A stretch of 64,000 nt of DNA from Rhodopirellula baltica SH 1. Lineage in GTDB: Bacteria > Planctomycetota > Planctomycetia > Pirellulales > Pirellulaceae. A program made the position numbers and the translations under genes. Below are positions 1 through 64,000 of the stretch, piece after piece. The number at the start of each line of letters is the position of its first letter. Position 1 is the first letter of the stretch. Under the pieces are notes generated by a model. It was not told the origin of the DNA, made no database searches, and worked only from the letters and a program-made list of their open reading frames with translations. Location of the stretch: positions 4,154,001 through 4,218,000 of the forward strand of contig NC_005027.1 of the NCBI RefSeq assembly GCF_000196115.1. The letters run 5' to 3'.

Positions 1-32
1 TTTGGGTTGTCCTGGAAAGGCGAGACGCTAAC

Positions 33-398
33 TCAGCGGCACACGCCGCCGAGAGATTTGGCATCATCGAATTCAGCTGCGCCCGCCAATTGCAGAACCC
101 GGTTGAGTTGTTGGTCGTCTAATTGAGCCAAAGCGATAAAAGCTTCAGGGTGTGCGTGGACTTTGTCTGCGAGCGAGGGGGGCACACGATCGGCAAGCAG
201 AATTAATTCTTCCGCGCTCGCATCGAGTTCTTGGGCAAGGGATTCGAGCAAGCGATTTGATGGGGAGTGCCCATGCTCAAGCTTGTTCGTTTCGATTTTG
301 CAGAGGTACGTAAACCCTACGCTTACTCGGTCAGCGAGTTCACGTAGCGTCAAACCTTGTGCGTTACGCAGCTGTCGAAGTCGTTTTCCAAGTTGCAC
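33..398 (-). CDS. XRE-family helix-turn-helix regulator
   Basis: This 121-residue protein has a Cro/CI-type helix-turn-helix in its first 65 residues: GKRLRQLRNAQGLTLRELADRV is followed by GFTYLCKIE, the usual position of the recognition helix. The rest is a short helical tail (LADRVPPSLADKV, LDDQQLNRVL). The start codon is GTG at 398. It probably represses its own promoter and a divergent gene. The divergent side now carries only the start of a restriction-type gene at 509, so it may be the orphaned controller of a lost restriction or toxin system. The fold is clear; the target is inferred. Confidence 0.82.
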   Translation of the reverse strand: MQLGKRLRQLRNAQGLTLRELADRVSVGFTYLCKIETNKLEHGHSPSNRLLESLAQELDASAEELILLADRVPPSLADKVHAHPEAFIALAQLDDQQLNRVLQLAGAAEFDDAKSLGGVCR

Positions 399-508
399 GG
401 ACAGGCACCCCCCGGACTTGTTCAGCGAATGTTTGAATCCTATGATTGTTGTTCCAAACGGTCAACAAGTCGCGTTTGTCGCACCGGCTACAAATTAAGG
501 GGGCAAAC

Positions 509-631
509 ATGCCGGGGAAAGAGTCTGAATCGAATCCGTTTTTTGCGAAGCCAATCCTGAATTCTCCTTACGAATACCCCGGTATTCATTGGCAAGGAAA
601 AGGTGGTCGGTACCGTTTTGATCTTGAATGA
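509..631 (+). pseudogene. N-terminal remnant resembling a type III restriction (Res) subunit
   Basis: A 40-codon reading frame starts with ATG at 509 behind a strong Shine-Dalgarno-like AAGGGGG at 497-503. It encodes MPGKESESNPFFAKPILNSP followed by YEYPGIHWQ. The stretch PILNSPYEYP..HW is, to my recollection, the conserved N-terminus of BPTD_3080-type restriction endonucleases (large DEAD-box Res-like proteins). The frame stops at 629-631 and no helicase motifs follow, so only the translation start survives. It lies divergent to the XRE regulator. The family assignment comes from memory of one short motif and is tentative. Confidence 0.45.
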
Positions 632-741
632 TCGAATCTCGGAGAAAAACGCATGTGATTCCGGGATCGGTATGCTAGTGGGCCGACAACGTGGCGTCGC
701 ATTTTCTGGCATGCTGGTGGCATGCAGGGGGAAGAGTTGGG

Positions 742-836
742 AACACTAATTGGCACTGATCTTCACTAATCGAAGTGTGGATGGCAGAGCCATTTTTAAA
801 TTTCTGAATTAGCGAAGATCAGTGGAGATTAGTGTT
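742..836. repeat. Dispersed inverted repeat, copy A
   Basis: Two 29-nt arms, 742-770 and 808-836, are reverse complements with about four mismatches, separated by 37 nt. The arms start and end with AACACTAAT / ATTAGTGTT and carry an internal CTGATC / GATCAG. Three further elements of the same plan occur in this window at 24622, 24836 and 29438. Confidence 0.8.
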
Positions 837-1337
837 GCTCTTCTTCCAAGCAGCGGTCGTGGTTCCCGGCAACGTGGCATCTCATTTTGGACTGCGTTTG
901 ATGCTTTCGCTGCGTGGGATCCTTGGTTCTCTTCGTCTTCCTTCATCGACTCGGCGCGGACGGTGTTGGACTGGAAGCACATTCCATCGTCTTGCACGCT
1001 CGTCTCACAGATGTCTTGGATGACTCGCTTGAAATCGCCGGGATCGGGACTGCCGCTGACAAGCAGATCGAGGTCGCGAGCAGGACGATGGATCTGCCCG
1101 CTCCAAACTTGAAAGAGCATTGCCCGAATGACACCGTTTCTTCTCCAAGTTCGTGATGGATGACACAGAAGCGGCACAGGGACTGGCCGTTGGAACCTCT
1201 GGCAACGTGGTCATCTACACCGACCACGGAAAGGCGTTTCACGTCATCAGCAAAGTCGTCATCCGCATGAACGCTTGGCTCTATTACTTGTTGCCGTTCT
1301 AAGAATTCAAGTTGGCAACGCGTGAACAATAACTGAC
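837..1337 (-). pseudogene. Decayed AbiEii-like nucleotidyltransferase
   Basis: Read on the minus strand, 1135-920 encodes GVIRAMLFQVW, then HRPARDLDLL, then FKRVIQDIC, then VQDDGMCF and ESMKEDEENQG. This order matches the AbiEii/AbiGii toxin family: (L)KGAMLFxVW, xxRxTxDxDLL with the catalytic Asp pair, then DDGLxF and the xIxEDxxYxG motif. The preceding piece LCRFCVIHHELGEE (1185-1138) is in another frame, so at least one frameshift separates them. The C-terminal half after about 920 is not recognisable. AbiEii proteins transfer nucleotides to inactivate host targets in type IV toxin-antitoxin systems; this copy cannot make an intact protein. The outer limits are approximate, and no AbiEi-like antitoxin is visible. 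Confidence 0.62.
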
Positions 1338-1392
1338 GTAGTGGACGAGGCGACGGGTCCTGCCGCTTGGGACTCGTAACCTCGTCCACTAC
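1338..1392. repeat. 55-nt long hairpin element
   Basis: Perfect 13-nt arms GTAGTGGACGAGG (1338-1350) and CCTCGTCCACTAC (1380-1392) enclose a second pairing between ACGGGTCC (1353-1360) and GGACTCGT (1370-1377), leaving a loop of about 9 nt. It sits between the AbiEii remnant and the DUF1501 gene. It lacks a T-run, so it is not a typical intrinsic terminator. It may be a dispersed palindromic repeat. Confidence 0.7.
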
Positions 1393-1487
1393 CAAATTCA
1401 GCAGTTATTTCTCGCGCGATGCCAACGCCCAATGGCTCACACGAGCATTCGAAAGTCAACTCAATCAACAGCCCGTTCAGCCTCAGT

Positions 1488-2858
1488 TCACGACTCCAAG
1501 ATTTCCTCGACCACACGTCCGTGGACGTCCGTCAGACGAAAATCGCGACCAGCGTAGGGATACGTCAAACGCTCGTGGTCGACTCCAAGTTGATGCAGCA
1601 TGGTCGCGTGCAAATCGTGCATGTGGACGCGATCGCGAACCGCGTAGTAGCCGTAATCATCGGTCTCACCGTACGTGATGCCGCCGCGAATACCGCCACC
1701 ACCCAGCACCATCGAAAATCCCTGCGGGTTGTGGTCGCGGCCATTGCTGCCCTGAACAACGGGCGTCCGACCAAACTCGCCGCCCCACACAACCAACGTC
1801 TCCTCCCAGAGCCCGCGTTGTTTCAGATCCGCAAACAATCCCGCGATTGGCAGGTCCGTCTTGGCGGCATTTTTCTCGTGCCCGTTCTTCAGATTGCCGT
1901 GTTGATCCCACACCTGGCCACTGCTGACGGTGATGAATCGAACGCCGGATTCTGCCAACCGACGCGCCATCAAACAACTGCGTCCAAACGAGTCGGTCGT
2001 CTTCTCACCGATCCCGTACAGTTTTTTTGTCGCGTCGGTCTCCTTGGATAGATCCATCACTTCCGGTGCGGTGCCTCGCATCCGGTTGGCCAAGTCCACC
2101 GCCTCGATGGCACCATCGGTCGCGCGGTCTCGCCCTGCGGATTGCACATGGCCTCGGTTGAGCTGGTTGACCAAGTCAAACTGGTGTCCCTCAGCGGCAT
2201 CCAAGTAAGCGATCTTTCCATCGCCAATCTGACCGTTCTTGCCCACCACGGTCGCTTGATGCTTGGCGGGCAAGAACGCGGCCCCGTAGTTGCGAGGTCC
2301 ACCATGGGCCGTCGCGGGTGCGATCGCAACGTGAGCCGGCAAATCCGGATGGCCGGCTCCCAATGCATAGCTGATCCATGCACCAACACTGGGGCGGACA
2401 AAGTTGTCGCTGCCCGTGTTCACCATCCCGACCGCTTGGCCGTGTGATTGACCGCGAGTGTGCATGGACCGAACAACGCACAGCGAATCAAGATGCTTGT
2501 TCATCTCCTGCAATAAATCGGTTGCCCATAACCCAGCCTCACCGTGTTGCGACCATTTCCAAGGGCTCGCCAGCAATGTCGGTTTGGCACTGATCTGTGG
2601 CGGCAATTCAAACGGCAGATCCTTTCCATTGTCGCGAATCAACATCGGTTTGTAGTCAAACGTGTCGACGTGCGATGGGCCGCCATGCATGAACAAAAAG
2701 ATCACCCGCTTGGCCTTTGCCGGATGATGCTGCACAAGCGTCTGCACACCCGAGTCATTGGCCCACGCACTCGAAGCCGGCAGCGCCGACGCGGTCACAG
2801 CCAACGCCCCAGTCGTCCAAGTCGATTGGACCAAGCAATCTCGACGGTTCAATTTCAT
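1488..2858 (-). CDS. DUF1501 domain protein, Tat-type signal
   Basis: The 456-residue protein begins MKLNRRDCL, a twin-arginine-type signal, followed by a hydrophobic stretch ending near ASSAWA. The body has the DUF1501 hallmarks: [40 protein letters not shown] and [10 protein letters not shown], which place it in the alkaline-phosphatase-like superfamily. A longer frame to 3044 exists, but the signal peptide and the 10-nt gap to the upstream stop at 2869 favour 2858. It is the downstream partner of the PSD1 protein, a pairing repeated many times in planctomycete genomes. The substrate is unknown; the pair is thought to act outside the cytoplasmic membrane. Confidence 0.88.
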
Positions 2859-2868
2859 CCGTTTCGCC

Positions 2869-5829
2869 TCAATCCAAAAATCGAAATTCGGTGCTCGCAA
2901 ACATCGCCGCGATCCATTCGCGATAGCGTTCTTCGTCGCTCGACATGGCCTTCGCCACATCGCTATCCAACCAAGTGTGCAAGATTTCTTCATCGAGCGG
3001 TCGAGGGTCACGAGAGAACAACACCGCGCAAGCCCACCGGACACGCTGCGTCTCGTCGGTCGTCTCGCTCATCATTCGCTTCGTCGTCTGCATCGCCCAC
3101 TGGCGTACTTCGGGACTGCCGATCAACGTCAATGCTTGTGACGGCACATTCGTCGTCGGTCGTTTCCCAACCAACAAATCCGGATCCGCCGCGTCCAGGT
3201 TCGACAGGAGCGGTGGCACTTCGGATCGAATCAGCGGCAGATAGAGGGTTCGCTTCGGATCATCCAGTCCAAACTTGGTCGTTGCTTTTGAGTTGGCGTT
3301 GTTTTGACTGACCAAGGTTGCGTAGCTGTCCATCAAGTCTTCACGACCGCTGGGGTCGAGCGTGCCGGCAGCAACCAACATGGCATCGCGAATCGCTTCG
3401 GCAGGAATGCGTCTGCGGACAGCCCGACCTCGCAATCGGTTTTCAGGATCGAGCGAGACTCGCGGGTCATCATCCGAAACCATTGCTCGCGAATACGCGT
3501 CGCTGCAAACGATGTTTCGTATCAAACGCTTCTGACGCCAACCGTTGCGGACAAAGTCGATCGTCAACGCATCCAGCAACTCGGGATGAGTCGGTTTTTC
3601 ACCCCGAACGCCAAAGTTATCAACCGTCCGCACCAATCCTTCGCCCATCAGGTGCATCCAAATTCGATTGACACTGACGCGTGCGGTCAGCGGGTGATCC
3701 GGATCGGTCAACCACTGTGCCAACTCCAACCGACCACTTCCTTCCAACGGCTCAAACGCGGTGGTGGATTCGCTGAAGATCTGCGGAATGCCTCTCGGGA
3801 CGATGTCGCCCAAATTGCTGACTTCGCCCCGAATATGAATCGGGCAATCCTCCCGCTCATCGCTTGGTAAATCCGCGAGTGCCATCGCGGTGGGAACCGG
3901 GGGCGGAGCATTGGCGAGCAAATCGGCACGTTGTGACCTCAGCTTTTTGAGTGTCTGAGTCAACGCGGTTCGCATCGCGATCGTTCGTTCAATCTCCGCG
4001 GCCGAGTCACCCTGGTCCGCTTTGCCATCGATCTGAACCCACTGCACGGCATCGGCAATCACATAGCCATCCGTGCCACGGTTCGAGAGCGTGACCAGTG
4101 CCTGGGTCTCGGCGTCGCAGTCAAACTCTTTGAGCACGCTGTAGGTGCCAGTTTTCGGTGGCACCGTCTGATCCAGAATCAGATCGTGAGTCTCGTCGTT
4201 CAATTGGACCGAAACAGGCAGATTTGACGCCCGGTTGCCACTGGCATTGTAGTGAACGCGAAGTTCATATCGTCCGGCATTGGGCAAGACCGCCGCAAAC
4301 CGGATCGACGCCTCGCCTTTGTTGCGGTTTTCGTCGTGCACATAACCTTTGCCAACAAAACCAGATTTGTACGTTGATTCAACCCAGTGGCCTGCGCGAA
4401 CCGCATCCACATCATCGATCGTGATGCCTTCGAGTTCCGTCTTCTCTGCCAGAATTTTCAGTTCCGACTCGACTTCCTTGATCTCTCGATCGAGGCCTTG
4501 CAGCGATTGCTCATGCTTGCGAATGGACTGCTCGTGCTGTTTCGAAATTGGAAGCGGAGTTTTCTTCCAAGTGCTAACGTATTGCTGTGACTCACCATGC
4601 AGTGTTCGCGTGCTTCGAAAGATCCCCGCCATCGCGTAGTAATCTCGCGTGGTGATGGGATCAAACTTGTGATCGTGGCAGCGGGCACAACCGAACGTCA
4701 TTCCAAGAAAAGCACGACCGACCGTATCGAGTTGTTCGTCGACCACATCCATTCGCAACTTGGTCTTGTTGCGTTCACTCAGCATCTTGGTGCCGATCAT
4801 CAAGAACGTGGTGGCGACCAATTTGTCACGTCGATCTTCATCCGAGGACGCCGGCAACAAGTCACCCGCGATTTGCTCTCGAATCATCCGGTCGATTGGC
4901 ATGTCGTCGGCAAATGACCGCACCAAGTAATCACGATATCGCCATGCGTCATGATGCGTCGCATTGAAATCGCTGCCGTTGCTGTCGGCATAGCGAGCCA
5001 CATCCATCCAGTGCCTCGCCCAATGTTCCGCAAACTGAGGGCTGGCGAGATAGCGATCCACCAATCGCCGCCAATGTGTGTCGCTCGGGTCCGCTTGAAA
5101 CTGACGAAGGGTTTTCGGATCGGGTGGCAAACCGGTCAGATCAAATGCCAAACGGCGAAGTCGCACACTCGGGGGTGCGATCGGTGTCGCGGTCAAACCT
5201 TCCGCGTCCAAACGTTTTTGCACAAACGCATCGATCGCCGAATCGGAATCAAACGCAACCGGAGAAGCACTGGAGCGTGGCGGCTGAAACGCCCAAAACT
5301 CGCGAGCTTGGTCCCAATCGAATGCCTGATGCTGCGAGCGTGTAAGGTGTTCGTCCTCGTCCATCAATCTTGGATCGGCGGCGCCATCGCGAATCCATTT
5401 TTCGAAATCTCGCACCACGTGATCGGGCAGCTTTCCCGAGGGCGGCATCTCGGACGACTCGTACCGAATCGCTGCCATCAGTTCGCTCGCCGCTGGATCG
5501 CCGGGTCGGATGGCCGGCCCACTGTCACCGCCGATCATCCATCCTTCCTTCACATCCAACCGCAACGAGCCGCCAAGCTCTTCCGAATCTTCCGCATGAC
5601 ATTCGTAGCAGTGATCAATCAAGACCGGACGAATGCGAGTTTCGAAGAAATCAAAGGATTCTTCGTTCGATTCATCCGCGGCGAGCATCGCGGCGCACCC
5701 AACAGTCAACCACACAAAAGCGAGCAACCATCGAGCGGTCGGCCAACAATTGGTGATCGAACAACATCGATCGCCAGATCGTCCTGCGATGACGTCATCA
5801 AACGAGAGCGGGGCGAACGGACTCTTCAT
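2869..5829 (-). CDS. PSCyt1/DUF1549/DUF1553 (PSD1) protein with golvesin-like insert
   Basis: This 986-residue protein starts at 5829, where a hydrophobic segment ([16 protein letters not shown]) follows about 30 residues in; an upstream start at 5910 is possible. A heme-c motif CYECH (about residues 74-78) marks the planctomycete cytochrome domain. DUF1549 follows ([32 protein letters not shown] gives a second CxxCH). A coiled coil (about 440-480) and a beta domain resembling the golvesin / xanthan lyase C-terminal domain (HWVES...[10 protein letters not shown]) come next. The C-terminal half is DUF1553 ([38 protein letters not shown]). It is probably periplasmic and redox-active. The DUF1501 gene follows after 10 nt. 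Confidence 0.88.
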
Positions 5830-6043
5830 TACAGAACCGTCGATCAAAAGGTGGGGGGAGAGGCGGGTCCTATAGAGTACACCATTCCCAACGATGATGC
5901 GAAGTTGCACACATCCCGTTCATTTCCAGCGTTCCAATCGCTGAAAACCCCACTTACAAACGACAACGGCTCGCAAACTCAACTCTAGATAGAGCGTCGA
6001 TTGCGAGCCGGTCGAATATCAATTGCGTCGAGTGACGTCGAAC

Positions 6044-6757
6044 TCAGTTCTCAGGATCAGCTTCGGTGGTGTCTTCGTCGCCTTCCGTCGCAGCAGCCTC
6101 ATCTTCTTTCGGCTGGACGGCGGGAGCAGGCGTCGCCTTTTGTTCTTGCTGACGACGTTCTTCTTCGCGTTCCTTGCGTTCTTTTTCCAAAGCCGCATTG
6201 GCTTTGTCCAAGTCGGCCTTCGCGTTGGTGAGTTGTTGTTGCAATTCACCCGATTGAGCTTCCATGTCCTTCTTCAACGTTGTGATTTCCTGCTGAAGCC
6301 TTTGACTTTGCTGCAGAGCTAACTTCTCAGCTTGCTGGGCTAATTTACGAGCCGCGGTCGACTGTTGTTCAGCTTTCTTGGCTCGCTCAGTTTGGGCTGC
6401 GACATCGGCTTTCAAAGCAGCGATTTGCTCTTCCAAAGAAGCGACCTTCTCGTTTGCTTCCGCGATCTCGGCGTCTTTTTCTTCCAATGACTGGTTGGCC
6501 GCCGCGACTTCATCTCGCAATGCAACCAGCTCGGTCGTCAACGCGACGTTCAATTCGCTGGGATTGTCCAATCCGCCCATGTCGTGAGCGGTCATTCCAC
6601 CGGCAACGGACGAGCAGCTCGTGACCTCAGTGGGGCACGCGGTAGCGGTCACGCATTTTGGGGCACAGGTTGTTTTGCGAAAACAATCGCCTGCGAAACT
6701 AGGTGCGGCGAACGAAAGGGCCAGCATGAAAGCGGCCGTCGAAGTCTTCTTCATCAT
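6044..6757 (-). CDS. Secreted coiled-coil protein
   Basis: The 237-residue protein has a signal peptide (MMKKTSTAAFMLALSFAAPS, cleavage near SFA-GD) and a short Cys-rich mature N-terminus (five Cys within about 30 residues). From about residue 70 to 200 it is one continuous heptad-rich coiled coil full of Ala, Glu, Lys and Gln. The tail is acidic (DEAAATEGDEDTTEADPEN). No enzymatic motif is visible. It is likely an envelope or periplasmic structural protein, by composition only. Confidence 0.72.
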   Translation of the reverse strand: MMKKTSTAAFMLALSFAAPSFAGDCFRKTTCAPKCVTATACPTEVTSCSSVAGGMTAHDMGGLDNPSELNVALTTELVALRDEVAAANQSLEEKDAEIAEANEKVASLEEQIAALKADVAAQTERAKKAEQQSTAARKLAQQAEKLALQQSQRLQQEITTLKKDMEAQSGELQQQLTNAKADLDKANAALEKERKEREEERRQQEQKATPAPAVQPKEDEAAATEGDEDTTEADPEN

Positions 6758-6900
6758 GGTGTCGATCTTCTAAGGTGGGTCAAAACAGGTGGGATCGGAG
6801 ACGGTCGCTCCTATTCGCGACATCTCCGATTTCATCCTAGTTGCGACCGCCGATCGCACAGCAAAAAATCCGCCAAACCGCCATCAACGAGGGCATCCCC

Positions 6901-8406
6901 TCAAAACAACTCGTCTTCACGCGCCATTTCGACCAATCGTTCAAGCTCCGCCGGATGGTCTTTTGAAACATCGTTTTTTTCGCCCGGATCGGACGCCAAA
7001 TCAAACAGTTTCCAACCGTCCTCGTTGACGACGGGTTTGCTATTTCCGCTGCGTCGCTTCTTTGTTCCGCCCGGATAATTCACCGCTTTCCATGTTCCGG
7101 AACGAAGTCCAACCGACGTCGGCCCTTCGCTGCTGGCCCAGTACAAATAGCGGTGCTTGGTTTGCTTCTTCGGTTGATCCAGCAAAGCGGGCAGGTAGGA
7201 AATCCCATCGATATCGGCAGGCGGTTCCGCACCAGCCAACTCGCACGCGGTCGGTAAGAAATCCCAAAACGCGGAAGGGTGATCGCTGATCGTTCCCGGT
7301 TCAATCGTGCCAGGCCACTTCGCGATGAAAGGCACACGAATACCTCCTTCGTGCATCGAACGCTTGCTGCCTTGAAGTGGTCCGCTGCTGTTGAAGAACA
7401 GATCGCTGTGGCCGCCTTCGTGATGCGGCCCGTTGTCGGACGTGAAGATCACCAACGTCTTTTCGGACAATTTGAGTTCCTCAAGCAGATCCATCAGACG
7501 GCCCATGTCACGATCCATTCGTGTGATCATCGCCGCGAATCCTTTTTCTGGGTTGGGCCATCCTTCATCGGCGTAAATGCCATAGTCCGGCACCTCCATT
7601 CCGTCGCCATTCAATCGACCGCCCTCGTTGTTGGCATGAGGAATCGTCCAATGGACGTGCAACAGGAAAGGATCGGACCGATGTTCGCGGATGAAATCAA
7701 ACGCCGCGTCCGTCATCACGTCGTGTGAATAGCTTTCTCGTTTGACTGCAACGCGACCGCGAGCGATCGGATCGGTGCTGATCACATTGCCGGGGAAGAA
7801 CCGCCGTTCGTAATTCTGCCACAGAAACCTCGGGTAGTAATTGTGGGCGTTGGATTGATTCATGTAGCCCGTCCAAGCATCAAATCCGTTGGCGAGCGGA
7901 TGACCTGGGTTCTCGATCTCCTCGGGAACATCCACGTTGCCGAGAGCCCATTTGCCGACTCCACCGGTTGCGTACCCAGCATCCGAAAGCAACGAAGCCA
8001 CGGTCGGTTGCTCGCCCGTCAAATTGCGAGCCGCATTGCCAATCAATCCGGTGCTGCCGACATGTTTGCCCGTCCACAGCGTCAACCGAGAAGGGCGACA
8101 CACCGTGTGCCCGGCGTAGTGATCGGTGAACCGAATTCCATCCGCGGCCATTTGATCCAGATGCGGTGTCTGAATCCGAGTTTGGCCATAACACCCGAGG
8201 TCGCCATAACCAAGGTCATCGGCCATCACGTAGATGATGTTGGGCCGCAATGCGTCCCCACTGGCGGGCGAATCGGCTTTGCTCGACTCGTCGCCTGAGA
8301 CGACTCGGTAACTCACGGCGATGCAGCAAAACGCCAACGCCAAACGCGACAAAGATCGCAGGAATTGAGACGATGTTTGGATTGGGGCGATCCTCGCGAG
8401 GTTCAT
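6901..8406 (-). CDS. Secreted sulfatase (CRPSR type)
   Basis: The 501-residue protein has a hydrophobic N-terminal segment (about residues 17-37) followed by NIIYVMADDLGYGDLGCYG, the metal-binding start of family S1 sulfatases. The maturation site is CRPSR with Cys103, a C-x-P-x-R motif converted to formylglycine. GKWALG, HWTIPHANN and FTSDNGPHHEGGHSD supply other active-site positions. Such enzymes hydrolyse sulfate esters of marine polysaccharides; the exact substrate cannot be read from the sequence. It faces away from the sulfatase gene at 8516, with about 110 bp between the two starts. Confidence 0.92.
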   Translation of the reverse strand: MNLARIAPIQTSSQFLRSLSRLALAFCCIAVSYRVVSGDESSKADSPASGDALRPNIIYVMADDLGYGDLGCYGQTRIQTPHLDQMAADGIRFTDHYAGHTVCRPSRLTLWTGKHVGSTGLIGNAARNLTGEQPTVASLLSDAGYATGGVGKWALGNVDVPEEIENPGHPLANGFDAWTGYMNQSNAHNYYPRFLWQNYERRFFPGNVISTDPIARGRVAVKRESYSHDVMTDAAFDFIREHRSDPFLLHVHWTIPHANNEGGRLNGDGMEVPDYGIYADEGWPNPEKGFAAMITRMDRDMGRLMDLLEELKLSEKTLVIFTSDNGPHHEGGHSDLFFNSSGPLQGSKRSMHEGGIRVPFIAKWPGTIEPGTISDHPSAFWDFLPTACELAGAEPPADIDGISYLPALLDQPKKQTKHRYLYWASSEGPTSVGLRSGTWKAVNYPGGTKKRRSGNSKPVVNEDGWKLFDLASDPGEKNDVSKDHPAELERLVEMAREDELF

Positions 8407-8515
8407 ATTTCGGTTCTAATCAATGGTCATCAATTGAGTTCGGCAGGGGTGCCACGATCCATTTCAGATTAACATGCCGACGAACACAATGAACGACGAC
8501 CTAGGAAAACACGCA

Positions 8516-10597
8516 ATGAACGCTCGGCGAATCTTCTGCAGCACCCTTCTGATGCTCTGTTTCAGCGTCGCGAATCTTGCTGACGGTGCAGAGAATGAAA
8601 GCACTCAACCAACGCGTCCCAACGTGCTGTTGATCATGGTTGATGACCTCGGGTACTCGGACCTGGGTTGCTACGGCAGTGAAATCGAGACACCCAACCT
8701 GGACGCGTTGGCGGACAACGGATTGCGTTTCTCGCAGTTCTACAACACCGCGAAATGCCACTCCTCACGCGTGTCGTTGCTGACCGGGCAATACTGCATC
8801 GCCGCGGGAGACACCTCGCTGTCGCATGCCGTCACCAGCGCCGAAGTGCTCGCAGCGGACGGGTACTTCACGGCCATGTCCGGAAAATGGCACCTCGACA
8901 AACAGCCCACCGATTTCGGTTTCCAGCGTTACTTTGGTCACCTCAGTGGCGCCTGCAACTACTTTCGCGGCGACAACACATTCCGTTTGAATGGCGAACC
9001 GTGGACTGTTCCTGACAAGGACTTCTACACCACGGTTGCGGATGTCGACTACGCGATGCAGTTCCTCAACGAAGCCGAAGAGACCACCGATCCGTGGTTT
9101 CTCTACGTCGCTTTCAATGCACCGCACGCACCGCTGCAAGCCTTGCCTGAAGACTACGCCAAATACAAAGGTCGCTACGACGAGGGTTGGGACAAAATTC
9201 GCGAGCGACGTGTCCAGCGTCAACACGAACTCGGTCTTCTGCCGAAGAGGTCCGAACCCAGCGAGCGACCTGCGCACATTCCCGCTTGGGAAACTTTGTC
9301 CGAGAAACGACAAACGTTTGAAAAAAAACGCATGACGGCGTTGGCGGGCATGATCGATCGCGTGGACCAAGAGGTCGGCCGGTTGATTGCCCACCTTGAA
9401 GAAACCGGTGAACTCGACAACACGTTGATCTGGTTCGTTTCGGACAACGGTGCGTGCCCGTACGATCGAATCAGCCAAAAGATTGAAGCGGAACCCACCC
9501 GTGGCGATGTCTCCTGGAGCGATTCAACCGGATGGGCCTGGGCTCGCAACTCACCGTTCCGGCTGTACAAACAAAATCAAACCGAAGGCGGCATCAGCAC
9601 GCCGGCGATCGTTCATTGGCCAGCGGGTCTGAAAACCAAACCTGGCAGCATCCAGCGCAGCCCGGCTCACTTGATTGACATTCTGCCCACCATTGCCGAT
9701 GCCACCGACAGCACCATCCCAACGACGTTCGCCGATCGTGATCTGCGACCGGTGTCGGGCCGATCGTTGCTGCCGATCTTCGAAGGTGAAACCATCGAGC
9801 GAGAGCAACCGATTCACTTGTTGTTTTCATCGGACCGAGGCCTTCGCGATGGCGATTGGAAGATCGTCAGCTTCCGCAAAGAACCATGGGAACTTTACAA
9901 CATCGCGACCGACCGGATGGAGCAGCACAACCTCGCTCACCAACATCGTGATCGTCTGACGCAAATGGCTCAGAAGTGGAACGAAATGGCAAAGGAGGTC
10001 CTGCACACTCAAACCTTCGATCCCAAGTTCGGAGTTCCGTCAGACAAACCGATCTCGATGACAGCCACTCACCCTGAGTGGACGGATTTTTCCGTTGATC
10101 CCCAAAACAATGTTCGAGGCGGCACCGGCCGCAAAAAGACACCCAAGTCCGCTTCCAGCAACAAGCAAACAGCAAGTGGTTCCATCCGAGCCCGCAAGAA
10201 CACGCAGCTACAACGACGCGAATCGGAATTGCATTTGACGTTCACCGGTGACGATCCAGGGATCGCGATTGATCGTCTGCCGGAGAACCTGCCACCGGGA
10301 CCCTATCGATTGGCGTTCGATCTGTTGAGCGAAGCCGAAGGCAACGGCGAAGTGTTCTACACAACCACGCCTGACCAGTCCCTCCCCAAGGGCCAACACA
10401 TCCCGATCGAAATTGAATCCGATGGACGATGGCATTCGCACACAATCTCCCTCGGTGACACGACCAAAATCTATCGATTGCGGTTGGACGTTAGTGAAGG
10501 AAAAGGACTGGCTCAAATCCGAGGCCTAAGACTGCTGTCATCCCAAAATGAACCCGTAATTCGCTGGCCAATCGCGAAAATCAAGGTCCTGAAGTGA
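8516..10597 (+). CDS. Secreted sulfatase with CHSSR maturation motif and C-terminal beta domain
   Basis: The start at 8516 (693 residues) is preferred because AGGA at 8503-8506 lies nine bases upstream and a signal peptide follows at once (MNARRIFCSTLLMLCFSVAN); an upstream ATG at 8474 is in frame. NVLLIMVDDLGYSDLGCYG and VSDNGACP are sulfatase metal and active-site segments. The maturation site reads CHSSR (Cys81), with Ser where Pro or Ala is usual. After about residue 520 a Lys/Ser-rich linker leads to a beta-rich C-terminal domain of about 130 residues, possibly carbohydrate-binding. It begins an apparent operon with the FAD oxidoreductase downstream. Confidence 0.9.
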   Translation: MNARRIFCSTLLMLCFSVANLADGAENESTQPTRPNVLLIMVDDLGYSDLGCYGSEIETPNLDALADNGLRFSQFYNTAKCHSSRVSLLTGQYCIAAGDTSLSHAVTSAEVLAADGYFTAMSGKWHLDKQPTDFGFQRYFGHLSGACNYFRGDNTFRLNGEPWTVPDKDFYTTVADVDYAMQFLNEAEETTDPWFLYVAFNAPHAPLQALPEDYAKYKGRYDEGWDKIRERRVQRQHELGLLPKRSEPSERPAHIPAWETLSEKRQTFEKKRMTALAGMIDRVDQEVGRLIAHLEETGELDNTLIWFVSDNGACPYDRISQKIEAEPTRGDVSWSDSTGWAWARNSPFRLYKQNQTEGGISTPAIVHWPAGLKTKPGSIQRSPAHLIDILPTIADATDSTIPTTFADRDLRPVSGRSLLPIFEGETIEREQPIHLLFSSDRGLRDGDWKIVSFRKEPWELYNIATDRMEQHNLAHQHRDRLTQMAQKWNEMAKEVLHTQTFDPKFGVPSDKPISMTATHPEWTDFSVDPQNNVRGGTGRKKTPKSASSNKQTASGSIRARKNTQLQRRESELHLTFTGDDPGIAIDRLPENLPPGPYRLAFDLLSEAEGNGEVFYTTTPDQSLPKGQHIPIEIESDGRWHSHTISLGDTTKIYRLRLDVSEGKGLAQIRGLRLLSSQNEPVIRWPIAKIKVLK

Positions 10598-10728
10598 GTC
10601 TCGTTCGGTCGGGAAAATCCTTGCCGCCAGCCCGTGAGATGGGCGAACAAAAAGCCACCTTTGGCTATGCTATTGGGTTCCCCATCCCACCTTGCAAACC
10701 CACCTCACAACGAGAAGCGACCCCTGGA

Positions 10729-13062
10729 ATGCAGTACCACCAGAGCTCCCGATCATCGGATTTGAACCGTCCATCCGCCCCCGTTTGGCTTCGCATCGCG
10801 TTGACGGTGTTGGCCTCCGTGACCATCGCGACCACAACCGCGCAAGCGGCGGATGTCTTTGTCGAAGCCGAGAGCTTTGACACCCACGGCGGCTGGAAAT
10901 TGGACACCCAATTCATCCAGCAAATGGGGTCGCCCTACTTGATCGCTCATGGACTGGGACAACCCGTCGACGATGCGACCACCAACGTGACGATTCCCGA
11001 GTCGGGCAAGTACCGAGTCTGGGTCCGCACGATTGACTGGGTTCGTCGCTGGGACGCGTCGCCTTCCCCGGGAAAATTCGAGGTCCACGTCGATGGCAAA
11101 AAGCTCAACACCACCTTTGGAACGAAGCACGCGACTTGGGATTGGCAAGATGGCGGCTTGGTCTCGTTGGACAAAGGTGACCACACGCTGTCGTTGAAAG
11201 ATCAAACCGGTTTTGATGGTCGCTGTGATTGCATCTATCTGACCACCGAACTGAACGAAACACCGCCCGCCGTGGATGACGTTTTGTCCCCGTGGCGTCG
11301 TGACAAACTGGGCCTTCCCGAGCAACCGGTTACCAAGGGCCCTTATGATTTGGTCGTCGTCGGTGGTGGTTATGCCGGAATGGCGTCGGCGATCTCAGCG
11401 GCTCGGATGGGATGCCGCGTGGCGTTGATTCAAGACCGCGGCGTGTTGGGCGGCAACGGTTCCAGCGAAGTGCGTGTGTGGGCGATGGGCAACATCCGTC
11501 GCGGCAAATTCCCTCGCATTGGCGAGATTGTGGAAGAGTTCTCTGACAAAGCCACCAAGTCACCCGGCACCTATGAAGAATTCGGCGACGAGCAAAAAGA
11601 AGAAATCGTCCGAGCCGAACCCAACATCGATCTGTTGCTGAACCATCACGCTTACGCGGTGAAGATGAAACCAGACAGCGAAACCAAGCAGATCGAACAC
11701 GTGCTGGCATTGAACACCCAAACCGGTGAAGACCTGCGGGTTGCTGGCGATCGATTCGTCGACTGCACCGGCCACGGCTGGATCGGCGAATGGGCGAGTG
11801 CCGACTTGGACATCACGGACAAGGGCCGCATGGGAATGAGCAACATGTGGCGTTGGGACGAAGTCGAGCAGGCACCAGAATTTCCTGCCACGCCTTGGGC
11901 ATTGCCACTGAACATGGACGACTTCCCGTACCCGCGTGATCACCACGGCCAATGGTTCTGGGAAAGCGGTTTTGACATCGATCCGCTCGGCGACGCCGAA
12001 GCGATCCGCGATTGGAACCTGCGAGCCGTCTACGGCGCGTTCAACGCGATGAAGAATGGCGACGGAGCTGCCGATCATCCAAACGCCCAATTGACCTGGG
12101 TCGCTTACATCGGTGGGCCTCGAGAAAGCCGTCGACTGCTCGGCGATGTGGTCTTGAACCAAGAAGACATTGTCAGCAAACGCGAATTTCCTGATGGCTG
12201 CGTTCCCAGCACTTGGTCGATCGACTTGCACTATCCCAAGAAAGAATACGCCACCAAGTTCCCCGAGAACCCGTTCATCAGCATCGCGGTGCACGATCGC
12301 CGCGTGGACCGCTCGTATGGTTACCCGGCTCCGTATCGCTGTTTCTACAGCCGCAACGTTGACAACTTGTTCATGGCCGGCCGCTGCATCAGCGTCACTC
12401 ACGAAGCCCTCGGCACCGTTCGAGTGATGAAAACGTGCGGCATGATGGGCGAGGTCGTCGGTAAAGCCGCTTCCCTCTGCACGCTGAATGACTGCACACC
12501 ACGCGACATCTACGAAGAACACTTGGACGACCTGCTGGAACTGCTCGAGTTGCCCGGCAAGGCTCGTCGCAGCACGCCATCCGCGTCGATCGAGATCCCA
12601 GAAGACGCGATGGAAAAAGCCGGCCCATATGGCCCGATGTCCGGTTTGGATCCCGAGAAATTGCCCGGCATTGTGATCGACGATCGCCAAGCCAAGACGA
12701 CGGGCAAATGGGCAAAGGGACAAGGCCTCAAGGGATACGTCGGTTGGGAATACCGCTACGCATCGGCCAATTCCAACGCCACGGCGACCTTCCAAACCAA
12801 GTTGAAGGAAGCCGGTCAGTACGAGTTGCAGATCTACAGTGCTCCTCATGAGAACCGTGCCACGACTTTGGCAATCACAGTCGCTGCTCCCGGACAGGAA
12901 CCCAAAACCGTTCGAATCAACCAACGCGACACGCCAGGCGGTGCGATTCCGGCTGGCAAGTACTTCTTGCCCGCGGACGCCGAGGTGACGGTCAGCTTCT
13001 CGACGAAAGACTCGGGCGGCACGGTGCACCTTGATGCGATTGGATGGGTCAAACAACCTTGA
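10729..13062 (+). CDS. Secreted FAD-dependent oxidoreductase with flanking carbohydrate-binding-like domains
   Basis: The ATG at 10729 (777 residues) is chosen because a signal peptide follows (LRIALTVLASVTIA, cleavage near AQA-AD); a GTG at 10594 overlapping the sulfatase stop is an alternative. Residues 35-190 form a beta domain (VFVEAESFDTHGGW, ESGKYRVWVRT). The FAD-binding fold starts at YDLVVVGGGYAGMASAIS (about 208-223) with a FAD dependent oxidoreductase (PF12831-like) body ending near MAGRCISVTHEALGTVRVMKT. The last 130 residues resemble the golvesin C-terminal domain (KGYVGWEYRYAS, HLDAIGWV). A flavoenzyme with a Sec signal suggests work outside the cytoplasm, perhaps on sugar units exposed by the sulfatase. 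The substrate is unknown. Confidence 0.85.
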   Translation: MQYHQSSRSSDLNRPSAPVWLRIALTVLASVTIATTTAQAADVFVEAESFDTHGGWKLDTQFIQQMGSPYLIAHGLGQPVDDATTNVTIPESGKYRVWVRTIDWVRRWDASPSPGKFEVHVDGKKLNTTFGTKHATWDWQDGGLVSLDKGDHTLSLKDQTGFDGRCDCIYLTTELNETPPAVDDVLSPWRRDKLGLPEQPVTKGPYDLVVVGGGYAGMASAISAARMGCRVALIQDRGVLGGNGSSEVRVWAMGNIRRGKFPRIGEIVEEFSDKATKSPGTYEEFGDEQKEEIVRAEPNIDLLLNHHAYAVKMKPDSETKQIEHVLALNTQTGEDLRVAGDRFVDCTGHGWIGEWASADLDITDKGRMGMSNMWRWDEVEQAPEFPATPWALPLNMDDFPYPRDHHGQWFWESGFDIDPLGDAEAIRDWNLRAVYGAFNAMKNGDGAADHPNAQLTWVAYIGGPRESRRLLGDVVLNQEDIVSKREFPDGCVPSTWSIDLHYPKKEYATKFPENPFISIAVHDRRVDRSYGYPAPYRCFYSRNVDNLFMAGRCISVTHEALGTVRVMKTCGMMGEVVGKAASLCTLNDCTPRDIYEEHLDDLLELLELPGKARRSTPSASIEIPEDAMEKAGPYGPMSGLDPEKLPGIVIDDRQAKTTGKWAKGQGLKGYVGWEYRYASANSNATATFQTKLKEAGQYELQIYSAPHENRATTLAITVAAPGQEPKTVRINQRDTPGGAIPAGKYFLPADAEVTVSFSTKDSGGTVHLDAIGWVKQP

Positions 13063-14843
13063 GCCAATCTGGCCCAAGCCTGCCCATCGCGGACGCATCC
13101 CGCCGACAACCTGCGTCTCGTCAGACAACTGCCTGGCGAGGACGCGGGCTGCATGCAATCCGAATCGCAATGCTGATCGGTTTGCTGGGCTGTTTGCCGT
13201 CGCCGCATCAACGCAGCGAGACGGTTGTCCGACCGACGCTGGAACAAGTCCAACAATTGGAACCCGCCGCTCGTGCGATCGCCGACACCGCGGACGAAAG
13301 CGGACGCTGGGCCATCTCGGATAGCGATCGGATTCCGTTGGGTTCCGTGGCCAGAACTTTGCCTGAAGCCAACGCGCTGGTGGGATACCGCGGGCCAACC
13401 GAAGCTCTCTTGTTGCTCGATCAACAGCACGTTGTTCGCTCGGCCGCGGTTTTGCAAAGCCATGACACTGATGAGCACGTCGACGCGGTCAAAAAATCGC
13501 CCGCATTCTTACAGCAATTCAGTGGGCTGACCTGGGATGGAACGCTTGCGGACGGAAGCGTGCCCAAGATCGATGGTGTCTCCGGTGCAACGCTGACCAG
13601 TCTGGCGATGGCGGGTGGTATCCTCAAGCGTCTGGGCACCGCCCCGGGATCGCTCGTTTTCCCGGAACCGCTGACCTTGGAAGAAACACGGATCTTCTTT
13701 CCCGACGCCACCAAAATCCATGGCGAGCGAATCGCCGTGGTCCTGGCGGACAACGAAACTCGACTCGGGTATCTGATCCGAACCGGAGCATTTGTTGATG
13801 ACGAGATTGGCTACCAAGGTCCAACCAGCACATTGGTTGCGTTGGATCTTGAACAACGTCTGTTGCGTCCCAAGATCCGGCATTCCTTCGACAACGAACC
13901 CTATGTCGACTATGTCCGCCAAGAACGATCGTTTTGGAAACGATTCGAAGGCATGACGCTGGAAGAACTCGCGGCGTTTGATCCTCTCGACGAAGAGGTC
14001 GAAGGTGTCTCGGGAGCCACAATGACCAGCATGGCCATCGCCTACACGCTTCCAAGATTCGCGACGGAGTTGTTGGCGGATGAGGAATGGAAAACGCTCG
14101 GGCAAACACCCTTTCAAAAGCGATTGCATGCTCTCCGAGAATCCATCCAAGCGACGCGTCTGTCCAACGCTGACATCGCCACGCTCGTCGCGTTGGCTCT
14201 GTTGCCGCTGCTGATTCGCTTTGGAGCGATGCGGCAAACCTGGCTGCGTCGCTTGTGGCTTTTCGCCGTCTGGTTGGTCATCGGCCTTTACGCTGGCAAC
14301 CTTTTGTCACTCGCCTTGCTGGCCGGTTGGGCCACGTCAGGAGTCACCTGGCAACTCGCCTTGGGCTTGGTCGCCCTGGCGATCGTCTCTGTGGTGATCC
14401 CACCAACTCGGCGAGGCAATCCGTACTGCAACCACCTTTGTCCTCACGGTGCCGCCCAACAACTGATCCGGCCAAGCAGTGATTCTCGTCGAAAGTGGAA
14501 ACTCCCGTCTTGGCTTTCCAGACCATTGGGATTTTTGCCCGCGATGACGTTGCTGTTGGTCTACCTTGCTTTGCTGATTCGTCCCGCCACCGATGTTTCT
14601 TTTGTCGAACCATTCCACGGGTACCTTTGGCATTTGGCATCGTGGTCCGCGATCGCTTGGACGATCAGCACGCTTGCGATCGCCTTCTTCGTTCCGATGG
14701 CCTACTGCCGGCTGGGATGCCCGACAGGTCGTCTGCTCGACTGGTTGCGACTGAAGGGAACCAGCCACCAAATCTCGCGAATGGACCTCGCCGTTATGGG
14801 CCTGCTGATCTTCGCCTGCGGCTATCGTTTCCTCATTCGTTAG
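13044..14843 (+). CDS. Membrane flavoprotein: two FMN-binding domains plus NosR/NapH-like membrane domain
   Basis: The 599-residue protein overlaps the FAD oxidoreductase gene by 19 nt. Two FMN-binding domains each end in the covalent flavin site: GVSGATLTS (Thr183) and GVSGATMTS (Thr326). At such sites ApbE attaches FMN through the Thr. A polytopic part of about six helices follows (from about 395), with CNHLCPHG (Cys462, Cys466) and CRLGCPTG (Cys555, Cys559), the paired CxxxCP motifs of NosR/NapH-type proteins. No ferredoxin domain follows the membrane part. It probably passes electrons across the membrane to extracytoplasmic flavins. Its coupling suggests that it serves the upstream flavoenzyme. 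The 3' end overlaps the convergent cyclase gene by 11 nt. Confidence 0.84.
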   Translation: MGQTTLSQSGPSLPIADASRRQPASRQTTAWRGRGLHAIRIAMLIGLLGCLPSPHQRSETVVRPTLEQVQQLEPAARAIADTADESGRWAISDSDRIPLGSVARTLPEANALVGYRGPTEALLLLDQQHVVRSAAVLQSHDTDEHVDAVKKSPAFLQQFSGLTWDGTLADGSVPKIDGVSGATLTSLAMAGGILKRLGTAPGSLVFPEPLTLEETRIFFPDATKIHGERIAVVLADNETRLGYLIRTGAFVDDEIGYQGPTSTLVALDLEQRLLRPKIRHSFDNEPYVDYVRQERSFWKRFEGMTLEELAAFDPLDEEVEGVSGATMTSMAIAYTLPRFATELLADEEWKTLGQTPFQKRLHALRESIQATRLSNADIATLVALALLPLLIRFGAMRQTWLRRLWLFAVWLVIGLYAGNLLSLALLAGWATSGVTWQLALGLVALAIVSVVIPPTRRGNPYCNHLCPHGAAQQLIRPSSDSRRKWKLPSWLSRPLGFLPAMTLLLVYLALLIRPATDVSFVEPFHGYLWHLASWSAIAWTISTLAIAFFVPMAYCRLGCPTGRLLDWLRLKGTSHQISRMDLAVMGLLIFACGYRFLIR

Positions 14844-16803
14844 CCGCGTTTTCAAAACCGACCAATCGCGAGGTCGCCAGAGACTCGGCGATTCCTTTGA
14901 CCTGCATTGGCTCGTTGGCTTCCAGCACAAACGAGTTGCTGAGTTGTTGCGAGACTTCGCCGGAGACCACGATTTCGCCCGCCAAGGCTCGATCGCACAA
15001 CCGGGACGCAACGTTCACCGTGTTTCCAATCGCGGTGTATTCCATCCGCTGTGGCGTGCCGACGTTGCCAACGACAGCCTGCCCAGTGTGGATCCCAATG
15101 CCAATCGACAAACCACTTTTGTGTGAACGCAACGCTTCTTGAATTCGCCAAGCAACACGCGACGCACGCTCCGCATGATCGGTTTGGTCCAGCGGTGCAT
15201 TGAACAGCACCAAGATTGCATCACCGATGAACTTGTCGACCGTGCCTTCCTCCTCAAAAGTGCAACGAACCATCACTTCCAACAATCCATTGAGTTCTTC
15301 CAATACTTCTTCCGGTTGCAGACGTTCAGAAAACTGAGTGAAGCCGCGAATGTCGGCAAACATGACGGTCACTTCGCGAGTCACACCTCCGACCACAATC
15401 GACTGCAACTCGGACTGTTGGACCAATTGGTTGACCACCGCCCGCGGCACATAGCGACCAAATAAGTCGGTGATTCGTTGCCGCCACCGGATCTCTTCGA
15501 AGTATCGAATGCCGACCCCCAGCACTCCCGCCACCAAAATCGAAACTGGCGTGAAGGCCATGTCGAGAAACCATCCGCCGCGAAAGGCGAACGTGCAGAT
15601 TGCGAAGTATGCGAGTAACAACAACGCCACGCACAGCAACGCCCAACGAGCACGAAAACTGGCCGCGATCACGCAAGCTAAAACGCTGAATCCGATCAGC
15701 AGGGCAGGAGTGACGTACCATGCCGCCATCTGCATAGTGATGCCATTGAGCAGCGTTTCAATCGCGACGCCGGTGACATCCAATGCGTCCGCCTGCCGAT
15801 CGCGAATGGGAATGTCGTATCGATCCGATGAAGGCACAAAAGACATTTCTAAATCGATCAGCACCGCCTTGCCGCGAACCAATTCCGGATCGAAATCGCC
15901 TTCAGCCAGATCGCCGTACTCCAACCGAGTCAAGTCGCTTGGATTGAACCCGTAGTCGACCCAAATACCAGCCGGTGAAACGGTCGGAAATTCGCTTCCA
16001 AAACCGATCCAATTGACCTCGTTGTGGCCAACTTGATAGTCGGCCAATTTCGGATTGGGTGCGATCGTTTCCTCTCCGCTGGGTGATTGCAGCAGGTTGA
16101 TCATTTGGGGAAAGAACTCCAACCAATGATGAATCAATCCCGCCTGATCGAGTCGCTCGTAGAAACCCGTCTGGCCACCGTTGGGCTGGTCCGTTAATCG
16201 CTGCACCACCCAAAACGGAGTTGTTTCGCGAAGTGCAAAGTAGTCGTGCATCGCGATCGGAAAGATTCGCGAATGGCGATTGACCATCGTTGGTGACTTG
16301 AAGCTCATCCCGTGATGCACGATGCAATCGTGGTAGCTCTCCACAACTTTGTAGTCGACATCCAACGTCAGATAGACATCGCGAACCAAGTTGCGTTTTG
16401 GAGCAACCTGTTGAATCAAATCCAATGTCGGCCGCACACTCGCTTCGAAATCATCCGGATCGGTGCAGACCAAATTTCGCAAATCCGCCACCACTTTCGC
16501 GTCGGCGTTCATCAAGTTCTCATACAGTTTCCGGTCGGTCTCAAGGTCGGGCTTCTTCCCCAATCGCTCCGCACTCGATGTCCCGAAGGACACCAGCACC
16601 ACGTCACCTGAAAGTTCCCGTGCCCCCAGACGCGGCCCACCCTCACGCAGCATCACCGCATCGCTGACCATCCGAGAAAATTCGAATGCGGTCTGGCCTC
16701 CCAAATGCATCGCCGCGAAAAAGAACAGCGAACACAACACCCCGCTTCCAATCGAGACCAGCGGTCGCCACCAACGACGATTGGACTTGGAGATTGATCT
16801 CAT
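14833..16803 (-). CDS. CHASE2-like sensor / class III adenylate cyclase
   Basis: The start at 16803 overlaps the upstream DUF2891 stop as ATGA, giving 656 residues. One N-terminal helix is followed by an extracytoplasmic region of about 280 residues that resembles CHASE2, then three helices (YVTPALLIGF to GVLGVGIRY). The C-terminal cyclase has metal ligands Asp484 (FADIRGF) and Asp528 (DKFIGDA), 44 residues apart, and Lys524, the residue that usually selects adenine. YTAIGNTVNVASR carries the Asn/Arg transition-state pair. It should make cAMP in response to an external or membrane cue. No cAMP receptor gene is seen nearby. Confidence 0.88.
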   Translation of the reverse strand: MRSISKSNRRWWRPLVSIGSGVLCSLFFFAAMHLGGQTAFEFSRMVSDAVMLREGGPRLGARELSGDVVLVSFGTSSAERLGKKPDLETDRKLYENLMNADAKVVADLRNLVCTDPDDFEASVRPTLDLIQQVAPKRNLVRDVYLTLDVDYKVVESYHDCIVHHGMSFKSPTMVNRHSRIFPIAMHDYFALRETTPFWVVQRLTDQPNGGQTGFYERLDQAGLIHHWLEFFPQMINLLQSPSGEETIAPNPKLADYQVGHNEVNWIGFGSEFPTVSPAGIWVDYGFNPSDLTRLEYGDLAEGDFDPELVRGKAVLIDLEMSFVPSSDRYDIPIRDRQADALDVTGVAIETLLNGITMQMAAWYVTPALLIGFSVLACVIAASFRARWALLCVALLLLAYFAICTFAFRGGWFLDMAFTPVSILVAGVLGVGIRYFEEIRWRQRITDLFGRYVPRAVVNQLVQQSELQSIVVGGVTREVTVMFADIRGFTQFSERLQPEEVLEELNGLLEVMVRCTFEEEGTVDKFIGDAILVLFNAPLDQTDHAERASRVAWRIQEALRSHKSGLSIGIGIHTGQAVVGNVGTPQRMEYTAIGNTVNVASRLCDRALAGEIVVSGEVSQQLSNSFVLEANEPMQVKGIAESLATSRLVGFENAANE

Positions 16804-17966
16804 TGGTTCGGTCCCAATTGGCCGACTCCGCTGATCGCATACAGACCAAACGTGGCCAACCAATGGTCGCCTTCGTAGTGACCGCTGTTGATGTAGGCCA
16901 AACCCGCGACCAAGTGTTCTCTTGCATTCGTTCGAATGGCGACGACCAGCGGATGCTGCTCCGGCAAATGATTCGCAACCGATTGCAGACACCAGGCACG
17001 ATTGAGGTTCAGCCCGGCGAGGTGAACCAGTTTGCCGTCAGTGAGGTCGCTGACACTGACGGGCGAGATCGTCCCGTCGGTGAGCTGCTGCTGCAGATTC
17101 GGCACAAACGCATCCAGCCAGCTTGCGAAATCTTCCGGCGAAAGCACTCGCCGCATCAAGTCAGCTTCGTTCCATGCCGACGAGAAGAAATCGTGACCGG
17201 ACGGTTCGTACTGGACCGGGTAATCGGTGTCGGCCAGATAGAAATCACGAGCCCGTGTGATCACCAACTCTTCCAACTCGTTGAGACCACGAGCCCTCGC
17301 GTAATCCAACACTTGCCCCAGCGCAAACCCCGTGTCCGGATGCTGGCCCGTTCGAATTGGAAACGTCAGCAGCGGCAGGTAAGCCGTGATCCGTTCAACC
17401 AACAACTCTTCGAGTGGCTCAAGAGCCCCACGCCACTGAACGGCATCGTCATCTTCGAACGAATCCAACTCCATCGCCAAACGCAGAAACCAGGCCCAGC
17501 CATACATGCGTTCGAAAGACTTGTTCTCATCGCGAGCAAAGAATTCCGCTTCGTGCTTCAAGTTCTCAGCCGTCAAATGCCGAGACAACGTTTCGCGAAT
17601 TTTGGTGGCAGCAGGCATCTCGGGATGTGTCTTCAGCAGACGCACCAACACCCAGTGACCGTGCACACTGCTGTGCCAATCAAAGCATCCATAAAACGCC
17701 GGGAAGTGTTCTTGGGGCGTGCCAATTTGATCAGGATTGGAATAGACCAACGACAGTTTGTTTGGAAACTCCGTGTCGACACCATGCAGCACCAACTCTG
17801 CCCATTGATCCGCCATTTCCGACGTCAAAGTAATCGTGGCGTTTGAGTCCAGTTCAACGGACTGATTCCCGTCTGGCGACTGCGTCCACGCTGGAACTGT
17901 CATGACCGAACCAAGCAGCAAAATGGAGAACAATTGGCGAAAGAATGGATCTTTCCAGGCAAACAT
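16800..17966 (-). CDS. DUF2891 family secreted protein
   Basis: The 388-residue protein has a signal peptide (FRQLFSILLLGSVMTVPAW). It carries the DUF2891 pattern: HFPAFYGCFDWHSSVHGHW, RMYGWAWFLRLA and GHDFFSSAWNEADLMRRVL. The fold is probably an alpha/alpha barrel, but the function is not known to me. Its stop overlaps the start of the cyclase (ATGA), so the two are translationally coupled. The extracytoplasmic location would allow it to influence the CHASE2 sensor, which is speculation. Confidence 0.82.
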   Translation of the reverse strand: MFAWKDPFFRQLFSILLLGSVMTVPAWTQSPDGNQSVELDSNATITLTSEMADQWAELVLHGVDTEFPNKLSLVYSNPDQIGTPQEHFPAFYGCFDWHSSVHGHWVLVRLLKTHPEMPAATKIRETLSRHLTAENLKHEAEFFARDENKSFERMYGWAWFLRLAMELDSFEDDDAVQWRGALEPLEELLVERITAYLPLLTFPIRTGQHPDTGFALGQVLDYARARGLNELEELVITRARDFYLADTDYPVQYEPSGHDFFSSAWNEADLMRRVLSPEDFASWLDAFVPNLQQQLTDGTISPVSVSDLTDGKLVHLAGLNLNRAWCLQSVANHLPEQHPLVVAIRTNAREHLVAGLAYINSGHYEGDHWLATFGLYAISGVGQLGPNQ

Positions 17967-18202
17967 GAAGCTTCCTCAATTCGGCACGGGCAACTTGCGA
18001 CCAGGATAAAAAACACCTGTCTATCGCAATCATCTGATAACATCTTAACGATGAGCAGTGAATCGGTGTCCGGTCGGAATGGCACTTCTGCCGCGGCAAA
18101 GCACTGCTTTTCGCCTCCCGCTTTGACTGGATGTGTTGGGTTGTTTTTCGAAAGGCGTGATTGTCACGCGTTCTTTGAACTCGTCTTGCTTCAAGGTCTG
18201 CA

Positions 18203-19246
18203 ATGTTGTGCTTCAGTCGATGGTCGAACTCAGTGGTGTTCTGGATGGGCATCACAGCCGTGATCTGCGCACCAGGATCGTTCAGTTGGTCGGATGACGA
18301 GATTGACGTGGATCCCACCAAACCCAATCGATTGATTCTGCACGTTTGCAAAATGGACGGGACGCCAATACGACCGCTCGTCGCTGACAAGGCAATCCGG
18401 CATGATCTTGATCGACAGGGAACACCTAACGTTTCACCCGACGGAAAGCGGGTGGCTTACGACGCATGGTCAACGACTCCGACAGATCCAGATCGCGGCC
18501 CCCGGGTGTGTGTTTGCGATTTAGACGGCAAGAATTTCATCGATGTGATCGACGGCTACATGCCTTCCTTCGCGCCCGACAACAAGCGTTTGGTTGTAAG
18601 TCGGCCAGCCGAGTATGCCAAAGCAGACGGCGCCAAAGGCCAATCCATCTGGATTGTGAACTGCGATACCAAAGAGAAAAAGTTAATTGCGGATCAGGGT
18701 GCCTGGGGTGGGCGTTGGTCCGCCGATGGTGCGACGATACTTTTCCAAGGTGGCGTGGATGAGAATGGTGACCCAGTGCCCAAGTCTTGCTTGAGAGTAT
18801 ACGACGTGGCTGCCGAAAAGCCATCTCTACTGTTCCCGCCGGAAGGGTCACCGTTTCAGGAGATTAGCTATCACTTTGCCTGGAGCAAGAGTGACCGTCG
18901 GTTGGCAATCGGAGGTCGGCTGATCGCTGGGCTCGGTGAAGGTGCTCCGAGTTCTGCGACGGTGATCATGAATGCCGACAAGGGCCCTGATTCCGTGATC
19001 ATCATGTTGCCGCCCGCCAATGGGGCTCGCGTATTCGATGGTTTGTCACTCGATTGGCACCCTGACGGGAAGTCCATTCTCAGTACAGGCATGGTGGACA
19101 ACCGATTTGTTCCTGTCGGGTTGTCGACGGATGGCACGGCTTCCGAGATCACGTTCTCTGGCATTCCGGACTCAGTCAACGTACGCGATCCAGCCTACTC
19201 GCCCGACGGGAATCATTTGATCGCATCATTCGGTGCTCGGCCGTAA
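18203..19246 (+). CDS. TolB-like beta-propeller protein, exported
   Basis: The 347-residue protein has an N-terminal hydrophobic stretch (SVVFWMGITAVICAPGSF) and repeated TolB / WD40-like PD40 blades: GTPNVSPDGKRVAYDAW, YMPSFAPDNKRLVVSR, WGGRWSADGATILFQG, LDWHPDGKSILSTG and DPAYSPDGNHLIASF. Each has the S/A-P/A-D-G/N-K core. Such propellers bind proteins or sugars in the envelope. It stands alone, 237 bp from the divergent DUF2891 gene. Confidence 0.78.
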   Translation: MLCFSRWSNSVVFWMGITAVICAPGSFSWSDDEIDVDPTKPNRLILHVCKMDGTPIRPLVADKAIRHDLDRQGTPNVSPDGKRVAYDAWSTTPTDPDRGPRVCVCDLDGKNFIDVIDGYMPSFAPDNKRLVVSRPAEYAKADGAKGQSIWIVNCDTKEKKLIADQGAWGGRWSADGATILFQGGVDENGDPVPKSCLRVYDVAAEKPSLLFPPEGSPFQEISYHFAWSKSDRRLAIGGRLIAGLGEGAPSSATVIMNADKGPDSVIIMLPPANGARVFDGLSLDWHPDGKSILSTGMVDNRFVPVGLSTDGTASEITFSGIPDSVNVRDPAYSPDGNHLIASFGARP

Positions 19247-19337
19247 CCCAAGAGGACCGTTCCGGGTACTCTGCTCCGCGGTTGTCGGCTCCGACCCCAA
19301 CACGCACAACCAGTCGCGGCGCGACGGCAGCCGAAAG

Positions 19338-19358
19338 CCTTGGGCTTTCAACCCAAGG
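19338..19358. other. Short perfect hairpin between the propeller and TIGR04222 genes
   Basis: CCTTGGG (19338-19344) pairs with CCCAAGG (19352-19358) across a 7-nt loop, 92 nt after the propeller gene stop. No T-run follows, so a terminator role is doubtful. The rest of the 236-bp gap shows nothing recognisable except the GGAGG ribosome site before 19483. Confidence 0.45.
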
Positions 19359-19482
19359 TCATCCGTCGACCCCCAAGCCCCCAAATCGGTGAGCATTCAC
19401 CGGCCATTCCGCATCGACAAAATCCTTTTCGCGAGCGCCTCATTTGGGTTGGGTCCGTGCCCTTCTGTGTTGGAGGAACTCA

Positions 19483-21045
19483 ATGATGAAAACAACACAT
19501 GAAAACGTCACGAATGACGCGTTGTGGCAGAAGATTTCTCATTTTCCGATTGGAGGCGAATCAGCGGATTGGACCGCGACTCCGCCCGCTCAAGGCCTCT
19601 CGTTTTCACAACGTTTGGCCCGAGAAAACGATTGGAGCATCCAACACGCCCGTCGCTGCATCGACGAGTACCGAAGGTTTCTGTATCTGGCCGCCACCGC
19701 GGGTCACAGTGTGACTCCATCGGATGCGGTCGATCAAGTTTGGCATCAACACCTGGTCTACACCGAGAACTACTGGGTGGACCTGTGCCAAGACGTTTTG
19801 CCATCACCGCTGCATCACGGACCGACCAAAGGTGGCTCCCAAGAACGGGTGCGATACCAAGACCAATACGAACAGACGCTTGCATCTTATGAGCGGGCAT
19901 TCGGAAGCGTCCCGGTTGAGATTTGGCCGCCGACCGAAGAACGCTTCGCTCAATCGATCTCATCGCGTCGCATTGACCGACGCAAATTCTGGCTGATCCC
20001 CAAGCCAAACCTGACTGGCAAGTCATTGCAAGGGTCGCACCTCGCGATCGCCGGATTGGCAGCGACACCTTTCGCGGCGCTGTTCCCGTTCAACTTGGAC
20101 GGACCAACGTTCTTGGCGTTGTATGGTGCGGCAATCGTGATCGGGCTTGTCTACCTGTTGGTTTGGTTTCACATCACCAACGGTTGGTCTTCCAATCCGT
20201 CGTCGCCTCCCAAACTTGGCTGGGGACAACTGTCGATCCTGGCAGGGGGCAAAAAGCGATTGTTGCAAACAACCTTGGTAGCGTTGCAAAAGCGAGGCAT
20301 CGTCCAGTGCGATCAACACGGATTCACCATGCTTGATCGTGGGGCATTGCAGGCCCAACACGACGACGATCCCGTTGCTGTCAGCGCCATGAAGGTGACC
20401 ACTGACTACCTGGCCTCCAGCAACGCCCCGCAATCGTTCCAACGCTTGCTGGTGGCGATCCATTCCACCGCGACCAATGCCGAATCGCAAATGCGAGAAT
20501 CGGGATTGCTGAGATCGACCGAACAACGCAATCGCTTTCGAGTGGGCGGGTTCAGCGTTGCTGGCATCTTGTTGGCCGTCGGTGGACTCCGGTGCCTGCA
20601 GGGAATCCAAAACGACCGTCCGATTGGGTTTCTTGTTTTGGAAATGATCCTCGCGACGGTTGGGTTGGCGGTCGCGTTTCACATGGCGGGTCATGAGCGT
20701 TTGACATCTCTTGGTAAATCGGTCCAAGAACGATCGCAGCGGAGCTATCCTGAAACGGGGTTGAAGTCCGCTCAACAAACCGACGGAGGCGACTTGGATG
20801 AGTTGCCCAGCTTGGCATGCTGGGGTCCTGCGGTGGCCGCCTATGTGCTCACCGATCCCTCTGAGCTTTTCACCAATGACATGTTGTACGGGGAAGAAAT
20901 CCAGGCTGCCCAAAAAGCGTCCAGCTCAACGGGATGGATTGACTGGAGCAGCAGTGACGGGGGCAGCAGTTTCGACTTCAGCGGTGGTGGGGGCGATGCG
21001 GGCTGTGGAGGCGGATGCGGAGGCTGTGGTGGATGCGGAGGGTGA
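19483..21045 (+). CDS. TIGR04222-like membrane protein with Cys/Gly-rich tail
   Basis: Translation is placed at 19483 because GGAGG (19472-19476) lies six bases upstream; 520 residues result. Residues 50-110 have the conserved IDEYRRFLYLAA and VDQVWHQHLVYTENYW segments seen in TIGR04222 and glycine-rich DUF1399-type proteins. Four likely membrane helices lie around residues 185-235 and 360-415. The C-terminus is SSFDFSGGGGDAGCGGGCGG and then CGGCGG, with four evenly spaced cysteines. The function is unknown. The tail could bind metal or anchor the protein. Confidence 0.75.
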   Translation: MMKTTHENVTNDALWQKISHFPIGGESADWTATPPAQGLSFSQRLARENDWSIQHARRCIDEYRRFLYLAATAGHSVTPSDAVDQVWHQHLVYTENYWVDLCQDVLPSPLHHGPTKGGSQERVRYQDQYEQTLASYERAFGSVPVEIWPPTEERFAQSISSRRIDRRKFWLIPKPNLTGKSLQGSHLAIAGLAATPFAALFPFNLDGPTFLALYGAAIVIGLVYLLVWFHITNGWSSNPSSPPKLGWGQLSILAGGKKRLLQTTLVALQKRGIVQCDQHGFTMLDRGALQAQHDDDPVAVSAMKVTTDYLASSNAPQSFQRLLVAIHSTATNAESQMRESGLLRSTEQRNRFRVGGFSVAGILLAVGGLRCLQGIQNDRPIGFLVLEMILATVGLAVAFHMAGHERLTSLGKSVQERSQRSYPETGLKSAQQTDGGDLDELPSLACWGPAVAAYVLTDPSELFTNDMLYGEEIQAAQKASSSTGWIDWSSSDGGSSFDFSGGGGDAGCGGGCGGCGGCGG

Positions 21046-21154
21046 GAAGGCCTCCACCACTTGCCGCGTGACCAGGCTGCTATCTTGGGAGGAACGCTTG
21101 CGGGAATCCAAACGGCTCTCGCAGACTCGTTCGTCCCATGCACCAGGCCACCTC

Positions 21155-21742
21155 ATGAACCCCGGCACCATCGAGGAACCATCGACTCATCCTTCTTTGC
21201 TCGAACGGGCCCGGTACGGCGACGACGAGGGCTGGCAGATGTTGGTCCAGGTCTACGGTCCGATCGTCTACCGATGGATCCGCCGATGCGGCGCTCAGTC
21301 GGCCGACGCCGCCGACGTGATGCAAGAAACGTTCCTCGCCGTCGCCAAGGCTCTCCCGCGGTTCAACCTGGACCAAACGGGCGCCACTTTTCGCGGATGG
21401 TTGTGGACCATCGCTCGCAACAAACTTCGCGATCGCCAACGTGCCGACCAACGTTCTCCGATCGTGCTTGATGGCGAAACGCTGCAGTGGGCGGAACGAG
21501 AAAGCTCGGATCCGCCCAGCGAACTGGCCGACGACGTGCAGTCGATTCAGAACCGCATGCTGCAAGTTCTGAGGCAATCAACTGATCCCAAGACCTGGCA
21601 GATGTTCTGGCGGACCGCCGTCGAAGGCTGTGATCCAGCGACGGTGGCAGCCGACCTGAACGTCAGCCGGTGGACGGTCTACAAGGCTCGCGCTCGGGTG
21701 CTGCAACGACTGCGAAAAGAATTGGAAGATTTTCATCGCTGA
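21155..21742 (+). CDS. ECF-type sigma-70 factor
   Basis: The ATG at 21155 gives a 195-residue protein; a longer frame from 20798 overlaps the preceding gene and is rejected as a start. Region 2 is clear (ADAADVMQETFLAVAKALPR, FRGWLWTIARNKLRDRQR) and region 4 is the helix-turn-helix DPATVAADLNVSRWTVYKAR. No region 3 is present, as expected for an ECF factor. The next gene, 69 bp downstream, is a kinase that begins with an anti-sigma-like zinc finger, so the sigma factor is probably controlled by it. Confidence 0.92.
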   Translation: MNPGTIEEPSTHPSLLERARYGDDEGWQMLVQVYGPIVYRWIRRCGAQSADAADVMQETFLAVAKALPRFNLDQTGATFRGWLWTIARNKLRDRQRADQRSPIVLDGETLQWAERESSDPPSELADDVQSIQNRMLQVLRQSTDPKTWQMFWRTAVEGCDPATVAADLNVSRWTVYKARARVLQRLRKELEDFHR

Positions 21743-21811
21743 GGTGTCCAATCGCCGCCCATCCAAGCGTTGCGTGGTCAACCAATCGATCCCTCGCACC
21801 GAAAGCCCGTC

Positions 21812-24583
21812 ATGATTGCCACTAGCACCGATTGTCTGAGCGTCGAAGAATTGAACCGTTTGCTCGACGGCCAACTGTCCTCCGACGAGTTCGATTCCGC
21901 ATCCAAGCACGTCGATGAGTGCGAACAATGCCAGTCACGCATCCCAGACAAATGGGACGCGTTGTCTTCGGTTGCAAAAGCCGGTACGGAGGAAGACTCC
22001 GTCCTAGCCGAATCGGCCTGCCAATTCGCGGTCGCACGTTTGATGACCGCCCATATCGCGTCCTCCCACGTATCCGCCGACCTGCCCATCGACCAAATTG
22101 GTCCCTACGAGATCCTGGGGAAACTCGGGCAGGGTGGAATGGGCATGGTCTGTTTGGCTCGCCACAACCGACTGAAACGGCAGTGCGCGATCAAGTTGCT
22201 GCCGCCTCACCGAGTCATGGAACCAGGATGGCTGGATCGTTTCGATCGAGAAATGACAACCATCGCGGCACTCGAACATCCGGGAATTGTTCGTGCCACC
22301 GATGCGGGCACCCATTCCGGTTGGCACTACTTGGTGATGGAACACCTGGACGGAATGGATGTCGGCAAAATCGCCTACCGACTGGGATCACTGCCGGTCG
22401 CGGATGCCTGCGAGATCGCTCGCCAGTCCGCCGTGGCACTGATGCATGTGCACGAAACGGGTTTGATCCATCGCGACGTGAAGCCATCGAACTTGATGCT
22501 CACACGAGACGGAACCGTCAAACTATTGGACCTTGGTTTGGTTCTGGCGGGCGACGATCCGCTGGCCACCGACGACCGGCTGACCACGGTGGGGCACCTG
22601 ATGGGCACCTTGCCCGCGATGTCGCCCGAGCAGTTGCTCGACAGCCGAAAAGTCCAACCAGCGTCCGACATCTATTCGCTCGGCGCGACCCTGTACCGTT
22701 TGATCTCAGGCCGTTGGCCGCATGCAAACGAAGGCGGTCTGGCGGCACGAGTGTTGGCAATCACGAGCGAGTCCAATCGATCAACTCCGCCTCCGTTGAG
22801 CCGTTTGGAACCGTCGGTCGAATCGGAACTGCAAACGTTCGTCGATCAAATGATGCACCGGCAACCTGACCAGCGTCCCAGCGGATCGGTCGTCGCCGAG
22901 CGACTGGCAACTTGGTCCGGCGACGCCAACTTGAAAGCGTTGCTCAAGCGAGCGGAAGCGACCCCGGTGTCCGACGCACCGATCACACCATCATTCTCAC
23001 TGGCAACGAAGCCAGCTTCACCACCACCGGGCGGCGGCAAGCATAACTGGACCGCGTGGTTTGGGCCGTTGGGATGGTTCGCGGCAGCCATCTTGCTGGC
23101 AACGGTCGTGATTCAAATCAAAACCGACAAGGGTCTGGTGACGGTGACCACGGATGGCAAAGACACGCAGGTTGCGGTGGAAAAGAACGACGAAGATTCA
23201 ACGGAAGATACCGTATTACCCTCAGCCGAGAAATCGCTGGCGATAGGTCTCGAATCAACTGACGGCGAGAAGATTTATCTCGGCGAAAATCTCGATTATT
23301 GGCTGGTAGTCTTCCGTCGCGAACAACAAATGGAACGTATCGGCCAAGCCATGCGAGCGGTTGAGTTGCTGTCTCGCAACACGCCCAAACGCGAAGAAGC
23401 CGCTCGAGTCACGTTGGAGTTGGCAAATGAGTACGGGACTCAAATCATTGATGACACTCCAGACCAAAATGGAGGCGGCTTTGGGGGACAAAGCCCTCCG
23501 AACCAACGTTTCATGGGCTATCTGACGCAAACCTTTGACAACTACCTTCCAACCCCTGGCCTTCGACCACTCGGCGAGACGCTGGTGGATGGTAATGAGA
23601 AGGCTAAAATCGCAGCCATCACGTTGCTCAACCAGTATCTTTCAGGCGTCCAAGGGAACACTTTTTACGCAGAGCGAGAGGAATCCGTGACTGAATTTTT
23701 CAGTCAGTCTGGAGCGACCGTCGATGGCCGATCGAAAACAGAGACTTTGCTTCAACAGCTCGGAAAAGCTTCCGACGACTTAAGGATGTCGGCTTCGAAG
23801 GCTAGTCACGAAGACCGCTCCATGAACAATGCTGCGGGAGAGGCCTACTACGCTCGCCTGTCAGCTTGGTCAGTTGCCATGCGGATTGTAAAGATGACCG
23901 GCCCGCATACTGCAACTCCAAATTGGATCGCCGAATACGTCCAAGAACAGGTCGATGAGGCGGTTGCTGTTTACGAACAACGTGAGATCGATCCAGACAC
24001 AAGGCAAACCAAATGGGACTACACCAATCCCAATGCAGCCTACGGTTTTTCAATGGGCGGTTTCGGCGGAGGCTCGCAAATGATCACCAGCCCGACTGCC
24101 CCTGACTGGCTGTTGTCGCGTGAACTGATCATTTCGGCAATCGAAATGCAAAGGGAAGGTCGGCTCGATTTACCTATCCAGTTCGCAGCAGAGACGCTGG
24201 CCCATCCGAGTTTTAATTGGTATCCATTGGAAGGCGGAACACTTGACGACGTGGTTCAGACATTGACGGCGATTGATCCTAAAGCTCCTTTTCTGATTGC
24301 ATTTCATCTCGACCGAAGCTTCCAAGAAATGGATCGCCAATACCAAGCCAGCCAGAACGCCGAATGGCTTCGTCCGCTGACGTTTCTTCGCCAACGTCTC
24401 CAGGAAGGACTGGCATCCGTCTACACCACTCACGTCGAACAACCCAAACAGGCCCACGATCGACTCGGACGGTTGGTCAACTCATTGCCAAAGCTGTCGT
24501 CACTCCAACTCACCACCGACCACGACAAAGACTTCTGGCTCTCCATGCTAAACGACCTCAAACAGCGATCCGAAAGCGAGTGA
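21812..24583 (+). CDS. Zinc-finger Ser/Thr protein kinase, membrane-anchored
   Basis: The 923-residue protein starts at 21812. Residues 9-43 look like an anti-sigma zinc finger (His33, Cys37, Cys40: HVDECEQC). The kinase domain spans about 98-365: LGKLGQGGMGMV, Lys128 (CAIKLL), HRDVKPSN (Asp222) and DLG at 240-242 in place of the usual DFG. One membrane helix follows (WFAAAILLATVVIQI, about 418-433). The extracytoplasmic part of about 490 residues has no fold I recognise and includes Gly-rich patches. With the ECF factor it forms a sigma-kinase signalling pair of the type common in Planctomycetes. The sensed signal is unknown. Confidence 0.9.
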   Translation: MIATSTDCLSVEELNRLLDGQLSSDEFDSASKHVDECEQCQSRIPDKWDALSSVAKAGTEEDSVLAESACQFAVARLMTAHIASSHVSADLPIDQIGPYEILGKLGQGGMGMVCLARHNRLKRQCAIKLLPPHRVMEPGWLDRFDREMTTIAALEHPGIVRATDAGTHSGWHYLVMEHLDGMDVGKIAYRLGSLPVADACEIARQSAVALMHVHETGLIHRDVKPSNLMLTRDGTVKLLDLGLVLAGDDPLATDDRLTTVGHLMGTLPAMSPEQLLDSRKVQPASDIYSLGATLYRLISGRWPHANEGGLAARVLAITSESNRSTPPPLSRLEPSVESELQTFVDQMMHRQPDQRPSGSVVAERLATWSGDANLKALLKRAEATPVSDAPITPSFSLATKPASPPPGGGKHNWTAWFGPLGWFAAAILLATVVIQIKTDKGLVTVTTDGKDTQVAVEKNDEDSTEDTVLPSAEKSLAIGLESTDGEKIYLGENLDYWLVVFRREQQMERIGQAMRAVELLSRNTPKREEAARVTLELANEYGTQIIDDTPDQNGGGFGGQSPPNQRFMGYLTQTFDNYLPTPGLRPLGETLVDGNEKAKIAAITLLNQYLSGVQGNTFYAEREESVTEFFSQSGATVDGRSKTETLLQQLGKASDDLRMSASKASHEDRSMNNAAGEAYYARLSAWSVAMRIVKMTGPHTATPNWIAEYVQEQVDEAVAVYEQREIDPDTRQTKWDYTNPNAAYGFSMGGFGGGSQMITSPTAPDWLLSRELIISAIEMQREGRLDLPIQFAAETLAHPSFNWYPLEGGTLDDVVQTLTAIDPKAPFLIAFHLDRSFQEMDRQYQASQNAEWLRPLTFLRQRLQEGLASVYTTHVEQPKQAHDRLGRLVNSLPKLSSLQLTTDHDKDFWLSMLNDLKQRSESE

Positions 24584-24621
24584 CGGCGTTGGCCATAATC
24601 TCCCCGACGAAGACTGTTTCA

Positions 24622-24705
24622 GGAACGCTGATCGCACACTAATCCCCGGGGTAATCCGCCCCAATTTACAACCATTAGTGTGCGATGAGAGAAGATCAGT
24701 GTTCC
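24622..24705. repeat. Dispersed inverted repeat, copy B
   Basis: The left arm 24622-24643 begins GGAACGCTGATC and ends GCACACTAAT. The right arm 24674-24705 begins ATTAGTGTGC and ends GATCAGTGTTCC. They match as an inverted repeat except that the left arm lacks about 10 internal nt. It lies in the 364-bp gap after the kinase gene, about 200 bp from copy C. Confidence 0.75.
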
Positions 24706-24835
24706 CCCACTTCCAACACCTCAGCAACATATCATTCCCCTAGACAACCAGACGTGAAGCAGCAAACAACAACGGTACATCTCAGCAACAAGGGCTCTCG
24801 AGATCACCTTCGATCTCCTGCCGGACGAATATAAA

Positions 24836-24929
24836 GAACACTAATCGACGCTAATCGCACACTAATTTCGAAGGCAATTACGCTCTCAGTTCACAACGAT
24901 TAGTGTGCGATGAGAGAAGATTAGTGTTC
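24836..24929. repeat. Dispersed inverted repeat, copy C
   Basis: The 31-nt arms 24836-24866 and 24899-24929 share GAACACTAATC at the outer end and ATCGCACACTAAT at the inner end, with a variable 6-7-nt centre; the loop is 32 nt. The right arm of copy C is nearly identical to that of copy B, including the core GTGTGCGATGAGAGAAGAT. It ends 18 nt from the stop of the GxxExxY gene. The stretch between B and C (24706-24835) shows no gene. Confidence 0.8.
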
Positions 24930-24947
24930 CCCCCGGCGTCCACCATC

Positions 24948-25349
24948 TCAATGACTTCGTTGGGTTTGCAAATCATCGATCACGAATCGCTTCCATTCCA
25001 AGTCACCCTTCTTTCCAAAGTTGATGAGGTAACCAACTCGTTTCCGGGCGATTCGCATGTAGTTGAATAACTGAGCTTCATGATCAGGGCAAAGTTCTTT
25101 CAAAGCCTTCAGCTCGACCACGATTCCTCCGAAAGCCAGCAAGTCTGGGCGGTACTTCGGAGTAAGAAGGTGTCCCTTGAAATACACACGCAGTTCAGTT
25201 TGAGCAACAAATGAGATCCCCCTCAATCCGAGCTCCACCTCCAAAGCGGACTGATAGATTTCCTCTGCCATTCCATAGCCAAGTTGGTTGTAGACCTCGA
25301 ATGCGGCCCCCATCAGGTCGTAGCCTTCTTGCTTGAACATGAATCCCAC
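24948..25349 (-). CDS. GxxExxY protein (PD-(D/E)XK nuclease-like fold)
   Basis: The 133-residue protein has the family signature GMAEEIY (G-x-x-E-x-x-Y), preceded by AAFEVYNQLGY. Later come YRPDLLAF and VVELKAL, which fit the Asp...Glu-x-Lys catalytic triad of PD-(D/E)XK nucleases, and the end LINFGKKGDLEWKRFV is typical of the family. The length is normal (about 125-135). The biological role is not established. Its 3' end abuts dispersed repeat copy C. Confidence 0.88.
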   Translation of the reverse strand: MGFMFKQEGYDLMGAAFEVYNQLGYGMAEEIYQSALEVELGLRGISFVAQTELRVYFKGHLLTPKYRPDLLAFGGIVVELKALKELCPDHEAQLFNYMRIARKRVGYLINFGKKGDLEWKRFVIDDLQTQRSH

Positions 25350-25440
25350 CTAGAAACTGCGGATCGCACGGTTCCCTTGGCCCTCGAACCTCAAGCGTGC
25401 GTCCGAAACGCCTTCGGTCAGAAGTCTTCACGTCAATCTA

Positions 25441-26505
25441 TCAAATCACCCGACCTTGTTCTGGCAGCACCTTTTGGAGTTGCTCGATGGCGGTGGGAGA
25501 GTTGACTGACAGAGCGGTTGGTATTTGAAGTGGCAGGGTCACCGATCCATCGCCGCGGATGACCATCGAGTTCGTCCAAGGATTCGCGGGCATGAATGCT
25601 TTCGCATGCTCCGCGCCAGGGTCACATCCACCAATCTGCAGATCGACCGAACGATCGCCGGACATTCGATGGCCGATCCCCGCCAACCGAATCACGGGAG
25701 TGGAATCGGTCTCTGAATCAGACACCATCGACGCAAGTGATTCATTGGTCTGCCAAGCATGCACGCTTCGCAGAGTCGCCGCGAGATCCAAGGTCACGCA
25801 AACACACCGAGCCGAACCGTTGCGGCGGCGAGTGATTCTCGCGACCATCGCGGCGGTCATCTCAGCTTCCTCCGCATCAAACGCTCCCGGACCGATCACG
25901 ATTGCCGCGTACGCGCTTTCGTGAAAATGCTTCGCCCGGGTTTGAGACTCAGAACCTGGTTCCGTCGCTTCCAGGTGCTCGATCGCATGGTGCATCCGAC
26001 CAGCAAAATCGGCGGTCCAGCGTTCCCAACGTTTCACCTGTCGCTTACCATCCGCTGCACTGGAGACAGCGGACTCCAAACGCAGTTTTTCTTCCAAACG
26101 AGGCCAAGCCGGATCGACTTCACCAATCAACCAAACCAAATCGGCATGCGTGACGACTTCAGAAAGTGTTGCGGCAACGATCCCGTCACGTCGCGTGACC
26201 GTTCCAATGGCCTGGAGGGACGAATCCGATTCGATTTCAACTTCGATTGCCCCGTCGGATTGCCATTGGACCAACTGCCGAGCCGCCACCAAATCCACAC
26301 CCGAAGTGATCACGCGAATGGGTTGCTTGTCGGCAGCGATCCGGGCCAACGTCGCCTTGTCCGTGCGAGCCACTTGGTTCACCAACGAACCCGCCGACTC
26401 AGCGATCTCGCACCTGTTTGCCTGAACCGATCCGTCCGCGTTCACCACGACATCGTCGCAGTGCAGTGGACAGAGCGGACAAACAACACGAGACGGTTCG
26501 CTCAC
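25441..26505 (-). CDS. Formylmethanofuran dehydrogenase subunit B-like protein
   Basis: The 354-residue protein starts MSEPSRVVCPLCPLHCDDV (Cys9, Cys12, Cys16) like FwdB/FhcB proteins. ITSGVDLVAARQLVQWQ and ADLVWLIGEVDPAWPR also fit. In Planctomycetes these proteins belong to the formyltransferase/hydrolase complex of tetrahydromethanopterin-linked C1 metabolism, where the B subunit has lost redox function. It is shorter than typical FhcB (about 430 residues), and no fhcA, fhcC or fhcD gene is nearby. Its start overlaps the stop of the HemD-HemE gene by ATGA, so the two are translationally coupled. Confidence 0.72.
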   Translation of the reverse strand: MSEPSRVVCPLCPLHCDDVVVNADGSVQANRCEIAESAGSLVNQVARTDKATLARIAADKQPIRVITSGVDLVAARQLVQWQSDGAIEVEIESDSSLQAIGTVTRRDGIVAATLSEVVTHADLVWLIGEVDPAWPRLEEKLRLESAVSSAADGKRQVKRWERWTADFAGRMHHAIEHLEATEPGSESQTRAKHFHESAYAAIVIGPGAFDAEEAEMTAAMVARITRRRNGSARCVCVTLDLAATLRSVHAWQTNESLASMVSDSETDSTPVIRLAGIGHRMSGDRSVDLQIGGCDPGAEHAKAFMPANPWTNSMVIRGDGSVTLPLQIPTALSVNSPTAIEQLQKVLPEQGRVI

Positions 26506-28523
26506 GAATCCGTTCCACCATTCTCGGCTGAGAAATCATCTCGCACCGAGAGTTCTTTCACGGCTTTGACCAATTCAATGGCATTTTCAACCGGGGTTTG
26601 TTGCAACACGCCATGACCGAGATTGAAGATGTGTCCGGGGCGCCCGCCGGCCTTGTTCAAAACATCTTGCACGGCCGCGCGAATGGTCTTGGCATCGGTC
26701 AACAACACCGACGGGTCCAGGTTGCCTTGGACGGAGATGTCATGCCCGACGCGTTTCCAAGCCACGTCCAATTCGATCCGCCAATCGACTCCCACCACCG
26801 TCCGGCGATCGCCACGCAGCAAAGGCAATAGCTCCGGATTGCCGGTTGCGAAGTTGATCAATGGCACGCCAGGAGTCACACCTTCCAAGATGCGTTTCAT
26901 CCAAGGCAGGACAAACTCGCGGTAGTCACCTGGCGACAAACAACCAGCCCAACTGTCGAACAATTGCACGCACTGGGCTCCCGCTGAGATCTGCTCGTTC
27001 AGGTAGACGATGATCGCGTCGGTCAACCGATCCATCAACGCGGCCCAGCCCCCATCGCCGGCCCGCATCAAAGCTTTCGTGCTGCTGTACTGGCGGCTGC
27101 CGCCGCCTTCGATCGCGTAACTGGCCAGCGTGAACGGAGCGCCAGCGAATCCGATCAACGGAATCCCCTCGGGCAGGTCCGCTCGCGTTTGCTTGACCGT
27201 CTCATAGACGAACCCAAGATCCTGAGGGTTGTCGAGTCCTTTGACTCGGTCGACATCCGCCGCCGACCGAACCGGGTTGTGAATGACTGGTCCATCGCCT
27301 TTGACGAACTCCAAGTCGAATCCCATGGGGACCAAGATCGGCAACAAGTCCGAGAAAATGATCGCCGCGTCGACGTTCAGCTTTTCGACGGCCGTGCACA
27401 TCACTTCGCTGCACAACTTAGGATTGGCGCAGAGTTCCAAGAACGATTGCTGCGATCGAACTTCGCGGTACTCCTGCATGTAGCGACCCGCTTGCCGCAT
27501 CATCCAAACCGGGGTGCGGGGTGTGGGCTCACCGCGACACGCACGCATGAACAAACTGGACTGGGAGGGATGATCGTCGATGGCGGGCATAGGTGTCTTG
27601 CTAGCAGAAATGAGACTGGAATCATCTGCCCGCAGAGAGACAGACGTTTGAGAAGTGGATGACTGGGAGCCAGACGATCTCGCGCGAACTTCGTCGACCA
27701 AACGTTTGGCATCGCGAGCCGACTCGCTGACAAGATGCCCCATCTTTGGATGCGATGGTTCCATCGCGATGGCCAAATCGTGTTCTCGCAACATGTCGCT
27801 GGTCGTTGGCCCGATCGACACGATCGCGGTCTTTGACAAACCGTCGCGAAGCGAATCGCTCACGCCAAGGTCTTCGGCCATGCGGAGCAAGTTGACGACT
27901 TGATGAGCACTGGTGACCAACAAGATGTCTCGTTCGCCTTCGGCCAAAGCCAGCGTGTTCGCCTTTAGCGGCTGAGTGTCTTCGGGGAATTCCCAACCGT
28001 AGACTTTGACGGATTCGGCAATCGCACCGCGAGCTTCCAAGCCGGCGATCAACTGTTTGTTGCTGACGCCGTACTCTTGAATTCCAATCGTTTGATTCGC
28101 GATCGGGATCCCCGCGTCGATTGTTTGCAACAATTCTCGCCAAGTGTTTGGCTCCGGCACGCGGTGGGTCGGCTTCAACCCAAACTCTCGCATCACCGCG
28201 ACCGGTTTAGGGCCGCGGCAGATCGTTGTGATGTCGCTCAAGGCGTCGATCAACCGTTGTTGGTCGACGTGTTTTTCAGTCGCTTTGAGCAAATATCGAA
28301 AACCAACGCCGGTCATCACAATCACGATGCCAATGTCACCGGTGATGATCCGATAAGCAAAATCAATCGCTGCCCGGTTGGGTTCGATCGGCACTTCTCG
28401 CATCGATGGACTGACAAACGCTTCGCCCCCGAATTTGCAGATCAACCGCGTCATATCGTCCGCCCGTCGGCTTTCGAGAGCGGCCACGCGAAGGCCGTCA
28501 AAATTGTTAGTTGTCGCGGCCAT
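26502..28523 (-). CDS. hemDE: Fused uroporphyrinogen-III synthase / uroporphyrinogen decarboxylase
   Basis: The start at 28523 (MAATTNNFDGLRVAALESRR) gives 673 residues. Residues 1-275 are HemD-like: FDGLRVAALESRRADDMTRL, VIVMTGVGFRYLL, ILLVTSAHQVVNLL and IVSIGPTTSDML. A Ser-rich linker (about 276-311) leads to a full-length HemE from Met312: WMMRQAGRYMQEYREVR, FSDLLPILVPMG (with the catalytic Asp), GFAGAPFTLASYAIEGG and LGHGVLQQTP. The protein would close hydroxymethylbilane to uroporphyrinogen III and then decarboxylate it to coproporphyrinogen III. Internal initiation at Met312 could also make free HemE. It is divergent from trmB. Confidence 0.9.
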   Translation of the reverse strand: MAATTNNFDGLRVAALESRRADDMTRLICKFGGEAFVSPSMREVPIEPNRAAIDFAYRIITGDIGIVIVMTGVGFRYLLKATEKHVDQQRLIDALSDITTICRGPKPVAVMREFGLKPTHRVPEPNTWRELLQTIDAGIPIANQTIGIQEYGVSNKQLIAGLEARGAIAESVKVYGWEFPEDTQPLKANTLALAEGERDILLVTSAHQVVNLLRMAEDLGVSDSLRDGLSKTAIVSIGPTTSDMLREHDLAIAMEPSHPKMGHLVSESARDAKRLVDEVRARSSGSQSSTSQTSVSLRADDSSLISASKTPMPAIDDHPSQSSLFMRACRGEPTPRTPVWMMRQAGRYMQEYREVRSQQSFLELCANPKLCSEVMCTAVEKLNVDAAIIFSDLLPILVPMGFDLEFVKGDGPVIHNPVRSAADVDRVKGLDNPQDLGFVYETVKQTRADLPEGIPLIGFAGAPFTLASYAIEGGGSRQYSSTKALMRAGDGGWAALMDRLTDAIIVYLNEQISAGAQCVQLFDSWAGCLSPGDYREFVLPWMKRILEGVTPGVPLINFATGNPELLPLLRGDRRTVVGVDWRIELDVAWKRVGHDISVQGNLDPSVLLTDAKTIRAAVQDVLNKAGGRPGHIFNLGHGVLQQTPVENAIELVKAVKELSVRDDFSAENGGTDS

Positions 28524-28656
28524 GCGGGTTTGGAATCCGGAAGAGGGTTGGGCAAATCGAGTCGGCAGAAAGCGGGAAGGGAAGATTGTAGAGATTTTGC
28601 GTCGCGTTACGATGACGGCACACGGTCTTTCGCACTTCCCTCGACAGCTTCTTCGC

Positions 28657-29319
28657 ATGCCTCGCGCCGCCCTCCGAAAACCCAACCCCGCCTTGGACCT
28701 GGATTCTTGGCTGAAAACGCCCGAGGACTTGCCAGCGACAATCAACAGCCAAACGCTGTTCGGCAACGATCAACCATTGGAAATTGAGGTCGGCAGCGGG
28801 AAAGGGTTGTTCATCCAAACGGAATCCGATCGTCGTCCCGAGCACAATTACTTCGGGATTGAAATTGCTCGCAAATACGCCGCTCACGCTGCCGCCAGAT
28901 TGGCCAAACGCGAGCGTGCCAATGCGAAAATGTTGGCTGGCGACGCCACGCCGCTGTTCGCGGTAACTGACGAGGGAAAACGAATCGAAGATGGGTCACT
29001 CGACGGCGTGCACGTTTACTTCCCCGATCCGTGGTGGAAAAAGCGACATCGCAAGCGACGCGTCCTCAGCCACGACAACATTCTCAACTTCAGCCGTTGC
29101 CTTCGCGTGGGTGGGCGACTGCACTTCTGGACCGATGTGCTGGATTACTTCGAGCTGACCGTCGAATTGATCGCCGAGATCGCACCGGAACTGGGCGTGC
29201 CGTTGCCGGAAACTCAGCGAGAATCGACTCACGATTTGGACTTCCACACCCACTTCGAACGACGCAGCCGCAAGATGGGCATCCCGGTCTACCGAGTCTG
29301 CTACCGCAAACGTTCGTAG
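28657..29319 (+). CDS. trmB: tRNA (guanine-N7)-methyltransferase
   Basis: The 220-residue protein has EIEVGSGKGLFI (SAM-binding motif I), NYFGIEIARKYA, VHVYFPDPWWKKRHRKRR (the TrmB signature) and RLHFWTDVLDYFE. It methylates G46 of tRNAs. The ATG at 28657 is preferred by length and by the MPRAALRKP opening; 28612 is an in-frame alternative. The gene lies 133 bp from the divergent hemDE start. Confidence 0.92.
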   Translation: MPRAALRKPNPALDLDSWLKTPEDLPATINSQTLFGNDQPLEIEVGSGKGLFIQTESDRRPEHNYFGIEIARKYAAHAAARLAKRERANAKMLAGDATPLFAVTDEGKRIEDGSLDGVHVYFPDPWWKKRHRKRRVLSHDNILNFSRCLRVGGRLHFWTDVLDYFELTVELIAEIAPELGVPLPETQRESTHDLDFHTHFERRSRKMGIPVYRVCYRKRS

Positions 29320-29335
29320 TTTGCAGGCTGAATTT

Positions 29336-29372
29336 GTACGTTGGGCTTCCAAGCCTTTTTGTACCCCACATC
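29336..29372. repeat. Left flank of a composite inverted repeat
   Basis: GTACGTTGGGCTTCCAAGCC at 29336-29355 continues through a T-run to GTACCCCACATC (29361-29372). The reverse complement, GATGTGGGGTA followed by AAGG, recurs at 29531-29550. The two flanks enclose dispersed repeat copy D. The block lies directly after trmB and its T-run (29356-29360) could help termination. Confidence 0.6.
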
Positions 29373-29437
29373 TTTTGGGAGCCGCTTGCGTTGGGAACAC
29401 AGGCGTTTTGAAACCAAACATCTCTTGTCCAAGAACC

Positions 29438-29516
29438 ATTAGTGTTCGATCAGCGGAGATTGGTGTTCCCTTGGCCACTCTGGCAGAACACTAATCCACT
29501 CTGATCGGACACTAAT
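29438..29516. repeat. Dispersed inverted repeat, copy D
   Basis: The arms 29438-29468 and 29486-29516 (31 nt each) are reverse complements with about five mismatches and a 17-nt loop. The arms are turned inside out relative to copies A and C: ATTAGTGTTCGATCAG is on the outer left and ACACTAAT on the outer right. It lies in the 301-bp gap between trmB and the enoyl-CoA hydratase gene. Confidence 0.78.
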
Positions 29517-29530
29517 CTTTGGTGTTTAGA

Positions 29531-29595
29531 GATGTGGGGTATAAGAAAGGCTTCCAAGCCCGACGGAAGAGATGGTTTCGCCGGGCTTGGAAGCC
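29531..29595. repeat. Right flank of the composite repeat, with a 14-bp hairpin
   Basis: GATGTGGGGTATAAGAAAGG (29531-29550) mirrors the block at 29361-29372. GGCTTCCAAGCCCG (29549-29562) and CGGGCTTGGAAGCC (29582-29595) form a perfect 14-bp hairpin with a 19-nt loop. GCGTACG follows, again mirroring the GTACG of the left flank. It lies just past the stop of the minus-strand enoyl-CoA hydratase gene. Confidence 0.65.
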
Positions 29596-29620
29596 CAGCG
29601 TACGCTTCGAAAGACACCAA

Positions 29621-30409
29621 CTACGGCCAGCTCGGCTTGCGTTTTTCAAGAAACGCGGAAACACCTTCGGCGGCGGATTCGGTCGTGCACGCCGAGGCAC
29701 TGTCCGCCGCTGCAGCGGATATTTGAGTCAGCAGAGCTTCACCGACGCTTTCGTTGAGCAATCGCTTGGACGCCTGCACCGCTTCGGCGGGCCCTTCGCT
29801 GCAACGAGCTGCCCACTGGCTGGCCGCCACCCAAACTTGATCCGACGCCACCGGCGATTGGCACAGCAAATTCAGTCGCTGGGCTTCTTCCGCGTCGATG
29901 TTCTCACCCGCCAAAGTCAACCTGGAAGCGGCCGCTGCACCGATCCGGAACGACAACAACGCGGTCGTCACTCCGCCAACCAATCCGCGTCGCGCAGCAT
30001 CGGCGGCAAAGGTGGCTCGCTTGCTGGCCACACACAAATCGGAAGCTAGCATCAGCGCGAACCCCGCCCCAATCGCCGCTCCATCCACAGCAGCAATGAT
30101 TGGCTTGGGAAACCGAAGCATCTTCTCGCAGGTTTCGGAGACCGCCCGCCAATATTCGAACCACTGCTGCATCCGTTCCGACTCAGGCAAATCCGCGATC
30201 TGCTGAAAGACTTGCAGGTCGACTCCCGAGCAAAAGTGATCGCCTCGCGAAGACAGAACGACCGCCCGAGCCCTTTTTTCTTGGTGCACATCACCGAGAG
30301 CTTCGTTGAGATCAAACAACAGGCTGGGACTGAGAGCACCATGCTTTTCCGGCCGATCAATCAAAACGGTCGCCACGTTGTCGTGAATTCGAACATCCAG
30401 ATGTTGCAT
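29621..30409 (-). CDS. Enoyl-CoA hydratase/isomerase family protein
   Basis: The ATG at 30409 starts a 262-residue crotonase-fold protein (MLQHLDVRIHDNVATVLIDR). The oxyanion-hole segments are SSRGDHFCSGVDL and AVDGAAIGAGFALMLASDLC. In place of the usual Glu of enoyl-CoA hydratases, the segment ATFAADAARRGLVGGVT has a different set of residues, so the reaction may not be a hydration. The frame extends upstream to 30859, but that part is antisense to the DUF72 gene region and shows no homology. DUF72 lies 52 bp upstream. Confidence 0.85.
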   Translation of the reverse strand: MQHLDVRIHDNVATVLIDRPEKHGALSPSLLFDLNEALGDVHQEKRARAVVLSSRGDHFCSGVDLQVFQQIADLPESERMQQWFEYWRAVSETCEKMLRFPKPIIAAVDGAAIGAGFALMLASDLCVASKRATFAADAARRGLVGGVTTALLSFRIGAAAASRLTLAGENIDAEEAQRLNLLCQSPVASDQVWVAASQWAARCSEGPAEAVQASKRLLNESVGEALLTQISAAAADSASACTTESAAEGVSAFLEKRKPSWP

Positions 30410-30461
30410 GAGAAAAGCCTGTTGAGAACATCGGCAGAGAAAAACATCGCGTCGCAGATCT

Positions 30462-31385
30462 TCAATCCAGAAGCGACAACTGTTCAGGAGATTGTGGAGG
30501 GCGGGGCAGGGTAAAGTCCACACCCGGCATCGCATCGGACATTTTTGAAAGCAGCAATTCCGCAAACAGCGGAGCCAAACGATCGTCCGGCGTGTGCGTG
30601 AACACAATTGGTCGCAGTCCTTGAGCCAACCAGCCAACCACAATTGGCACCCATTGGTCCAAGAACGCTTCGGCAAGCTCCACCCGATTCCGCCCGACAA
30701 TTCGTAGCATCGGACGTTTGGCGGTGACCGTTTGGCGAACCGGGGTACGCGGCTTTCTTGCCTGCGACTTTTCCTCGATGGCATCATCGGGCGGCGATTG
30801 AAACAGCGGCCGACTGTCAAACGTGACCTTGTCGATCTGCAAGTCCCGCAGCAGATCATTCACGCGAGCCTCATTGTCCGCTGAATCAAACCAATCGTGA
30901 TGCCGAAGCTCCACCGCCCACGGCAATTCTCGTGGCAAACGGCGGAGGAACTTCGCCAGAATAGGCAATCGATCCGGACCAAAGTTCGGCCCGAGCTGCA
31001 AAAACGTCGGCCCCAAACGATTCTCCTTGGCAATCACGCGCAATCGAACCAAAAACTCTCGCACCTCGTCATCGCAGTGCTGCAGCATGCTGTCGTGCGA
31101 AATTCGCTTCGGGAATTTGAAGCAGAACTCAAAACCATCGGCCGCTTGCTCGGCCCAACCGCGAAAAGTCTGCTCGCCGGGGACCGCATAAAACGTGCTG
31201 TTTCCCTCGACCGTGTTGAACGAACGCGTGTACCACGAAAGCCACTCGGTTCGAGGTGTCTTTTTGGGATAGACCACGTCACCCCATCCGTCGCAGGACC
31301 AAACTGGAGCACCAATCGACATCGGCCAAGATGGTGACGAAAATGTTTCGTTGGGCTGTTTCACGCGGCGAGATTCAGGCGGCAT
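30462..31385 (-). CDS. DUF72 family protein
   Basis: The 307-residue protein has the DUF72 TIM-barrel-like pattern: IGAPVWSCDGWGDVVYP, WLSWYTRSFNTVEGNSTFYA, FEFCFKFPKRISHD, GPTFLQLGPNFGPD and PWAVELRHHDWFD. The biochemical function of DUF72 is not settled. Its first ~10 residues are less conserved; an alternative start is Met22. It is transcribed away from the rpsL operon, with 344 bp between the two. Confidence 0.85.
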   Translation of the reverse strand: MPPESRRVKQPNETFSSPSWPMSIGAPVWSCDGWGDVVYPKKTPRTEWLSWYTRSFNTVEGNSTFYAVPGEQTFRGWAEQAADGFEFCFKFPKRISHDSMLQHCDDEVREFLVRLRVIAKENRLGPTFLQLGPNFGPDRLPILAKFLRRLPRELPWAVELRHHDWFDSADNEARVNDLLRDLQIDKVTFDSRPLFQSPPDDAIEEKSQARKPRTPVRQTVTAKRPMLRIVGRNRVELAEAFLDQWVPIVVGWLAQGLRPIVFTHTPDDRLAPLFAELLLSKMSDAMPGVDFTLPRPPQSPEQLSLLD

Positions 31386-31729
31386 GTTCGGGACGCGGTG
31401 GAAAGAAAACCATCAGAACCAGAGTAGAGCAATCGTCCGACAAGCAGAGCGTTTTCCATGTGAAATCCTCTTGCCCAGCCGAAGAAAACTGGGGAACATT
31501 TCACCGTCAGACGAAAAGAGATCATTCAGAAGCCACACGACTGACCAAACTCTGCCGCCGCATTTGGGACATTGGAAGTGTCGACAGACACCCCAGAATG
31601 CCACTCGAATGCATTTCACCTGCAATTCGGCCTTGACAGGAATGGCACAGCCGCCATACTTCGCCGCTTGCAAAAATCTCGGCCCAAGTTGCGTGCCGCG
31701 ACACATCACCGTCCAATTGCATTGTTTTC
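31386..31729. other. Regulatory gap upstream of the rpsL operon
   Basis: This 344-bp gap separates the divergent DUF72 and rpsL starts. Apart from the promoter-like pair at 31633-31662 I see no gene or RNA in it. No clear Shine-Dalgarno sequence precedes the rpsL ATG. Confidence 0.5.
31633..31662 (+). promoter_or_regulatory. Predicted sigma-70 promoter of the rpsL-rpsG-fusA operon
   Basis: TTGACA (31633-31638) is a perfect -35 box. TACTTC (31657-31662), or ATACTT one base earlier, lies 17-18 nt downstream as a plausible -10 box. The rpsL ATG is at 31730, leaving a leader of about 60 nt. Confidence 0.6.
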
Positions 31730-32095
31730 ATGCCAACGATCAATCAACTCGTCCGTAAAAACCGGAAGCAGAAGAAGAGCCAGAGCAAGTCGCCGGTTCT
31801 CGAGAAATGCCCTCAAAAACAGGGTGTTTGCCTGCAAGTCCGGACCATGACCCCTAAGAAGCCAAACTCGGCTTTGCGGAAGATCACCCGGGTTCGATTG
31901 AGCAACGGCAAAGAAGTCACCGTTTACATCCCCGGCGAAGGCCACAACCTGCAGGAGCACTCGATCGTGCTCGTTCGCGGTGGTCGTGTTCGCGATTTGC
32001 CCGGTGTTCGTTACCAAGTTGTCCGCGGCTCACGCGACGCATTGGGTGTCGATGGCCGTAAGCAATCTCGCAGCCGTTACGGAGCCAAGAAGTAA
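31730..32095 (+). CDS. rpsL: Ribosomal protein S12
   Basis: The 121-residue protein is S12 from end to end: [33 protein letters not shown], and [16 protein letters not shown]. It lines the decoding site of the 30S subunit; Lys in TPKKPNS is the residue changed in streptomycin resistance and is wild type here. It starts the str-type cluster with rpsG and fusA. No rpoBC genes precede it in this window. Confidence 0.98.
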
Positions 32096-32169
32096 GGCTT
32101 CACCCTTCACTTCTCGGCCTCTGTCGTTTCCAAATCATTCACTTCCCTTCGTAGCTCGATCAGACATTC

Positions 32170-32643
32170 ATGGGACGCATCACTTCCAGCCGCTCGCAAC
32201 TCATCGGCGACCCGCGGCACCACTCGTTGCTGGCTAGCAAATTCATCAACTGCTTGATGCTGGACGGAAAGAAGACCACCGCGCAGCGAGTCTTCTACGA
32301 TGCCTTAGAAGAGATCGGCAAACGTCACGAAGGCGAAGAGACCCCCATCGAAGTCTTCGAAGCGGCCTTGGAAAACATCAAGCCGTACATCGAAGTTCGC
32401 AGCAAGCGAGTCGGTGGTGCGAGTTATCAAGTTCCTATGCAGGTCAACAAAGCTCGCCAACAGAGCCTCGCGATCCGCTGGATCCTGGCTGCCGTTCGCG
32501 ACAAAAAGGGCCGCCCAATGGCTTTGAAACTGGCCGATGAATTGCTGGCTGGCTTCAAAAAGGAAGGCGCCGCCTACACCAAACGCGAAAACACGCACCG
32601 CATGGCTGACGCCAACAAGGCATTCGCTCACTTCGCATGGTGA
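32170..32643 (+). CDS. rpsG: Ribosomal protein S7
   Basis: The 157-residue protein has the S7 signatures: [57 protein letters not shown] and [18 protein letters not shown]. It nucleates the 30S head and, in many bacteria, represses its own operon. It lies 74 bp after rpsL. Confidence 0.98.
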
Positions 32644-32786
32644 TCCACCACGTACGACTGAATTGATTTTCAGCCGCTACGCGCGATGCACTCTAACGTT
32701 CACAATTGGTCGCGATTCGGTTCTGCCGGATCGCGATTTTTCTTTGCGCCTTCGCTCCAAACCGCTTTCCAACGCACCGACCCGCC

Positions 32787-34880
32787 ATGGCCGCCGACAT
32801 ATCCAAGATTCGCAACATTGGGATCATCGCCCACATCGACGCTGGCAAAACCACTGTCACCGAGCGAATGCTCTACCTCAGCGGCGCGAAACACCGGGTT
32901 GGACGAGTGGACCACGGCACCACCGACACCGATGATGACCCCGAAGAACAAGAACGCGGCATCACGATCTTCAGCGCCTGCGTGAAGTACGCCTGGGGCG
33001 ACTATAACGTCAACCTGCTGGACACTCCTGGCCACGTGGACTTCACCGCCGAAGTCGAACGTTGCCTCCGAGTCCTGGACGGAGCAGTCGTGGTGTTCTC
33101 CGCTCGAGAAGGCGTCGAGGCCCAAAGCGAAACCGTGTGGCGACAGGCCGATCGCTACGAAGTCCCTCGCATCGTGTTCATCAACAAAATGGACCGCGAA
33201 GGAGCAAGCTTCGAGACAGTCTTCAATGACATCGGACCGCGACTGGGCGGTCGCCCCGTTGCGGTTGAACTGCCCGTCGGCGAAGGCCCCGCCCACGTCG
33301 ACAACCCGTTCCGAGGCGTCATCGACCTGGTCGACATGAAGCTGCTGCAGTTCGACCCGGAAACTGAGGGCAAACAGGTCACCGAAACCGATTTGCCGGA
33401 CGAACTGGCTGACGACGCTGCGATCTGGCGAGAGCAAATGCTGGAAGCGGTCTACGAGATCAGCGAAGACGCCATGAGTCTTGCAATGGAGGACAAAGAA
33501 GTCCCTCGCGATGTGATCCTGGCGGCACTGCGAAAGGGCTGCCTCGACCGAACCATCCAACCTGTCTTCTGCGGCTCCGCCCTTCATGGAATCGGCGTGC
33601 AGCCGCTGATGACGGGCGTCGGAAACTTCCTCCCCAGCCCACTCGATCGACCGGCGGTCGAAGGCCACGACCCCAAGAAGCCAGACAAGACACTTTCACG
33701 AAACCCAGACCCCAAAGAGCCATTCTGCGGTCTCGTCTTCAAGATCCTGCCCGCCAAAACAGGCGACAACTACTGGATTCGAATTTACAGCGGCGAGCTG
33801 AAACAGAACTCTCGCGTTCAATGCCCCAATCGAGACAAGAAGGAAAACGTCGCCCAAATCTGGCAGATTCACGCGACCAAAAAGGACCGCGACGGCCAAG
33901 TCGACTCCGTCGGAGCGGGCGACATCTGCTGCGTGATCGGACCGCGCTTCGCCATCACCGGCGACACCGTCTGCGACACAAAGGAACTGATCGAACTACC
34001 CAGCATCAAATTTGCTGAGACAGTGCTCTCGATGGCGATCGAACCTGAAAGCACGGCGGACCGGAAGAAGCTGGAGGAAACCCTCGACATGCTTCGCCGC
34101 CAAGACCCAACCTTCCGGGCGGTCGACAACGAAGAGATCGGCCAGACGATCATCAGCGGAATGGGCGAACTGCACCTGGAAGTCATCCAGCACCGCCTGA
34201 CTCGCGACTTTGGCCTGAACGTGAAGTTCTACAAGCCCCGAGTGAACTACCGAGAGACCATTGGCGGCAGCGCCGAACTGGTCGGCCAATGCAACCGCGT
34301 TGTCGGCTCCACCCAGATGTTTGCACGCCTGAAAGTGAAGATCAGCCCAACCGATAACCCATCCGATCCAGTGATCGTCTTCGACCGACTTCCTCCCGAC
34401 GTCGGCTTGCCCAACGCAGTCCGCAGTGCAGCGATCGACGAAATTCGCGACCGAGCCGAAGGCGGCGGCATGATCGCCGGATTCCCGCTCTCGGGCGTCC
34501 GCATCGACGTCATGGACGCCGAAATGGCCGAAGAAGGCAGCGACGAAGTTGCCTTTCGAATTGCCGCTGGCGATGCCTTCGAAAGCGGCTTGCAAGCCGC
34601 CGGGCCCGTGCTCCTGGAACCCGTCATGCGAGTCGAGGTCACCACACCAGAAGACTACATGGGCGAGATCGTCGGCGACCTGCAACAGCGTCGCGCCATC
34701 ATCGCATCCACCGAAAGCCGCGGGGCCATGACCGTGATCACGGCACACGCTCCATTGAAAGAAATGTTTGGCTACTCCGGAGCCGTACGAAGCCTCAGCC
34801 AAGGCCGAGCGGGAAGCAGCATGGAACCCTACGGCTACCAGGCAGCCCCCAAAGAAGACGCCGACAGCTTCCAGTACTAG
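32787..34880 (+). CDS. fusA: Elongation factor G, divergent planctomycete/spirochaete-like type
   Basis: The ATG at 32787 gives 697 residues. The P-loop AHIDAGKTT (16-23), EQERGITI, DTPGHVDF and NKMD define the GTPase; domains II-V follow, with GMGELHLEV and RGRA-like SQGRAGSSMEPYGY at the end. The bacterial EF-G hallmark HEGAATMDWM is missing. It is replaced by VDHGTTDTDDDPEEQE, which fits the spdEFG group described for spirochaetes, planctomycetes and deltaproteobacteria. EF-G moves tRNAs and mRNA during translocation. Its place after rpsL-rpsG supports a main translocase role. Confidence 0.93.
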   Translation: MAADISKIRNIGIIAHIDAGKTTVTERMLYLSGAKHRVGRVDHGTTDTDDDPEEQERGITIFSACVKYAWGDYNVNLLDTPGHVDFTAEVERCLRVLDGAVVVFSAREGVEAQSETVWRQADRYEVPRIVFINKMDREGASFETVFNDIGPRLGGRPVAVELPVGEGPAHVDNPFRGVIDLVDMKLLQFDPETEGKQVTETDLPDELADDAAIWREQMLEAVYEISEDAMSLAMEDKEVPRDVILAALRKGCLDRTIQPVFCGSALHGIGVQPLMTGVGNFLPSPLDRPAVEGHDPKKPDKTLSRNPDPKEPFCGLVFKILPAKTGDNYWIRIYSGELKQNSRVQCPNRDKKENVAQIWQIHATKKDRDGQVDSVGAGDICCVIGPRFAITGDTVCDTKELIELPSIKFAETVLSMAIEPESTADRKKLEETLDMLRRQDPTFRAVDNEEIGQTIISGMGELHLEVIQHRLTRDFGLNVKFYKPRVNYRETIGGSAELVGQCNRVVGSTQMFARLKVKISPTDNPSDPVIVFDRLPPDVGLPNAVRSAAIDEIRDRAEGGGMIAGFPLSGVRIDVMDAEMAEEGSDEVAFRIAAGDAFESGLQAAGPVLLEPVMRVEVTTPEDYMGEIVGDLQQRRAIIASTESRGAMTVITAHAPLKEMFGYSGAVRSLSQGRAGSSMEPYGYQAAPKEDADSFQY

Positions 34881-35063
34881 AACTGCCGCTGGCCAGCAAA
34901 CGACAGAGCGACGGCCTGGAGCGACGACAGAGCACCCGGCCTTTGCGGGAACCGCCAGGCACAACCCAGTTCACCGCGACCTCGCTGCGACCAAAGATCA
35001 GCCGAGAGCAAAGACCAGCGACATTCAACTCTGCGCTAGCCCGATAACAGGCTGCCGAGGCAG

Positions 35064-35612
35064 CTACGGAGCCTCGACCTGAGTGGGAGCAATCACCATC
35101 GCATCCTCGGGACCGCCTGACCAAGCAGGCAACTGGACCTGCGTAGCGACCCATCCGCCATGCACGACCTTTCCCTGTGAGGCCCCGGACGCCTCGCCAA
35201 CCCAACGCAAACGAGCAGACGACGCATCGGCCTCCACCGGGATCACCCCGCCGTTTTCGGCATCAACGAGTGGCTTGATTGCCAACAACCGATCCAACGT
35301 TTGGCGACACTGCTTTAAACAAGGCCGCGCTGCGGCACCGACCTGATCATCACCATACTGGTCCAGATTTTCGTGGATCAAATCCACCAGCCGACCGTCT
35401 CTTTGAAGCGCCCCCAACAACGCGATTGCGTCGCTCTGCGTCGGCGCCTGCCGAACCGGCTTCGCGGGCGCCTGCTCCACAGCAGCCGGCACGGATTTCG
35501 CTGACGACGAAGACGCCAAATCGACGCCATCCAAAGCCAACGCCACTCGCTCAGCGACCTCCCGGTCAAACATTGCCTGCCAAAACGCTCTCAGAGCCAA
35601 ACCCAAACGCAT
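35064..35612 (-). CDS. DUF2760 domain protein
   Basis: The 182-residue protein has a short N-terminal helix (ALRAFWQAMFDREVAERV), an Ala/Pro-rich linker (about 35-60) and a conserved C-terminal domain beginning DAIALLGALQRDGRLVDLI. PCLKQCRQTLDRLL and GGWVATQVQLP match DUF2760 as I remember it. The function is unknown. It lies on the strand opposite to fusA, between the str-type and S10-type ribosomal clusters. The 183 bp after fusA show nothing else. Confidence 0.75.
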   Translation of the reverse strand: MRLGLALRAFWQAMFDREVAERVALALDGVDLASSSSAKSVPAAVEQAPAKPVRQAPTQSDAIALLGALQRDGRLVDLIHENLDQYGDDQVGAAARPCLKQCRQTLDRLLAIKPLVDAENGGVIPVEADASSARLRWVGEASGASQGKVVHGGWVATQVQLPAWSGGPEDAMVIAPTQVEAP

Positions 35613-35703
35613 CTCGATGCTACCTCAAGAACCAATTACGACCAGAAAACGCCGACAAACCTAGCTGACCGCCAAGCCCAATGAACACGAATCGGAGACT
35701 GAA

Positions 35704-37008
35704 CTACGAAGCCGACGAAGCGACAGGCCCCGCATCGGCCTTGCCGGCCGCCAGACACTTCCCAATCTGGCGAACCGCCTGACGCAAGCGGTGCTCATTC
35801 TCAACCAAAGACATCCGCAAATAGCCTTCACCCGCGGCACCAAAACCACTGCCTGGACTGACCGCCACGTTGCCGTCTTCCAGCAACATCATTGCGAAAT
35901 CCATGGTGCTCATCTGGCTCTTCCAAGGCTCGGGAACCTCAGCCCAAACGAACATCCCCGCCTTCGGCGGATTGACATTCCAACCGAGTCGCCGCAAACC
36001 GCTAACCAACACATCGCGCCGACTTTGATAGACCTCAGACTGCTTTGCAACAGTCGCTTCGGTTTCGCGAAGAGCCACAATCGCGGCGATCTGAATCGCC
36101 TGAAACATGCCGTAGTCGTAATAGCCCTTGATCGTGCCCAAGCCACGAACCATATCCGCGTTCCCAGCGCAGAAACCAACACGCCAACCAGCCATGTTGT
36201 ACCCCTTGCTCATCGTCGTGAATTCAACCCCCACATCCTTGGCACCAGGAGCGGAAAGAAAACTCGGCGGCACATAACCATCGAACGCCACGTCGGCATA
36301 GGCGAAGTCATGAATGACCATCAAACCGTACTTCTTCGCCAGCCGAACCACCTCAACAAAGAAGTCACCCTCGATCACCGCCGACGATGGGTTATGCGGG
36401 TAATTGACAATCAAAACCTTTGGCCGCGGCGTCAGGTTTTCGCAGGTGTAAGCCACGTTGCTGAGAAACTTATCGGGATCCGCGACATCGAGCGCTACCA
36501 CATTGCCGGATGCCAAAATCACACCGTACATATGAACGGGAAAATACGGCGATGGAATGATTGCTGTGTCGCCTGGCCCCATCAAAGCCAAACACATGTG
36601 CGAAAAACCTTCCTTACTGCCCAAGCAGGCGATGATCTCGCCCTCAGGGTCCAATCGCACGCCGTATTTTCGGTGATATTTGCTAGCCACCTCGCGACGA
36701 AGATTTGTAATCCCGTTTGACTTGCTGTAGCCGTGGTTCCCGATATCAGCTGCCGCATCATTCAGTTTCTGAACAACGATCGGATCCGGCGGGTCCGACG
36801 GATTGCCCATCCCCAGGTCAATGACATCATCCCCAGCACGCCGCTTTTGATACAGCAGGTTATTGATGCGTCCAAACATGTAAGGAGGCAAACGGTCGAC
36901 CCGCGACGCCAACTTCACTTCGAATTCTGCTGGCTCAGGATCCGTCGTGGGCGAATCGATTGCGGGCGCGTCGATGTTGGGCGTGTCGGGATTGAAGGTG
37001 TCACTCAT
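35704..37008 (-). CDS. PLP-dependent class I aminotransferase (AlaC-like)
   Basis: The ATG at 37008 gives 434 residues; the first 45 are an acidic Pro/Asp-rich extension. The core has [52 protein letters not shown] and [15 protein letters not shown], where the Lys binds PLP. This pattern is that of AlaC / LL-diaminopimelate-aminotransferase-like enzymes that make alanine or related amino acids. The frame extends to 37209, but the extension looks non-coding. It interrupts the usual fusA-tuf-rpsJ order. Confidence 0.88.
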
Positions 37009-37138
37009 TTTGACGCCAAGGTGGAAATTGCCAGGAAATAAACGAAAACCGCCAGCCCTCTCGAGACCAACGCGGGCCGCATTCTCACACGCATCCGCCA
37101 CATTCGTGTAGGGGGAATCAAACTTTTGGGTCGAATTT

Positions 37139-37699
37139 TCAATCGAACTGCAATCGAACCAACCATTCCGCGACGCTGAGAACGCCGAGGAACACGACAC
37201 CAAAACCAACCCACCAGTTCACCCTGCGAGACAAACAGCGGCCATACCAAACCAACCTCAAACCCAACACCAACAACACCAAAACGAAAAAACCCAGCAA
37301 CATCCCAGACAAATTGGCGGAAGCGGAGGCAACCAAATCACCCCGCGTCAACCAACTCCAAGAAGTCGTCATCCCGCACGCAGGGCACCGAACCCCAAAC
37401 AACATCCGCATCGAGCACGGGGGCAGCCCCAACTGCTGATGCGTCCCCAGCCCTGCCGACGCGGGCGATAACGAACGAGCCACACCGAGCAATCCACCGC
37501 CAACCAACACCCAAACGGCAACAAGCCCGCGAACACCAAAACCGCACGACTCCCCCGACAAACCGACGAGCGGCCGGGCACAGCCAACATCAATACAATC
37601 GGAATCAACACCACCTGAAGAAGCAGACGGTTCGCCTTCAAATTCAACGCCCAATCGACCATCCGCCCCGAAACAAGCCCAACGAAAGCAAACCAACAA
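37139..37699 (-). CDS. DUF2752 membrane protein
   Basis: The 186-residue protein carries the DUF2752 signature [10 protein letters not shown] after LFGVR, followed by membrane helices ([20 protein letters not shown] and [19 protein letters not shown]). An additional hydrophobic stretch lies at about 60-80. The first 50 residues are less certain, so the start may be internal. The function is unknown. It lies 130 bp upstream of the aminotransferase on the same strand. Confidence 0.7.
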
Positions 37700-37897
37700 A
37701 CCCTCTCAACCCACTTTGCCCCGCCTATTCAAGGCAAGTCAACCAACACCGACTCAAGGGAACGAACAATCGCGTCGATGACCATTGCCTTGGAGAATTG
37801 AAAACACGAAAGACAGAGAGCGCAAAAGAGGCGAATCCACGCTTCCTAGCACGGATCAGGCCGCGACACGTCGCTGCCAAGATCAATCCAGGCAAAA

Positions 37898-37936
37898 TCA
37901 ACGGCTTTTTTTAATCAATTGTTCAAAAGCCGTTGA
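37898..37936. promoter_or_regulatory. Perfect 12-bp palindrome overlapping the rpsJ -35 box
   Basis: TCAACGGCTTTT (37898-37909) and AAAAGCCGTTGA (37925-37936) are perfect reverse complements around an AT-rich 15-nt centre. The right arm contains the first four bases of the -35 box (TTGA). It could be an operator, an UP-like element, or a terminator isolating the ribosomal operon from upstream DNA. Confidence 0.7.
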
Positions 37937-37961
37937 CGCTCAATGACGTCAACCGTACATT
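37933..37961 (+). promoter_or_regulatory. Predicted strong promoter of the S10-type ribosomal operon
   Basis: TTGACG (37933-37938) and TACATT (37956-37961) are spaced by exactly 17 nt, close to the sigma-70 consensus. The rpsJ GTG is 70 nt downstream of the -10 box. No other candidate this good lies in the gap. Confidence 0.7.
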
Positions 37962-38030
37962 CTCGCCTCCCCACGGCAAAGTTGCTGTGAGGAATGGACT
38001 CGTTTCTCGTTCCCGACTTGGAAGTAAGCA

Positions 38031-38357
38031 GTGTCAACCGGCCCCAGCGAAGTCATCCGCATTCGAATGGAAGCGTACGACCATGCCGTGCTGGACCAGA
38101 GTGCCCGCGACATTGTCGACACCGTCAAAGCGACCGCCAGCATTGTGCATGGCCCAATCCCTTTGCCAACCCGAATCGAACGATACACGGTTCTGTCGAG
38201 CCCCTTCGTCAACAAGAAGGCTCGCCAACAATATGAAATCCGAACGCACAAGCGTTTGGTGGACATCGTTCAGGCATCCGCCAAGACGATCGAAGCACTC
38301 AACAAGCTAAGCCTGCCGGCTGGTGTCGATATCAAGATCAAGGCGTCCGCCCGCTGA
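38031..38357 (+). CDS. rpsJ: Ribosomal protein S10
   Basis: The 108-residue protein starts with GTG at 38031 and has the S10 features [37 protein letters not shown], and [13 protein letters not shown]. It sits in the 30S head and, as NusE, also joins antitermination complexes. It is the first gene of the cluster, directly downstream of the predicted promoter. Confidence 0.97.
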
Positions 38358-38691
38358 TCGGTCGACAATCGCACTTCGCAACCCCGGCACTCAACTGACA
38401 AAGAGCCATCACTGACCTAGCCACCGCGAATCACTTCGCTGGCAAAACCAGTCTTCAACCGGCTCCCCAGTCAGAACAAGATCGGACCCCACGGCAACAT
38501 GCCACCTCACCGGGGACCGACTCAAGTTACCCCATCACACACACGAATTGGTCACGGTTTTCCGCATGGTCGGATGTCGCGGCGAAATCACTCAGGCTCG
38601 GCGTCCGCCGATCACTTGAGCAGATCGCTTCGAAGGTCTCGGAACTCCTAACGAATCGCACATCGCTCGCTAACCGCGAGCAGGAACTGTT
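38358..38691. other. 334-bp gap between rpsJ and rplC with a hairpin at the rplC ribosome site
   Basis: No gene is evident. GCTCGC (38665-38670) and GCGAGC (38676-38681) form a 6-bp hairpin directly before CAGGA (38681-38685), the likely Shine-Dalgarno of rplC. Such a long spacer inside a ribosomal operon suggests a leader or internal promoter, but I see no clear -35/-10 pair. Confidence 0.5.
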
Positions 38692-39378
38692 ATGTCACCA
38701 TCTATTCTTGGCCGTAAAATCGGGATGACTCAGATCTTCCTGGAAGACGGAACCGCTGTTCCCGTCACGGTCGTGCAAGCTGGCCCTTGCCACGTGCTTC
38801 AAGTACGCAGCAAAGACCGCGACGGCTATGAAGCCGTTCAAATGGGTTTCGAAGACAAGCCTCGCCGCCTGGCAAAACGCAGTGAGCGTGGCCAAGTTGC
38901 TACCATCGAAAGCAAACGTTCAAAGAAACGTTCGGCAGCCGGAATCGAAGCTCCAGCCAAGGCAGATTGCGAACCACAACGATTCGTTCGCGAATTCCGC
39001 GGATCATCTGAAGCAAACGTCGGCGACACACTCACCGTTGAACAGTTCAACGATGTCAAGAAGGTCGACATCACCGGAACCAGCAAGGGCCGAGGCTTCG
39101 CCGGGGTCATGAAGCGACACAACTTCGCCGGCCAACGAGCAACACACGGCGTCAAGAAGTGCCACCGCCACGCTGGTGGTACCGGGATGAGTGCATCGCC
39201 TAGCCGCACATTCAAAGGCAAGCGAATGGCTGGCCAATACGGCAACGCCAAAGTCACCACCCGCAACCTGGAAGTCGTTCGCGTCGACGCAGAAAACAAC
39301 CTGCTGATGATTCGCGGTGCGGTTCCCGGACCCAACGGCGGCTTTGTCTCGATTCGTCAAACCAACAAAGTCGGCTGA
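38692..39378 (+). CDS. rplC: Ribosomal protein L3
   Basis: The 228-residue protein begins SILGRKIGMTQIFLEDGTAV and has VDITGTSKGRGFAGVMKRHNF and MAGQYGNAKVT typical of L3. The segment around residues 60-100 (RSERGQVATIESKRSKKRSA) is longer and more basic than in E. coli. L3 starts assembly of the 50S subunit near the peptidyl transferase centre. Confidence 0.97.
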   Translation: MSPSILGRKIGMTQIFLEDGTAVPVTVVQAGPCHVLQVRSKDRDGYEAVQMGFEDKPRRLAKRSERGQVATIESKRSKKRSAAGIEAPAKADCEPQRFVREFRGSSEANVGDTLTVEQFNDVKKVDITGTSKGRGFAGVMKRHNFAGQRATHGVKKCHRHAGGTGMSASPSRTFKGKRMAGQYGNAKVTTRNLEVVRVDAENNLLMIRGAVPGPNGGFVSIRQTNKVG

Positions 39379-39389
39379 GGAAAACAATC

Positions 39390-40058
39390 ATGGCAAACCT
39401 ACCTATCCTCGACGCCTCCGGCAAAGAAGTCGGCCAGTACGAGATCGACACCGAACAAATCGCCAACCGAGTCAGCAAACAACTGCTGCACGATGTGGTG
39501 GTCATGTACCAAGCTAACAAACGCCAAGGCTCGCACAACACGCGAACTCGCGGTCAAGTCAGCGGCACCAACAAGAAGATGTACCGCCAAAAGGGTACCG
39601 GCAACGCACGTGCCGGCTCCAAGCGAACCAATGTTCGTCGTGGTGGCGGTGTTGCACGAACCGTCAAACCTCGCGACTACAGCTATCGCCTTCCCAAGAA
39701 AGCGATCAAGATCGCCACTCGCATGGCAATCCGCTCGCGAATCGACGACGGCGAAATCGTTGTCATCAACGAACTGAAGCTGGACGCACCAAAGACCAGC
39801 CAAATTGCTCAGATCCTAAAGAACCTCGGACTGGCGAACACGACCACTTTGATCGCAACCGCTGGCGATGACCAAATCATCTACAAGAGCGGTCGCAACA
39901 TCAGCGGCGTGACGGTCGAACCCGTTCGCCAACTGAACGCACTGACCCTGCTGACTCCAAAACGAGTGCTCTTCACGCAAGAAGCACTGGACCGAGTCAA
40001 AGACGGCACATTCGCCGGTTCCACCCAGAACACCAACGAAGCGGAGGCAGCGGCCTGA
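39390..40058 (+). CDS. rplD: Ribosomal protein L4
   Basis: The 222-residue protein has VVMYQANKRQGSHNTRTRGQ, KMYRQKGTGNARAGSKRTN and RDYSYRLPKKAIKIATRMAI, the L4 core with its exit-tunnel loop. It starts 11 bp after rplC. In E. coli L4 represses the S10 operon; whether it does here is unknown. The C-terminus has a short acidic/Ala tail. Confidence 0.97.
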   Translation: MANLPILDASGKEVGQYEIDTEQIANRVSKQLLHDVVVMYQANKRQGSHNTRTRGQVSGTNKKMYRQKGTGNARAGSKRTNVRRGGGVARTVKPRDYSYRLPKKAIKIATRMAIRSRIDDGEIVVINELKLDAPKTSQIAQILKNLGLANTTTLIATAGDDQIIYKSGRNISGVTVEPVRQLNALTLLTPKRVLFTQEALDRVKDGTFAGSTQNTNEAEAAA

Positions 40059-40059
40059 T

Positions 40060-40383
40060 ATGTCTGCGATCCAACCACCCAAACCTGTTGAACGTAAGAT
40101 CGAACTGGAACCCCACCAGATCTTGCTGAAACCGCTCGTGACCGAAAAAGGCGTGCACCGCGCGACACGGAACAACCAATACGCGTTCCAAATTCACCGC
40201 GATGCCACCAAATTGGACGTCAAAAAGGCTGTTGAACATTTGTTCGACGTCAAAGTCCTCAAGGTCCGCACCCAGACCCGCAAAGGGAAAGCCCGCCGGT
40301 TCAAATACAAGATTGGACGAACCAGCGACTGGAAGAAAGCAATCGTCTCGCTTCACGAAGACCATCGCATTGACTTCTTCTAG
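40060..40383 (+). CDS. rplW: Ribosomal protein L23
   Basis: The 107-residue protein has HQILLKPLVTEKGV, NQYAFQIHRDATKLDVKKAV and FDVKVLKVRTQTRKGKARRF, as expected for L23. It starts one base after the rplD stop, so the two are coupled. L23 forms the docking site for trigger factor and SRP at the tunnel exit. The first 20 residues are an extension relative to E. coli. Confidence 0.96.
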   Translation: MSAIQPPKPVERKIELEPHQILLKPLVTEKGVHRATRNNQYAFQIHRDATKLDVKKAVEHLFDVKVLKVRTQTRKGKARRFKYKIGRTSDWKKAIVSLHEDHRIDFF

Positions 40384-40480
40384 GACACTGTGAAGGTCTT
40401 TGGGTTCACCAAAGACCTGAAACCAATCTCAACGCAACACTTCCCCGCACAGAAACAGCTCGCAAGAAAAAGCGATACTC

Positions 40481-41341
40481 ATGGGCATCCGAATCTACAA
40501 GCCGACCAGCGCCGGCCGACGCAACGCGTCGGTCAGCGACTTCAAGGAACTGACGCCTGGCTACACGCCAGAACGTTCCTTGCTGCGTCCAAAGACAAAA
40601 ACCGGCGGACGGAACAACCAGGGCAAAATCACTTCACGTCACCGTGGTGGCGGGCACAAGCAAAAATATCGTGTCATCGACTTCCGTCGCGTTAAAGACG
40701 GCGTCGTTGCAACGGTCGACTCGGTTCAGTATGACCCGAACCGCACCGCACGCATCGCTTTGCTGAAATACCCCGATGGCGAGAAGCATTACGTGATCGC
40801 ACCTTCGGGAGTGGCCGCGGGCGACAAACTACAAAACGGACCTGACGCACCTCCAGTGGTTGGCAACTGCTTGCCGCTGAAAAACATTCCGCTGGGAACC
40901 TCGGTTTGCTGCATTGAAATGCGTGCCGGCCGCGGAGCAGTGATGTGCCGTTCGGCGGGAACGCAAGCGACCCTTCAAGCTCGCGAAGCTGATTGGGCCC
41001 AGTTGCTGCTTCCATCCGGCGAAGTTCGTCGTGTTCCTAGTGCTTGCCGTGCAACCATCGGCCAAGTCGGCAACAGCGACCACATGAATATCGTACTCGG
41101 TAAAGCAGGTCGTTCACGTTGGTTGGGTCGTCGACCTCACGTTCGTGGTACTGCCATGAACCCGATCGATCACCCACACGGTGGTGGTGAAGGTCGAACC
41201 AAAGGTGGACGTCACCCAGTCAGCCCATCGGGCAAGAGTGCTAAGGGCGGCCGTACACGTCAAAAACGTAAACCAAGCAACTCGTCGATCGTTCGCCGAC
41301 GCAAGAGTCGTCGCTACGGTCAGTTGAAACTCCACAAGTAG
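40481..41341 (+). CDS. rplB: Ribosomal protein L2
   Basis: The 286-residue protein has [48 protein letters not shown] and [20 protein letters not shown], with the His of the HPHGGGEG loop near the peptidyl transferase centre. It follows rplW after 97 bp. Confidence 0.98.
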
Positions 41342-41375
41342 GCCACCCTTTCAGCGGCAACTCCGGTAAAAAATC

Positions 41376-41645
41376 ATGAGTCGAAGCAGTAAGAAGGGTC
41401 CCTTTGTTGACCCGAAAGTCTTTTTCAAAGTTCAGAAGGCAGCCGAAACCGGCTCGAAAGAACCGATCAAGACATGGGCGCGATCTTGCACGATCGTTCC
41501 AGAATTCGTGAACGTCACGTTCATGGTTCACAACGGACGCCAACACATCAAAGTGTTGGTGACCGAAGACATGGTGGGTCACAAACTCGGTGAGTTTGCT
41601 CCCACGCGGACCTTCAAGGGTCACGGCGGCAAGGGCAAACGCTAG
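41376..41645 (+). CDS. rpsS: Ribosomal protein S19
   Basis: The 89-residue protein starts [16 protein letters not shown] and has [33 protein letters not shown] and [14 protein letters not shown]. It is a 30S head protein. Its length and gene position are normal. Confidence 0.98.
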
Positions 41646-41705
41646 TCAGTAGCGTCCCACCATACGGTTGGTGAATTTCACGAGTCAAACGATTTAGCGA
41701 CAGAC

Positions 41706-42065
41706 ATGTCTCAATTCAACGCATATCATAAGAACGCCCGCATCAGCGCCCAAAAGGTGCGTCTGGTTGCCGATTTGGTTCGTGGCATGTTTGCCGACGA
41801 AGCATTGGACACCCTGAAGTATCAGCCCCAACGTGGAGCTCGCATGCTTGAGAAGGTGATCAAAAGTGCTGTCGGAAACGCTCAAGATCCAGATCAAAAC
41901 AGCGGACGCAGCCATCGCATCGAAGAGCTGGTCATCACCGACGTTCGCGTCGACGGTGGTCCAATGTTCAAACGCATCCAGCCTCGTGCTCGCGGCATGG
42001 CGTTCATGATCAAGAAACGTTCCAGCCACATTCGTGTGGGTCTGACACACATCGAAAACGTCTAG
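41706..42065 (+). CDS. rplV: Ribosomal protein L22
   Basis: The 119-residue protein has NARISAQKVRLVADLVRGM, the central helix, and a beta-hairpin ending FKRIQPRARGMAFMIKKRSS that reaches the exit tunnel. MLEKVIKSAVGNA is also typical. It lies 60 bp after rpsS. Confidence 0.97.
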   Translation: MSQFNAYHKNARISAQKVRLVADLVRGMFADEALDTLKYQPQRGARMLEKVIKSAVGNAQDPDQNSGRSHRIEELVITDVRVDGGPMFKRIQPRARGMAFMIKKRSSHIRVGLTHIENV

Positions 42066-42160
42066 TTAAGGTTTGCCGAGGGGCACCCTCGAGCATTCAA
42101 ACGACACCAAACACAACACCGTTTATTTAACTCCCTGCCTTCAGCACTCAGCACTCTCCC

Positions 42161-42871
42161 ATGGGTCAAAAAGTCAATCCGATTGCGTTTCGTACCGGCG
42201 TCACCCGTGGTTGGGGAAGTCGTTGGTATGCCTCGAAGCAGGATTTTGCGGACCTGCTGGTGGAAGATCGCAAGATTCGCGAATTCATCACCAAGCACCC
42301 CAAGAAGTCACAATACAAGAGCGCGGGAATCGATCGCATTGAGATCGAACGTACTCGCGATGAAGTTCGGGTGATGCTTTACGTCGCTCGCCCAGGTCTG
42401 ATCATCGGCAAGAAGGGACAGGAAATTGAGATCCTGCAAGCCGAACTACAGAATCTGGTCGGACGTCGCATCAACCTGAAAGTGGAAGAAGTTGGACGAC
42501 CTGAACTGCAAGCACAATTGGTTGCTGAGGACATCTCGCAACAGTTGGCAAAGCGATCCAGCTTCCGCCGCACGATGAAACGAATGCTCGAACAGACGAT
42601 GGACGCTGGTGCAAAGGGCATCAAAATCCAAATGGCCGGTCGACTGGGCGGTGCCGAAATGGCCCGTCGCGAAAAGCAAAGTGCTGGCTCGATTCCATTG
42701 AGCACGCTACAAGCCAAGATTGATTACGGATTCACCGAAGCGATGACGCCACAGGGGCACATCGGGATTCAAGTGTGGATTAACCAAGGTACTTACGGAG
42801 ACGACAACGATGGCGCTGATGCCCAAACGGGTCAAGCATCGAAAAAGCCAAAGAGGTCGTATAAAAGGTAA
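42161..42871 (+). CDS. rpsC: Ribosomal protein S3
   Basis: The 236-residue protein has MGQKVNPIAFRTGVTRGWGS, the KH domain with RPGLIIGKKGQEIEILQ, and AGRLGGAEMARREKQSAGS. Its last ~20 codons (from DGADAQTG to the Lys/Arg-rich end) overlap the beginning of rplP in another frame. S3 helps form the mRNA entry channel and its helicase activity. Confidence 0.97.
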   Translation: MGQKVNPIAFRTGVTRGWGSRWYASKQDFADLLVEDRKIREFITKHPKKSQYKSAGIDRIEIERTRDEVRVMLYVARPGLIIGKKGQEIEILQAELQNLVGRRINLKVEEVGRPELQAQLVAEDISQQLAKRSSFRRTMKRMLEQTMDAGAKGIKIQMAGRLGGAEMARREKQSAGSIPLSTLQAKIDYGFTEAMTPQGHIGIQVWINQGTYGDDNDGADAQTGQASKKPKRSYKR

Positions 42872-43226
42872 CGCGACTCGCGGCAATACGGTCGTCTTTG
42901 GTGACTACGGTATCCAATCATTGGATGCTGGCTGGATCAAAGCAACGACGATCGAAGCCGGACGAATCGCTGCCCAGCAATACGTTCGCGGCCAAGGCAA
43001 GCTCTATATCCGAATCTTTCCCGACAAGTCTGTGACTAGCACACCGCTGGAAACACGGATGGGTAAAGGTAAAGGGGAGCCTGACTTCTGGGCCGCGGTT
43101 GTGAAGCCGGGAACCATTTTATACGAACTCAGTGGCGTGACCGAACAACAAGCCAAGGTGTGCTTTGCACGTCTGGCGAGCAAGATGCCGGTCAAAGTCC
43201 GATTTGTCGAACGCCGCTCAGCGTGA
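42810..43226 (+). CDS. rplP: Ribosomal protein L16, starting inside rpsC
   Basis: The 138-residue protein begins MALMPKRVKHRKSQRGRIKG, the conserved L16 N-terminus, so the start at 42810 (or the second ATG at 42819) is secure. This places 62 nt (or 53) inside rpsC in the +1 frame. WIKATTIEAGRIAAQQYVRG and MGKGKGEPDFWAAVVKPGT complete the match. L16 helps position tRNA in the A site of the 50S subunit. Confidence 0.97.
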   Translation: MALMPKRVKHRKSQRGRIKGNATRGNTVVFGDYGIQSLDAGWIKATTIEAGRIAAQQYVRGQGKLYIRIFPDKSVTSTPLETRMGKGKGEPDFWAAVVKPGTILYELSGVTEQQAKVCFARLASKMPVKVRFVERRSA

Positions 43227-43416
43227 TCGCTTAGCGGTCCGACTGATTGGCGGGTCGATGAGAAGGATTGCCCGCGACACTTCAACATACATCATCAACG
43301 TGAATGATCGAAACATCGATTGTTCCGTTCGTTGGGGTTGAGAAGTCGATTGGTAAACAATCCAAACCATTCTGACCCTTTGTACGATTCATCCCCTTTG
43401 ACCTTTGTCTAATTCG

Positions 43417-43623
43417 ATGACCAAACTGACCGAACTTCGCGAAATGAGCGACGAACAGCTCGATGCGACTGCGAAGGAAGCTGCTGAAACATTGTTTCGC
43501 TTGCGTTTCCAATCTCAGTCGGAGCGTTTGAATACGCCCAGCGAGATCAAGAAGAACCGAAAAACGATCGCTCGTGTCAAGACGATCCAAACAGAACGTC
43601 AACTTGCTCAACCGCAAGCTTAA
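43417..43623 (+). CDS. rpmC: Ribosomal protein L29
   Basis: The ATG at 43417 gives 68 residues; an in-frame TTG at 43405 is less likely. TKLTELREMSDEQLDATAKE and ETLFRLRFQSQSERL are the two L29 helices. The gene is separated from rplP by 190 bp, unusually far for this neighbour pair, which are commonly adjacent or overlapping. Confidence 0.94.
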   Translation: MTKLTELREMSDEQLDATAKEAAETLFRLRFQSQSERLNTPSEIKKNRKTIARVKTIQTERQLAQPQA

Positions 43624-43672
43624 TTGACGCCTCAACCTCACCCATTCATTCACTGCACGTCCAACTAGCACC

Positions 43673-44026
43673 ATGCCCAAACGCGTCGTAGCCGGAATTG
43701 TGACCAGCGACAAAATGAGCAAGACGCGTCGCGTCGAGATCGCTCGTTTGGTCAAGCATCCAAAATACAAGAAGTACATTCGCCGCCGCACGGTGTGTCA
43801 CGTTCACGACGAGAACAATGAATCGGGCGTAGGCGACAAGGTCGAGATCATTGAATCGGAACCATTGAGCAAACTCAAACGCTGGCGTTTGGTCCGCGTG
43901 CTTGAAAAAAGCACCGCAGTCGACGTTGTTGCTTTGCGTGCCGCTCGCAAGAATGCCGAGGCTGAAGGCTTGGCCGCAGCTCACGCTGGTGAACCCGAAA
44001 CAGAATCGGCCGCCACGGACGCTTAA
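43673..44026 (+). CDS. rpsQ: Ribosomal protein S17 with C-terminal extension
   Basis: The 117-residue protein has the S17 OB-fold: [40 protein letters not shown] and [20 protein letters not shown]. The conserved part ends at about residue 85. A further 30 residues rich in Ala and Glu (from [10 protein letters not shown]) are not part of the family core. S17 binds 16S rRNA early in assembly. Confidence 0.95.
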
Positions 44027-44080
44027 TCGCAACCTCCTCCACACAATCGTCCAACGTTTTTGTCGTTGAAGTAAACAGAT

Positions 44081-44449
44081 ATGATCCAACAAGAATCCCG
44101 CCTCGATGTCGCCGACAACACCGGTGCTCGAGAAGTCATGTGCATCAAGGTGCTCGGCGGCAGTCGGCGTCGTTTCGCCACCGTTGGCGACGTGATCGTA
44201 TGCAGCGTCAAGAGTGTGATTCCTGGCAGCGAAGTGAAGAAGAAGGCCGTTGTGCGTGCCGTCATCGTCCGGGTGAAGCAACCAACCCGTCGTCCTGACG
44301 GAAGCTACATCCGTTTTGATTCCAACGCGGTTGTGTTGGTTGACAAAGACCGCAACCCACGCGGAACACGCATCTTCGGTGCGGTCGCCCGTGAGTTGCG
44401 AGAAAACAACTTCATGAAAATCGTCAGCCTGGCCAACGAAGTGGTCTGA
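44081..44449 (+). CDS. rplN: Ribosomal protein L14
   Basis: The 122-residue protein is a standard L14: [40 protein letters not shown], and [20 protein letters not shown]. It lies at the subunit interface and follows rpsQ after 54 bp. Confidence 0.98.
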
Positions 44450-44528
44450 TTCGGTTTCTCGGTGACATTCACCGGGACATCGGGCCTAACCACCATTTGC
44501 AAACAAATTACCGATCAAAGTTACTACC

Positions 44529-44876
44529 ATGAAATTTCGCGTTGACGATGAAGTCATTGTGATTGCCGGAGCTGACAAAGGTCACCGTGGCAAAATTTTG
44601 AAAGTCGATCGCGACAAAGACAAGGTTGTCGTCGAAGGTGCTGCACGCGTGTGGAAGCACGTTCGCCAGAGCCAAAAGAACCCTCAGGGCGGTCGCTTGA
44701 ACAAAGAGATGCCCATGAGTGCGAGCAACGTGATGTTGGTCGATCCATCAACCGGCAAACCAACTCGCATCGGCGTTCGCTACCTGGAAGATGGAAGCAA
44801 AGAACGTTTCGCGAAGGCTAGCGGCGAAAGCCTCGGCCAAATCGCACCGGCGAAGGCGTCCAAAGCAGCTAGCTGA
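44529..44876 (+). CDS. rplX: Ribosomal protein L24
   Basis: The 115-residue protein has the KOW motif (VDDEVIVIAGADKGHRGKIL) and NPQGGRLNKEMPMSASNVML typical of L24. The last ~15 residues are an Ala/Lys-rich tail. L24 is an assembly initiator near the tunnel exit. Confidence 0.96.
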   Translation: MKFRVDDEVIVIAGADKGHRGKILKVDRDKDKVVVEGAARVWKHVRQSQKNPQGGRLNKEMPMSASNVMLVDPSTGKPTRIGVRYLEDGSKERFAKASGESLGQIAPAKASKAAS

Positions 44877-44943
44877 TTGACGACTACCACCACACACACC
44901 TTACCCTATTGGCCGTTACTTCCTCGGCGGCACAGTGCCTAAC

Positions 44944-45525
44944 ATGTCCAGCAACATTCCACGAATGCAACAGCGTTACGACGAATCCGTTCGTGCCGCT
45001 CTGACAGAAACTTACGGCTACAAGAACGTGCACCAAGTGCCACGTCTGCTGAAGATCAGCATGAACATGGGTGTTGGTGCCGCTGTTGGCGACAAGAAGG
45101 TCCTCGACTTGGCCATCGATTCGATGACCCAAATCACCGGACAAAAACCAGTCACCACCATTGCTCGTAAATCAATTGCAGGCTTCCGCTTGCGTGAAGG
45201 CATGCCAATCGGCTGCATGGTCACGATGCGTCGCCAACGGATGTATGAGTTCTTGGACCGTTTGGTTTCAATCGTTCTCCCTCGTGTCCGTGACTTTCGC
45301 GGTATTAGTCGTAAAGCCTTCGATGGCAACGGCAACTACACACTTGGTTTGAACGAGCAACTGGTTTTCCCAGAGCTTAACCCAGACAAATTCGTTCGTC
45401 CCCAAGGGATGAACATCAGCTTCGTTACTTCGGCCAAAACCGACGACGAAGCTCGTGAGATGTTGCGGTTGTTCGGCATGCCGTTCAAGCAACCCAAAGA
45501 AAAAGAGCAGGCCGGCGCGGCCTGA
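44944..45525 (+). CDS. rplE: Ribosomal protein L5
   Basis: The ATG at 44944 (193 residues) is preferred over the in-frame GTG at 44935. [39 protein letters not shown], and [20 protein letters not shown] are L5 signatures. It binds 5S rRNA in the central protuberance. Confidence 0.96.
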
Positions 45526-45623
45526 TTCGGTTCCCCTCCCGGAACCAACCAATCGTTATATTTCAATTCGTCACATGTCTCTCGCTTGAGACGCTCCCCG
45601 ATCCGTACACCGCAGGTCCTTTC

Positions 45624-45809
45624 GTGGCAAGCAAATCCAAGGTCGCCAAGGCGCTTCGCACGCCTAAATTTTCAACTCGAAAAGAGAACCGTTGCAAGTT
45701 TTGCGGTCGTCCACGTTCGGTGTATCGCAAGTTCGGCTTGTGCCGAATTTGCTTCCGTGAGAATGCCAACGCGGGATTGATCCCAGGCGTTCGTAAGAGC
45801 AGCTGGTGA
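45624..45809 (+). CDS. rpsN: Ribosomal protein S14, zinc-binding type Z
   Basis: The 61-residue protein starts with GTG at 45624. CKFCGRPR and CRICFREN give the CxxC...CxxC zinc site of the short S14 form; [20 protein letters not shown] is the family end. It lies in the usual place between rplE and rpsH. Confidence 0.96.
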
Positions 45810-45838
45810 GCTTGGATAATTAAAGGGAAACCACAGCC

Positions 45839-46240
45839 ATGATGACCGACCCCATTGCCGACATGCTCACCCGAATCCGCAACGCCGTACGCGTCGAGCG
45901 TCCGTTCGTTGACATCCCCGCCAGCCGCGTAAAGCGTGGTTTGGCCGATGTTCTCAAACGAGAAGGATTCATTTGGGACTGGAAAGAAGAGAAGCTGGAA
46001 GAAGAACCAGTCGGCTACCTTCGTTTGGAACTGAAATATGGTCCCAACGGAGAACGAGTGATTCAGTCCATCCGACGAATCAGCAAGCCAGGCCGTCGTT
46101 TGTACAGCCGCAGTAAAGAACTCAAGCCTGTGTTGGGCGGTTTGGGAATCCGAATCATCAGCACCAGCAAGGGTGTGATCAGCGATCGCGAAGCACGCCG
46201 AGACAAAATCGGCGGCGAAGTCCTCTGCGAAGTGTCGTGA
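45839..46240 (+). CDS. rpsH: Ribosomal protein S8
   Basis: The 133-residue protein has MTDPIADMLTRIRNAVRVER at the start and ISKPGRRLYSRSKELKPVLG plus GVISDREARRDKIGGEVLC at the end, all S8 landmarks. Two adjacent ATGs (45839 and 45842) are possible starts. In E. coli S8 represses the spc operon through an rplE leader site. Confidence 0.97.
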   Translation: MMTDPIADMLTRIRNAVRVERPFVDIPASRVKRGLADVLKREGFIWDWKEEKLEEEPVGYLRLELKYGPNGERVIQSIRRISKPGRRLYSRSKELKPVLGGLGIRIISTSKGVISDREARRDKIGGEVLCEVS

Positions 46241-46305
46241 TCGACCGTCGTTGACGCCCCAATTGCCAAACCATTTATATTTCCCCCGTACATTTGTAAT
46301 CAGCC

Positions 46306-46851
46306 ATGAGCCGCATTGGTAACAAGCCAGTCGCGATCCCCTCCGGTGTGACAGTTAGCATTGCTGACCGCAACATTGATGTGGAAGGTCCCAAGGGCAA
46401 ACTGTCGTTCAAACATCGTCCTGAAGTGAAGGTCGCCGTTGACAGTGACACCAACCAAGTGATCGTTTCGCGTGATGGGGATGATCGTCCCTCCCGTGAA
46501 TTTCATGGTCTGACCCGTGCGATCGTCGCCAACATGTTGGTTGGTGTGAAAGACGGATACGAAAAGAAGTTGGAAATCGTCGGCGTCGGTTACCTGGCAT
46601 CGATCAGCGGTGACACACTGCAATTGCGTGTCGGCTATGCCAACGAACTGCACCGCAAAATCCCAACTGACCTGACGGTCACTTGCCCGGACCAGACTCA
46701 CGTTGTGATTCAGGGCTGCGACAAACAAAGCGTCGGGCAATTCGCGGCTGAGATTCGCTCGCTTCGCAAACCTGAGCCTTACAAGGGCAAAGGGATTCGA
46801 TACCAAGGCGAACAGGTCAAGATCAAACCAGGTAAGTCGGCCACCAAGTAG
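46306..46851 (+). CDS. rplF: Ribosomal protein L6
   Basis: The 181-residue protein has MSRIGNKPVAIPSGVTVSIA, LTRAIVANMLVGVKDGYEKK, and RKPEPYKGKGIRYQGEQVKI, diagnostic of L6. It sits near the factor-binding site of the 50S subunit. Confidence 0.98.
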   Translation: MSRIGNKPVAIPSGVTVSIADRNIDVEGPKGKLSFKHRPEVKVAVDSDTNQVIVSRDGDDRPSREFHGLTRAIVANMLVGVKDGYEKKLEIVGVGYLASISGDTLQLRVGYANELHRKIPTDLTVTCPDQTHVVIQGCDKQSVGQFAAEIRSLRKPEPYKGKGIRYQGEQVKIKPGKSATK

Positions 46852-46934
46852 GTTTGCCGTCGCAATTGGCGGGGCGTCGCTCCGCTGTTTCCATTCATTT
46901 CATCCGTTCACAACGATCATCGTGGGTCGTCACT

Positions 46935-47303
46935 ATGGACAAGAACAAAAAACTCCAAAGCAAACGCCTGCGTCGCCGGCGCCATGTTCGCAACAAGTTG
47001 CGAGGCAGTGCCGACCAGCCACGTTTGTGCATTCAGCGTACGCTGAAGCACTTCGCTTGCCAGGTCGTTGATGACCAAGCTGGCAAGACCCTTCTCAGTG
47101 CGAGCACACGCGACAAAACTGTCCGTGACCAAGTGAAGGCTGGTGGCAACTGTGACGCCGCGGCATTGGTTGGTAAGCTGGTCGCAGAAAAGGCTGCTGA
47201 GGCGGGTGTTAAGACCGTCAAGCTTGATCGTGGTCACAACAAGTACCACGGCCGAGTCAAAGCATTCGCAGACGCCGCTCGCGAAGCTGGTTTGCAGTTT
47301 TAA
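46935..47303 (+). CDS. rplR: Ribosomal protein L18
   Basis: The start at 46935 (MDKNKKLQSKRLRRRRHVRN) gives 122 residues; the frame opens earlier but has no L18 sequence there. QPRLCIQRTLKHFACQVVDD and the DRGHNKYHGRVKAFADAARE end are typical. L18 binds 5S rRNA with L5. Confidence 0.96.
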   Translation: MDKNKKLQSKRLRRRRHVRNKLRGSADQPRLCIQRTLKHFACQVVDDQAGKTLLSASTRDKTVRDQVKAGGNCDAAALVGKLVAEKAAEAGVKTVKLDRGHNKYHGRVKAFADAAREAGLQF

Positions 47304-47350
47304 TTTTCCCATCCCGCGACATTCATCGCAACGAATCAACATAGTCCGCC

Positions 47351-47884
47351 ATGAGCAACGCACGAAACAAACGCAACAACAAGAACGAAGAGCAAGGTTT
47401 GGAAGCCGGTCTTCTGGACCGTGTCGTCAAAATCAAACGTTGTGCGGCTGTGGTTAAGGGCGGTCGCCGTTTCAGCTTTGCTGCGATGGTTGTCGTCGGC
47501 AACGGCAGTGGGCAGGTTGGTTGGGGCTATGGCAAGGCCAACGAAGTTCCACCAAGCGTGCAGAAAGCACAAAAGCAAGCTTCACGCAGCATGATCCATG
47601 TTCCATTGGTTGAGGGCAGCATTCCTCACCAAGTTTGGGGCCGTTATGGTGCCGCTCGCGTTGTCTTGATTCCAGCTGGTGCTGGTACGGGTATCATCGC
47701 TGGTCAAGCCGTCCGTGCTGTTTGCGAAGCCTGCGGAATCCACGACATTCTGACCAAGTCCTACGGAACCAATAATCCCGTCACGCTGGTCAAAGCGACC
47801 CTCGACGCGATGAGCAAGTTGCGAACCCGCGAGCAAATCGCTGCTTTGCGTGGATTGAACCCAGACGATTTGATCGAAGCCTAA
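47351..47884 (+). CDS. rpsE: Ribosomal protein S5
   Basis: The 177-residue protein has DRVVKIKRCAAVVKGGRRFS, GNGSGQVGWGYGKANEVPPS, and PAGAGTGIIAGQAVRAVCEA, the S5 core. It contributes to translational accuracy. The following gene is rplO rather than rpmD; no L30 reading frame fits in the 163-bp gap. Confidence 0.98.
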   Translation: MSNARNKRNNKNEEQGLEAGLLDRVVKIKRCAAVVKGGRRFSFAAMVVVGNGSGQVGWGYGKANEVPPSVQKAQKQASRSMIHVPLVEGSIPHQVWGRYGAARVVLIPAGAGTGIIAGQAVRAVCEACGIHDILTKSYGTNNPVTLVKATLDAMSKLRTREQIAALRGLNPDDLIEA

Positions 47885-48047
47885 CAAAGCTGGCGGAATG
47901 CATCCGCCAAGAAGAAATTGCTTGGTTCCCATCGCTTTGAAGCGACCGACTTCGGATACCTTTGGCAAAGACACTCATTCAAACACTCGGGCAGCATGAC
48001 TGACGCCCAACGCTCAGTCTCCCGCCCCCAGCCATTCCATCACTACT

Positions 48048-48542
48048 ATGCAACTCAACGACGTTCATCGCGGTATTACGAAACACCGCCCTCGAAAACG
48101 CATCGGTCGTGGTCCTGGTAGCGGCACCGGCAAAACGTCGGGTCGTGGGCACAAGGGACACAAGAGCCGCAGCGGTTACAGCCGCAAGCCCAACTTCCAG
48201 GGCGGTGCGATGCCAATGTTCCGTCGCGTGCCAAAGCGTGGTTTCAACAACCGTTGGGCGTTGACCATCTTCGCTGTCAATGTTGGCAAGCTGAACGATG
48301 CTTTCAACGAAGGTGAAACCGTCACCCTCGAAGCACTCGCCGCCAAGAACCTCGCGAAGGGAAACTTCGACGAACTGAAGGTTCTCGGTGATGGTGAATT
48401 GACAAAGAAGCTGACCATTCAGGCTCATCGCTTCAGCAAGTCGGCTGAAGAAAAGATCTCGGCCGCGGGCGGGACAGCAGAAAAGCTGGCTCCGAAACGC
48501 ACGCCAGACGAACGCGTCGAAGCCCTCAAAAGCGAAAAGTAA
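48048..48542 (+). CDS. rplO: Ribosomal protein L15
   Basis: The 164-residue protein has [40 protein letters not shown], and [17 protein letters not shown], the L15 N-terminal tail that threads the 50S core. The last ~15 residues form a charged extension. A terminator-like hairpin follows. Confidence 0.97.
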
Positions 48543-48596
48543 TCCGGAGAATTCGCGGCCAATGACGGTCGCGACTTTCCACCTAACCGACAAAAC

Positions 48597-48634
48597 AACA
48601 GGCCTTGGCGATTTCGTCGGGCCTGTTTTCTTTG
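48597..48634 (+). terminator. Intrinsic terminator or attenuator between rplO and secY
   Basis: AACAGGCC (48597-48604) pairs perfectly with GGCCTGTT (48620-48627) and is followed by TTCTTT, with a 15-nt loop. It lies 55 nt after the rplO stop in a 277-bp gap. It may end part of the ribosomal-protein transcripts so that secY-adk are made at a lower level or from their own promoter. Confidence 0.65.
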
Positions 48635-48819
48635 AATTGGCACCAGTTGAAAAAGCTTCGCGGCAATCGTTCTTCCGTGATTTGGCTTTGGTTGCTAGTT
48701 TGATTGCCGTGGCGATGGTAATTTCCTTCGCCAAGTCCAGAACAACCTTTGCGTGCTCGCCATTTTTGCTTGGCGAGACGACATGAATTCACCCTGCACG
48801 ATCGACGACGGACGGATCG

Positions 48820-50214
48820 ATGTTTGAAAAGCTGCGAATCATTTTCTCGATCCCTGAACTTCGCAAGAAGGTCATGCTGACGATCGGGTTGCTTGCTATC
48901 TACCGGATCGGGTTCCATATCCCGTTGCCGATGATCGCCACCAACTTGGACAGCGGTGCTGGCGGCGGTGCAGCCGACTTTTTCGAAAAGGTCAGCGTTT
49001 TCGCGGCTAGCGATCTTCGTCAAGCGACGATCTTCGGCCTCGGAATCATGCCGTACATTTCGGCGTCGATTATCTTCCAATTGCTCGGCAGCGTTTACAA
49101 ACCGCTGGAAGAGTTGAAAAAGGAAGGCGAAGCTGGCCGGAAGAAACTCAACGAATACACGCGTTATCTGACTGTGGTGATCTGCTTGGTGCAGAGCTAC
49201 ATGTATCTCAAGTTCATGCTGATGGCTGGCTCTAATGGCCAAAGCAGCATCAACCCGAACTTCATGAATGCGAACGAACAATTGTTCTTCGGCTGGCAAA
49301 TCGTGGCCGTTCTGGTCATGACAACAGGAACCGTGTTCCTGATGTGGCTGGGTGAGCAAATTGACGAATACGGTATCGGCAACGGGATCAGCTTGCTGAT
49401 CATGGCCGGCATCCTGGCTCAGATGCCTAAGGCACTCTACGAATTGGTGCTGGGGATGAAGACCGAACTGACCGGACTGGCAAAAGGCCAAGTCGGAATT
49501 GAGACCCTGATCATCTTGGTCGTGCTGTTTGTTGTCGTCGTCTTCGGTGTGGTGTTTATCACATTGGGACAACGCAAAATCCCAACTCAATCGGCCAAGT
49601 TCACTCGCGGTCGTCGCGTGTATGGTGGCACACGGCAACACTTGCCGCTTCGAATCAATCAAGCCGGTGTGATGCCCATCATTTTCGCCAGCTCGCTGTT
49701 GATGATTCCAGGTGTTCTGTTTGGGTTCCTTGCCGGTCAATTTGCGTCTGACGGTTCCTTGTTCCGCGGATTCAACCTGATCAGCTTGACGATGAGCGAT
49801 CAGACCTCGTACTTCTTCAACCTGTTGTATGTCGGTTTGATCTTCTTCTTCTGCTACTTCTGGACAGCGATCACTTTCAACCCGAAAGAAATGAGCGACA
49901 ACCTGCGTGATTCAGGAACCTTCATTCCTGGTTACCGTCCTGGTCGTCGCACGACGGACTACCTCGAAAAGGTGATGGTCCGGATTACGTATGTCGGTGC
50001 TGCCTTCTTGGGTTTGATTGCGATTGTTCCAACAATCGTTTACGGATCCCTGGGTGTTCCTTACTCGATCGCCGGTTTCTACGGTGGTACGGGTCTGCTG
50101 ATCGCCGTCAGCGTCGCGTTCGACTTGGTTCAAAAGATCGACAGTCACTTGGTGATGCGAAACTATCGCGGATTGCTGGAAGGTGCCGGCGGCGGCACTT
50201 CACCCGTCGTTTGA
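48820..50214 (+). CDS. secY: Preprotein translocase subunit SecY
   Basis: The 464-residue protein has ten membrane helices and the SecY landmarks ATIFGLGIMPYISASIIFQL, DEYGIGNGISLLIMAGI, LPLRINQAGVMPIIFASSLL, and GTFIPGYRPGRRTTDYLEKV. It forms the protein-conducting channel used by the many signal-peptide proteins in this window. The next gene, adk, starts 13 nt after its stop. Confidence 0.97.
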   Translation: MFEKLRIIFSIPELRKKVMLTIGLLAIYRIGFHIPLPMIATNLDSGAGGGAADFFEKVSVFAASDLRQATIFGLGIMPYISASIIFQLLGSVYKPLEELKKEGEAGRKKLNEYTRYLTVVICLVQSYMYLKFMLMAGSNGQSSINPNFMNANEQLFFGWQIVAVLVMTTGTVFLMWLGEQIDEYGIGNGISLLIMAGILAQMPKALYELVLGMKTELTGLAKGQVGIETLIILVVLFVVVVFGVVFITLGQRKIPTQSAKFTRGRRVYGGTRQHLPLRINQAGVMPIIFASSLLMIPGVLFGFLAGQFASDGSLFRGFNLISLTMSDQTSYFFNLLYVGLIFFFCYFWTAITFNPKEMSDNLRDSGTFIPGYRPGRRTTDYLEKVMVRITYVGAAFLGLIAIVPTIVYGSLGVPYSIAGFYGGTGLLIAVSVAFDLVQKIDSHLVMRNYRGLLEGAGGGTSPVV

Positions 50215-50227
50215 TCCTGGCAGTTTT

Positions 50228-50806
50228 GTGCGAATTGTCTTTATCGGCCCGCCTGGCGCGGGCAAGGGCACTCAGTGTGAACTGCTAAGCAAAGCTCTCA
50301 AGGTGCCTCACATTGGCACCGGCGGAATGCTGAGAGCTTTGGAGCCAGAAAGTGGCGAGCAGATTCATCTTCGAATCGATCGCGGCCACTTTGCACCGGA
50401 TGATTTCGTGCTGCAGATGGTTGCGGAACGACTCTCTCAACCGGACAGCCGCACCGGTTATCTGTTGGACGGTTTTCCGCGAACGCAGGTCCAAGCCAGT
50501 GCATTCGACAAGCAACTCGTCGCGGCTTCGCTGAAACTGGATCACGTGTTGCACCTTCAAGTTTCGGCGGACGTTCTGATCGAACGTCTCCGCAAGAGGG
50601 GTGAAACCGAAAACCGTGCCGACGATTCCGAAGAGTTCATCCGAGAGCGTTTTCGCATCTACGAAGATCGCACTGCACCGTTGCTGGATCACTATCGGTG
50701 TCAGGGGTTGGTTCGGGACATCGACGCTTCCGATTCAGAGTCGCTGGTGCACGCATCGATTTGCGAATGCCTGAATTTCACACTCGCCTCGCCAGCTGAG
50801 TCCTAA
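50228..50806 (+). CDS. adk: Adenylate kinase (short form)
   Basis: The likely start is GTG at 50228, just after secY, giving 192 residues that begin VRIVFIGPPGAGKGTQ; a frame from 50183 overlaps secY. The P-loop GPPGAGKGT, DGFPRTQVQ, and LRKRGETENRADDSEE define a short adenylate kinase without the zinc-type LID. It interconverts ATP, ADP and AMP. It is the last gene of the ribosomal cluster here; map, infA and the alpha-operon genes do not follow. Confidence 0.93.
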   Translation: MRIVFIGPPGAGKGTQCELLSKALKVPHIGTGGMLRALEPESGEQIHLRIDRGHFAPDDFVLQMVAERLSQPDSRTGYLLDGFPRTQVQASAFDKQLVAASLKLDHVLHLQVSADVLIERLRKRGETENRADDSEEFIRERFRIYEDRTAPLLDHYRCQGLVRDIDASDSESLVHASICECLNFTLASPAES

Positions 50807-50868
50807 GCGACGGCCTTTCCCAGAGCGGCGCGGACCAAGGTAGAGCCGACCCACTGCAGATGATGTTC

Positions 50869-51507
50869 TCAACGTGCTCGTCGAGAACGGCGTTGGCGTT
50901 CCATCCGGATCCGGCAACCAACTGGAACCGTCTCTGAAACCGTCACAGGTTTGCCCGCCAATACATCATCGATTGCATCCCGCAGGTACGGCTTGCTCAC
51001 ATTGCGGCCATCAGGACTATCGTCCATCGCCCCCATGTAGGCGATATTGCGATCGGCATCGAGCACGAAGAACTGTGGTGTGTACTTCGCCCCATAATCG
51101 CGAGCGATCTGTTGGGACTCGTCGTAGAGATAAGCGAAAGGGAACTGCTCTTCCTTCGCTTTCTCTTTCATGGCCGGCATCGCGTCCTCTTCGATCCTGT
51201 TGACGTTGACGGCGATCACCGTGACCGTCTTCTCTGCGTAGTCCTTCGTCAGTGCGATCAAGCGTTCTTCCGCGTCGATGGCGTAGGGACAACTGTTGCA
51301 GGTGAATGCCAGAACCACGACCTTCGAATCCGATAGATCGTTCAGGGACGAAGTCGTGTCCTCCGTGGTCGGCAACTCACTCCATTCGGGAGCCGGATCA
51401 CCAATCTCCAGCACGGTGTTGAACTCTCCCGCAACAGCGTGGCCAGCCAAATGGATCCAGCAACAGGTCGTCAGGAGACCGACCAGAACGCAGCAACTTA
51501 ATTTCAT
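50869..51507 (-). CDS. Exported thioredoxin-fold (AhpC/TSA-like) protein
   Basis: The ATG at 51507 gives about 212 residues with a signal peptide (LSCCVLVGLLTTCCWIHLAG). The mature part has LEIGDPAPEWSELP, VVLAFTCNSCPYAIDAEERL, and YGAKYTPQFFVLDADRNIAY. CNSC is the redox motif and the cis-Pro is in YTPQFF, so it is a periplasmic thiol-disulfide or peroxiredoxin-like protein. The Arg-rich end after VPVGCRIR is probably not conserved. It is convergent with adk. Confidence 0.8.
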   Translation of the reverse strand: MKLSCCVLVGLLTTCCWIHLAGHAVAGEFNTVLEIGDPAPEWSELPTTEDTTSSLNDLSDSKVVVLAFTCNSCPYAIDAEERLIALTKDYAEKTVTVIAVNVNRIEEDAMPAMKEKAKEEQFPFAYLYDESQQIARDYGAKYTPQFFVLDADRNIAYMGAMDDSPDGRNVSKPYLRDAIDDVLAGKPVTVSETVPVGCRIRMERQRRSRRAR

Positions 51508-51581
51508 CGAGACTCTCTCGGACGAGGCGAAGACACCAACGATCAATGAGTTTAGCTGAACCACCTTCATCGGTAGCCAGG

Positions 51582-52616
51582 TTAAAAGATGGAATCACCG
51601 TACATCTGGTGAATCGCGTTCGCGACGTGTTGTGCGATCGCCTTGCTACCGCGAGCGTTGCTGTGGATCCCGTCATCGCTGAGACGAGAGTCTGGCATCC
51701 ATCGACCAGGCGGAGCGTAGGGACTCATCAGGACAATTTCCCGCAACCATGTGTCTGAAACCAATTGGACATCGGTTTCATAAGCGATCTCTCTTTCCAA
51801 AGCCCAGAAAGGATCGAACATGAATCCGCGAGGGATCTCCATTAAAACCACCTCAGCATTTTGCAGACGGCATTGCTCGATGATTTGCAATAGATTTGCC
51901 TTGGTCTGATCGCGACTCTTTCCTTGCAAAAAGTCATGACCGCCCAGTTCAACGATCACGAGCTGTGGATCGTGAGAAAAGATCCGCTGCATCTGACTAA
52001 GTCCTTGGGATGTTGCGATCCCGGATGTTCCAAGATTGATGACTTCAACCTCAAGCATTTCGCTTAGCGGATCGGGGAAACCGTGATCCGGTAACATCCC
52101 GTCGGTTAGGCTGTCTCCCAAGCAAACGATCGAGCGAAACGGGTCAAAGGTCAATTCGCGACCACAATTTTGAATGACTTGCCATTCGACATAAAACCAA
52201 GTCCAAGTCGCGATCAGCGCAAGTGAAGTGCAGAGAGTTGCCCGCCGTGGCAACGTCATGCTTGTACGCATCCGAATGACGATCAACGCCAACATCAGAC
52301 CGCTAAGTGTTATGGATGCCGGGGTGCGAGGCAGAAACTTCACGAGCAAGATGACGAGTCCCGCTACAAGCGGCAAATAGGCGGGACGCTCACTGTGAAC
52401 CAGAACGAGATGCCAAACAATCCAGACGGCGACAACGAACGGGAGCACACTCGGAAACGCTAATAAAGAAACCGCCAGGATGCTGCCAATACAAAAGACT
52501 TTCAAAATGCCAGCAAACGACGACTTCTGTCGCTTGGTCGGTTTCGGTTTTGTCTCGTCGCTCTGAATCGAGCAATTCACGTCGCTCAAGTTCGCTTCGC
52601 CTCCATTTTGTTTCAT
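51582..52616 (-). CDS. Membrane-anchored SGNH/GDSL hydrolase
   Basis: The start at 52616 gives 344 residues. Four or five hydrophobic helices fill residues 30-150 (ILAVSLLAFPSVLPFVVAVW, LPLVAGLVILLVKFL). The hydrolase domain has block I CLGDSLTDGMLP (Ser), NLGTSG, ELGGHDFLQG and the C-terminal DDGIHSNARG with the Asp/His pair. It should be an esterase or acyl-hydrolase on the outer face of the membrane. It is divergent, by 93 bp, from the ceramidase-like gene. Confidence 0.82.
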   Translation of the reverse strand: MKQNGGEANLSDVNCSIQSDETKPKPTKRQKSSFAGILKVFCIGSILAVSLLAFPSVLPFVVAVWIVWHLVLVHSERPAYLPLVAGLVILLVKFLPRTPASITLSGLMLALIVIRMRTSMTLPRRATLCTSLALIATWTWFYVEWQVIQNCGRELTFDPFRSIVCLGDSLTDGMLPDHGFPDPLSEMLEVEVINLGTSGIATSQGLSQMQRIFSHDPQLVIVELGGHDFLQGKSRDQTKANLLQIIEQCRLQNAEVVLMEIPRGFMFDPFWALEREIAYETDVQLVSDTWLREIVLMSPYAPPGRWMPDSRLSDDGIHSNARGSKAIAQHVANAIHQMYGDSIF

Positions 52617-52709
52617 CCTGCAGCCTGCTCGATTATAACGGCATCGATTGCTGCCCCGTTCATCGATCCTTCCCACCTAATTCATCCCCTGAACCCAAAG
52701 GATCAAAGC

Positions 52710-54176
52710 ATGCCACGGCCTGCCTTTTACAGAGTTCTTCTCTCACTATGTGTCGCCGGTCTTCTATTCAGCAGCGGATTGGTTCTCAATGCCGAGGATT
52801 CCGGTCCGGTCTTTCGGGCCGGAGCTGCCACCAGCAACATCACACCGCCACTGGGCGAGATGATTGTCGGCGGTTGGAAACCAATTCCAGCCACCAATGT
52901 GCATGACGAACTTCACGCTCGCTGCCTGGTGCTGGATGACGGCAACACGAAGCTTGCTATCGTCCTTTGCGACAATGTCGGCATCCCTGAGGAAGTCTTT
53001 GATCTCGCCAAACAGCAAGCCTCTGATGCGACCGGGTTGCCATTCTCGAACATGCTGTTGGCATCCACGCACACTCATTCGGCAACAACCGCTCGCGGTG
53101 GTTTGAAGACAGCCAACGAAACCGAGCTGACAAACTATCAAACCTTTGTTGCTCATCGGATCTCGGACGGCATCCGTCGTGCGTTGGCAAATCTGGAACC
53201 GGCCAAGATTGGTTGGGGCACCGTGGAGGAACCGTCCGAAGTCTTCAACCGTCGCTGGTTCGTCACTGACGCCAGTCTGTTGGCCAATCCTTTCGGTGGC
53301 ATCGATCAAGTCCGGATGAACCCACCTCGGGGCAGTTCCAAACTGGATCGACCAGCGGGTCCGACCGATCCTGAAATCAGCTTTGTCTCAGTTCAAAGCC
53401 CTGACGGCCGCCCGATCGCTTTGCTGGCGAACTATTCCCTGCACTATGTCGGCGGCGTTCGATCTGGCGAAGTCTCAGCGGATTACTTTGGCTACTTTGG
53501 GAAATTCATCGAAGAGAAACTTGATGCAACCGACCAGTCGCCACCGTTTGTCGGCATCCTATCCAACGGCACCAGTGGCGATGTGAACAACATCAACTTT
53601 GCTGACAAATCGCCCCAAAAGCACGAACCCTACGAGAAGATGCAGGAGGTTGCGGAGAAGGTCGCCAGCCGCGTGTTCGAAGCCCACCAACAGATCGTGT
53701 TCCATGACTGGGTGCCACTCGCCGTTGAACACACGACCTTGACGCTGAAGACCAGACAGCCGACGCCGGAGATGATCTCCCACTTTGAACAGATCAACCG
53801 TGACGACGATGAGAACCCCAGAAGCGGCCATCGCCGTGAAGAGATCTATGCGGATCGAATCACGAAAATTTTGGCTGGTCCCAAGGAAGTGGAGATTCAA
53901 CTGCAGGCATTGCGAATTGGCGATTTGGGAATCGCGGCGATCCCGTTTGAAACGTTCACCGAAACGGGACTGGAACTGAAGGATCGCAGCCCCTTCCAAC
54001 ACACTTTTACGATTGAACTTGCCAACGGCTCCTTTGGGTACCTGCCGACGCCGCAGCAACATCGCTTGGGCGGCTACGAAACATGGCTGGGGACCAACTA
54101 CGTTGAGAAGGAAGCGACCACGAAGATCGTTGCCTCCCTGCTTGAGATGTTCCAAACCCTCCAAGAGGACAACTGA
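52710..54176 (+). CDS. Secreted neutral/alkaline ceramidase-like hydrolase
   Basis: The ATG at 52710 gives 488 residues with a signal peptide (VLLSLCVAGLLFSSGLVLNA). FRAGAATSNITPPLGEMIVG, LLASTHTHSATT (zinc-binding His pair), LANYSLHYVGG and SNGTSGDVNNINF fit the N-terminal domain of neutral/alkaline non-lysosomal ceramidases. Planctomycete genomes have many such proteins, and their substrates are not known. Its stop overlaps the next sulfatase start (TGATG), so they are coupled. Confidence 0.83.
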   Translation: MPRPAFYRVLLSLCVAGLLFSSGLVLNAEDSGPVFRAGAATSNITPPLGEMIVGGWKPIPATNVHDELHARCLVLDDGNTKLAIVLCDNVGIPEEVFDLAKQQASDATGLPFSNMLLASTHTHSATTARGGLKTANETELTNYQTFVAHRISDGIRRALANLEPAKIGWGTVEEPSEVFNRRWFVTDASLLANPFGGIDQVRMNPPRGSSKLDRPAGPTDPEISFVSVQSPDGRPIALLANYSLHYVGGVRSGEVSADYFGYFGKFIEEKLDATDQSPPFVGILSNGTSGDVNNINFADKSPQKHEPYEKMQEVAEKVASRVFEAHQQIVFHDWVPLAVEHTTLTLKTRQPTPEMISHFEQINRDDDENPRSGHRREEIYADRITKILAGPKEVEIQLQALRIGDLGIAAIPFETFTETGLELKDRSPFQHTFTIELANGSFGYLPTPQQHRLGGYETWLGTNYVEKEATTKIVASLLEMFQTLQEDN

Positions 54177-55654
54177 TGCGTTGGCTTGTTGGTTGGATCA
54201 TGGCGACGCTCACGATGTTACCGTTGCTCGGCACTGCAACGGCAGCCGAAACGAGCCAATCGAATTTCATCATCGTCTACTGTGACAACCTTGGTTACGG
54301 CGACATTGAACCATTCGGGTCGACGCTGCATCGCACCCCCAACCTGAATCGCATGGCAAGGGAAGGGCGAACGTTCACCCATTTCTGCGTCACCGCCGGT
54401 GTCTGCACCCCATCACGTGCCAGCATCATGACTGGATGCTATGCCCAACGGGTCGGCATGCACTTGAACGATCGAGACGGTGCGGTTCTGCGACCTGTCT
54501 CTCCCTATGGTTTGCATCCCGATGAGATCACGATCGCGGAAGTTCTCAAGCAACAGAACTACGCCACCGCACTGGTTGGAAAATGGCACCTGGGTGACCA
54601 ACCAGAGTTCCTGCCAACTCACCAAGGGTTTGATTGGTTCTTCGGCGTTCCTTATTCCGACGACATGACCGAGCGAATTTGGAAACAAGACGGATCGCAT
54701 TGGCCACCGTTGCCCTTGATGGAAAACGAAACCGTCATCGAAGCCCCCTGCAACCGAGACGGGCTAACCAAGCGGTACACCGAACGGGCGATGCAGTGGA
54801 TTGCCGAACACAAGGATGAACCGTTCTTCCTGTACTTCCCACAAGCCATGCCCGGCAGCACCAAGACGCCGTTTTCCAGTGACGCGTTCCGCGGTAAGAG
54901 TCGCAACGGGCCATGGGGTGATGCGGTCGAAGAACTGGACTGGTCGATTGGCCAGATGTTGGACCAACTCGTCAAACTGGGCATCGCGGAAAAGACGTTT
55001 GTGATTTGGACCTCCGACAACGGCGCCCCCATCAACCGCGATCCAGATGACTTGAGCCGAGGTTCCAACCTGCCACTTCACGGTCGCGGGTACACGACCA
55101 GCGAAGGTGCCTTTCGTGTGCCCACGATCGCCTGGCACCCCGGAAAAGTCCCCGCGGGAACTCAATGCGACGAACTGGCAACCACGATGGATTTGCTGCC
55201 CACGTTTGCGAATTTGGCCGGTTGCAAACTGCCGACGAATCGCAAACTTGATGGTCACGACATCGCACCAATATTGTTTGGTGCCCCCAACGCCAAGACG
55301 CCGCACGAGGCGTTTTACTACTACCATCAAGATCAACTGCAAGCCGTCCGCTCGGGTCCCTGGAAAATGTTCCTGCCGGTCGATGCGTCACCCGGACATC
55401 CCCACTTCAACGCGACGCAGGAACCCACGACGCTTTTGTTCAACGTGGTTGATGACATCGCGTGCCAGCACAACGTTGCCGACGCACATCCCGAGTTGAT
55501 CACCCGACTGACTGCATTGGCAGACCAGGCACGCAATGACCTAGGGGACAAGGACCAACTCGGAAACGGCCAACGCCCAATCGGAAAATCCTCGCATGTT
55601 TCGCCTCAACGTTTGGAAACGCCGCCGAACGAATCGAGCCAACCGGACTCGTGA
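54176..55654 (+). CDS. Secreted sulfatase (CTPSR type)
   Basis: The 492-residue protein has a signal peptide (LVGWIMATLTMLPLLGTATA). The maturation site is VCTPSR with Cys77. The opening metal segment reads VYCDNLGYGD, with Asn where most sulfatases have a second Asp. GKWHLGDQ and WTSDNGAPINRDPDD follow. It is translationally coupled to the ceramidase-like gene and followed 152 bp later by another sulfatase. Confidence 0.91.
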   Translation: MRWLVGWIMATLTMLPLLGTATAAETSQSNFIIVYCDNLGYGDIEPFGSTLHRTPNLNRMAREGRTFTHFCVTAGVCTPSRASIMTGCYAQRVGMHLNDRDGAVLRPVSPYGLHPDEITIAEVLKQQNYATALVGKWHLGDQPEFLPTHQGFDWFFGVPYSDDMTERIWKQDGSHWPPLPLMENETVIEAPCNRDGLTKRYTERAMQWIAEHKDEPFFLYFPQAMPGSTKTPFSSDAFRGKSRNGPWGDAVEELDWSIGQMLDQLVKLGIAEKTFVIWTSDNGAPINRDPDDLSRGSNLPLHGRGYTTSEGAFRVPTIAWHPGKVPAGTQCDELATTMDLLPTFANLAGCKLPTNRKLDGHDIAPILFGAPNAKTPHEAFYYYHQDQLQAVRSGPWKMFLPVDASPGHPHFNATQEPTTLLFNVVDDIACQHNVADAHPELITRLTALADQARNDLGDKDQLGNGQRPIGKSSHVSPQRLETPPNESSQPDS

Positions 55655-55806
55655 TCTCGAACGACCGGGTTCCATCTCGTGAGCCGTTTAGGCGTTTGCC
55701 CCGGTTGTGCGTGGAAACCGTGGCTCGTGGAAACCGTTGCTAGCACCAAACAGCTCAGATCCCCCATGACACCTGCGTACCTGTTTGACTTCCTCAAGGA
55801 TCCAAC

Positions 55807-57261
55807 ATGTCTCTCCTCCATCTCGGTCCCCGTGTCTTTCCGCTCACCGTTTGGATGCTTGTCGCTCTCTGCTCTCATGCCTGCGTTCCAACGTTACTGA
55901 GAGCCGATTCGAACGACCGACCAAACATTGTCCTGATTCTGGCTGACGACCTCGGCTATGGAGACCTGGGTTGCTACGGCAATGACGAGCAAGCAACGCC
56001 GGTCTTGGATCGGTTGGCCACTCAAGGTGTCCGCTGGACGCAAGCCTATGCCAACGGTCCAGAATGCTCACCCACTCGAGCAGCGCTTTTAACGGGTCGC
56101 TATCAACAACACGTGGGCGGTTTGGAATGCGCGATTGGAGTTGGCAACGTCGGTCGCTACGACGATGCGATTCGATTGCACTTGGTCAACGAACTGGGAT
56201 TGCCCGCCAACCGGCCGACGTTGGCGAAGCGACTGTCCTCCGTCGGCTATGAGACCGCATTGTTCGGCAAGTGGCATCTCGGGTACGAAGCCAAGTTCTC
56301 ACCAATGATGCACGGGTTCGATGAGGCGTTGTACTGCATCGGCGGTGCAATGGATTATTACCACTACCTCGACTCCGTCGCCACATACAACCTGTTCCAC
56401 AACGGTCGACCGATCAGCGGCGAAGGTTACTTCACCGACACGATCACAGATCAAGCAGTGCGATTTATCGGCGACCGAAACGCCAACGACAAACCATTCT
56501 TTCTGTACTTGCCTTACACCGCACCGCACACTCCTTACCAGGCGCCCGGCGAGTCTCCCGTCGATCCACTGCCGATTGATTCCCCGCTTTGGAAACAGAA
56601 CGCCGATCCGCCGGGTGTTTACCGAGCCATGGTGCGTCACATGGACGAAGGCATTGGAAAGGTACTGCATGCAATCGAGGAATCGAAAATGACCGATCGC
56701 ACACTGGTGATTTTCGCTAGTGACAATGGCGGCACTTCCGCGAGTCGTAACGAACCACTGCGAGGATTCAAAGGCCAGGCGTTTGAGGGAGGAATCCGTG
56801 TTCCGCTGATCGCTCGTTGGCCCGGACATTTGCCCGAGGGCGTGGTCAGCGACCAAGTCACGATCACATTCGATCTGACCGCGTCGATGTTGGCCGCCGC
56901 TGGGATCACGCCCACTCAAGAGGACGCGATGGAGGGAATTGATGTACTTTCACTCGCCGCGAACGATGAACCGGTTCAACCTCGCACGCTGTATTGGCGA
57001 AAGCCTCGCGACCCTCAAGTCTGGAGCGGCATGCGTGACGGGAACTGGAAATATGTCCGTCAAGAAAAAGCCACCGTTGACGGTCGAACCTCCATCCAAG
57101 AGTGGTTATTCAACCTGGCCGACGACATCAGCGAGCAAACCGACTTAGCCTCTCAATCCACCGACGAATTGGACCGTCTGAGAGGCAGATACCTGGCCTG
57201 GGAACAATCGGTGAGAAACAACCGCCGAGGCCGACCAGGATGGGCGCCGTCAAAAGAGTGA
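55807..57261 (+). CDS. Secreted sulfatase (CSPTR type)
   Basis: The 484-residue protein has a signal peptide, IVLILADDLGYGDLGCYGND, and the maturation site PECSPTR with Cys87. GKWHLGYEAKFSP and FASDNGGTSASRNEPLRG are further active-site regions. The subfamily differs from its neighbour at 54176. Together with the ceramidase-like gene it may handle a complex sulfated marine substrate. Confidence 0.92.
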   Translation: MSLLHLGPRVFPLTVWMLVALCSHACVPTLLRADSNDRPNIVLILADDLGYGDLGCYGNDEQATPVLDRLATQGVRWTQAYANGPECSPTRAALLTGRYQQHVGGLECAIGVGNVGRYDDAIRLHLVNELGLPANRPTLAKRLSSVGYETALFGKWHLGYEAKFSPMMHGFDEALYCIGGAMDYYHYLDSVATYNLFHNGRPISGEGYFTDTITDQAVRFIGDRNANDKPFFLYLPYTAPHTPYQAPGESPVDPLPIDSPLWKQNADPPGVYRAMVRHMDEGIGKVLHAIEESKMTDRTLVIFASDNGGTSASRNEPLRGFKGQAFEGGIRVPLIARWPGHLPEGVVSDQVTITFDLTASMLAAAGITPTQEDAMEGIDVLSLAANDEPVQPRTLYWRKPRDPQVWSGMRDGNWKYVRQEKATVDGRTSIQEWLFNLADDISEQTDLASQSTDELDRLRGRYLAWEQSVRNNRRGRPGWAPSKE

Positions 57262-57571
57262 AGCCTCTCCTTACCAGTGGCATGATTGATGATTGAGATC
57301 GTTTCGTAGAACCAGCGATCAGCCGATGGGCGATAGCCTACGTTTTCGGGAGACGAACCGAACACTATCGCATTTCGGATGACGAAATCAACGAGCTGCT
57401 ATGCCACAAACGGCGAACAAAACCTCCACGATTCGGGCAACCCTGCCGATTGCGAAGAATTTCCCGGCCGTCCCGGCGAATCGTTTCCTCTCTCGTGAGA
57501 ACCAATCAATCTGCCTGTTCACCGAACGATGATCCTGGTGCGATGCAGGCCTCGCGCGGTAAGTTGGGGCC
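57262..57571. other. 310-bp gap before mutL
   Basis: I see no gene. On the minus strand 57350-57300 would encode VGYRPSADRWFYET, a string that I associate with spurious frames in Rhodopirellula genomes, so this may be another dispersed intergenic repeat. No promoter pair stands out. Confidence 0.35.
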
Positions 57572-59689
57572 ATGAACACGCCCACCGCCACGACCGCCCA
57601 GCCACCTCGCATCATCCGCCAATTGCCGGCCCACTTGGTCAATCAAATCGCCGCTGGCGAGGTGATTGAACGGCCCGCCTCGGTGGTCAAAGAATTGCTC
57701 GAAAACAGCATCGATGCCGGTTCGACTCGGATTGAACTGAGCCTCGAAGGGGGCGGCGTGGAGCTGATCCGGATCAGCGACGATGGTTGCGGAATGACGG
57801 CCGAGCAATTGCCACTGGCCGTGACCAGCCACGCGACCAGCAAGCTGCCCGACGACGAATCGCTCTTTCACGTCGGCACCCTCGGTTTTCGCGGCGAAGC
57901 TTTGGCGTCGATCGCCAGCGTTTCTCAAATGACCATCCGCAGCCGCGCCGAAGGCCAAGACGGCGGGTGCCAAATCGACATTCGCGGCGGAGTGATCGAA
58001 ACACCTGGCCCCTGCGGATGCCCGGTCGGCACGGTGATCGAAGTCCGAAACTTGTTTTTCAACACGCCGGTTCGCCGCAAGTTTTTGAAGACCCCGCAAA
58101 CCGAACGCGGGCACATTGTCGAAGCCTTCACACGATTGGCCCTGGCCAACCCGAAGGTTCACTTTGTCCTTCGCAACGGCGACAAAGAGATGTTCGATCT
58201 CTTGCCGACGACACGTTGGGCGGACCGGATCGAATCGTTCTTCGGAACCGAAATCTCAGAAGCGTTGATCCCCATTGAGAACCAGGACGAGACGGTTCAA
58301 ATTTCCGGTTACGCCTGCGATCCATCGGTCAGCCGAGGCAACAACCGAATGCAGTACCTGTTTCTCAACGGACGGCACATCCGAGACCGGGCCTTGCAAC
58401 ATGCGTTGGGGGAAGCTTACCGAGGCATGTTGATGGTCGGCCGCCATCCGGTTTGCTTCCTGCGAATGCGGATGCCGGCGGACATGATCGATGTCAACGT
58501 GCACCCCGCCAAACTGGAGGTTCGCTTCACCGACAGCGGACGCGTGTACAGCCGATTGCTGCAAACGCTTCGCCAGCGTTTTCTTTCCACCGACATGACT
58601 CATCGTGTGGGTTCCAACCCTGTCCCCGCACCGATGAGCGAAGAGGAACAACGCCAGACCGTTCCCGAATCGGTCATGGGCATGCGTCCCAACGAAGTCG
58701 ACCAACAGCGTCAGTCCGTGATCGAATGGGCCCGAACCGGCGGGCCTCCATCGGGACCAACCGCAACCTCCAATTCTCAAATGCTAGGTGGAGCAAGCGG
58801 CACGCCGGACTTTCGACCATTCGGCGAATCCAATTCCATCGGCCATGGTTCGCAAGCCTCCACAGGCATGACAGCCCCATCGGCGCCGCTCGCTTCGCCG
58901 AACACTTGGTCACCGGGATCCGCTTCCGGAATCGATTCGCAACGGCCATCGACAGCCGCCGAAGGCATTGAGATGACACCGTGGGACGGTGACAACGCAG
59001 GTGAGTCAAACGCGAATGATTCGGGAACAACTATATCACCGCACGATGCTTCACAGTCAGCCGGAGTTCCCACACCCAGCGTGAGTCACCTTGGATTTCA
59101 GGTGCATCAGCGTTATCTCGTCACGCAAGATGAGAAAGGCATGGTTGTGATCGACCAACACGCTCTTCACGAAAGAGTGTTGTACGAACGAGTCTGCCAA
59201 AAAGTGCTTCACGAAGACGCTTCCTTGGAAGCCCAACAGTTGCTGGTTCCCGAACCTGTTTCACTGACTCCGGCCGAGCGGGCTGCGGCTTTGGAAGTGA
59301 AGGACACGCTCAGCCGAATCGGATTGGAGATCGAGGACTTTGGCGGCGAAACGATTTTGATTCAGTCCTACCCAGCGATGCTGCCCAACAAACCGCCTGC
59401 GGACATGCTGCGAACGGTTTTGGAATCCGTGATGGGAGCCGGCCGTGATCCCAACCCGAAGGATCTTCTGAATCACCTGCTCAGCACCGTTGCTTGCAAA
59501 GCTGCCGTGAAAGCGGGCGATCCGCTGTCGCCGGAAGAGATCACCAGTCTGCTGGAACAAAAAGACCTCTACCAAGAAACGCATCACTGCCCACACGGTC
59601 GGCCAACGGCGTTGTTCTTCAGCCGCGATGAGCTCGACCGGATGTTTGGGCGACTTGGACCGCGCGGCCGAGCTTCGGTGTCGCCATGA
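57572..59689 (+). CDS. mutL: DNA mismatch repair protein MutL, endonuclease type
   Basis: The 705-residue protein has the GHKL ATPase domain ([42 protein letters not shown]) and a disordered Ser/Pro linker (about 370-505). The C-terminal domain has [12 protein letters not shown] from Asp528, the metal-dependent nicking motif, plus [10 protein letters not shown] and CPHGRPT. It should nick the strand during mismatch repair. Its stop overlaps the pdxA start (ATGA). mutS is not in the window. Confidence 0.96.
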
Positions 59690-60741
59690 CGGACGCGAAT
59701 CAGACGCGTCCCAAGCTGGCGATCACGATGGGGGACGCCGCTGGCATCGGCCCCGAAATCTCGCTCAGAGTATGGGACTCACCGGAAGTCCAATCGCAGG
59801 GCTACCCGCTGCTGTTTGGCGACGCGGCGATCTACCACCGAGCCGCGAAAAAGCTGGGCTGTGATTGCCCCGGCACGATCTCGCTGGCCGAGTTTCTGGA
59901 CATGCCAAAGCAATCGATACCAAGCGATGCACCACACGGGGTGATTGTCGATTGTGGGAAACTCACCACGGAGGAACTCGGCTCCTTCACCCCAGGAAAA
60001 TTCAGTGCCGCCACCGGGCGAGCCTCCTATCAATCCGTCACCGACGCGATTGACGCGGCGGTGTCGGGCCATGTCGACGCCATCGTAACGGGGCCCATCC
60101 AAAAGGAAGCCTGGCATCAAGCCGGGATCGACTTCCCTGGTCACACCGAATTGTTGGCCGATCGAGCGGGCAGGGCAGTGCAGGGCGAACCAGCGGATGT
60201 TCGCATGATGTTGGCCAGCGACACGATTGCCTGCGTTCTTGAGACGATCCACATTCCGCTGGCCGATGTGGCGTCGCAGCTCAATACTGAATCGCTCGTT
60301 CGCACGATCAACCTGGCCGGCGAAACGGTGCAGCGTCGCAACCAAAACCGCGGCAGTTTGCTGCCACCTCGCATTGCTGTTTGTGGCCTGAATCCGCATG
60401 CCGGTGAAAACGGTCTGTTCAGCCACCAAGAAGAAGAACAAATCATCCTGCCCGCGATTGAAGCAGCGAGGCAATCGGGATGGACGATCGAAGGACCGCT
60501 GTCACCCGACACCGCCTTCACGCCCGCGATGCGAGAGCGAATCGACATCTACGTTTGCATGTATCACGACCAGGGATTGATCCCGCTGAAAGCGTTGTCG
60601 TTTGATGACGCGGTCAACGTGACGCTGGGACTGCCGATCATTCGGACCAGCGTCGACCACGGGACGGCCATGGACTTGGCTTGGCAAGGCAAAGCCAGCA
60701 TCAATAGTATGTTGGCGGCGATTCGGTGGGCGGTGCCGTGA
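59686..60741 (+). CDS. pdxA: 4-hydroxythreonine-4-phosphate dehydrogenase
   Basis: The 351-residue protein has [34 protein letters not shown] (metal-ligand His), [20 protein letters not shown] and [13 protein letters not shown], all PdxA landmarks. It catalyses an NAD-dependent step of deoxyxylulose-5-phosphate-dependent pyridoxal phosphate synthesis. It overlaps mutL by 4 nt. Confidence 0.95.
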
Positions 60742-62519
60742 CGTTGCCTGCGTCGCGACAGGAAACCAGGGACAACTCCTCCCGATGGACTTTGGGTTGG
60801 AGCTGGCTAGCATTGATGGGTGTTTGCTTTCTCTACGCTGGTGATGCGGCCCCTGGGGTCAATGAAGCACACTACTTCGTCAAAGCCAAAAATTTCTGGC
60901 AACCGGACTGGTGTGCCAATGATCTTTTTGCCGCATCGGGAAAGGCACATGCAACCTACTATTGGCTGTTTGGATGGCCGACCCGTTTTCTTTCGCTGAA
61001 CGCCACCGCCTGGGCCGGAAGACTGGTCGGTTGGTCATTGTTGGCGGCAGGCCTGCTTCGGCTGACCCGAGCGATGAGAATGCCGCCGATGAGCAGCGTT
61101 TGGGTCATGATCCTTTGGATTCTTGGGATCCAGCATGGCAATTTGGCTGGCGAATGGGTCATCGGTGGAATCGAAGCCAAGGTTCCCGCCTATGGATTGG
61201 TGCTATTCGGCTTGGCCGAAATCGTCCAACGCCGATGGTCGCGAGGTTGGATTTGGTTCGGAGCGGCCGCAGGATTTCACGTGCTGACCGGAGGTTGGTC
61301 GGTCGTCGCCGCTGCAATCGCATTTTGGCTGGCCGAACGAGGCCCAAAACAATGGCGAGTTTCACGATCGATCGCCGATGATCGATCCTCTGGCGGGTAT
61401 CAATCGCCCGGAAAGCAATCATCCCAAGACAATGACGTTCATCCGCTGTTCTTCAGCAGAGGTTTGTTTGTCGGAGGAGCGTTATCGCTATTTGGACTGA
61501 TTCCCGCCGCGGCGATGTCGTGGGGAGCGACCGATGCCGAGCAGATTTCCGCCGCCCGGATCTACGCGTATTTCCGAATCTCACATCACTTGATGCCGGC
61601 GGCGTTCCATTTCGATTGGTACATCCGGCATTCCATCCTGACGATTGGCTGTTTGGGATCTCTGGCGTTTGCGTGGTGGCGAATGCCAATTGCGGGGATC
61701 AAACAACCCAAGGAATCCGCGACTGATTCATCCCGATCGGAACAAGCCGTCGCGTTTCGAATTTTGGGTTGGTTCGCGATCGGTGCGATGACGATCAGTC
61801 TCGTCGGATTGCTGATCGGTCTGCTTCCGGCGATTTATCCCGATCAAGCCGCCAAATTACTGCGATTTTATTGGTTCCGATTGGCCGACGCGGTCACGCC
61901 GCTGGTATTCGCGTTTTTGCTAACTCATTTCTTCTCGCCAAGAAACAACATCTCGACGACTGCGGACCAACTCGGAAGCCAACCTTTCGCAGTGGTTTGG
62001 CTGGGTCGAGCCGGAATGGTGGCCGCGATCGTGCTGTTCGCCCAGGCCAGTTGGGAGCGGATTCAAACCGGAGTGCCCGTTTCGGTCAGCAATCGAATGC
62101 TGGGGCTCAACGCAGATGCCAACTACGCCGAGCAGCGACGCACGATGGAAGACTGGGTTGCCGTGTGTCAGTTCATCCGATCCAGCACGCCTGAAGACGC
62201 GGTATTGCTGACACCGAGGCACCAACAAACGTTCAAGTGGTACGCCCATCGGGCCGAAGTGGTCAACTGGAAAGACACGCCCCAAAACGCGGTTGCATTG
62301 CGAGAGTGGGCCAAACGATTTCTGGAGGTTTACCCCGCGCGATTGTCGACCATGCGAGTCACGATTCGGTACGACGACCTACGAGCCATGCGGGCCAAAT
62401 ATGGCTGCGACTGGATCGTGGTGGACCGACGAGTCGTGGGTCCTGAACTGCCCTTGGTGCAGATTTACCCGGCGTCAAATCAGCGGAATTCGACCTATGC
62501 GGTCTACGAACTCCCTTGA
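60738..62519 (+). CDS. Polytopic membrane protein (DUF6798-like)
   Basis: A GTG at 60738 overlapping the pdxA stop gives 593 residues; a GTG at 60726 is also in frame. Nine to twelve hydrophobic helices run from residue 20 to 440 ([20 protein letters not shown] near the start). The C-terminal soluble part has [20 protein letters not shown] and [10 protein letters not shown] associate this layout with DUF6798 and, more distantly, with membrane glycosyltransferases, but no catalytic motif is clear. Confidence 0.65.
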
Positions 62520-62544
62520 CGGATGGACCATTTGGCTTTTTGCG

Positions 62545-62568
62545 ACAAAATTCGCCCAAGAATTTTGT
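62545..62568. other. 9-bp hairpin after the DUF6798-like gene
   Basis: ACAAAATTC (62545-62553) and GAATTTTGT (62560-62568) pair perfectly over a 6-nt loop, 26 nt after the stop. There is no T-run after it on the plus strand, so termination would be weak. It separates the gene from the tRNA-tuf promoter. Confidence 0.5.
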
Positions 62569-62597
62569 GGGGAGCCCGATTTTGCCCCAATTCCGTC

Positions 62598-62625
62598 TTG
62601 TCGCCTGTTCGCGGATCGGTACACT
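62598..62625 (+). promoter_or_regulatory. Predicted promoter of the tRNA-tuf operon
   Basis: TTGTCG (62598-62603) and TACACT (62620-62625) are spaced by 16 nt, about 58 nt before the first tRNA. Confidence 0.5.
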
Positions 62626-62683
62626 CTGCCTTCCCCATCGCAAGGCCGGTTTATCGGTTCTCGCGCGGGGTGAACTTGAGCTG

Positions 62684-62756
62684 GCCAACGTAGCTCAGTT
62701 GGCAGAGCAGCTGATTTGTAATCAGCCGGTCGTGGGTTCGAATCCCTCCGTTGGCT
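62684..62756 (+). tRNA. tRNA-Thr (anticodon TGT)
   Basis: The acceptor stem GCCAACG (62684-62690) pairs with CGTTGGC (62749-62755). The anticodon loop is TTTGTAA between GCTGA and TCAGC, giving anticodon TGT. The T-loop GTTCGAATC is normal. No CCA is encoded. Confidence 0.96.
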
Positions 62757-62922
62757 CTTGCGAAATCGATTCAACGCCGATGGCGAGTGAACCGAACAAC
62801 AGACAACCGAAACAGTCTGCCAAGCAAGTTCACAGAAGTAGACGAAGAAGGAGTGCGAAAGCACTCAAAAAAAGAAGTCATTCGAATCGCAAGACACACT
62901 TTCGATTCGAAAAACAAGATTT

Positions 62923-63004
62923 GGGGGTTTGCCCGAGTGGTTAAAGGGGGCGGACTGTAAATCCGCTGGCTATGCCTACACAGGTTCGAATCCTGTAGCC
63001 CCCA
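62923..63004 (+). tRNA. tRNA-Tyr (anticodon GTA)
   Basis: The acceptor stem GGGGGTT (62923-62929) pairs with AGCCCCC (62997-63003). The anticodon loop CTGTAAA gives GTA. The long variable arm (around TGGCTATGCCTACA) marks a class II tRNA. No CCA is encoded. Confidence 0.96.
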
Positions 63005-63121
63005 TTCGAAGAACATGGAAGATGCTGTTAGCTGCAAGCTACTGGCTGCTGATTTCCCTGCCCGGCGACGGGTTTCCCCGGAAAACCAGCAAATAGTGGC
63101 CGGTCGCTGGCAGTGAAAGAC

Positions 63122-63192
63122 GCGGGTGTAGCTCAATGGTAGAGCAGCAGCCTTCCAAGCTGAATACGAGGGTTCGATTCCCTTCACCCGCT
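63122..63192 (+). tRNA. tRNA-Gly (anticodon TCC)
   Basis: The acceptor stem GCGGGTG (63122-63128) pairs with CACCCGC (63185-63191). The anticodon loop CTTCCAA between GCAGC and GCTGA gives TCC; the outermost anticodon-stem pair is a G-A mismatch. No CCA is encoded. Confidence 0.95.
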
Positions 63193-63194
63193 TC

Positions 63195-63266
63195 GCTGCT
63201 GTAGCTCAGGGGTAGAGCGCCTCCTTGGTAAGGATGAGGTCATGGGTTCAAATCCCATCAGCAGCT
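63195..63266 (+). tRNA. tRNA-Thr (anticodon GGT)
   Basis: The acceptor stem GCTGCTG (63195-63201) pairs with CAGCAGC (63259-63265). The anticodon loop TTGGTAA gives GGT. It follows tRNA-Gly after only 2 nt and precedes tuf by 217 bp, the order found in the tufB operon of other bacteria. Confidence 0.95.
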
Positions 63267-63483
63267 TCAAGTCGCTCAAAGTTGAGTTCCCACTGGGGAG
63301 CTGATTTTGAGTGCAACATCGTTTTTGTTTCGTTTCGATTTTCAAGTAGATCGAATGCGATCAACACGGCCGAATTGCCGGCGAGTAACCGTGGGTGTGA
63401 ACGCGGTCGACGGCAGCAAGGGTTTTCGAGGAGCGTATCTCCCCGAGAACAGTGGTGCGGATCGCGAATGCAGGTGAACCAGA

Positions 63484-64000
63484 ATGGCTAAGGACAAATT
63501 TGAACGTACCAAGCCCCACGTCAACGTAGGTACGATTGGTCACATTGACCACGGAAAAACGACGACGACGGGTGCTATCCTCGCTGTTCAAGCCGCTAAG
63601 GGCTTGGCAAAAGCGAAGGGTTACTCTGATATCGCCAAGGGCGGTACTGTCCGTGATGCAACGAAGACTGTGACCATTGCGGTCGCTCACGTTGAGTACG
63701 AAAGTGAAAATCGTCACTACGCTCACATCGATTGCCCCGGCCACGCTGACTTTGTCAAGAACATGATCACCGGTGCCGCCCAAATGGACGGTGCGATTTT
63801 GGTTGTGTCGGCAGCTGACGGCCCAATGCCACAAACCAAGGAACACGTGTTGCTCGGTCGCCAGGTTGGCGTTCCTTACATCGTTGTGTACTTGAACAAG
63901 TGCGACTTGGTCGACGACGAAGAATTGCTCGAACTCGTCGAACTCGAAGTTCGCGAATTGCTCAGCAAGTACGACTACCCAGGCGACGACGTTCCTGTCG
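63484..64000 (+). CDS. tuf: Elongation factor Tu (truncated by the window end)
   Basis: The first 172 residues are present. GHIDHGKTT (19-27) is the P-loop, DCPGHADF is G3 and NKCDLVDD is G4. The canonical switch I string RGITI is missing: the sequence reads [20 protein letters not shown], with Thr64 in the magnesium-ligand position. EF-Tu delivers aminoacyl-tRNA to the ribosome. The gene follows four tRNA genes and is probably co-transcribed with them. Confidence 0.95.

Follow-up and report, generated by a model that had tools for sequence, protein, structure and literature searches.

A secreted FAD-dependent oxidoreductase and a NapH-like membrane protein as a predicted extracytoplasmic electron-transfer unit in Rhodopirellula baltica and other planctomycetes and verrucomicrobia

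Results

Gene layout of the locus

We analysed a stretch of 64,000 nucleotides from Rhodopirellula baltica SH 1 (contig NC_005027.1, positions 4,154,001 to 4,218,000; henceforth the window). The locus of interest comprises three genes, P0001, P0002 and P0003, which in R. baltica are tightly spaced on one strand. A first-pass annotation had described them as a sulfatase, an FAD oxidoreductase and an FMN-carrying membrane protein transcribed in the same direction, with a 19-nt overlap between the second and third genes; the open reading frames and Pfam matches agree with the former, and the coordinates confirm the latter. The features, in window positions, are as follows.

8474-10597, + strand: P0001, S1-type sulfatase, 707 aa (open reading frame list and Pfam)
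10594-13062, + strand: P0002, predicted secreted FAD-dependent oxidoreductase, 822 aa counted from a GTG
10729-10845, + strand: N-terminal signal peptide of P0002, Sec-like (boundary approximate, by eye)
10867-11208, + strand: N-terminal Golvesin-type beta domain of P0002 (E 8e-8; score 32.9 bits, cut-off 31.6)
11332-12543, + strand: FAD-binding core of P0002, containing a single GxGxxG Rossmann motif (Pfam; boundary approximate)
12676-13041, + strand: C-terminal Golvesin_C beta domain of P0002 (Pfam)
13044-13062, + strand: overlap of the P0002 and P0003 genes, 19 nt
13044-14843, + strand: P0003, predicted membrane electron conduit, 599 aa
13383-13616, + strand: first FMN_bind domain of P0003 (Pfam), SGAT at 13581-13592 (residue 180)
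13788-14042, + strand: second FMN domain of P0003 (RnfG-like match), SGAT at 14010-14021 (residue 323)
14427-14444, + strand: first CxxxCP of P0003 (residues 462-467, predicted cytoplasmic side)
14706-14723, + strand: second CxxxCP of P0003 (residues 555-560, predicted cytoplasmic side)

Two of the gene starts have alternatives: P0001 also has an in-frame ATG at 8516, where the first-pass annotation began it, and the start of P0002 is more likely the ATG at 10729, ahead of the signal peptide.

P0002 is a predicted exported flavoprotein with two Golvesin-type domains

P0002 matched the Pfam families FAD_oxidored (PF12831; E 3e-67, 228 bits against a gathering score of 27) and Golvesin_C (PF25275). 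Its end domains were also tested separately against Pfam, and by these profile matches both are Golvesin-type, the N-terminal one barely above the cut-off; CBM_35 remained below its cut-off on the separate end domains (14.5 bits vs 28), and the N-terminal domain had no match below E 1 among PDB sequences. PDB sequence matches of P0002 span little beyond the Rossmann motif, and for a fumarate reductase/flavocytochrome c identity the NCBIfam families listed likewise gave only short matches to that motif (TIGR01813, 18.8 bits vs 285). A second domain of the NAD(P)H type was not recognised in P0002 by Pfam, and neither were heme, FMN or lyase domains.

The signal peptide showed no twin arginine by eye. 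Of 18 strong P0002 proteins, 16 were aligned (alignment A1, with G198 and G105 left out), and each of them starts with a hydrophobic leader (leaders judged by eye, some starts set by hand), which supports the first-pass reading of P0002 as an extracytoplasmic rather than a cytoplasmic protein.

We modelled the structure of P0002 from an 87-row alignment (A3), hand-picked from the window, sampled genomes, named loci and eight more distant relatives. The resulting model (pLDDT 94.8, pTM 0.91), which replaced an earlier one built from 16 rows (pLDDT 72.4), predicts a two-dinucleotide-domain flavoprotein core flanked by two Golvesin-type beta domains.

P0003 is a predicted membrane protein with two external FMN sites

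In P0003, Pfam recognised a single FMN stretch (FMN_bind, PF04205; E 2e-11) together with Fer4_5 (PF12801; E 6e-13), and a second FMN stretch at residues 249-333 was found with the RnfG model NF045876 (E 3e-9). VSGAT is present in both FMN domains. Hydropathy indicates one signal anchor followed by six transmembrane helices, and the positive-inside rule places both FMN domains with their SGAT motifs outside and both CxxxCP motifs inside. The two FMN sites and the NosR/NapH-like CxxxCP motifs (at residues 462 and 555) of the first-pass annotation are thus recovered. Four of the cysteines of P0003 lie in the two CxxxC motifs, the only others being Cys50 and Cys592. A P0003 match was present in 23 genomes, and 16 of these proteins were aligned (A2).

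Given that the best NCBIfam match of P0003 was to NF046105 (61 bits), we considered whether it could be NosR, acting in nitrous oxide reduction or its regulation, with P0002 as an unrelated neighbour. That score is far under the NF046105 cut-off of 1000, by which this identity was rejected; the single NosZ model tested (TIGR04246) reached 27 bits in the genome against a cut-off of 625. Moreover, NosR carries C-terminal ferredoxin-type 4Fe-4S domains, whereas neither Pfam nor NCBIfam found such a domain, or any further Fer4 match, in P0003. The co-occurrence of P0003 with P0002 (see below) also speaks against this explanation, to which we give almost no credence.

P0002 and P0003 co-occur and are frequently adjacent

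We examined the distribution of the two genes in three sets of genomes or loci, which overlap in some genomes. Among 246 sampled Planctomycetota genomes, P0003 (E<=1e-10) was found in all 18 genomes with a strong P0002 match (>= 821 bits) and in 5 of the remaining 228, where all matches were weak; in 12 of the 18 the two genes are adjacent on one strand. Within the family of the window (n=100 genomes), 46 genomes had both genes, 5 only P0002, 1 only P0003 and 48 neither, and the genes are adjacent on one strand in 34 of the 46 (match-end gaps up to 1,023 nt). Co-occurrence in the phylum sample was assessed with a Fisher test. Finally, we considered 69 named GTDB loci with at least 1.5 kb downstream of P0002, in 36 of which P0003 lies directly downstream (i.e., match ends overlapping or at most 400 nt apart, median 14) and in 6 elsewhere in the locus. 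For 26 searchable cases from the 27 named loci lacking a local P0003, a strong P0003 match was found elsewhere in 19. The linkage was also found in Verrucomicrobiota.

No CxxCH protein replacing an absent P0003 was seen in nine loci, a weak result since the selection of open reading frames favoured antisense ones in some of them (the nine flanks include L117, L119, L121, L124, L126, L128 and L139). The genome scans scored best candidates only (4 or 5 per phylum genome, up to 9-13 per family genome), so weaker or further copies, sulfatases above all, may be missed. Judged by these gene distributions, P0002 and P0003 are a real unit in many planctomycetes and verrucomicrobia. Of the three-gene order whose conservation the first-pass annotation named as a check, the part linking the second and third genes is upheld by co-occurrence and adjacency, whereas the part involving the first gene is not.

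The sulfatase looks like a chance neighbour

P0001 matched the Sulfatase family (PF00884; E 6e-54), with no Pfam match in its C-terminal region, to which the first-pass annotation assigned a beta domain. The canonical formylglycine signature of S1 sulfatases is C/S-x-P-x-R; in P0001, as in all eight homologues read, it is CHSSR instead.

The first-pass annotation proposed that all three genes form an operon for sulfated glycans, in which desulfation is followed by oxidation or reduction and the electrons are wired to the quinone pool or cytoplasm. The shared strand and tight spacing in R. baltica favour this proposal, as do sulfatase matches beside the FAD gene or the pair in five named loci. 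In L092, L098 and L123 the match immediately precedes the FAD gene, in L117 it immediately follows that gene, and in L166 it comes right after the pair. However, named loci with a sulfatase no more than 300 bp from the pair number 5 of 80, compared with roughly 2.4 expected (a rough figure, derived from 7 sulfatase genes at other places in these flanks), and L092 and L098, both among the five, have an almost identical layout. Close P0001 homologues (E<=1e-190; nine matches span nearly the whole length) occur in 12 further family genomes; 9 of these contain the pair, yet in none does the homologue lie near it, and the same holds for G137 and G220 of the phylum sample (best candidates scored in both sets). 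R. baltica, furthermore, has no fewer than 110 sulfatases (PMC2754498). The comparison thus lends no support to a desulfation-then-oxidation scheme or to membership of the sulfatase in the system, and we consider the three-gene operon improbable. P0001 looks like a chance neighbour outside the unit formed by P0002 and P0003.

apbE and other flanking genes

The flavin scheme of the first-pass annotation calls for an apbE gene in the genome, and apbE matches were found at three places in R. baltica, none near the window. Among the named GTDB loci holding a P0003-like gene, 17 of 42 had an apbE match within 200 bp of it, and in 6 loci ApbE and P0003 are fused (4 confirmed with Pfam, 2 by our own HMM only). 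Linked, fused and upstream apbE genes were scattered on a FastTree phylogeny (30 sequences, no support values shown), with no single dedicated ApbE clade seen, which suggests that the association arose repeatedly.

To search for a conserved third gene, we clustered the flanking open reading frames of 80 loci all against all. Once frames antisense to or overlapping the pair were set aside, a single further cluster was widespread (22 of 80 loci), and its coordinates place it on apbE; all remaining clusters were rarer or lineage-local, including DUF1501 (10 loci), DUF1559 (8) and sulfatase (7).

Some flanking genes were of more local occurrence. An ECF sigma factor and a kinase-FGE protein flank the pair in one genus; DHDPS, proline racemase and serine dehydratase lie near it in two genomes of the same genus; and an 800-aa gene in seven loci had no Pfam, NCBIfam or PDB sequence match.

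Discussion

P0002 and P0003 resemble flavinylated NapH-like systems (Meheust et al. 2021, PMC8238504), which, like P0003, have a PF12801 membrane protein with an N-terminal extracytosolic FMN-binding domain carrying the ApbE motif and which likewise adjoin a gene for an extracytosolic oxidoreductase. Specifically, P0003 combines PF12801 and several transmembrane helices with an extracytosolic FMN domain bearing [S/T]GA[S/T], and ApbE is available. The difference lies in the partner: the paper describes partners for organohalide and nitrous oxide reduction, the nitrite reductase NirS and ExaA, and states that most reactions of these systems remain unknown, whereas P0003 is partnered by a PF12831 FAD enzyme that carries Golvesin/CBM-like domains. 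The terms 'FAD_oxidored', 'Planctomycet' and 'Verrucomicrobi' do not occur in its main text (the count excludes supplementary tables). The pair is probably a variant of the known flavinylated NapH-like systems. Our literature search, by title and abstract opening, found no published description of the pair (some searches drew on the best 5 of 6, 20 of 27 or 20 of 35 hits, and most subscription journals and supplements lay outside its scope).

ExaA is a quinoprotein, whereas P0002 is predicted to be a flavoprotein and has sugar-binding-like domains; the fumarate-reductase-like enzymes Shewanella flavocytochrome c3/FccA and UrdA carry FAD. All of them, like P0002 by prediction, are extracytosolic: ExaA is an oxidase proposed to feed the respiratory chain via a flavinylated NapH-like protein (PMC8238504, Figure 5A), while flavocytochrome c3/FccA and UrdA are connected with the membrane through cytochrome or flavinylated domains (PMC8238504). 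Flavocytochrome c3, however, aligned with the P0002 model at a TM-score of only about 0.3, and Pfam found neither heme nor FMN domains in P0002 itself.

The structure searches bear on the direction of electron flow. The first Foldseek rows for the P0002 model were long multi-domain toxins (TM 0.11-0.16, rmsd about 28-30 Å), which we set aside as artefacts caused by chain length and beta domains. The first flavoenzymes in the list were flavocytochrome c3 and FrdA (TM about 0.22-0.32), as would suit the same unit working in reverse, with quinol passing electrons through P0003 to P0002 and P0002 reducing an extracytoplasmic acceptor, like periplasmic fumarate or urocanate reductases. Yet these TM-scores are low, VIA-align placed lipoamide dehydrogenases top among the flavoenzymes, and R. 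baltica is an aerobe. Flavinylated NapH-like proteins, for their part, serve organohalide and nitrous oxide reduction, but genes of this type are also found alongside the alcohol oxidase ExaA (PMC8238504). On balance, reverse flow seems rather unlikely, and we lean towards oxidation of the substrate as the predicted direction.

Foldseek also matched CBM35/CBM6 modules (the part of the P0002 model involved is not given by Foldseek), and the C-terminal region of a Paenibacillus xanthan lyase (PDB 6f2p) has only Golvesin/CBM-like domains in common with P0002, placed differently given an rmsd of 25 Å. The two Golvesin/CBM-like domains of P0002 hint at a carbohydrate substrate, a suggestion to which we give about even chances.

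Taken together, P0002 and P0003 probably constitute a two-component extracytoplasmic electron-transfer unit. P0002 would be exported and probably held on a carbohydrate-type ligand by its Golvesin/CBM-like domains, while electrons are exchanged between the substrate and its bound FAD. Since no NAD(P)H domain was recognised in P0002, a partner must re-oxidise (or reduce) it, a role that P0003 would fill. Covalent attachment of FMN and the path of the electrons are what we infer from the parts, their predicted location, the partnership and the availability of apbE, all established computationally: ApbE would attach FMN at both SGAT motifs on the outer face of P0003, and electrons would pass from FAD through the two FMNs in turn to the six-helix NapH-like domain with its CxxxCP cysteines, ending in the quinone pool or at the cytoplasmic face. 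Most likely, an extracytoplasmic sugar-like substrate would be oxidised and its electrons would enter respiration.

Through this pair, the flavinylated NapH-like systems gain a new partner class. To our knowledge, secreted PF12831 enzymes of the P0002 kind have had no assigned electron partner; the pair supplies one, and their function thereby becomes testable. More tentatively, the pair may represent an undescribed respiratory module, widespread among planctomycetes and verrucomicrobia, in which a CBM-bearing FAD enzyme on the outer side of the membrane oxidises sugars, whether free or bound in polysaccharides, and covalent FMN passes the electrons directly to the quinone pool, bypassing import and NADH. 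Such a module, if real, would be a "flavin wire" for glycan oxidation, and, if the oxidative reading is true, some major glycan degraders of the sea would take respiratory electrons from sugars before importing them.

Gene layout and domain anatomy

The genome of Rhodopirellula baltica SH 1 is a single contig of 7,145,576 bases, of which the window spans positions 4,154,001-4,218,000. Open reading frames (ORFs) and Pfam matches place three consecutive genes as follows (window coordinates):

8474-10597, + strand: P0001, S1-type sulfatase
10594-13062, + strand: P0002, PF12831 FAD oxidoreductase
13044-14843, + strand: P0003, protein with FMN_bind and Fer4_5 domains

The P0002 and P0003 ORFs share 19 nt, as the first-pass annotation had reported, and the signal peptide it had claimed for P0002 is upheld, the protein being predicted as secreted with a hydrophobic leader. 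The listed P0002 start (GTG 10594) is probably too early, because ATG 10729 stands before this leader, which in most relatives compared lies immediately ahead of a conserved VEAESF stretch. Elsewhere in the window, a planctomycete cytochrome (PSCyt1/2, PSD1) protein (2869-5910) bears Golvesin_C, a domain also present in P0002, and two more sulfatase genes (own HMM) lie in tandem at 54176-57261 on the + strand.

By hydropathy, P0003 consists of an N-terminal anchor (residues 35-53), approximately 320 residues holding two FMN domains, and six helices; charges predict an outward position for the FMN domains and an inward one for the two CxxxCP motifs. PF04205 matches the first FMN domain and an RnfG model the second, VSGAT occurs in each, and the two FMN sites and CxxxCP motifs described earlier are thus present. 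Across 16 aligned P0003 proteins (the window's included), SGA of the second motif, the four CxxxC cysteines and the second CP are invariant, while the first motif reads CxxxCA in three (L032, L037, L039). Two FMN sites are not essential, as seven of these 16 proteins carry a single FMN domain. We rejected an assignment as NosR, the score of 61 bits lying far below the cut-off of 1000, and Pfam and NCBIfam models found no ferredoxin tail in P0003. At one locus (L048:8851-10680) a nitroreductase domain is joined to a distant relative of P0003 (FMN domain plus NapH-like) in a single protein; a similar gene, also nitroreductase-like, comes immediately after it (10777-11316).

P0002 and P0003 are linked and co-occur

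Among 246 Planctomycetota genomes (cut-offs E<=1e-10 for P0003 and E<=1e-60 for P0002), P0003 was found in 23 and P0002 in 31. P0002 scores were bimodal (18 genomes at >=821 bits, the other 13 at <=673 bits) and, with the line between strong and weak drawn at this gap after the scores had been seen, P0003 was present in 18/18 strong-P0002 genomes and 0/13 weaker ones; a weak P0003 occurred in 5 of the 228 genomes outside the strong group. Within the family of R. baltica (n=100; E<=1e-40 and E<=1e-200, respectively), P0003 was found in 47 genomes, P0002 in 51 and both in 46, leaving P0002 alone in five (G280, G309, G333, G358, G368) and P0003 alone in one (G279). Fisher tests of co-occurrence, which ignore kinship, gave 3.7e-23 and 1.4e-21. 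The pair seems to be gained or lost together, since three genera (g219, g220, g7) each contain one genome with both genes and one with neither at the cut-offs used; in a fourth (g192), one genome has P0002 alone and another neither. The two genes were adjacent on the same strand in 12/18 (phylum) and 34/46 (family) genomes, counts that overlap by three genomes common to both samples.

We also scanned GTDB contigs with the P0002 alignment and took the best 80 of 586 loci, which came from Planctomycetota and Verrucomicrobiota; 11 ended too soon downstream, leaving 69 for assessment. P0003 lay directly downstream of P0002 in 36 of these (match ends <=400 nt apart, median 14, overlapping in 10), elsewhere in the locus in six, and was absent from 27. 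When the genomes of 26 of these 27 were searched, 19 had a strong P0003 elsewhere (>=433 bits), four a weak one and three none. Both genes were therefore present in 61 of 68 assessable genomes from this set, and the seven exceptions speak against the pair being obligate. In the flanks read of P0003-lacking loci, a weak test, nothing next to P0002 was recognisable as a substitute electron carrier.

Several other neighbours were seen. Seven loci (L127:5449-7941, L134, L123, L131, L145, L126, L147) carry an 800-aa gene, partial in some and directly upstream of the FAD gene in five, which has no match in Pfam, NCBIfam or PDB sequences and parts of which appear to match one another. In two genomes of one genus (L166:11023-14661, L167:2846-6263; Pfam run on L166 genes only) the pair is divergent to DHDPS, proline racemase and serine dehydratase family genes, possibly for amino-acid (hydroxyproline-like) catabolism. 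Behind an ECF sigma factor, ~2 kb from the pair, L040:14969-17557 encodes a fusion of a protein kinase with a formylglycine-generating-enzyme-like domain.

The sulfatase is not part of the unit

Close P0001 homologues (E<=1e-190) occurred in 13 of the 100 family genomes, our own included, with near-full-length coverage in 9 of the 12 other matches. None of these 12 lies near P0002 or P0003, even though nine of the genomes have the pair, which argues against the sulfatase as a system member; in two phylum-sample genomes (G137, G220) the homologue is likewise away from both. The proposed three-gene order is thus conserved for the second and third genes (adjacent in 12/18 and 34/46) but not for the first (0/12). 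Some sulfatase neighbours are expected given that PMC2754498 counts at least 110 sulfatases in R. baltica: among the best 80 of 586 loci, five (L092, L098, L117, L123, L147) have one <=300 bp from the pair, versus roughly 2.4 expected from the density in the same flanks. In the same-genus genome G314 (L166), a different sulfatase lies directly downstream of the pair.

The formylglycine signature is C/S-x-P-x-R. P0001 reads CHSSR at this position, as do 8/8 homologues read (L150-L157, of 14 found), indicating a conserved non-canonical signature.

Flavinylation and a proposed direction of electron flow

A check for apbE in the genome, suggested by the first-pass annotation, returned three matches, none near the window. 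One of them (L067:8069-9691) encodes ApbE with a C-terminal NqrM-like domain, i.e., a fusion of flavin transferase and Na+-NQR maturation factor, and probably serves Na+-NQR. Among the best 80 of 586 loci, an apbE match lies <=200 bp from the P0003-like gene in 17 of the 42 holding one, and in three further loci (L080, L085, L086) apbE stands ~300 nt upstream of P0002. The end of P0003 also continues into ApbE in L036, L038, L158 and L161 (Pfam) and in L159 and L160 (own HMM), fusions that tie P0003 directly to flavinylation.

P0002 is a predicted secreted FAD protein with recurrent linkage to, and co-occurrence with, P0003, whose predicted outer FMN domains bear ApbE motifs and whose membrane domain has its CxxxCP motifs predicted at the inner face. 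Flavinylated NapH-like proteins have been proposed, in PMC8238504, to supply extracytosolic reductases with electrons or to take them from oxidases. We suggest that P0002 would oxidise a carbohydrate-like substrate and that P0003 would pass its electrons on to quinone. Oxidation is the direction we lean towards, while the chances that the substrate is carbohydrate-like are roughly even. The top flavoenzymes in a Foldseek search with the P0002 model belong to the fumarate-reductase family. Enzymes of this family usually reduce, which weakens the case for oxidation.

The flavinylated NapH-like module type is already known; no description of the P0002-type partner enzyme or of the two-phylum pairing was found in the literature searched (titles and starts of abstracts). 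The pair has solid comparative-genomic support, and its function is directly testable.
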